Positions 1 to 26,103 of a stretch of 26,103 nucleotides of DNA are shown here, in pieces. The translations under genes and the position numbers were made by a program. Below the pieces are notes generated by a model. The model had not been told where the DNA came from, searched no databases, and saw only the letters and a list, made by a program, of their open reading frames with translations. The stretch's first letter is position 1. Each line of letters begins with the position of its first letter. This DNA comes from a virus. The DNA lies in the IMG/VR virus record IMGVR_UViG_3300041016_000764, positions 1 to 26,103 of that record. The stretch is one strand, 5' to 3'.

Positions 1-60
1 TAATGACTGGGATTATGTCAAATAGTAATCATATTTTATAACCAATAAACAACTTTACCC

Positions 61-1053
61 ATGAGTTACATTTTAAATCTTAGCCTCCCGCTGTGGTGGC
101 TCTTTTTACCGCTTATTATTGCGGGATTATTAGCTACTAATCTTTACCGAGCGCAAAACATTTTTATCAAGGTAAAGGCTAACTATCAATCTCAACTTAG
201 AGAGGCGCAAAACCGTTTAGATGAGGCTTTGGCTTCTGAAAAAGAACTTAGAGCTGCTGCATTAAACGGCGTTCACGAGCTTAAAGAGGCTACCGCTAAA
301 TTACATAAGCTCGAATCTGATAGCGTAGAGCGTGAGGTGTTAATCGTTCAGTTACGCAAGGATTTAGCTACTGAAAATGAAATATTGTCAGGGCGATTAG
401 CAGACAAGAATAGTATTATTGAGCAGCTAAAATCCAAGATTGAACTATCAGAACTGGCGCATAATGAAACGAAGGCAGACTTAGAAGGATTAGAGCAACA
501 ATTTACAGAAGCCTTATCTGTTATCAGTCGCACTAAGCGAGCGACAAAGCAATGGGATAAAATTATGAAAGAAAAGGCAGTTAATGTGGTAAATACTGTA
601 ATCGAGGCAGTAAAGCAAAAGCAACCCGAAACTATTACGCATGATATACTAGGAGTACCTAGAATAGTTTTAGCAGGCCAATCGGAGGATTTTAATGCCC
701 GTCACATTCAAGACTTAGGCAGCGAGGTGGTACGAGGTATTGCAGAGCAGAAGAAAGCGATTGAAAAAGAGCTGACTAGTGTGGTGGATATGTCGCTATT
801 AGAGGCAGGGGATAGTGTAAGATTTAGGCATGGGGATATTGAAGTAGTACGTGATATTATAAAAGAAGGAGATAATGAACAGCTTTATTTAGTAAGTACA
901 AGAAATAGTGCCTGGTACTATTCAGTAAGTGGTAAATGGCAAATAGTTGCAGATTGTGACCTAGATATTGTCCAAATAATCAAGCCCGCTAAATGTTATA
1001 AATCAAACAAGCCTTGCCAATTCAATTGCGACGGCTTATGCAAAAACTCTTAG
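61..1053 (+). CDS. Membrane-anchored coiled-coil protein, function unknown
   Basis: Unknown protein of 330 residues. A strongly hydrophobic stretch at about residues 7-29 looks like a single N-terminal membrane anchor. A long charged heptad-rich region, about 40-170, should form a coiled coil. The C-terminal third is a small globular part ending in a cysteine cluster (C312, C319, C323, C327) that could bind a metal or form disulfides. The ATG at 61 follows an A/T-rich leader; no promoter was seen in the 60 bases before it, so transcription may enter from upstream of the window. The next gene starts 2 bases after its stop. It could be an envelope-spanning or tethering protein, but no family is recognised. 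Confidence 0.75.
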   Translation: MSYILNLSLPLWWLFLPLIIAGLLATNLYRAQNIFIKVKANYQSQLREAQNRLDEALASEKELRAAALNGVHELKEATAKLHKLESDSVEREVLIVQLRKDLATENEILSGRLADKNSIIEQLKSKIELSELAHNETKADLEGLEQQFTEALSVISRTKRATKQWDKIMKEKAVNVVNTVIEAVKQKQPETITHDILGVPRIVLAGQSEDFNARHIQDLGSEVVRGIAEQKKAIEKELTSVVDMSLLEAGDSVRFRHGDIEVVRDIIKEGDNEQLYLVSTRNSAWYYSVSGKWQIVADCDLDIVQIIKPAKCYKSNKPCQFNCDGLCKNS

Positions 1054-1055
1054 TT

Positions 1056-1358
1056 ATGTATAAAGTAATTGATATTAGTGACCCTGAACATTGCCTAGAA
1101 GAGACGTATCAGTTTGAAACAAAACAAGACGTTGCAAACTTTATTAGTGCGCTTATAGATGCGCCGTTTTGCCGATTTGTGGTTATCATTTTGCGTGAAT
1201 TAGAGATAGCTAGTAGTAACAAGGATAGTTTAAAAGGTATGTTTACAGTTGCCCCCGCTTCGTTTACAATAACAAACGGCAACCAAAAGCAATTTGAGCC
1301 TATCAAGATATACCGCTTTAAAAACAAAGCTGATTATATTAGATGGCTTTTGGAATAA
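1056..1358 (+). CDS. Small hypothetical protein
   Basis: Unknown protein of 100 residues. The frame is open from a TTG at 1014 inside the previous gene, but the ATG at 1056, immediately after the upstream stop at 1053, gives a clean coupled start and is preferred. It begins MYKVIDISDPEH and has an alternating hydrophobic pattern consistent with a small alpha/beta fold, ending with an aromatic helix (YIRWLLE). It is the last gene before a hairpin at 1385-1410, so it probably forms a two-gene unit with the coiled-coil gene. Confidence 0.65.
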   Translation: MYKVIDISDPEHCLEETYQFETKQDVANFISALIDAPFCRFVVIILRELEIASSNKDSLKGMFTVAPASFTITNGNQKQFEPIKIYRFKNKADYIRWLLE

Positions 1359-1384
1359 ATAGCAATTCTTTTTTATATGCGTGT

Positions 1385-1417
1385 GAGCCGTTGCTGTAAA
1401 GTTGCGGCTCGTTTTAT
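1385..1417 (+). terminator. Hairpin terminator with 14-nt loop
   Basis: A perfect six-base stem, GAGCCG at 1385-1390 with CGGCTC at 1405-1410, encloses a 14-base loop and is followed by GTTTTAT. It lies 26 bases after the stop of the preceding gene and before the next promoter, as expected for a terminator. The loop closely matches that of the hairpin at 2586-2609 although the stems differ. Confidence 0.55.
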
Positions 1418-1435
1418 AAAAATAATTCAAAATAC

Positions 1436-1466
1436 TTTGTAGCTGCAAAAATTACAGTTATATTTG
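1436..1466 (+). promoter_or_regulatory. Bacteroidota-type promoter
   Basis: TTTG at 1436-1439 is separated by exactly 19 bases from TATATTTG at 1459-1466, matching the Bacteroidota -33/-7 pattern TTTG-N19-TAnnTTTG. The gene at 1516 follows by about 50 bases. The site lies just after the hairpin at 1385-1417, so it opens a new transcription unit. Confidence 0.7.
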
Positions 1467-1515
1467 CGTATTATTTGGCATTAAAAAAATCTAATTAACT
1501 CGAAATCAAATCAAA

Positions 1516-2526
1516 ATGAAAAATCAAACAACGACCCGCTTTACTGTGGGAATGCCTGTAATTTATATTAACGACGGCGTTGTCATTAAGGCTAAAATTG
1601 ATACCGTAACTAAGCCAAAAGATGTAATGGGTAACTACCCTATTGTAATTAGCTGGGAATACGAAGGTAATAATTACGAAAGCGAAACATTCACTAATGG
1701 CGGATATAAGAGTATAGTTGACGACTATCCGTGCCTCTTTACCCTACCTGAATACGAAGCCCTCAAAAAGCTGACCGATTCGTTTGTGGATGGCACGTTT
1801 GGGAAAGAGCAGACTAAACCACAAGACAATCCAATAGTAAGCACAAAGCCTTTTGAAACTACCGAATGGGGCAAAAAGAATAAACCAACTGAAAAGCCTA
1901 CTCCGATTAGTGGCGAATGGAAAGAAACGATTGATTTATTAGACGAAAAAGAGCAGCCTGTTTATTTTGAGATAGGTATGAAAGTAGGGCATTTAGGCAC
2001 AGAAATGACTGGTATGGTATGCCGTAGGGACAATAGTACAAAAGAAGTTTGTGTTGATTTTGATTCAGATATAAAGTGGTTTACTTTTGACGGCAAGGTT
2101 CAGGATAGTAATATTCAAGCTATATATCCAATAGCACAATATAACCAAATTCAACTACCAAAATTACAACCTATACAAGTGCCGAAAGAGGACGTTATAG
2201 AGTTGCCTAGTTGGTTTAAGGGAGGTGTAGTGATTGAGAAAAAAAGTGTATTTGATTATATCATTAGCTTAGGTAGGGATATTGAAGATGTTTTTGATGG
2301 CTTTATGGAAAAGGCTTATATAGAGCTAAAAGAGTGCGTTTTTTATAGCTGCATGATTAAAGATTTAAGCAGTTGCAATAAATCAAAGCTTTTAATCATT
2401 GACTTTGTATATCGAAATACATACTATACAATGGTAATAGATTTTAATAACCTAGAAAGTAAGCATACGGAATTACTTATGGCGTACCAAAAAAACGGCA
2501 AAGATGTATCCGAAAAGCTTTGTTAA
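1516..2526 (+). CDS. SH3-like repeat protein, function unknown
   Basis: Hypothetical protein of 336 residues with its own promoter upstream. Two regions look like related small beta-barrel domains: about residues 7-85 (starting RFTVGMPVIY) and about 150-205 (YFEIGMKVGHLG through FDGKVQ). The second aligns by eye with the N-terminal half of the reverse-strand protein at 17741-18133: both have F-x-x-G-x-x-V-x-H-x-G, then V-x-V-D-F, then a GK and a YP. A linker rich in P, K and T separates the domains. The C-terminal region, about 225-336, is mixed alpha/beta and ends in cysteine. The family and function are not recognised; binding of nucleic acid or protein would be typical of such folds. Confidence 0.7.
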   Translation: MKNQTTTRFTVGMPVIYINDGVVIKAKIDTVTKPKDVMGNYPIVISWEYEGNNYESETFTNGGYKSIVDDYPCLFTLPEYEALKKLTDSFVDGTFGKEQTKPQDNPIVSTKPFETTEWGKKNKPTEKPTPISGEWKETIDLLDEKEQPVYFEIGMKVGHLGTEMTGMVCRRDNSTKEVCVDFDSDIKWFTFDGKVQDSNIQAIYPIAQYNQIQLPKLQPIQVPKEDVIELPSWFKGGVVIEKKSVFDYIISLGRDIEDVFDGFMEKAYIELKECVFYSCMIKDLSSCNKSKLLIIDFVYRNTYYTMVIDFNNLESKHTELLMAYQKNGKDVSEKLC

Positions 2527-2549
2527 TCAACAAAATAGCGTTATCTTTA
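2519..2549 (+). promoter_or_regulatory. Probable promoter for the 2642 gene group
   Basis: TTTG at 2519-2522 lies 19 bases before TATCTTTA at 2542-2549, one base short of the TAnnTTTG consensus. The -33 part overlaps the last codons of the preceding gene. The predicted transcript would carry a leader of roughly 85 bases containing the hairpin at 2586-2609. Confidence 0.5.
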
Positions 2550-2585
2550 CAACGCTTTATAAGTACTTTTCCATAAGATTTTAAG

Positions 2586-2616
2586 CCGCCTAGCTGCAAA
2601 GTCGGGCGGTTTATTT
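2586..2616 (+). terminator. Leader hairpin, terminator or attenuator
   Basis: CCGCC at 2586-2590 pairs with GGCGG at 2605-2609 around a 14-base loop, followed by TTTATTT. It lies between the promoter at 2519-2549 and the gene at 2642, so it may act as an attenuator rather than a simple end of transcription. Its loop matches that of the 1385 hairpin at 11 of 14 positions. Confidence 0.5.
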
Positions 2617-2641
2617 AGGCTAAATAAAAATAACCAATAAT

Positions 2642-3073
2642 ATGACAATTCCAAAATTTGAAGTCATCCAAACCAACAAAGGCTTGCAACTTGTAAGCGA
2701 TGCAGGACATAAGCACTACAAGCCCGCTATCGAGATGCTTTTGCAAAGTGAAATGTTTATTAAGCATAATGCACACTTATTACATGAGTACTATTTGGGA
2801 TTATGTATGATAGAAGCTGATACAGAAGGTAAAGTATTAGCTATTGCGCCACTACCTGATGACTATACATTAACAGACTATGCTAGATGGTTTGTGAAAG
2901 ATGCCTATTTTAATGTGGATTGTCTTACACTAACTGTAAAGAATGGTGGCAATGGAAACAGCCCAGGCGCAAAGCGGAAAGAACGACTATTGCAGATTAT
3001 TGAGCTGGTCAAAAAAGTATTTAACCTAACCGAACCTGAATATGAAAAAACGCAACCACAAGAAACGGTTTAA
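2642..3073 (+). CDS. Hypothetical protein
   Basis: Unknown protein of 143 residues, mixed charged and hydrophobic, with no membrane segment. It begins MTIPKFEVIQTNKG after an AACCAATAAT leader. A central part is rich in acidic and aromatic residues, a glycine-rich turn lies near residue 104 (NGGNGNSPG), and a basic amphipathic helix follows. The end overlaps the next small gene by 32 bases, suggesting translational coupling. It is the first gene of a unit running to about 3984. No family is recognised. Confidence 0.65.
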   Translation: MTIPKFEVIQTNKGLQLVSDAGHKHYKPAIEMLLQSEMFIKHNAHLLHEYYLGLCMIEADTEGKVLAIAPLPDDYTLTDYARWFVKDAYFNVDCLTLTVKNGGNGNSPGAKRKERLLQIIELVKKVFNLTEPEYEKTQPQETV

Positions 3074-3215
3074 ATACCGCTTAGGATACTCTAAAATGCT
3101 TAGACGTATAAAGATGCCTATTACGTTAGAAGACGCAACGGGACTATTAGTTTACGCTTTTAGTGTGCATGATTGTAATGATAAGGGGATAGTGAAATTT
3201 ATTCTAAAAAGATAA
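3042..3215 (+). CDS. Small basic protein, 57 residues
   Basis: An open frame of 57 codons starts at ATG 3042 inside the end of the previous gene and stops at TAA 3213-3215, five bases before the next start. The N-terminal 25 residues are very basic (MKKRNHKKRFKYRLGY), and the rest is a compact hydrophobic/charged segment. It fills an otherwise empty gap and has coding-like composition, so it is probably real. An internal ATG at 3096 could be an alternative start. The basic N-terminus suggests nucleic-acid contact, but this is only inference. Confidence 0.5.
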   Translation: MKKRNHKKRFKYRLGYSKMLRRIKMPITLEDATGLLVYAFSVHDCNDKGIVKFILKR

Positions 3216-3219
3216 CCTT

Positions 3220-3405
3220 ATGAAAGACCAAACTGTATATTCCGTTATCCTTGCTGATAAAAAGAACCCTGCTATAAAGCATATAGGTAAATCCGACACG
3301 CTAGGAGGGGCGCAAAAGATAAAGACAAAACGCACCGTAAGACCTGAGCAGCATCTTTGGATAGGTAAGTACGTAAACGGGGTGCTGAAAGAATCATTTG
3401 AATAA
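3220..3405 (+). CDS. Small hypothetical protein, 61 residues
   Basis: A 61-residue protein beginning MKDQTVYSVILADKK, starting 5 bases after the previous stop. It looks like a small beta-rich fold (TVYSVILAD, then HLWIGKYVNGVL at the end) with a basic middle. No family is recognised. Its position in a chain of tightly spaced small genes supports it being translated. Confidence 0.5.
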   Translation: MKDQTVYSVILADKKNPAIKHIGKSDTLGGAQKIKTKRTVRPEQHLWIGKYVNGVLKESFE

Positions 3406-3487
3406 CCGATTAAACACATTAAAATTGCAACAGGACGCAATTATACAAGAGTGTGTTAAACTTAAACAATCCAATCCAACTAAGTAG
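3398..3487 (+). CDS. Possible 29-residue peptide, TTG start
   Basis: A 29-codon frame starts at TTG 3398, overlapping the previous stop, and runs to TAG 3485-3487. It fills the gap before the peptidase gene and reads as an amphipathic helix (NRLNTLKLQQDAIIQ). The only available start is TTG and the length is small, so this is a weak call. Confidence 0.25.
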   Translation: MNNRLNTLKLQQDAIIQECVKLKQSNPTK

Positions 3488-3496
3488 CTTCGGCTA
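3482..3496 (+). repeat. UUCG hairpin, first of two identical 15-nt copies
   Basis: AAGTAGCTTCGGCTA at 3482-3496 is repeated exactly at 3991-4005. Here TAGC-TTCG-GCTA forms a short stem with a UUCG tetraloop directly before the peptidase gene, without a T tract. The two copies flank the single gene at 3505-3984. Confidence 0.65.
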
Positions 3497-3504
3497 ATAA
3501 AAAT

Positions 3505-3984
3505 ATGCACAAACAAACACAACCATACGGCTGCGGCTTATATGCAGTAGCTAATGCCTTGAAATTAGAAGGCTTTATTACACAAGAGCGATTAGAGAAA
3601 AGCAATTGTCCTGAGGGCGTTACAATCGGACAACTAAGCCGATATTTACAAGATGATAATTTACCTATAAGTATTGAACCGCTTTGGTATAATACGTCCG
3701 CAAAGAATATACCTAAGGCGGAGTTATTAATACAACCGCAAGGAGTTGATGTTGAATACTTACCTATTCTTATTGCAGTAAGGCATTCGCACAACTCACT
3801 AAATCATTTACTAGCTGGTAGGATAGATAAGAGCGGTATTCTTTATCTATATGATAGTCTTAGAGATGTAGAAGTAAAAACGACATTAAAAAGCTTAAAT
3901 AGCCTTTACCCTATCGTTTACGGATTGTTCTATTTCAAAAGCCTTGCAGAAGGTAAAGAGATATTTATACTTACTAATGATTGA
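3505..3984 (+). CDS. C39-like cysteine peptidase, putative
   Basis: Protein of 159 residues with the layout of papain-fold C39-type peptidases. Near the N-terminus, Q6-P-Y-G-C10-G-L with A14 and A16-N17-A18 resembles the Q...C-G...A motif with catalytic C10. HLLAGR gives H101, and LYLYDS gives D117 sixteen residues later, matching the usual His...Asp spacing. There is no signal peptide or membrane segment, so it probably acts in the cytoplasm, for example processing a phage or host protein. The transporter or leader-peptide genes normally seen with bacteriocin C39 peptidases are absent here. The gene is flanked by identical hairpins at 3482 and 3991 and could be a self-contained accessory unit. 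The catalytic fold call is moderate; the substrate is unknown. Confidence 0.55.
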   Translation: MHKQTQPYGCGLYAVANALKLEGFITQERLEKSNCPEGVTIGQLSRYLQDDNLPISIEPLWYNTSAKNIPKAELLIQPQGVDVEYLPILIAVRHSHNSLNHLLAGRIDKSGILYLYDSLRDVEVKTTLKSLNSLYPIVYGLFYFKSLAEGKEIFILTND

Positions 3985-3990
3985 ATTATC

Positions 3991-4012
3991 AAGTAGCTTC
4001 GGCTACTTTTTT
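3991..4012 (+). terminator. Intrinsic terminator, UUCG hairpin with T tract
   Basis: AAGTAGC-TTCG-GCTACTT forms a stem closed by a UUCG tetraloop, followed by a run of T at 4007-4012. It lies 6 bases after the peptidase stop and is a textbook intrinsic terminator, ending the 2642-3984 unit. The first 15 bases duplicate the hairpin at 3482-3496. Confidence 0.8.
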
Positions 4013-4017
4013 AAACC

Positions 4018-4072
4018 ACTTGAAAAAATATTATGTAAAGTCGCACTACATTTGAAAAAGTGTGTATCTTTG
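4018..4072 (+). promoter_or_regulatory. Late-type promoter for packaging/tail operon
   Basis: A TATCTTTG -7 box at 4065-4072 lies 21 bases before the ParB-like gene, but no TTTG lies at the -33 distance, suggesting help from an activator. GAAAAAGTGTG at 4054-4064 directly abuts the box; the promoter at 18866 has GAAAAGTGCG in the same place. TTATGTAAAGTC at 4031-4042 is the exact reverse complement of GACTTTACATAA at 18839-18850. TTGAAAAA occurs at both 4020 and 4052. Confidence 0.6.
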
Positions 4073-4093
4073 TGGAATTAATCTAAATAGCGT

Positions 4094-4678
4094 ATGAAGT
4101 TAAGTCAAATAAAGCAGAATCCTAAAAATCCTCGTGTAATCAAAGATGAGAAGTTTGAGAAGCTAAAACAAAGCATTGAGAATTTCCCCGAGATGATGTC
4201 TAAACGCCCTATGGTGTGCGTAACTGATACCGATGGTAAGTTATACCCACTTGGAGGAAATATGAGGCTTAAAGCACTAAAAGAATTAGGCTATGCAGAT
4301 ATTCCCGAAGCATGGGTGACACTGGCAGATGATTGGACAGTAGAACAAAGACTTGAATTTACTATAAAGGATAATGTAGGCTTTGGCGATTGGAACTTTG
4401 AGGAGTTGGCTAATGAGTGGGATAGTGAGCAATTAGGGGAATGGGGTTTGGAAGTGCCAAGTTTTGCCGCTGATATTGATTATTCAATCTTAAACGATAG
4501 TGATGTAAAAGACCAATTAGAAGACATGGCAAACGGTGTAAAGAAGGCTATACAAATAGAGTTTGAGGTAGAAGATTACGAGGTAGCAAAAGAGTTGGTA
4601 AAGTTTTGGCGTGAACAAAAGCTTTATATAGGTGGTTTTATGATTGAGAAACTAAAAACTGAAAAGGATAAATTATGA
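4094..4678 (+). CDS. ParB-like N-terminal domain protein
   Basis: Protein of 194 residues resembling phage ParB/sulfiredoxin-fold proteins. Early NPR (residues 12-14) and the box GGNMRLKAL at 54-62 correspond to the conserved G-x-x-R motif. Next comes the segment found in phage members beside packaging or methylation genes (IKDNVGFGDW and WGLEV, about 91-121). The C-terminal 60 residues are an acidic/basic helical tail. Such proteins bind and sometimes nick DNA or hydrolyse nucleotide; whether this one is enzymatic is unclear. It is first in the packaging operon behind a late-type promoter and overlaps the oxygenase gene by 4 bases (ATGA), so the two are probably made together. Confidence 0.75.
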   Translation: MKLSQIKQNPKNPRVIKDEKFEKLKQSIENFPEMMSKRPMVCVTDTDGKLYPLGGNMRLKALKELGYADIPEAWVTLADDWTVEQRLEFTIKDNVGFGDWNFEELANEWDSEQLGEWGLEVPSFAADIDYSILNDSDVKDQLEDMANGVKKAIQIEFEVEDYEVAKELVKFWREQKLYIGGFMIEKLKTEKDKL

Positions 4679-5445
4679 TACGATTAGATTTAAACCAAGT
4701 GCAACATACTAGAAAAGTAGGCGAACATTGCGAATATATTGAGCCTAATGTAAAAGACGATTGTGTATTTTATGCCGATGGTGTACCAGTTGGCTTTTTT
4801 ATGCGCTCAATGCCTGAAAAGGCGTCTAAGCTTGCAGACTTAGCAAATAGTGAGTTAAGAAGTAAGAATGTACCCAAAAGTGAAATGGGTAGAACATCGG
4901 GGCAAAAAGAGGGCGCAAATTCAGTTCAACAATACAGCACTATTATAGGAAGCGTACCGCCTAGACCTCATAATAGAAGACCATATCCAAGTATAAGCAG
5001 CGTACACCAAGTTAAAGGGGCGCAAACTTTTATTAAGGCTATGTTATTACTTGTAAAAGAAAGCGAAAGTATTATACATGATATACTACCTGAGCAATAT
5101 AAACAGCAAGTAGAGTTATTTAAAAATGTTCCTGATAAATGGAAGTTTGGCAACTTATTTACAAGCTCTATTTCAAATTACAATATTGCGGCAGCTTATC
5201 ATCGTGACGCTGGCAACATAGAAGGGGCTGTTAATGTGATAATCACTAAACGCTTAAATTCAAAAGGTGGTTGTTTGAATATTCCCGACTATGACGCAAC
5301 TATTGACCAATGCGACAACTCTATTTTAGTTTACCCTGCTTGGAGAAATTTACATGGAGTTACGCCAATTATTCCTACCTTTGAAGGCGGTTACAGAAAC
5401 AGTTTAGTATTCTATCCTTTGAAGGCTTTTGTTGGTTTAGATTGA
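4675..5445 (+). CDS. TET/JBP-like 2-oxoglutarate Fe(II) oxygenase
   Basis: Protein of 256 residues. The C-terminal half has the double-stranded beta-helix signature: H176-R-D178 (AAAYHRDAGN), a GG followed by a short strand at 198-204, H227 (NLHGV) as the third metal ligand, and R241 (GYRNSLVFY) as the likely 2-oxoglutarate-binding arginine. The HRDAGN form and the LHGVTP segment recall the TET/JBP branch, whose phage members oxidise 5-methylpyrimidines in DNA. The N-terminal ~110 residues are less conserved, with a proline- and arginine-rich stretch near 95-104. It sits between a ParB-like gene and terminase genes, as inferred for packaging-linked DNA modification. No methyltransferase is in this window. 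Other 2OG oxygenases remain possible. Confidence 0.65.
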   Translation: MIRLDLNQVQHTRKVGEHCEYIEPNVKDDCVFYADGVPVGFFMRSMPEKASKLADLANSELRSKNVPKSEMGRTSGQKEGANSVQQYSTIIGSVPPRPHNRRPYPSISSVHQVKGAQTFIKAMLLLVKESESIIHDILPEQYKQQVELFKNVPDKWKFGNLFTSSISNYNIAAAYHRDAGNIEGAVNVIITKRLNSKGGCLNIPDYDATIDQCDNSILVYPAWRNLHGVTPIIPTFEGGYRNSLVFYPLKAFVGLD

Positions 5446-5474
5446 TTCTAAATAACACCGAAATTACACCGACT

Positions 5475-5903
5475 ATGGATAAGAAAAATAACTTAAAAGA
5501 AGCGTGGAAAAAAGGGCAAAGCGGAAACCCAAAAGGAAGACCGCCTAAGCTAATAGCGAGTACTATAAAGGACTTAAAAGAAGCGGGCTACCAACCAGCA
5601 ACAGCGGCGCAAATAAAAGAAGCTAGTGAGGTTTTAATCACGCTTGATAAAGATAAGCTTGTAGAGATTGGCAAAGATGAGATGCAGCCGATGTACTTAC
5701 GTATAGTAGCGAGGGAGTTGTTAGGTAAGAAGGGTTTAGATGTAATGAATACAATCTTAGACCGAGCGCATGGCAAAGCGAAACAATCAGTAGAGCATAG
5801 CGGCGGCATAGATACTAACTTTACAGTAAGTCCAGTAGATACGGACGCAATAAAAGCGATATTCGAGAAAGTGAATGGAAATCAAAATAATCAAAGCAAG
5901 TGA
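5475..5903 (+). CDS. Candidate small terminase, DUF5681-like
   Basis: Protein of about 142 residues. The N-terminus carries WKKGQSGNPKGRPPKL, the basic motif typical of DUF5681-type phage proteins encoded just before large terminases. The remainder is helical, with a conserved-looking LRIVARELLGKKGLD segment. An open frame extends upstream to a TTG at 5442 overlapping the oxygenase stop, but ATG 5475, directly before MDKKNNLKEAW, is preferred. It overlaps the large terminase gene by 29 bases. The role in DNA recognition for packaging is inferred from position and motif. Confidence 0.65.
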   Translation: MDKKNNLKEAWKKGQSGNPKGRPPKLIASTIKDLKEAGYQPATAAQIKEASEVLITLDKDKLVEIGKDEMQPMYLRIVARELLGKKGLDVMNTILDRAHGKAKQSVEHSGGIDTNFTVSPVDTDAIKAIFEKVNGNQNNQSK

Positions 5904-7185
5904 TAGAGCGTACCTCACGCCCGAAGTTAAAACGGCTTTAAGGGCGGCGGGGTTTATTCCTATTGTGGTCAATGATGTTTACATTCCTTACATTTGGGAT
6001 AGAACAAGGTTTCAGAACTTTTACGGCGGTTCGGGTGGTGGGAAATCGGATTTTGTAGCGGTTCGTTATTTGATATGGGCTTTGACTTATCCTTATTTTC
6101 GCTTACTGTTTAGCCGAAAGTTTAAAGAAACGATTAAGGATAGCCAGTTTCTTTTATTGAAAGACGTGATAGCAAGGGAGGAGTTAGGCGAATACTTTGA
6201 AGTGAAAGAACAGCCTATGGATATTGTATGTAAGTCGAACGGTAACTTATTGCTTAGTGGTGGTCTTGATGACATTGAGAAGCTAAAAAGTATTTCAGAT
6301 ATTACAGATGTATGGTTAGAAGAGCCACTAGATAAACGTGCTAGGGCTTCGAGCGTAACACTTGCAGACTTTACAGAGTTAGACAGACGTGTTAGGACAA
6401 TCAAACTAGACGGCGTTTTGACGCTTACATTTAACCCCGTAAGAAAAGAATCATGGCTTTATGAACAATTCTTTCAACTGAAAAACTTTGAGCCTTGTAT
6501 AAGGGTAAAGACAACATATAGAGATAACGCCTATACTTCGCCTAATGAAATTGCAAAGTACAACAGATTGAAAGAGGTAGATGAGAACGAATGGGATGTT
6601 TACGCAAATGGCAACTGGGGAACGATTAAAGAAGGATTAGTTTATCCTAATTTTGAGATAGTAGAGAATTTCCCCGATGATTGTACGAAAGTAGGTTGTG
6701 GTCAAGATTATGGCTTTTCAAACGACCCTAGCACAGGTGTTAGATGTGGCGTTTTAGGGGATTATTTATATTGGGATGAACTCTATTATGAAACGGGATT
6801 AATAACGCCGCAAATTGCAGATAAATGGAAAGAGGTAGTAAGACCTAACGAAGTGATTTATTCAGAAAATGCAAGTGGAGGGGATAGGCTTAATGAAGAG
6901 TTAAGACGGGCTTATAGATTAAATGTGATTGACGTAAAAAAGGGAGCGGGAAGTATTGAGACTGGAATAGAATTGATAAACCGATATAAGATACGGATAA
7001 CGAAACGGTCTAAGAATCTTATTTATGAGGTTAATAATTATACGTACAAGATGGTGCAAGGCAAGTCTATAAACATACCGATAGACGATTATAACCATGC
7101 GCTAGACGCTGTTAGATATTACGCCTTAATGGTCTTAGACCCAACCAAAACAAACCGCAGCCGAGCAAGGTCTGCAATAGTCTAA
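5875..7185 (+). CDS. terL: Large terminase (terminase_3-like)
   Basis: Protein of 436 residues, normal for the family. The ATPase half has Walker A GGSGGGKS at 51-58, a Walker B-like strand ITDVWLEE ending at E149/E150, and the coupling motif TFNPVRKESW at about 185-194. The nuclease half has the RNase H-fold acidic residues in GQDYGFSNDP (D278), IYSENASGG (E331, where many relatives have D) and NHALDAVRYY (D411). It powers DNA translocation into the capsid and cuts the concatemer. The portal gene is about 15 kb away rather than next to it. The family call is secure from the motifs. Confidence 0.95.
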   Translation: MEIKIIKASDRAYLTPEVKTALRAAGFIPIVVNDVYIPYIWDRTRFQNFYGGSGGGKSDFVAVRYLIWALTYPYFRLLFSRKFKETIKDSQFLLLKDVIAREELGEYFEVKEQPMDIVCKSNGNLLLSGGLDDIEKLKSISDITDVWLEEPLDKRARASSVTLADFTELDRRVRTIKLDGVLTLTFNPVRKESWLYEQFFQLKNFEPCIRVKTTYRDNAYTSPNEIAKYNRLKEVDENEWDVYANGNWGTIKEGLVYPNFEIVENFPDDCTKVGCGQDYGFSNDPSTGVRCGVLGDYLYWDELYYETGLITPQIADKWKEVVRPNEVIYSENASGGDRLNEELRRAYRLNVIDVKKGAGSIETGIELINRYKIRITKRSKNLIYEVNNYTYKMVQGKSINIPIDDYNHALDAVRYYALMVLDPTKTNRSRARSAIV

Positions 7186-7193
7186 ATATAAAT

Positions 7194-7565
7194 ATGGAAT
7201 TTAAAGTAGAACAACAGAAAGCAAATCAAGAATGCTCAACTTGTCCTCACATTGACGAGTGGCGAGTAGAGGTAACTATTAATGGTAAAACAACCGTCTC
7301 AATGTATGGGTACGACCCGACAGAGGAGCTGACGGCAAAGCAAGCGGCGTTATTAAGCGGTAATCCTGTCGAGGTTGCGCCAGTCATTACAGAAGTAAGC
7401 CTAGATGATGCACAAGCGGCATTAGACGAACTTGATAAGGAAGCGGTAACTAATCCTAATCAATTAGAAATTGACACGCTTACAGCCAAACTAGAAGAGG
7501 TTACCGACAAAAAAGAACGCACTAAAATTAAGAACCGTATTCAATACCTTAAACGCTTTGTATAA
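7194..7565 (+). CDS. Hypothetical protein in tail operon
   Basis: Protein of 123 residues. The N-terminal part looks beta-stranded with a CSTC motif (C14, C17) that may bind metal. The middle is acidic and proline-containing, and the C-terminal ~40 residues form a charged coiled coil ending in IKNRIQYLKRFV. It starts 8 bases after the terminase stop, and its stop overlaps the next start (TAATG), so it belongs to the same operon. A small structural or assembly role is likely, but no family is recognised. Confidence 0.6.
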   Translation: MEFKVEQQKANQECSTCPHIDEWRVEVTINGKTTVSMYGYDPTEELTAKQAALLSGNPVEVAPVITEVSLDDAQAALDELDKEAVTNPNQLEIDTLTAKLEEVTDKKERTKIKNRIQYLKRFV

Positions 7566-8398
7566 TGATTAAATTTGAATTTGAAGGAGAGGTAAGAAAC
7601 GTTCCTACTAATCCCAAAGAAGTAATGTGTGGTCAGTACGAAGAGTTTAAGTACTTATATAGACAGTATCTAAATAGTACAGAAGACCAAACGGCTATTA
7701 ATATGCTAGCTTGTTTAGTTCCTGTCTTAGGAGAGTGGGTGTCAAGACTACCATATTACGACCCTAAGCAGGGCATTACTGACGATGGCTTAGTGCCAAC
7801 TATTCAATGGCTATTTTGGGTATTTACCGAAGTATGCTTATATGATGACAAAGATTTATCGTATAAAGACCTTGAAGACTTTACCGTAGAAATAGAAAGC
7901 GAAAATTATTACTTACTTGGTTCATCTTGCCGTAGCTTAATGTTTCCACAAGGGCAAAAGCTAGACGTACAGGAAGCAATCGAGAGCGAAATGGTACGTA
8001 AGAAAATGAGTGAACTAGACGCAGCGGAATTGTACAGAAGTTGTGACCTAGTATTTACATTCAATACCGAAATAGCAGCTATCATGTTACGCAAGGAAGG
8101 GGAGGAGTTACCATTTAGACCAGCAGAATATGAGGCATTTATTACAGAGCGTCAAGCGTTTTTTGCTAAACACTTGACTATGGACGCAGCTAAGAAGCTA
8201 GTTTTTTTTTTAGATGCGAAACAGACGCACTATACCGAGTTGATGAATTCAGCCCTTATTTCAGCGGTTACAGAAGCCCAAACGCAACCCAACCGAGAAC
8301 AACGAAGGAAGCAAGAGCAGCAGAACAAGAAAGGCAAGCAAGGGCGGATTATTCCGCTAAATATGCCAGTTGGAAAACAGCCTATATCAAAGGCTTAA
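7565..8398 (+). CDS. Candidate tail assembly chaperone, zero-frame product
   Basis: Protein of 277 residues, mostly helical, with no membrane segment. Position upstream of the tape measure gene and a probable -1 frameshift to a second open frame are the marks of gpG/gpGT-type tail chaperones. A run of ten T at 8202-8211 encodes V-F-F-L and includes T TTT TTT read in frame. The zero-frame end after the run is rich in Q, K and R (NREQRRKQEQQNKKGKQGR) and stops at 8398. Two more genes lie between it and the tape measure, unlike the classic order. No sequence motif proves the family. Confidence 0.5.
   Translation: MIKFEFEGEVRNVPTNPKEVMCGQYEEFKYLYRQYLNSTEDQTAINMLACLVPVLGEWVSRLPYYDPKQGITDDGLVPTIQWLFWVFTEVCLYDDKDLSYKDLEDFTVEIESENYYLLGSSCRSLMFPQGQKLDVQEAIESEMVRKKMSELDAAELYRSCDLVFTFNTEIAAIMLRKEGEELPFRPAEYEAFITERQAFFAKHLTMDAAKKLVFFLDAKQTHYTELMNSALISAVTEAQTQPNREQRRKQEQQNKKGKQGRIIPLNMPVGKQPISKA
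8202..8229 (+). other. Putative -1 slippage site, T10 run
   Basis: Ten consecutive T at 8202-8211 contain the heptamer T TTT TTT (8203-8209) in the phase needed for -1 ribosomal slippage. A short hairpin, TGCG at 8215-8218 with CGCA at 8226-8229, follows after three bases. Homopolymers this long can also cause RNA polymerase slippage. Shifting -1 opens a frame of 91 codons to the stop at 8482-8484. Confidence 0.5.
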
Positions 8399-8484
8399 AA
8401 TACTTTGGCACGATGGAAGCGGTAAAGCGTGCTAAGTATTGGGATTTAGTGTACTATTTATCTATCGAAAACGCAATGTTTTAA
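8209..8484 (+). CDS. -1 frame extension of the 7565 gene (gpGT-like)
   Basis: The -1 frame is open from 8194 to TAA 8482-8484, 86 bases past the zero-frame stop. It has no ATG before codon 8413, so independent translation of most of it is unlikely. The last 55 codons read as a good protein, with an Ala/Arg helix (EARAAEQERQARADY), then YASWKTAYIKGLKYFG and MEAVKRAKYWDLVYYLS. The stop lies 1 base before the next gene, so the extension fills an otherwise unexplained 87-base gap. This matches the layout of tail chaperone frameshift products. The part next to the T run looks less coding-like, so the exact shift position is uncertain. Confidence 0.5.
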   Translation, partial: FRCETDALYRVDEFSPYFSGYRSPNATQPRTTKEARAAEQERQARADYSAKYASWKTAYIKGLKYFGTMEAVKRAKYWDLVYYLSIENAMF

Positions 8485-8485
8485 A

Positions 8486-9037
8486 ATGAATCGAATACAA
8501 TTTAGAGACTTAGTCAAGGGTATAGCACAAAGCTACCCAGCGGACAAGCCTAGACAGATACAAACCTTTGCAGTGGTTGCTAATAACAACGATTACGAAG
8601 CGGACAACTTTGTAAAGAACGCTAAGGACTTAGCAGACGGCGACTTTTGGCAGCGCATACTAGCCGCAAACGGTAACGATGCAAACCAATTGAGTGTGGT
8701 TTATCCTAGTGTGACGATAGCCAACAGAAGTGAAACGGTTACGCCTGATAAGTATAGACTTTGTCAAGGTGTGCGCCAAACGTGGATGGTAGAGGTGGCA
8801 GCGGTCAAGGATGGTAGTTGTACGGATTTGTACCGCTCGATGTCTAAGCTAGACTTCGACCTTATTACACAATGCCGTTGGATTATTAACCAACTCTTTA
8901 CATCAAATAGCGGTAACAATGATTTTATAGTCGAGCCGATTCAGATTAATTTATATGACACAGGCAAGGACGGGCTAAGACTAGCAGAATTTGCCGTAAG
9001 CTTTGAAAGTGACGATATACCAAGCGAGCTACCATAA
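8486..9037 (+). CDS. Tail terminator/completion-like protein, tentative
   Basis: Protein of 183 residues, mixed alpha/beta, no membrane segment. It has a strongly hydrophobic strand pattern around residues 98-107 (RQTWMVEVAA) and a C-terminal strand (LRLAEFAVSFES). Its stop overlaps the next start in TAATG. Its place between a chaperone-like gene and an HK97 gp10-like gene, upstream of the tape measure, suggests a head-tail completion or tail terminator role. This is inferred from context only; a generic minor structural protein is equally possible. Confidence 0.45.
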   Translation: MNRIQFRDLVKGIAQSYPADKPRQIQTFAVVANNNDYEADNFVKNAKDLADGDFWQRILAANGNDANQLSVVYPSVTIANRSETVTPDKYRLCQGVRQTWMVEVAAVKDGSCTDLYRSMSKLDFDLITQCRWIINQLFTSNSGNNDFIVEPIQINLYDTGKDGLRLAEFAVSFESDDIPSELP

Positions 9038-9552
9038 TGACGATAGAGAAACTTTTAACCGACAAAGTAAGAGACGCAGTATTTACTCTTATTAGTGCGT
9101 CTCGTGGCGAACTGATAGCGCAAGGACATAGATTAACGGGCAACCTTGTAAACTCTTTCGAGCAAACAATTACGTTTGTAGGTGGCAGTATTAAAGCGGA
9201 GGTCTTTGTCGCTGATTATGGTTTAATTATAGATGGTGGTGTAAAGCCGTCACGCATACCGTATAATCGAGGGAGCGGGGCAAGGACTAGTAAATACATA
9301 GAGGCCTTAATAGAATACTGGCGCAAACGTGGATTAAATGAATTAGCGGCGAAAAGAGCGGCATTTGCTACGGCTGCAAAGCAAAAACAGGAGGGTATGC
9401 CGACAAGGGATAGTTACCGATACAGCACAAACGGACGGCGTTTAGATTGGAGAAAACACGCAAGTGAGGCAAGCAAAGATAAAATATTAGACGCTTTGAA
9501 CTTCTTACAAGGACTTAAAGACGTTATTGATACATTAATAGAACTAAACTAA
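9037..9552 (+). CDS. HK97 gp10-like head-tail/tail component, putative
   Basis: Protein of 171 residues. The region at about 31-70 has the pattern of HK97 gp10-type proteins: a T-G-x-L-x-x-S segment (TGNLVNSF), a strand (IKAEVFVADYGLIIDGG), then a basic loop. The C-terminal half is helical and basic. Members of this family sit at the head-tail junction or act in tail completion. It starts in the stop of the preceding gene and ends 1 base before the tape measure gene, so it is part of the tail operon. The match is by pattern, not by search. Confidence 0.5.
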   Translation: MTIEKLLTDKVRDAVFTLISASRGELIAQGHRLTGNLVNSFEQTITFVGGSIKAEVFVADYGLIIDGGVKPSRIPYNRGSGARTSKYIEALIEYWRKRGLNELAAKRAAFATAAKQKQEGMPTRDSYRYSTNGRRLDWRKHASEASKDKILDALNFLQGLKDVIDTLIELN

Positions 9553-9553
9553 C

Positions 9554-12500
9554 ATGGCAAGTCAAGTACTAGCTTTTACATTACAGATAGACGGCATTAA
9601 GTCCTTAGAGGATTTAAAGAAGTCTATCAAAGAAACAACCGCAGCCCTCAATGATAAAGACATAGATAGCCCCGAATTTAAGGCGCTACAAAAGACTTTA
9701 TCGGAGCTTAAAGCGGCACAGTCTGCTGTTAATCTAGAAACTAGACGGGCAGCGGACGCTTCACGTTTTGCGGCGGGCAGTTATGACGAGATGAACGCCC
9801 GTTTGGGTGCGCTTCGCCGTCAGTATAAAGAGTTTGGTTCAGAAGAACGGAATAGCCCAATAGGACAAGAGACTGTTCAACAAATTGAGCTTTTAGATAC
9901 AGAGCTTAAACGCATAGATGGCACGTTAGGACAATTTCAAAGGAATGTAGGTAATTACTTAGGCGTTTACGATAAGCTTAATCAAGAGCTAAAAGACCTC
10001 AAAAGTCAGTATCTAAACCTAGGCATAGCAGCGCAAAAGGGTACGGACGGCACTAGAATACTAGCACAAATCAATGCTATTGAAGGTGAGCTTACGCAAC
10101 TAAATGCGGGGTTAAATCAAAGCACGTCAGCATTTGACCGCTTTGGAGGTGCATTTAATAGCGTGGCAAATACATTAGCGACCTTAGGACTAGGTGTCGG
10201 TATTTACGAAGTAGTAAACGCAACGGCCGAATATTCCCGTTCCCTTAGTGAATTGCAAAGCTTGTTAGGCCTATCAGATGAAGAAGTAACGAATTTAGAG
10301 GGTGCAATAGGAGAACTTACTACGGTAACAGTAGAAGGTGGCGCAACAATCGTAAACACTGGCAAAGACATTGCAGACGCTTTAAAGCTTGCAGGTTCGG
10401 CACGTCCTGACCTGTTAGGCAATACAGAGGCGTTAGCGCAATTTACAAAAGAAGCGATAGTATTTAGTAAAGCGGGTTCTTTACCCTTACAAGACGGTAT
10501 AGATGCACTTTCAAGTACTCTTAACCAATTTACTTTGCCCGCTACTGACGCTGGCAGGGTAATGAATACACTTGCAGCGGCGGCGAAAGAAGGCAATGCG
10601 GAAATTAAAGACCAAACAGCAAGCTTTGAACGGTTTGGGGCGGTTGCTAGTGCAGCTAATGTAAGTGTAGAGGAATCAGCGGCACTTGTTGAAGTGTTAG
10701 CCGCTAAGAGTTTGAAAGGTGCTGAGGCTGGCACAGCTTTACGTAATGTATTGACGCTTATTCAAGCCCCTGAAACATTAGGCAAAGGCGCACAGGCGGC
10801 GTTTGAAAAATACGGTGTAACACTTAGTAAGTTAAGTGATACTTCTTTGCCCGTAGGAGAACGTTTAAAGGAGTTATCTAAAATTAGCGGCGATGCTACC
10901 GCAATGGTAGAAGTTTTCGGTAAAGAGAACTTAGTAGCGGGGCAAATCTTATTGAATAGCACTAAGAATATTGAAGGGCAGACAAATGCTTTTGATACTT
11001 TACTACCTAAAATCACTGGTACGAATGAGGCTTACACAGCGGCTGGTATTAATGCGGACAACCTAGCTCAATTTATTGACAACCTTAAAGCGACTGCTAT
11101 TAACTTAGCGGCTACTTTGGGAGGGGCTGGCTATACTACAATTAAGGCAATATCCGATGCTTTGGGTGTATTAGTCGGCTTTGTAAACGACAATAAAGAA
11201 GCGTTCATAGCGGCGGGGTTATCTGTGGCAGCTTATACAGCATACGTAAACAGTGCAAAAATAGCGCAATTGGCTTATAATGCTACTATGGCACTATACA
11301 CACTAAGCACTAACGCCGCAGCGGTGGCGCAACGTGGTTTAGCAATTGCAACCGCAGCAGTACCCTACGTAGCGGTGGGGCTTTTAGTGTTTGGTTTAGT
11401 GAAAGCTATTCAAGCGTGGACTGGTGCAAGTGAGGAAAATTTAGCGATACAGAATGCATTTAACGAGGCAGCACAGGAAAGCGCAACGGCATACGCTAAG
11501 GAAGTAGTGGCGAGTGAGAAGTTAGTAGCACAGGTAAACAATGAAACACTAAGCCGAAAAGAACGAAGCGCAGCGTTTAGCGAACTTCAAAAGCAATACC
11601 CTAGCGTATTGGCAAACTACAAAACCGAAGCAGACTTTTTGGCAAACATCGAACAAGCACAACGTGATATAAACGCAAGTATCTTAGACGGTATAGTCAT
11701 TAAATTAAAGCAACAGCAGACGGACAAAGCAATACAGGATAATTTCAAAAAGGTTGCAGAATTAGAGGCTATTAGAGCGAAAGGCGGGGTGGTTGGTATT
11801 GGTGGTATTACTTTTAGCACGGAACAATTAGACCAAGCTACAAAGGCGTTAGAATTTGAACTAGGCAAACAATTAGAAATAGTAAACGCAAGCGCTGAGC
11901 AATTCCGTAGCGTATTAGCTGCAAACTCACAACGTTTGATTGAAAACGAGCGTAGCAAAGCGGTAGCAATTAGCGCAACAAGCAAAGAAATTGATGCAGT
12001 GCAGACTAAAACGACTGAAAAGGTTACTAAGGATAGTAAGAAACAAGAGACTACCCTTGTAAGCCTACGCAAAGAACTTGAAAGACTACAAGCAGAATAC
12101 AACAACGCTGCAAAGAAAGGCATGGATTTAATTCCTGTCGAGGTAATAGACGGCATAGACAAGACTAAAAAAGCAATTGAAGACCTAGAAAAGAAGCTTA
12201 AATCTTTAAACCAACTGACTGGCAACGATAAGCTAAGAGCCGAAGCAAGTGCAACGCAATTAATAAGCATAGATGCAAGTAAGGCTAAGGAGGGTTTAGA
12301 GGCTTATCTAGGCGATAAAGAAAAGCTTAATCGAGAATCAAACGATAAGCAGATAACAGACGAGCTAGCAGCGCAAAAAGAACTATTAGATTTAAAAGCA
12401 GCAAACGACAAGGCAGCAGCAGAACAAGAGGCGGCGCAACGCAAAGATATACTACAACAAATATACTCTGAATCGCTAAACCTTGCCCGTAGTGCGTCCG

Positions 12501-13174
12501 ATGCTATCTTTCAAATACAAAAAGAGGGTAATCAAAGGGAATTAGAGCAAGCGACTGCTAATTTAGAGACTGAACAAGCGGCGGAATTGGCTTTGGTTGG
12601 CAACAATCAAGCGCAAATTGAGCGCATTAATGCACGTTACGCAGCACAAAAGGAAGCCTTAGACCGCAAAGCGTTTGAACAAAACAAAAAGTTAGCTATT
12701 GCACAAGCCTTGATTAATGGGGCATTGGCAGCTACGGCGGTTTTTGCTGTTCCCGATTTTACATTTGGTATTGCAAGCGGCATTCGTTTGGGATTTATTG
12801 CGGCTAATACCGCTTTACAAGTCGCTGCAATATCACAGCAACAGTTTGCAGAAGGTGGTTTTGTGCAAGGGGCGGGAACGGGAACGAGTGACAGCATACC
12901 AGCACGACTAAGCAATGGCGAATTTGTTTTAACAGCGGCCACTACAAAGGCGCTAGGTGTGGACACATTGAATGCAATTAACCAAACTGGACAAATACCA
13001 GCAAGTGCAATTCCAAACGCTTTACTAGGCAATAGTGGCTCTAATCGTGAGCTTATTGATGCTATTGTAGAGGGTGTAACAAAAGGGGCTTATCAAGGTA
13101 CGCAAAGCGGCGTTAATGATGGCTTAATTCAAGTAAATCGAGAAAATAATATAATCAACAAACTAACTAAATAA
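9554..13174 (+). CDS. Tail tape measure protein (TP901-like core)
   Basis: Protein of 1206 residues, the longest in the window. Residues ~10-195 are coiled coil. The core at about 215-520 reads as a phage tail tape measure region (TP901 type): VEGGATIVNTGKDIADAL, LPLQDGIDALSSTLNQF, GTALRNVL and related segments. Hydrophobic stretches lie near 545-575 and 600-620. Coiled coil follows at ~815-1040, then a hydrophobic segment at ~1045-1095. The C-terminal AEGGFVQGAGTGTSDSIPAR motif at ~1097 is characteristic of these proteins. It sets tail length and probably enters the host envelope. At the usual ~1.5 angstrom per residue the tail would be somewhat under 200 nm. Its stop overlaps the next start (TAATG). 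Confidence 0.92.
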   Translation: MASQVLAFTLQIDGIKSLEDLKKSIKETTAALNDKDIDSPEFKALQKTLSELKAAQSAVNLETRRAADASRFAAGSYDEMNARLGALRRQYKEFGSEERNSPIGQETVQQIELLDTELKRIDGTLGQFQRNVGNYLGVYDKLNQELKDLKSQYLNLGIAAQKGTDGTRILAQINAIEGELTQLNAGLNQSTSAFDRFGGAFNSVANTLATLGLGVGIYEVVNATAEYSRSLSELQSLLGLSDEEVTNLEGAIGELTTVTVEGGATIVNTGKDIADALKLAGSARPDLLGNTEALAQFTKEAIVFSKAGSLPLQDGIDALSSTLNQFTLPATDAGRVMNTLAAAAKEGNAEIKDQTASFERFGAVASAANVSVEESAALVEVLAAKSLKGAEAGTALRNVLTLIQAPETLGKGAQAAFEKYGVTLSKLSDTSLPVGERLKELSKISGDATAMVEVFGKENLVAGQILLNSTKNIEGQTNAFDTLLPKITGTNEAYTAAGINADNLAQFIDNLKATAINLAATLGGAGYTTIKAISDALGVLVGFVNDNKEAFIAAGLSVAAYTAYVNSAKIAQLAYNATMALYTLSTNAAAVAQRGLAIATAAVPYVAVGLLVFGLVKAIQAWTGASEENLAIQNAFNEAAQESATAYAKEVVASEKLVAQVNNETLSRKERSAAFSELQKQYPSVLANYKTEADFLANIEQAQRDINASILDGIVIKLKQQQTDKAIQDNFKKVAELEAIRAKGGVVGIGGITFSTEQLDQATKALEFELGKQLEIVNASAEQFRSVLAANSQRLIENERSKAVAISATSKEIDAVQTKTTEKVTKDSKKQETTLVSLRKELERLQAEYNNAAKKGMDLIPVEVIDGIDKTKKAIEDLEKKLKSLNQLTGNDKLRAEASATQLISIDASKAKEGLEAYLGDKEKLNRESNDKQITDELAAQKELLDLKAANDKAAAEQEAAQRKDILQQIYSESLNLARSASDAIFQIQKEGNQRELEQATANLETEQAAELALVGNNQAQIERINARYAAQKEALDRKAFEQNKKLAIAQALINGALAATAVFAVPDFTFGIASGIRLGFIAANTALQVAAISQQQFAEGGFVQGAGTGTSDSIPARLSNGEFVLTAATTKALGVDTLNAINQTGQIPASAIPNALLGNSGSNRELIDAIVEGVTKGAYQGTQSGVNDGLIQVNRENNIINKLTK

Positions 13175-14772
13175 TGAGTTTAATAAACCAAGTTCCACCA
13201 GAATTAGTGCCTATCCATAATTGTTTAAATTATGGCTTATATATGGATACTATTAATATATTGACTGGTACACAAGCTACATTTTCTGTTACTTTTTCAA
13301 ATGGTGGAACTGCTACCGATGGAACTGTAATAGTAATACAGGGGCAAAAATTTGAAATACTCGACACTGTCACTGAAAACAATGGGTATAATTTAATATT
13401 CAATGGGTTTAGTGATATACAGCGAGCTACATGGTTTTATGACACTATAAAATCAACTTTGTTTTTTGACCCGTCTATTGTTACGATTGTTCAATTTGGT
13501 AATGTTGTTACGGTCACTTATAATCAAGTAGGACAACAACCGAACTGGCAGTTTGAAAATAGCGGTATTACGCAAATCGCTTTTTATAGTCCAAATGGAA
13601 TAGATAGAGTAGATTTAACAGGGGCGTCTTATGTTTGGGCTATACTTCAAGACCGTACAGATTTAAGCCTACCTCCATTAAAGATAGTAAGCGACAGAAT
13701 TTTACCTATATTAATGGATTATGATAACTCAGTAGTACCTACTACTATTGCACCGTCTCAACAATATGTAAATCCGAGTGACTTAATAAAAAGTCAAGTT
13801 TCAACTATTCTGCCCAATATTTATAGTCCTGTATTCACGCAAATAGAAGACTCTTATTTTCGCAAAAAGATATTTATGCGGGCAGGGTGGCGTTTTTTAA
13901 GCGATTGTGAGATACAAAATAGGGAGTTTGCCGATTCTAGTGTAAGTTGGATGTATAATTGTTTACTTCAAAGTAAATTATTAGTAGAAGGTAGTTATCC
14001 ACTAGAGCAATATACAGACTACGGCAAGCCTTTATTAATCAAAGATACTTATTCAATTTGCCGTACAACATCATTTTTCGTTTGGAGTATTTGCCCCGAA
14101 GCGCCGTTAGAAGTGGTTTATTATAGTGCAGCGGGGGCAGAACTAGAAAGCACTAGCTTTACTTATGGTAGTGGTACGGTAACAGAGCCGTATTTTGATG
14201 ATGTTAAGCCAACCTATATGAATGTTGGAGGTTTTGGTCAAAGCATCCCGTCAAATTGCGCTTACTACATACTCAATTATATGAATGCCGATGGTAGCGA
14301 AGTATTGCACGCCGTCCGCTTTAATGTGACCGACTGTAATTGTGTAGTAGGAGAGTTTATTTTTTGTACTGACTTAGGAGCTTATGAAACTATCACATTT
14401 GAAAAGCTGACTAAACAAGATATTGCAGTTAGTTCCGATATTATCAATAGTAAAGACGGCTGTACCCTATCCTCTCTTATTAAAGGCAACCGCTCAATAG
14501 TAAACACTAACAGCGAGGTAGTTTACACCATGACATCAAAGTTTCAAGCCAACGAAAAGGAAATAGAATTTATTGAACAATTCAAGCGGTCTCAATCGTT
14601 CTATATGAAATACTTCTTTGAGGCTGCTGATTCCTTCGGTTATATAAAAGTTATCCCTGAAAGTATTAACTTTGCACCTATTGAACTAGGTAAGGCAAAC
14701 GAATTACAAATTACTTTTCGATTAAATAAATCATATAAATCACACCCGCAAAATGAAGCAGTTTACATTTAG
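13174..14772 (+). CDS. Distal tail/baseplate-type protein, tentative
   Basis: Protein of 532 residues, almost all beta and rich in aromatic residues and Asn/Thr, as in tail-end proteins. The N-terminal ~130 residues look like a beta-sandwich. The middle includes segments such as YFRKKIFMRAGWRF and TDYGKPLLIKDTYSI. The C-terminal part contains a Cys pair (DCNCVVG) and a domain resembling others at tail tips (EKEIEFIEQFKRSQSFYMKYFF). Position directly after the tape measure fits a distal tail protein or baseplate hub partner. It overlaps the lipoprotein gene by 20 bases. No exact family is recognised. Confidence 0.6.
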   Translation: MSLINQVPPELVPIHNCLNYGLYMDTINILTGTQATFSVTFSNGGTATDGTVIVIQGQKFEILDTVTENNGYNLIFNGFSDIQRATWFYDTIKSTLFFDPSIVTIVQFGNVVTVTYNQVGQQPNWQFENSGITQIAFYSPNGIDRVDLTGASYVWAILQDRTDLSLPPLKIVSDRILPILMDYDNSVVPTTIAPSQQYVNPSDLIKSQVSTILPNIYSPVFTQIEDSYFRKKIFMRAGWRFLSDCEIQNREFADSSVSWMYNCLLQSKLLVEGSYPLEQYTDYGKPLLIKDTYSICRTTSFFVWSICPEAPLEVVYYSAAGAELESTSFTYGSGTVTEPYFDDVKPTYMNVGGFGQSIPSNCAYYILNYMNADGSEVLHAVRFNVTDCNCVVGEFIFCTDLGAYETITFEKLTKQDIAVSSDIINSKDGCTLSSLIKGNRSIVNTNSEVVYTMTSKFQANEKEIEFIEQFKRSQSFYMKYFFEAADSFGYIKVIPESINFAPIELGKANELQITFRLNKSYKSHPQNEAVYI

Positions 14773-15136
14773 TATTTTAGCCGTTTTATTTTTAGTTTCA
14801 TGCACTAAGAAAGCAGAACTAGACCCTATTAAACGTTTAGTAGGGAATAAGTTTAAAGTTGTTAGTTGCCCTTGTGGTAACGATACAACGGACTTCTTTC
14901 TTTCAGCATTTACGGATATTGAATTTGAGACGGACGAGGTAGGAAGTGACTACTATGTAGGCAATACACAAGTGCCTTTCGAATGGTCAATAGACGAAAA
15001 TAATATAATCCTTTGCCCTACGACTAGCAGCGTATCTTTGACTATTCCATTTTCGTTTAGTGGCGATACTTTGAAAATGCGCCGTCCTCATTCTTTTTGT
15101 TCGCAAGGTATAAACGTTTCTTATGTCAAGTTATAA
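14753..15136 (+). CDS. Lipoprotein inside the tail operon
   Basis: Protein of 127 residues with a clear type II signal peptide: MKQFTF, a hydrophobic core (SILAVLFLV) and lipobox LVSC with C17. The mature part has several cysteines (C39, C41 and others) and a beta pattern reminiscent of small lipocalin-like lipoproteins of Bacteroidota, though this is a weak resemblance. It overlaps the genes on both sides (20 and 14 bases), so it is translated with the tail genes. A lipoprotein made late in infection could block superinfection at the envelope, help lysis, or be carried on the virion. The lipidation call is firm; the function is not. Confidence 0.75.
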   Translation: MKQFTFSILAVLFLVSCTKKAELDPIKRLVGNKFKVVSCPCGNDTTDFFLSAFTDIEFETDEVGSDYYVGNTQVPFEWSIDENNIILCPTTSSVSLTIPFSFSGDTLKMRRPHSFCSQGINVSYVKL

Positions 15137-17261
15137 ACTCTCTTTACAATATCCACACCCTTCCATACCCTCTCATTATTATGACGGGGGTGTGGTTTAT
15201 TTTGACCTAGATGAGGGTTTTAATTTAGAGTTTTTCAATGCGCCCACAAGGACACGCATAGACGGGTTCAGCGAGGTTGCAATACTTGAATTTGATTTAC
15301 CTAGTACGCCTAAAAATGACCTTATTTGCGCGTTGTATAACGATGTAAATTTTCTTAGCCCTGATTACAATACATCTATTTCCGTACTATGTGAGAATGG
15401 CGGCGAAACTTTGCCACAAACAGCCCTACAAATCGGGCGCTATGTAAAAGCAAACAGTAAAGGCAGATATACTGCAACACTTGCATTTAGTAATGATGAC
15501 ATAGTAACCAAGCTAAAAACAACTAAGCTTTGTAATTTGATGGGAGAAGTTGAGGCTACGCTTACAATGGATAGTATTTTGAATGTTTATCAACCTATGA
15601 CAATGTACGATGGTAGCGGCGCAATTTGTTACCCAAACCAAAACTACGGGCGCTTTTACTACATAGACCAACTTAGCGCAGTACTACCAATTCACGCCGT
15701 AGAATTTAGACCTAATCTATTTGCAGCAGCAGTATTTGAACGTGCTTTTTGCGGGTTTAGATTAGCAGGTAGTTTTATTGAAACGGACTTTTTTAAGAAG
15801 CTGCATAGTTATGATTTACGACCTGATTATGATATGGCTTTTGCATCTAGGCGCAAGTTTTTATCTAGTGTAATCCCTAATGCTACTATATTCCCTGGGG
15901 GTGTACCTACTGACGTTTTCCAACTAAATGAAACGGCTATATTCACACTACTTGATTTAGTAGTTGATGGTTCACTTCCTGATACATTCGGAAATGACTG
16001 GAATAATACAACCTTTTCATTTGGCAACAATCGACACGGTGTTTATAGTTTTCAAGTAAAATGCAAAGCCGTTCCCGATGGCGTGGGTGGCGTTGTGCGT
16101 TTAGGTATCTTTAAAAACGGCACGTTAGTAGAATCTAACTCAACAGGTACGCCATATAATATTATCACAGTTAATGTCGATGTATTGGAGCTTTTACCGA
16201 CTGACGTTGTGGAAGTGAAATATACAAGCGTTTCAGCAAGTGGCATAGATGCCCAATACATTTATGAAGTTGAATTCAAAAATACGCCTATCAAAGACAC
16301 TACACCATACGAAGGTGAAGTATTTACAATGCGTGACGCTTTGAATCAAGATACAACGGTTTACGACTACATTAAAGGTATAAGCGATGCATTTGGATTG
16401 TGCTACACTATTAATCGAGCGACTGGCATTATAGGTATTTATCCTGAAAACGGTACGTCTATCTTTGGCGAAGCTTACAATAAACTTGTAAATAATAATT
16501 TACACCCGCTTGATTGGTCTGATAAATGCGACCCTGATAGCCTTAGTATTACCTTTCCAAAAGAAAACAAGTCTATTAAAGATATAACAGTGCAATGGAA
16601 ACAAGCGACTGATAAGTATATCACAGAGGTATTGAACCCTAAGCCTGAACTATACTCTTATTATGAGTTAGTAAACGGGAATGGTACGGAATCTTTCAAG
16701 GTAGAAAACAACATCTTTGAACCTAGCGCAACAGGTAGATATTACTTTACTACTGATACGCCCGACCTGATGACGGTTTTACCTATCTTAATTGATAACC
16801 AAAACAATCAAAAGTCATACAACTTAGGACATAGATTATTCCTTTTAGTAGGTCAAATTTGGGCAGGGGGATTAACTAATCGTTATTTAAGTGAGATAGA
16901 TGCGCCGTTTGATAATGCCTTACTAAGCCTTGGTACAATGTTTTTTGATGGTAGCTTAGTAGATAATAGCTTTACAACGTCCTTTGTATTTGAAAAGAAC
17001 CTTACCTATAATCAAGGAACGGACAACCTATATACGACTTTCATTAAAACAACAGCCTTAGAGCGCACTAATACAGCGCAATTTGATAAGCCGATTTTAT
17101 TAAGTCGTGAGGACTTTGCAGGTTATGACTTTACTAGATTAGTGGTGATTCGAACTCAACTAAACCAAACATTATGTAAAGTAAATATGATAAAAGGTTT
17201 CAGTTTATCAAAAGACCAATATACGACAGTCACTCTAACGCCATACGTACCGATATGCTAA
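15123..17261 (+). CDS. Tail-tip protein with inserted beta-sandwich
   Basis: Protein of 712 residues. The N-terminal ~200 residues are beta-rich (SYKLSLQYPHPS and onward) and resemble hub-type tail proteins. A region at about 265-390 (HGVYSFQVKCKAV, RLGIFKNGTLV, DVVEVKYTS) reads as an inserted jelly-roll or TNF/C1q-like domain, which is common in host-binding parts. The rest (FGLCYTINRATGIIGIYPE, DITVQWKQATDKY) returns to the hub-like fold. It probably sits at the tail tip and touches the receptor. Order after tape measure and distal tail protein supports this. It overlaps the next gene by 7 bases. Confidence 0.6.
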   Translation: MSSYKLSLQYPHPSIPSHYYDGGVVYFDLDEGFNLEFFNAPTRTRIDGFSEVAILEFDLPSTPKNDLICALYNDVNFLSPDYNTSISVLCENGGETLPQTALQIGRYVKANSKGRYTATLAFSNDDIVTKLKTTKLCNLMGEVEATLTMDSILNVYQPMTMYDGSGAICYPNQNYGRFYYIDQLSAVLPIHAVEFRPNLFAAAVFERAFCGFRLAGSFIETDFFKKLHSYDLRPDYDMAFASRRKFLSSVIPNATIFPGGVPTDVFQLNETAIFTLLDLVVDGSLPDTFGNDWNNTTFSFGNNRHGVYSFQVKCKAVPDGVGGVVRLGIFKNGTLVESNSTGTPYNIITVNVDVLELLPTDVVEVKYTSVSASGIDAQYIYEVEFKNTPIKDTTPYEGEVFTMRDALNQDTTVYDYIKGISDAFGLCYTINRATGIIGIYPENGTSIFGEAYNKLVNNNLHPLDWSDKCDPDSLSITFPKENKSIKDITVQWKQATDKYITEVLNPKPELYSYYELVNGNGTESFKVENNIFEPSATGRYYFTTDTPDLMTVLPILIDNQNNQKSYNLGHRLFLLVGQIWAGGLTNRYLSEIDAPFDNALLSLGTMFFDGSLVDNSFTTSFVFEKNLTYNQGTDNLYTTFIKTTALERTNTAQFDKPILLSREDFAGYDFTRLVVIRTQLNQTLCKVNMIKGFSLSKDQYTTVTLTPYVPIC

Positions 17262-17518
17262 ACAATCCCCTACCTAGAACCGATAGCCAACTAAGGCAAC
17301 AGATTAAAGAGGCTTTTGATAGTAATAACTATACGGAACTATTGCGGCTAGTGAAAGACAATGGAATTTTTAAAGAAGGTTGCGCTACATGTGGGGATAA
17401 CACAATCAATTATCTAAGGTCGTGGGTAAACTATCTAATCGCTTACAATTTTGAACCGCCTAAATACAGACTATATGACAGAGAAGCAACAGAAAAACGC
17501 ACTGATATTTTACAATAG
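17255..17518 (+). CDS. Small hypothetical protein, end of tail operon
   Basis: Protein of 87 residues, helical, starting MLNNPLPRTDSQLRQQIKEAF and containing a C-A-T-C pair (CATCGDN) in the middle. It overlaps the tail-tip gene by 7 bases and the next gene by 44. Its function is unknown; a small assembly or virion protein is likely from context. Confidence 0.55.
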   Translation: MLNNPLPRTDSQLRQQIKEAFDSNNYTELLRLVKDNGIFKEGCATCGDNTINYLRSWVNYLIAYNFEPPKYRLYDREATEKRTDILQ

Positions 17519-17714
17519 ATTAACAGGTGCAAATAATACGGAACTCACTCCGATAGCTATTGAATTTGTTTCAAAGATAGATGATGACGCTATAAAGAAA
17601 GTCTTAGTTGTAACCGATACAAGCGGCGGTTCTTATGCAGCATTAGGGCTGAAATATAACTGCACCCGCTTTCAGGTGCGACATTGGTTAAAAACAAAAG
17701 CCACTACTAATTAA
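17475..17714 (+). CDS. Small helix-turn-helix protein, putative
   Basis: Protein of 79 residues from ATG 17475; an in-frame TTG at 17451 would add eight residues but lies deep inside the preceding gene. The C-terminal part, about 52-76 (SYAALGLKYNCTRFQVRHWL), has the spacing of a helix-turn-helix ending in a recognition helix, as in small phage regulators and terminase small subunits. It is the last gene before a strong terminator, whose loop contains its stop codon. It could be the regulator of the late promoters or a DNA-binding packaging protein. This is inference. Confidence 0.5.
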   Translation: MTEKQQKNALIFYNRLTGANNTELTPIAIEFVSKIDDDAIKKVLVVTDTSGGSYAALGLKYNCTRFQVRHWLKTKATTN

Positions 17715-17729
17715 AGTAGTGGCTTTTTT
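17696..17729 (+). terminator. Bidirectional intrinsic terminator
   Basis: GCCACTACT at 17700-17708 pairs perfectly with AGTAGTGGC at 17715-17723, with AAAA before and TTTTTT after. It can end transcription from the tail operon on the plus strand and from the cassette at 17741-18708 on the minus strand. The stop codon of the last plus-strand gene lies in the loop. Confidence 0.9.
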
Positions 17730-17740
17730 ATTGACTATGG

Positions 17741-18133
17741 TTAATAGACTGGAATTTCGCCTTTAAATGGTCGTATATTAGGGGCTTCGCAATAAGCAAC
17801 ATCAGAGCCCACTAGGTGTACTTTAAGTTCTGAATTATAGTAACTATAAGGTAAAACACACCAACCCCAACACACATTAGCCCAAACTAATTCTCCTTTT
17901 TGAGGCTGAAAAATTGGCGTGTTAGGTTGCGGGTTAAAACGGTCATGACCTTGTAGTAAAGAAGGATATAATTGATCAGGCGTTTGTTTTCCATGCAATG
18001 AAAATATACTTTTATACCCATTAAAATCTACTACAACAGGGTAGTATTTATTTTCGCCAGCTAAGCTAATAACTACGCCATTGCCAAAACCTTGATGGCT
18101 TACAAAGTCGCCTTCTTTAAAAAATAATTCCAT
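17741..18133 (-). CDS. SH3-like repeat protein in reverse cassette
   Basis: Protein of 130 residues made of two probable small beta-barrel repeats: about 1-62 (FFKEGDFVSHQGFGNGVV, then VVVDFNGYKS) and about 72-130 (KGELVWANVCWGWCVL). The first repeat aligns by eye with the second domain of the protein at 1516-2526. It is the last gene of the three-gene reverse-strand unit and ends close to the shared terminator. A partner-binding role is plausible for such folds; no family or specific function is recognised. Confidence 0.6.
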   Translation of the reverse strand: MELFFKEGDFVSHQGFGNGVVISLAGENKYYPVVVDFNGYKSIFSLHGKQTPDQLYPSLLQGHDRFNPQPNTPIFQPQKGELVWANVCWGWCVLPYSYYNSELKVHLVGSDVAYCEAPNIRPFKGEIPVY

Positions 18134-18151
18134 AAGTATTTTATTTAAGGG

Positions 18152-18418
18152 TTAAATATTATCGGCACTAAAACATTCTTTGCAGCGGTTATGACCACCT
18201 AAGTGACTAGGACAAAATTTAATCTCGTCATATTCATAGATGCATTCACTTGGTAAATCTCGGACGGCATCAGCTACTTTCTCTTTAAATGAATTAGCGT
18301 ATTCCTCCATTGCTTTAATCATTGAGGTTTCAAACTCAATTCTGCCTGTAATTCCCATTGCGCTTATTACTAACTCAAAAGGAATTAAATGCTTATGTAA
18401 TATAATCTTTGCATTCAT
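18152..18418 (-). CDS. Small Cys/His protein in reverse cassette
   Basis: Protein of 88 residues. The first ~50 are helical (MNAKIILHKHLIPFELVIS onward), and the C-terminus carries a possible zinc-binding cluster (CPSHLGGHNRCKEC), giving C-x2-H-x3-H-x2-C-x2-C. It is the middle gene of the reverse-strand unit, preceded by one copy of a 21-base leader repeat. The function is unknown. Confidence 0.55.
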   Translation of the reverse strand: MNAKIILHKHLIPFELVISAMGITGRIEFETSMIKAMEEYANSFKEKVADAVRDLPSECIYEYDEIKFCPSHLGGHNRCKECFSADNI

Positions 18419-18425
18419 GTCTTTA

Positions 18426-18446
18426 TATTTTAAACGGTTAATTAAT
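18426..18446 (-). repeat. 21-nt leader repeat, copy 2
   Basis: A 21-base sequence with TTTTAAACGGTTAATTAA as its core is identical at 18426-18446 and 18716-18736. On the minus strand each copy lies just upstream of a start codon, by 7 bases for the 18418 start. This copy also overlaps the stop codon of the upstream gene. A looser third copy lies near 18137-18156 before the 18133 start. Confidence 0.7.
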
Positions 18447-18708
18447 TAGGCTTCCAAAATGTATCTTGGCAAGATTTACAATAGTATTGATGGAATTTAG
18501 TGCCGCCTATTCCAGTAGCTAAACTTTTGCAATTGCACTTAGGGCATTTTGACGTGTCTATCCACCTTAATATTAAAAATGCACCAGTAAACAATAGTAC
18601 AACCTCTGGGATTACAAAATATGAATGGTTATCTGATAGCAATATAAAGCCTAATACAGATATAATCATCCAAGCCATAAAAACAATTATTTTCAGCGTT
18701 CTAATCAT
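18442..18708 (-). CDS. Two-helix membrane protein with zinc ribbon
   Basis: Protein of 88 residues. Two hydrophobic segments, about residues 5-25 (IIVFMAWMIISVLGFILL) and 30-49 (YFVIPEVVLLFTGAFLIL), predict two membrane helices. A cytoplasmic-type zinc ribbon follows, with CPKC at about 55-58, a further cysteine (NCKS), and CKSC near the end. It is first in the reverse-strand unit, behind a strong promoter and a leader repeat. A membrane-tethered sensor or an accessory protein acting on the envelope is possible; no family is recognised. Confidence 0.6.
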   Translation of the reverse strand: MIRTLKIIVFMAWMIISVLGFILLSDNHSYFVIPEVVLLFTGAFLILRWIDTSKCPKCNCKSLATGIGGTKFHQYYCKSCQDTFWKPN

Positions 18709-18715
18709 GTTATTC

Positions 18716-18736
18716 TATTTTAAACGGTTAATTAAT
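18716..18736 (-). repeat. 21-nt leader repeat, copy 1
   Basis: Identical to the copy at 18426-18446. From the promoter at 18741-18771 the transcript should begin about here, so this copy would be the 5' end of the mRNA, 7 bases before the start codon at 18708. Its TTAATTAA part is palindromic. Confidence 0.7.
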
Positions 18737-18740
18737 CCCA

Positions 18741-18771
18741 CAAAGATATAATACTTAGTTATATATACAAA
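18741..18771 (-). promoter_or_regulatory. Promoter of the reverse-strand cassette
   Basis: On the minus strand TTTG (18771-18768) is followed after exactly 19 bases by TATCTTTG (18748-18741), a perfect match to the Bacteroidota promoter pattern. It reads into the gene starting at 18708. Unlike the phage-type promoters nearby it needs no extra element, so the cassette may be expressed by the host polymerase at any stage. Confidence 0.8.
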
Positions 18772-18807
18772 GCTTTTCACTAATTTAAAAGTAGTCTAAA
18801 TAAATAT

Positions 18808-18873
18808 AGTGTGAATTTACGCACACTTTCAAGGTTTTGACTTTACATAATGTTAGAAAAGTGCGTTACTTTG
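18808..18873 (+). promoter_or_regulatory. Late-type promoter/operator of head operon
   Basis: TTACTTTG at 18866-18873 serves as a weak -7 box with no TTTG at the proper -33 distance. It is directly preceded by GAAAAGTGCG (18856-18865), as at 4054-4064. Upstream lie GACTTTACATAA (18839-18850), the reverse complement of 4031-4042, and an inverted repeat AGTGTG/CACACT at 18808-18827. The head operon begins at 18890. The layout suggests an activated promoter sharing a factor with the 4018-4072 site. Confidence 0.55.
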
Positions 18874-18889
18874 CATAAAATTAAATATT

Positions 18890-19939
18890 ATGTCAAGTCA
18901 AACAGCAAAACAGGGTGTACGTTGCGAGCTATCAAACGATGGCTCTATTGACGTGTTCATTACTGGCGAAATATCAGATTGGACTTATTGGGAAATTGCG
19001 TCTTGGAACTCATACGATTGGAAAAATGGTGCAAGTGCTAGAATGCATATTTATAGCGGCGGTGGCTCTTATTTTGCGGGCGCAGCTATCAAAGACTTTT
19101 TAAAGACCAATAAAATCAAAGCTAAGGCGTACTTATACGGTATATGTGGAAGTGCCGCTACTATTATTTCATGCGGTTGTGATGAGGTTTACGCTGGTGA
19201 AATGTCACAGTATTTTATACACCATGCACAAGGCGGCGGCGGTGGCGAAGTTATTACAAATGCTAATGAAGCACTTGTGAAAATGTATGTTGAAAAGACT
19301 GGTTTGGACGCCGAAACAATTGAAAAGATGCTGAAAGATGGCGACAAGGGCGCAATTATGACAGCAGAAAAGGCCTTAGAACTTGGCTTTATTGATGGAA
19401 TTACCGATGGTGTGAGTATTACTGATGTTACAAATGTCATTGATTTTTCAACAGTCGTGAATGAGTATAAACAAAACGAAAACAAGGCGGAAGCCGCAAA
19501 AAATCAGAATATGAATTTTTTTGAAAAGATTAAAAATGCCTTAGGCTTGGGTGGCGAAACTGACGAGGTGGCAGCTCAAAAAATTGAAGCCTTAGCAAAG
19601 AACGGTTTAGACGTTACATCGCAAATGTTAGAGCTTGAAAACAAATTTAAGACAGATATTGAAGCGGTTAAAAATTCTTTACCGACTATGCCAAACCTAG
19701 AAGTTTACGCAAAGTCTGACGACCTTACAAATTTGGCTACAAACGAAGCCGTAAACGCAAAGGTAACAGAATTGCAGAACGCTTTGAATACATCTAATAA
19801 AGCCTTAGAAGCAGCAAACGGACGTATTGACGAGCTTGCAACAGCCGTATTAAACAAAGGCGAAAACAAACCAGCAAGCGCACAAAGTAACGGTGCATTT
19901 ACAACTCCGAAAGCGGTTGAAAACAAAGGTTGGGATTAA
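18890..19939 (+). CDS. ClpP-like head protease with scaffold-like tail
   Basis: Protein of 349 residues. Residues ~15-175 have the S14/ClpP fold seen in phage head proteases: GGGSYFAGAAIKDFL at about 57-71, the catalytic serine S88 in YGICGSAATI, histidine H111 or H112 in FIHHAQGG, and the acidic residue, probably D152, before MTAEKALELGFID. Residues ~195-330 are charged and helical (coiled coil), like a scaffold. It likely guides capsid assembly and then cuts the scaffold and perhaps the capsid protein. ATG 19511 (residue 208) could start a separate scaffold, as in lambda C/Nu3. The capsid gene follows after 34 bases. Confidence 0.88.
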   Translation: MSSQTAKQGVRCELSNDGSIDVFITGEISDWTYWEIASWNSYDWKNGASARMHIYSGGGSYFAGAAIKDFLKTNKIKAKAYLYGICGSAATIISCGCDEVYAGEMSQYFIHHAQGGGGGEVITNANEALVKMYVEKTGLDAETIEKMLKDGDKGAIMTAEKALELGFIDGITDGVSITDVTNVIDFSTVVNEYKQNENKAEAAKNQNMNFFEKIKNALGLGGETDEVAAQKIEALAKNGLDVTSQMLELENKFKTDIEAVKNSLPTMPNLEVYAKSDDLTNLATNEAVNAKVTELQNALNTSNKALEAANGRIDELATAVLNKGENKPASAQSNGAFTTPKAVENKGWD

Positions 19940-19973
19940 TCAAAACAAATAACCTCTAAATTAAAATTATAAA

Positions 19974-21185
19974 ATGGCAAACACAATTAAACGTGTAGGC
20001 GTAAAACGTACCGATAAAGGGTATTTTGTAAACGCAAATGACATCTACTTACATGGCGATGTAATTGTAGATTTAGCTTCGCCAGTGCAGCGAGTGTACA
20101 ATGTCTTTGGCAAGGGCGAGATGAATGATGAAAATCTAGTATATCACGTCCGTATGGATAGCACAGCACGTATCATGCAAGCGGGCGGCAATTGCGCCCC
20201 TACTGCTGGCACGTCTATCACAGCAACACAAAGCTCAACAACTCCTTGTAAAATCAAAATCAACGAGGCTTGGTGTAACCGTTCAAGCGGCTCTACTATC
20301 CTTGATGCGCTTTTGAAATACAAAGACGGTACAACTGACGAGGCTACTTATGAGCGTGTAAACCGCCAATTCTTTGATACCTTAGTGGCTCAATTAGTAC
20401 AAGCCCGTTTGTTATTGGCTGCCGCTGGTGGTCTTTGGGGTTCAACTATTTCAAGCACTACATTTGCATCTTCTGCAACAGCTACACAGCAAGCGCAGTT
20501 TAATGCAATGAAAAACTTGTGTACAGGTTACTTGAAGCGCTTTGTACCAGCTATCGATGCGACTATCACAGGCGACAATCAAATCATTGACGCTAACTTT
20601 GCAGATGGCGGCGCAGGTGCATACACAGGCGATGTATTAGCTTTGTATGATGCTTTGGTGGCTAACGCTTCATTGGCTAAACCTAAATTGGTAAGCTTTA
20701 TCAATATGGGTGCAAAATCAATGAGCGATGGCACTCTTGCAATCCCTGTTGCTTTGGTTTCAAACCGTATGTATGCAGCAGTAACAGCAGCTTACAACGC
20801 ACAGAAAAGCCAAGCGGCGCAGAATGAAATGCGTATCACAAGAGAGAATATCGCAGCGGCGGGCGGAATTAGTCAGTTTATCTATAAAATTGACAACACC
20901 GTTGTAATGCCTATCGATATTAGTGAATTTGACGGATTGCTCACTGGTAAGTATGAGTTCTTCTGGCTTACTGTTACGGGCAACGCTGCAATATTTGATA
21001 GCTTTGTAGAACAAGCTATTATGTTAGAGGACGGTTCAGTTGGTACAGCTGCATTCGAGTTAATCGATGGCAAATACATGAACAAGAAAGGGCAAGTAAT
21101 TGTGGATGGCGATATACTTATGGCTACTGTTTTGGCTGACATCAACTTAGTAACTGGTCAGGCTGATTACGTAGTTGCTGTATAA
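19974..21185 (+). CDS. Major capsid protein
   Basis: Protein of 403 residues, a typical length for HK97-fold capsids. It directly follows the protease-scaffold gene and precedes the tail-tube candidate. Content is rich in Ala, Thr and Gly with few charged clusters, and codon choice looks more restricted than in neighbours, as in a highly expressed gene. Segments such as VNRQFFDTLVAQLVQARLLL (long helix) and NEMRITRENIAAAGGI fit a spine helix and domain edges, but these are impressions. An N-terminal cleaved delta domain is not obvious. A strong hairpin follows the stop. Confidence 0.8.
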   Translation: MANTIKRVGVKRTDKGYFVNANDIYLHGDVIVDLASPVQRVYNVFGKGEMNDENLVYHVRMDSTARIMQAGGNCAPTAGTSITATQSSTTPCKIKINEAWCNRSSGSTILDALLKYKDGTTDEATYERVNRQFFDTLVAQLVQARLLLAAAGGLWGSTISSTTFASSATATQQAQFNAMKNLCTGYLKRFVPAIDATITGDNQIIDANFADGGAGAYTGDVLALYDALVANASLAKPKLVSFINMGAKSMSDGTLAIPVALVSNRMYAAVTAAYNAQKSQAAQNEMRITRENIAAAGGISQFIYKIDNTVVMPIDISEFDGLLTGKYEFFWLTVTGNAAIFDSFVEQAIMLEDGSVGTAAFELIDGKYMNKKGQVIVDGDILMATVLADINLVTGQADYVVAV

Positions 21186-21205
21186 GCGAACAAAAAAACA
21201 AACAC

Positions 21206-21239
21206 GCTAGGCAGGGTTAAACCTGTCTAGCTATTTTCT
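21206..21239 (+). terminator. Strong hairpin after capsid gene
   Basis: GCTAGGCAGG at 21206-21215 pairs with CCTGTCTAGC at 21222-21231 (ten pairs, one G-U), followed by TATTTTCT. It sits 20 bases after the capsid stop with the head operon continuing at 21264. It may be a partial terminator or an mRNA-stabilising hairpin that lifts capsid expression over the downstream genes. Confidence 0.65.
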
Positions 21240-21263
21240 AAAAATCTAACTGAAAATAATAAT

Positions 21264-21800
21264 ATGGCTTGCGCTATTGTAAATATAACAGGCGGCGAAA
21301 GTTGCCAGTTGGGTGGTGGTATTATCAATGACCTCCGCATTGCAAAGGTGTCAGATATTAATTTAGGTACAACAGGCTTGACAGCAAATGTAATTACTAC
21401 ATGGGTTATGAATAGTCCTAATGTATTTAAAAAATACGACATTGACGCTCAAAATTCAAACTATGAAAGCGTGTATGACGGCTCTGTAAATACTCAGACC
21501 TTAAACATTGCTTTCCTTAGTAAAACAGCGGCTCAAATTGCGGCTCTTAATGATGTAAAAGACTGCTGCAAGTTAGTAGTTGCTTTGCGTCATGGTCGTG
21601 ACGCTAACTGGCGTGTATTCGGTTTAGACTTGGATATTGACGGCACTACATTGGTAGGCTCGCAAGTTCAGGGCTTAATGGTTACCGAAATCACAGATAA
21701 TAGCGGAGCGGCTACGGATAAACTTGTAACATCTATGGTGTTTACAGCTATCCAATACAACACAACTTTGTTTGCAACTGACGAACCGCCATTATTATAA
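21264..21800 (+). CDS. Major tail (tube) protein, putative
   Basis: Protein of 178 residues, beta-rich, with Gly/Asn/Asp turns and no membrane segment. It follows the capsid gene and its hairpin. The stretch DANWRVFGLDLDIDGTTLVG and the surrounding TDNSGAATDKLVTSMVFTAIQ resemble the beta-sandwich of siphovirus tail tube proteins. Another structural role, such as capsid decoration, is possible. Confidence 0.5.
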   Translation: MACAIVNITGGESCQLGGGIINDLRIAKVSDINLGTTGLTANVITTWVMNSPNVFKKYDIDAQNSNYESVYDGSVNTQTLNIAFLSKTAAQIAALNDVKDCCKLVVALRHGRDANWRVFGLDLDIDGTTLVGSQVQGLMVTEITDNSGAATDKLVTSMVFTAIQYNTTLFATDEPPLL

Positions 21801-21801
21801 T

Positions 21802-22110
21802 ATGGTAGTATATGCTGGAAATGATATAACGCATTTTTGGTTCAACGGTAAAAAATTTGTACTAGGGGGCGCATTGAGATTAGAACTTGATGCACCCCTT
21901 TTGCCTATTGACTACAAAGAAAGTACACAAGAGGACTTAAAATACCTATGGGATAACTACCCTAAGGCTAAGTCTTTTTTAAAGCTAGTTGAAGACCAAA
22001 AAGAAACCGCTTTGGAGACTGAAACAAACGATTTAGAAGTAACTGAAATAGAAGTAAAAGAAGATGGCAAAGAGCAGGGTAAACCAAAGACTAACCGTAG
22101 AGCTAAATAG
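21802..22110 (+). CDS. Small hypothetical protein, acidic C-terminus
   Basis: Protein of 102 residues from ATG 21802; the upstream TTG at 21772 would overlap the tube gene and is not needed. Residues 1-70 look globular (YAGNDITHFWFNGKKFVLGG onward). The last ~35 are very acidic with a basic end (KPKTNRRAK). It overlaps the portal gene by 47 bases. Its position between tube and portal genes suggests a head or neck protein; no family is recognised. Confidence 0.55.
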   Translation: MVVYAGNDITHFWFNGKKFVLGGALRLELDAPLLPIDYKESTQEDLKYLWDNYPKAKSFLKLVEDQKETALETETNDLEVTEIEVKEDGKEQGKPKTNRRAK

Positions 22111-23392
22111 TCCGCTTCCTGATTCGTTTGATACGAAAGAAGTACGTGATATTATGTCCGAAGCGGGGATTATTCCCTACTTCGGTTATAATGACTTATC
22201 TAGTCATGTAGTACTACAGCACTTTGCTGACCTGTATCAATGGTCTCCAACAAACAGGGCTTGCATTAATGCGATTCGTGATTACGCTTTTCGTGGGAAT
22301 ATCCGTTTGAAAAAATCGACTGTCGGGGGCTTTGACTTAGGGGCGCAAAACGTATATGCAACAGCTAGCGAGGTGCAGGGTGTGATAGATACATTTACAA
22401 GACTAGGAATATCCGCAACGGAAATAAGCGAGCTTACACGCCAATTATACATTAACCTTGCCGTATTTGGCAATTTGTATTTGCGCTTAACTATCAAAAC
22501 TATTGTGGGTGTTAGTCGTGTTTATTTAGAATCTATACCAGCTCAAAATGCCGCTTACCAACTTGATAAAGATGCAAACGGCAATTTAGTTGATATGCCC
22601 GAGCGTAAAATAGTAGTAAGCGAAAGTTTTGAAAAGCAATATTTGGCTAAATTCCCACCTAAAACTTACCACACTTTTCCCTATTGGAGTGAATTAGATA
22701 AGGGCGAGTACTCAACAGTATTCCATATTAAGAACCAAACAGATAAAAGCCCGTATTACGGACGCCCTGATAGTATTAGTTCTTACTTATGGCAGTATTT
22801 AGAGTACTATATAGCAGATAAAGCGGTAACTATTTCACGACAGGACTTTGTAGCGTTGTATTTACTATTTAGTGAAGCACCTTTGCAAAATGATGACGAA
22901 ACAGATGAGGACTTTATGGCTATGACGGCTAATTTAAAGAACCTCACTACAATGTCAAACAGCGGCAAAGCTAGCACATTGGCAAATTTGCGCTACTCAA
23001 ATGGAACACAAAAACCTAATCTTGAAAAGCTAGATATTAAGGTAGATACAGACGATTTTAGAGTAAAACTTGAAAAAGCAGCGTCTAAAATCATTCAGTC
23101 ACATGGCTGGTTTGCCGAATTATTAGGCGAACAAATAGCTAAAAACGGTATTGGCAAGGATAGCGCACTATTAACTACCTATACAGTAGCAGACGGCGCA
23201 AAGATTACACCATTACAAGAGGACTTTTCAGGGATTTGGCACATGGTTTTTAGTGTGATTGATGAGAAATTAAAGACTAATCTTTCAGATTTTACTATTG
23301 AATTTCCACAAAACATCTCTAAATTAGCGCAAAAATTGAAGGATTTAAACACGATTAAAACAACCGTAACCGATGGCAACACTACTAACTAA
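22064..23392 (+). CDS. Phage portal protein
   Basis: Protein of 442 residues, matching portal length. Landmarks of the family are visible: a lead-in with YQWSPTNRACINAIRDYAF, then the helix-strand region ISELTRQLYINLAVFGNLYLRL, the stretch YSTVFHIKNQTDKSPYYGRP with Y-G-x-P (the portal 'G-x-P' clip region), and helices LWQYLEYYIADKAVT. The C-terminal part is helical with ITPLQEDFSGIW. It forms the dodecameric ring at the capsid vertex, threading DNA and docking the terminase. It starts 47 bases inside the previous gene (ATG 22064); ATG 22154 is a shorter alternative. In this genome it is far from terL and downstream of the capsid gene. Confidence 0.85.
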   Translation: MAKSRVNQRLTVELNSPLPDSFDTKEVRDIMSEAGIIPYFGYNDLSSHVVLQHFADLYQWSPTNRACINAIRDYAFRGNIRLKKSTVGGFDLGAQNVYATASEVQGVIDTFTRLGISATEISELTRQLYINLAVFGNLYLRLTIKTIVGVSRVYLESIPAQNAAYQLDKDANGNLVDMPERKIVVSESFEKQYLAKFPPKTYHTFPYWSELDKGEYSTVFHIKNQTDKSPYYGRPDSISSYLWQYLEYYIADKAVTISRQDFVALYLLFSEAPLQNDDETDEDFMAMTANLKNLTTMSNSGKASTLANLRYSNGTQKPNLEKLDIKVDTDDFRVKLEKAASKIIQSHGWFAELLGEQIAKNGIGKDSALLTTYTVADGAKITPLQEDFSGIWHMVFSVIDEKLKTNLSDFTIEFPQNISKLAQKLKDLNTIKTTVTDGNTTN

Positions 23393-24020
23393 TATCGAGG
23401 CTATCAGTTTAGCTAATATAAACAAAGAATTTCCCACTTGCGACATTCAAAGTATCACACAAGTAGAAATAAACGCTTTTGACGGTTGTTTTACGCTTGA
23501 CTTTTACAACTCTTTACTTGCTAACTTAGAGGACTATTCAAGCGTTCAAACTTGGCTCAGTACAACCGAATACGAAACTGGCGATTTAGCCCTATTTATG
23601 GGGCGTATTTATCAAGCCTTAGACGATAGCATAAATAAACAGCCAATGACCTCAACTTTTTGGAAGTTAGCCGACAAATTTACGGACGCTACCTTGAATG
23701 AGTTATGGAATACAGGCTTACTAGGTCGCTGGTTATCATTGCAAGTTATTGAGCGGACTATTCCTTACATGGCTACGCAAGTGACTGGCAAGGGATTAAC
23801 ACAAAGTGTAGGTAGTGACTACCAACCCGCAAGCTCTAAGGCCGTAGATAGCCTACAAGTACGTATTAATCAAGATGTAATACAGTGCCTTAAAGTGGTA
23901 AAGCTTTTCATCAAAAACAATCCTACATACAACTGGATAGGGCTTGACGATATAGAAGGATGTGGGTGTTCATCTGGTAAAACTTGTAATAAAAAAACGG
24001 GAGGGTATTTGGTATGCTAA
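23373..24020 (+). CDS. Head-tail connector-like protein with CBM-like insert
   Basis: Protein of 215 residues following the portal gene (20-base overlap), the usual place for a connector/adaptor. Flanking parts are helical, as in gp6-type connectors. Residues ~62-97 (YETGDLALFMGRIYQALDD, ending W-K-L) have the pattern of small carbohydrate-binding modules: Y-x-x-G-D, then Y-x-A, then W. The C-terminus has a cysteine cluster (GCGCSSGKTC, final residue C). The insert is unexpected for an internal neck protein. The connector role is inferred from position. Confidence 0.5.
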   Translation: MATLLTNIEAISLANINKEFPTCDIQSITQVEINAFDGCFTLDFYNSLLANLEDYSSVQTWLSTTEYETGDLALFMGRIYQALDDSINKQPMTSTFWKLADKFTDATLNELWNTGLLGRWLSLQVIERTIPYMATQVTGKGLTQSVGSDYQPASSKAVDSLQVRINQDVIQCLKVVKLFIKNNPTYNWIGLDDIEGCGCSSGKTCNKKTGGYLVC

Positions 24021-24307
24021 AAGAGTTTCTAAAAAAGTCATTTGAGAATGCCGTTTTATTAGGCCAAACGCAAGTAAGCGAACAGCACTTTAAAGACCGA
24101 GTAAGTATCTGCAAAGGTTGCGAGCTTATGGGTAAAGTTGAACCGCTGCCAAACCTAGTATTTAACGAAGGGTGTACTAAATGTAGTTGTCCTTTAATTA
24201 CAAAAGCAAAATTAATTAATCATTCCATTCTAGGCTCTGCATCGTGCGAGCTTGGTAATTGGGAACAAATAGACAAAAAATATAATGAGAACTCCAAACT
24301 ACTTTAA
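24014..24307 (+). CDS. Small cysteine-cluster protein, putative metal-binding
   Basis: Protein of 97 residues. Cysteines C33 and C36 (CKGC) pair with CTKCSC at about 54-59 and a further one near 78 (SASCEL), the layout of a zinc ribbon. The N-terminal part is a basic helix (LKEFLKKSFENAVLL). It overlaps the connector gene by 7 bases and the next gene by 23. Small proteins of this type occur among phage head-tail genes; the function is unknown. Confidence 0.5.
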   Translation: MLKEFLKKSFENAVLLGQTQVSEQHFKDRVSICKGCELMGKVEPLPNLVFNEGCTKCSCPLITKAKLINHSILGSASCELGNWEQIDKKYNENSKLL

Positions 24308-24587
24308 ACGTGACGGCAGTGTCCTTTCATGGGGCTACTTAGATGTTGATGCTGAAACTACCGAGATAGATGATTTTTCAGACGTTTCAAGAGTTAATAC
24401 ACCTTTTGAGCGCTTTGAAGACGTGGATGGTAACGGTGACCCTATTACTAATGCTAAAATATCTCTACTTGTGGGTAATATCCGCAAGGCTGCATTTAAA
24501 GCATTATCAATCTGGATAGATGTAAATGGTACACCCATGCAAACTACCAACCTAGATGAGATAATTGATTTTTTTACAGCCCCGTAG
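24285..24587 (+). CDS. Virion-type protein, zero-frame product before frameshift
   Basis: Protein of 100 residues, acidic, starting MRTPNYFKRDGSV and ending three codons after a seven-T run (DEIIDFF then TAP and stop). It looks like the N-terminal domain of a longer protein: residues 1-95 form a beta/alpha unit (SLLVGNIRKAAFKALSIWID), and the -1 frame continues without a stop after the run. The zero-frame form may be the major product, with the extended form minor. Confidence 0.55.
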   Translation: MRTPNYFKRDGSVLSWGYLDVDAETTEIDDFSDVSRVNTPFERFEDVDGNGDPITNAKISLLVGNIRKAAFKALSIWIDVNGTPMQTTNLDEIIDFFTAP

Positions 24588-24611
24588 CTAGCGGTGGTAG
24601 CGATAATGGGG
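24569..24611 (+). other. Putative -1 frameshift signal, T7 plus hairpin
   Basis: T TTT TTT at 24569-24575 is in phase with the upstream gene, giving an ideal X-XXY-YYZ slippery heptamer. After a four-base spacer, CCCC at 24580-24583 can pair with GGGG at 24608-24611, enclosing GCTA/TAGC (24587-24590 and 24598-24601). Spacing and structure match known -1 stimulators. The zero-frame stop (24585-24587) lies in the hairpin. Confidence 0.6.
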
Positions 24612-24952
24612 TGTACGAGTGTGCTATTATATTTAACGGCGATAATGACCCTGCTAATATAGGATATATAGACACGATAGAGTGTAACGGAGTAGTGTCT
24701 AGTGGCGGCAGTTTTGGCGATTTTTATACGACACAAAACACAATAACTAATAGCCTAGCAGATGGTGCAGTTACGTCAGTAAGAGCAAAAGTTAGTAGCA
24801 CTGCAACTACATCACAAATTGAGGCTAATGCTGGCAATATTGAGATATATGTTTATATTATGTATCCTAGTGTAGCAATTGAGGCGGTTGCAAATGTATT
24901 CATTAACGGTGCAGCGCAAGCCATTCCATTTACTAAACTTCCGACTACTTAG
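24575..24952 (+). CDS. -1 frame extension of the 24285 gene
   Basis: The -1 frame is open from 24569 to TAG 24950-24952, 125 codons after the shift. No ATG begins it; the first usual start is GTG 24611 (113 residues). Read as a fusion, the joint gives IIDFF then YSPVASGGSDNGVYEC, a natural-looking linker. The C-terminal part (ECAIIFNGDNDPANIGYID and onward, then VYIMYPSVAIEAV) is beta-rich and Asn/Thr/Ser-rich, as in fibre or decoration proteins. Independent translation from GTG cannot be excluded. If the T run were eight, the gene would be a single frame, so a sequencing error must be ruled out. Confidence 0.55.
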   Translation, partial: YSPVASGGSDNGVYECAIIFNGDNDPANIGYIDTIECNGVVSSGGSFGDFYTTQNTITNSLADGAVTSVRAKVSSTATTSQIEANAGNIEIYVYIMYPSVAIEAVANVFINGAAQAIPFTKLPTT

Positions 24953-24954
24953 AT

Positions 24955-25257
24955 ATGGCACTACACTTACAACCACAAGGGCTAGGTATAATTAAAGCGC
25001 AATTTGTAGCTTTATGGGTAGCTATTTGTATTCTATTCTTTATGTTTGCGGGGTCAATATTTTACATGAGCTATGCAAAGGTAAAGTTAGATGAGTGTTC
25101 ACAAGCAGCGGAGGCAAAGAATCAGGAAATTACCTTTGTAATTCGTGAGTTAAAGACTTGTGAAAAAGATGCAGACTTTGCTAGGCAAGCTTATGAAGAC
25201 TTGCAAAGGCAAGCTAATGCAGCGGGCTTAAAATTCAAACCATTATTAAACGAATAG
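24955..25257 (+). CDS. Single-pass membrane protein with coiled coil
   Basis: Protein of 100 residues with one membrane helix at about 17-41 (QFVALWVAICILFFMFAG onward) and a charged, helical C-terminal half (LDECSQAAEAKNQEI, then REL..CEKDADFARQAYEDL) that could form a coiled coil. This is the layout of small holin- or spanin-like lysis proteins, but no family is recognised. It starts 2 bases after the preceding stop and is the second-last gene of the head operon. Confidence 0.5.
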   Translation: MALHLQPQGLGIIKAQFVALWVAICILFFMFAGSIFYMSYAKVKLDECSQAAEAKNQEITFVIRELKTCEKDADFARQAYEDLQRQANAAGLKFKPLLNE

Positions 25258-25260
25258 ATT

Positions 25261-25587
25261 ATGCAAATAGGCAATAAAGTATTTTTAAAAGAGGCTATCC
25301 AACTTGTGCCAGTAGGTGCGAGTACACCACGAGGTGCAGACCTCAGAACATTTGACAAGGGTAGCGAGTTTGTATTAGTAAACATCGAAGGCGAAAAAGC
25401 AATAGTAAAAGACGAGAGCGGCAACTTTTGGAGCGTTTTAATTGGCTTCTTAGGACTTGTTCAGGAGGTTAGCCAAGTAAACCAAAACACTACAATCGGC
25501 GAAGGCTTGACAATCTTACAACATATTAGCAACTGGTTTAAATCGCTTGGTAAAATCAAGTTTAAAAACCCGTTTAAGAAAAAATAA
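25261..25587 (+). CDS. Small SH3-like protein with cationic amphipathic tail
   Basis: Protein of 108 residues. Residues ~30-70 (KGSEFVLVNIEGEKAIVKDESGNFWSVL) look like a compact SH3-type barrel. The C-terminal 25 residues form a basic amphipathic segment (ISNWFKSLGKIKFKNPFKKK) that could bind membrane. It is the last gene of the head operon and 3 bases after the previous one. A lysis or membrane-acting role is conceivable from the tail; this is inference. A structured non-coding stretch follows. Confidence 0.5.
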   Translation: MQIGNKVFLKEAIQLVPVGASTPRGADLRTFDKGSEFVLVNIEGEKAIVKDESGNFWSVLIGFLGLVQEVSQVNQNTTIGEGLTILQHISNWFKSLGKIKFKNPFKKK

Positions 25588-25598
25588 AGCGCATTTTG

Positions 25599-25848
25599 AA
25601 ACCTTTTTTAGGTTTGTGTGTTTAAGTAAATTCAAACACAGTACTTCCAAAAGTATTGTTTCGATGGGCGGCGGTCTTGATATTGTCCGTCTGTTGCGAG
25701 CCTACAAGATTAGGCAAGATCTCGACAGTAGTTGTTACTGCTACACACGAAGCAGACTAAACAGCAGCTCTTACTTGGATGCGCTCCCATTAAGTAACCA
25801 CTCTTATAAAGTGCATAAACCCGCTTGTTTTAGGACGGCGGGTTTTTT
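25599..25848 (+). ncRNA. Structured non-coding RNA ending in a terminator
   Basis: No convincing gene fits here, but the sequence folds readily. Hairpins: AAACC/GGTTT (25599-25615); TGTGTTT/AAACACA (25617-25640); GTACTT-CCAA-AAGTAT (25641-25656). A larger domain is closed by ATGGG (25664-25668) with CCCAT (25786-25790). Inside are GGCGG/CCGTC (25670-25691) or, as an alternative, GTCTG/CAGAC (25689-25757); CGA/TCG stacked on GCCTA/TAGGC (25697-25724); and CAGTA/TACTG (25726-25740). It ends with the terminator at 25817-25848. Its 5' end may be processed from the head-operon transcript, as no promoter was seen. No known RNA family is recognised. Confidence 0.55.
25817..25848 (+). terminator. Intrinsic terminator of head operon/RNA
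   Basis: ACCCGC at 25819-25824 pairs with GCGGGT at 25838-25843, with AA before and TTTTT after. It is the only strong terminator after 25587, so it probably ends both the head operon transcript and the structured RNA before it. Confidence 0.8.
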
Positions 25849-25872
25849 ATTTGAAAAAATATGAGAAAATGT

Positions 25873-25901
25873 TTTGCAAGTTGAAAACTTTTGTATCTTT
25901 G
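25873..25901 (+). promoter_or_regulatory. Promoter before second terminal RNA
   Basis: TATCTTTG at 25894-25901 is a perfect -7 box, and TTTG at 25873-25876 lies 17 bases upstream, slightly closer than the usual 19. TTGAAAA at 25881, thirteen bases before the box, is at the same spacing as TTGAAAAA at 4052 before the box at 4065. TTGAAAAAAT at 25851 also matches 4020. It directly follows the terminator at 25817-25848. Confidence 0.7.
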
Positions 25902-25907
25902 CCTTGC

Positions 25908-26103
25908 AATTGAATAAAAAACATACGAAATTATCGATTAACCAAAACGCTTTAATCTCATGAAATAGTATCTTAGCGGTCTAATGCGTACCCCAAAAAG
26001 TCATTCGTAAGCCGCAAGCGTAATTAGGCGGTATCTAAAAAGAAATAAAGTAATAATAAATATCAGATAAAGCCCTTCACTACACAAGTAATGAGGGGCT
26101 TTG
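25908..26103 (+). ncRNA. Probable small RNA or long leader, second terminal RNA
   Basis: About 195 bases lie between a promoter and a terminator with no frame longer than a few codons (the best is 8 codons at 25984-26010). Stems seen: GATTAA/TTAATC (25936-25957) and CTAATGCG (25981-25988) with CGTAATTAG (26019-26027). The terminator at 26069-26103 ends it at the window edge. It could be an sRNA or the regulated leader of a gene beyond the window. The 5' end is estimated from the -7 box. Confidence 0.45.
26069..26103 (+). terminator. Terminator or attenuator at window end
   Basis: AAAGCCC-T-TCA at 26069-26079 pairs with TGA-G-GGGCTTT at 26092-26102, with small internal bulges. The T tract, if present, would continue past the window. 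It may be the end of the second terminal RNA or an attenuator for a following gene. Confidence 0.6.

Follow-up and report, generated by a model that had tools for sequence, protein, structure and literature searches.

A non-coding stretch behind the structural genes of a tailed phage is probably a folded, fast-changing operon tail

The non-coding stretch that follows the structural genes of this phage is probably the 3' untranslated tail of the late structural operon, made up of a hairpin after the stop codon, an intrinsic terminator and, between the two, a fast-evolving structured spacer. Read along the DNA, the parts are a stop codon, a short hairpin, about 190 non-coding bases predicted to fold, a terminator, a promoter-like site and the leader of the next transcription unit (Table 1). 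The whole looks like an ordinary, fast-changing operon end and not like a new RNA machine shared between phages. The initial annotation had gone further and proposed a dedicated phage RNA (a regulator, packaging RNA or decoy). While its structured, non-coding, plus-strand stretch ending in a terminator stands, the dedicated class does not, given that one relative is without the region and another clearly keeps only the first hairpin and the terminator. A conserved multibranched class of phage RNA is thus not supported.

The window, by which we mean the whole stretch of DNA analysed, is a virus record of 26,103 bases with the gene set of a tailed phage, including genes for a ParB-like protein, a TET/JBP-type oxygenase, a Terminase_3 large subunit, a tape measure protein and a head protease. 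Immediately ahead of the terminase (window 4094-5445), the ParB-like protein lies beside the TET/JBP-type 2-oxoglutarate oxygenase, a pair that suggests modified bases in the phage DNA. The last gene of the structural operon ends where the initial annotation had placed its end, and its protein product has no family match in Pfam or PHROG. Searches via the portal, the terminase, the last gene and DNA patterns led to only two IMG/VR phages that hold the post-operon region, IMGVR_UViG_3300027720_000001 (G001) and IMGVR_UViG_3300050196_000201 (L011), whose versions of the last-gene protein share 62% and 71% amino acid identity with that of the window, respectively. No relative holding the region was found in species genomes, nor among GenBank phages by DNA or portal protein; a GenBank match to L011 spans its promoter region only. 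One further match to the pattern of the first hairpin (L023) was set aside as chance, since it falls within a long gene of a phage that is G+C-rich and unrelated. As to the host, TAnnTTTG is the -7 box of sigma-A promoters in Flavobacterium (PMC9723704), and promoter-like sites of this type in the phage and its relatives point to a host among the Bacteroidota.

Table 1. Coordinates of the operon end and its surroundings in the window
Feature	Position	Strand	Basis
Last gene of structural operon (108-aa protein)	25261..25587	+	Open reading frame
Hairpin 1, directly 3' of the stop codon	25588..25622	+	Conserved at L011:5308-5342
Variable middle, predicted multibranched fold	25623..25816	+	Pair probabilities
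Intrinsic terminator, AAACCCGC ... GGCGGGTTTTTT	about 25817-25848	+	Read from sequence
Bacteroidota-type promoter candidate, TTGCAAGTTGAAAACTTTTGTATCTTTGC, -7 box TAnnTTTG	25874..25902	+	Sequence
Leader hairpin upstream of next gene	26049..26103	+	Conserved in both relatives

Support for an operon tail comes from L011, in which the last gene precedes a matching series of parts, at the same place and in the same order: stop codon, hairpin, a variable middle of about 140 bases and terminator. Hairpin 1, with outer arms AGCGCA / TGTGTT and inner arms AAACCT / AGGTTT, is significant in both phages (z -3.5 in the window, -4.8 in L011), and its innermost pair is U-A in the window and A-U in L011, which amounts to one compensated pair in two sequences only. 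The terminator has a G+C-rich stem that leads into a run of U downstream of the last gene. It is plain to the eye, and over 45 bases it is 82% identical to its counterpart in L011; a simple consensus terminator scan did not list it. The middles of the two phages, on the other hand, show a weak sequence relation (their best local alignment score was reached by 13 of 2000 shuffles), and that of L011 folds like its shuffles, with a z of -0.32, or -1.2 for a shorter cut. Hairpin 1, the middle and a terminator of the kind in Table 1 are all missing after the stop codon of G001. Because the tail is absent there and its middle has diverged in L011, the tail is optional, with a fast-changing centre. 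Short matches of the tail RNA elsewhere in the genomes of the relatives stay at chance level.

What follows the tail fits the same reading. A promoter-like site stands after the terminator in both the window and L011, and in G001 such a site (TTGCAAAATTATCTATCTTTGC) starts about ten bases 3' of the stop codon of the last gene and is followed by a leader hairpin common to all three phages and then by a gene for an M15 peptidase, probably a lysis enzyme. The candidate in the window has a spacing of 17, just outside the scan used, and was matched at one mismatch. From 25350 on, no promoter upstream of the tail was matched within one mismatch, as expected if transcription reads through from the operon. 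Hairpin 1 and the terminator would together fix where the structural mRNA ends at its 3' side and protect that end; they would also halt the polymerase ahead of the next promoter and shield it from read-through. The middle is presumably a spacer that changes fast and folds, though its precise structure is not conserved. Such insulation cannot be essential, since G001 does without the hairpin, the spacer and this terminator.

Several features further downstream were seen along the way. The shared leader hairpin (AGTAATAATnnATATCA ... AAAGCC ... GGCTTT) recurs at L009:645-699 and L011:5723-5777, and its copy in the window is 82% identical to G001:3944-3998 and 75% to L011. It resembles a terminator placed in a 5' leader and is perhaps an attenuator; the gene behind it differs, being the M15 peptidase in G001 and one for a protein without a Pfam match in L011. 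Between the terminator and this leader, L011 carries an additional promoter-like site (TTG-18-TATCTTTG) and, some 80 bases on, another terminator-like hairpin (L011:5543-5660), together a candidate small RNA gene that is absent in G001. At 25951-25968 the window has TTTAATCTCATG, the same 12 bases that in L011 (7960-7971) lead up to and take in a gene start; in the window they run straight into AAA TAG, which makes this either a frame of two codons or what is left of a lost gene.

The folding of the region is real but moderate. Over 25588-25850 the predicted energy is -79.3 kcal/mol, against a mean of -62.5 for dinucleotide shuffles (z -3.35), so the initial annotation was right to expect a fold better than shuffled sequence. 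With the terminator left out (25588-25823) the z is -2.87, a value undercut by 2 of 220 tiles of equal length cut from the two strands of the window; the complementary strand of the same piece gives -0.2. There is, therefore, a moderate folding tendency that is specific to the plus, transcribed strand, and this bias again suits an operon tail. Within the middle, 25623-25776 gives a z of -2.2, and local hairpins are predicted at 25638-25659, 25700-25715 and 25738-25755. In the preferred fold, 25599-25615 forms a hairpin, a multiloop is enclosed by a 14-bp helix (25616-25629 / 25771-25784), and a closing helix (25591-25598 / 25807-25814) and the terminator complete the structure. A middle this long and this well folded (z about -2.2 to -2.9) exceeds what a plain 3' tail needs, and counts against our reading.

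The individual stems listed at the outset fared less well. While all of their sequences are present, most have near-zero weight in the fold ensemble: pair probability is high (0.74-1.0) for GTACTT/AAGTAT (25641/25651) and GCCTA/TAGGC (25700/25711) only, it is 0.1 for CGA/TCG, and it is close to zero for TGTGTTT/AAACACA (25617/25634), ATGGG/CCCAT (25664/25786), CAGTA/TACTG (25726/25736) and GTCTG/CAGAC (25689/25753). The abundance of perfect stems had also been held unlikely by chance, which proves to be a weak argument, since the count is at most mildly above that of shuffles. There are 23 perfect stems of at least 5 bp where 16.8 are expected, a number reached by 14 of 200 shuffles, and stems of 6 or 7 bp are as frequent as chance would have them.

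Known RNA families and coding sequence do not account for the region. Rfam covariance models gave no match at the gathering score and nothing credible at E up to 10; RsaJ and AaHKsRNA41 came up with low E-values and were rejected, as their scores fall well short of the gathering cut-offs and come from stems that resemble terminators. A AGAGACUAAA motif in L011 resembles the P7 element of a group I intron, but no Rfam intron model matched and this candidate was dropped as well. ARAGORN found no tRNA or tmRNA gene in the window or in L011; tRNA genes do occur in relatives: G001 has four, one of them called with an unusual two-base anticodon, and G004 three (L003:3321-6235 and L026:6236-9754). 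A reading frame conserved across the region, which would have spoken for a gene, did not turn up in either relative: the open frame at 25547-25864 that overlaps the tail has no counterpart in L011, and G001 lacks the region.

Among the other explanations, the one that survives best is a phage small RNA derived from the 3'UTR, either processed out of the structural mRNA or made as a transcript of its own, whose stable, terminator-ended fragment would pair with phage or host mRNAs. Structure, an intrinsic terminator at the end and the plus-strand bias would all suit such a molecule, as would a position typical of small RNAs derived from 3'UTRs, and a precedent exists in CisR, which comes from the 3'UTR of prtV and acts on a CTXphi mRNA (PMC13250501). 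We nevertheless consider it unlikely, for no promoter was found upstream and the middle is not clearly conserved in L011 and is absent in G001. Somewhat less likely still is a spacer born of chance or decay, perhaps a broken small gene or tRNA, with a fold that means nothing. The small excess of perfect stems, the shuffle-like middle of L011, the missing region in G001 and the tRNA genes elsewhere in relatives are what such a spacer would predict; a z of -2.87 without the terminator and on the plus strand only, a conserved hairpin 1 and the lack of any tRNA-model match even at E up to 10 are not.

Another alternative makes the region a two-state RNA, in which the 5' segment AGCGCAUUU pairs either with the nearby UGUGUU, forming hairpin 1, or with GGAUGCGCU (25777-25785) further away; this distant arm can itself pair with AGUGCAU (25810-25816), which adjoins the terminator. 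A switch of this kind could tune termination or mRNA decay. All three pairings are present in L011, where two extra pairs are inserted on both sides of the distant helix, and the states lie a few kcal/mol apart (about 2 to 6) in both phages, with the -79.3 minimum followed by -76.8 and -73.7 in the window and with -62.1 and -60.3 in L011. However, when the whole middle is scanned for it, each distant pairing taken alone comes out near chance level (88 and 161 of 2000 shuffles), the 3' hairpin falls short of significance in L011, no pairing arm overlaps the terminator stem, and the pattern was found after the fact in two sequences only. We regard it as improbable, and think no better of the chances of a bistable, phage-specific 3'UTR RNA, confined to a small set of Bacteroidota phages, that would be released as a small RNA or would switch termination or the decay of the mRNA where structural genes meet lysis genes. 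A phi29-like packaging RNA would likewise be structured and sit in a phage after the head genes, but it is very unlikely indeed because G001, with a terminase 90% identical to that of the window, does without the region at this place, and, furthermore, the large terminase belongs to the Terminase_3 family, presumably not to the gp16-type ATPases of phi29, and Rfam gave no match.

What the region means depends on which of these readings holds. As a structured operon tail and nothing else, it would have little import beyond the annotation of an uncharacterised phage group. If, on the other hand, a stable RNA is made, Bacteroidota phages, in which RNA has to our knowledge been little studied, would have a small RNA of their own where the structural genes give way to those for lysis.

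Among known systems, GOLLD and ROOL are large structured phage RNAs (Rfam), and the tail resembles them as a structured non-coding stretch in a phage genome; unlike them, it is shorter and is not conserved as a whole in relatives, and the window has no match to them at the gathering threshold or at E up to 10. With 3'UTR-derived small RNAs such as CisR, which acts on CTXphi (PMC13250501), it would share a place at the end of an mRNA and a predicted structure that closes with a terminator. The closest likeness is to a plain late-operon end with an upstream 3'UTR hairpin and an intrinsic terminator, where a stem-loop and a U run follow the last structural gene and a promoter-like site comes next. 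The operon tail of this phage departs from that plan in what separates its hairpin from its terminator: a folded spacer that changes fast and, at about 190 bases, is unusually long.
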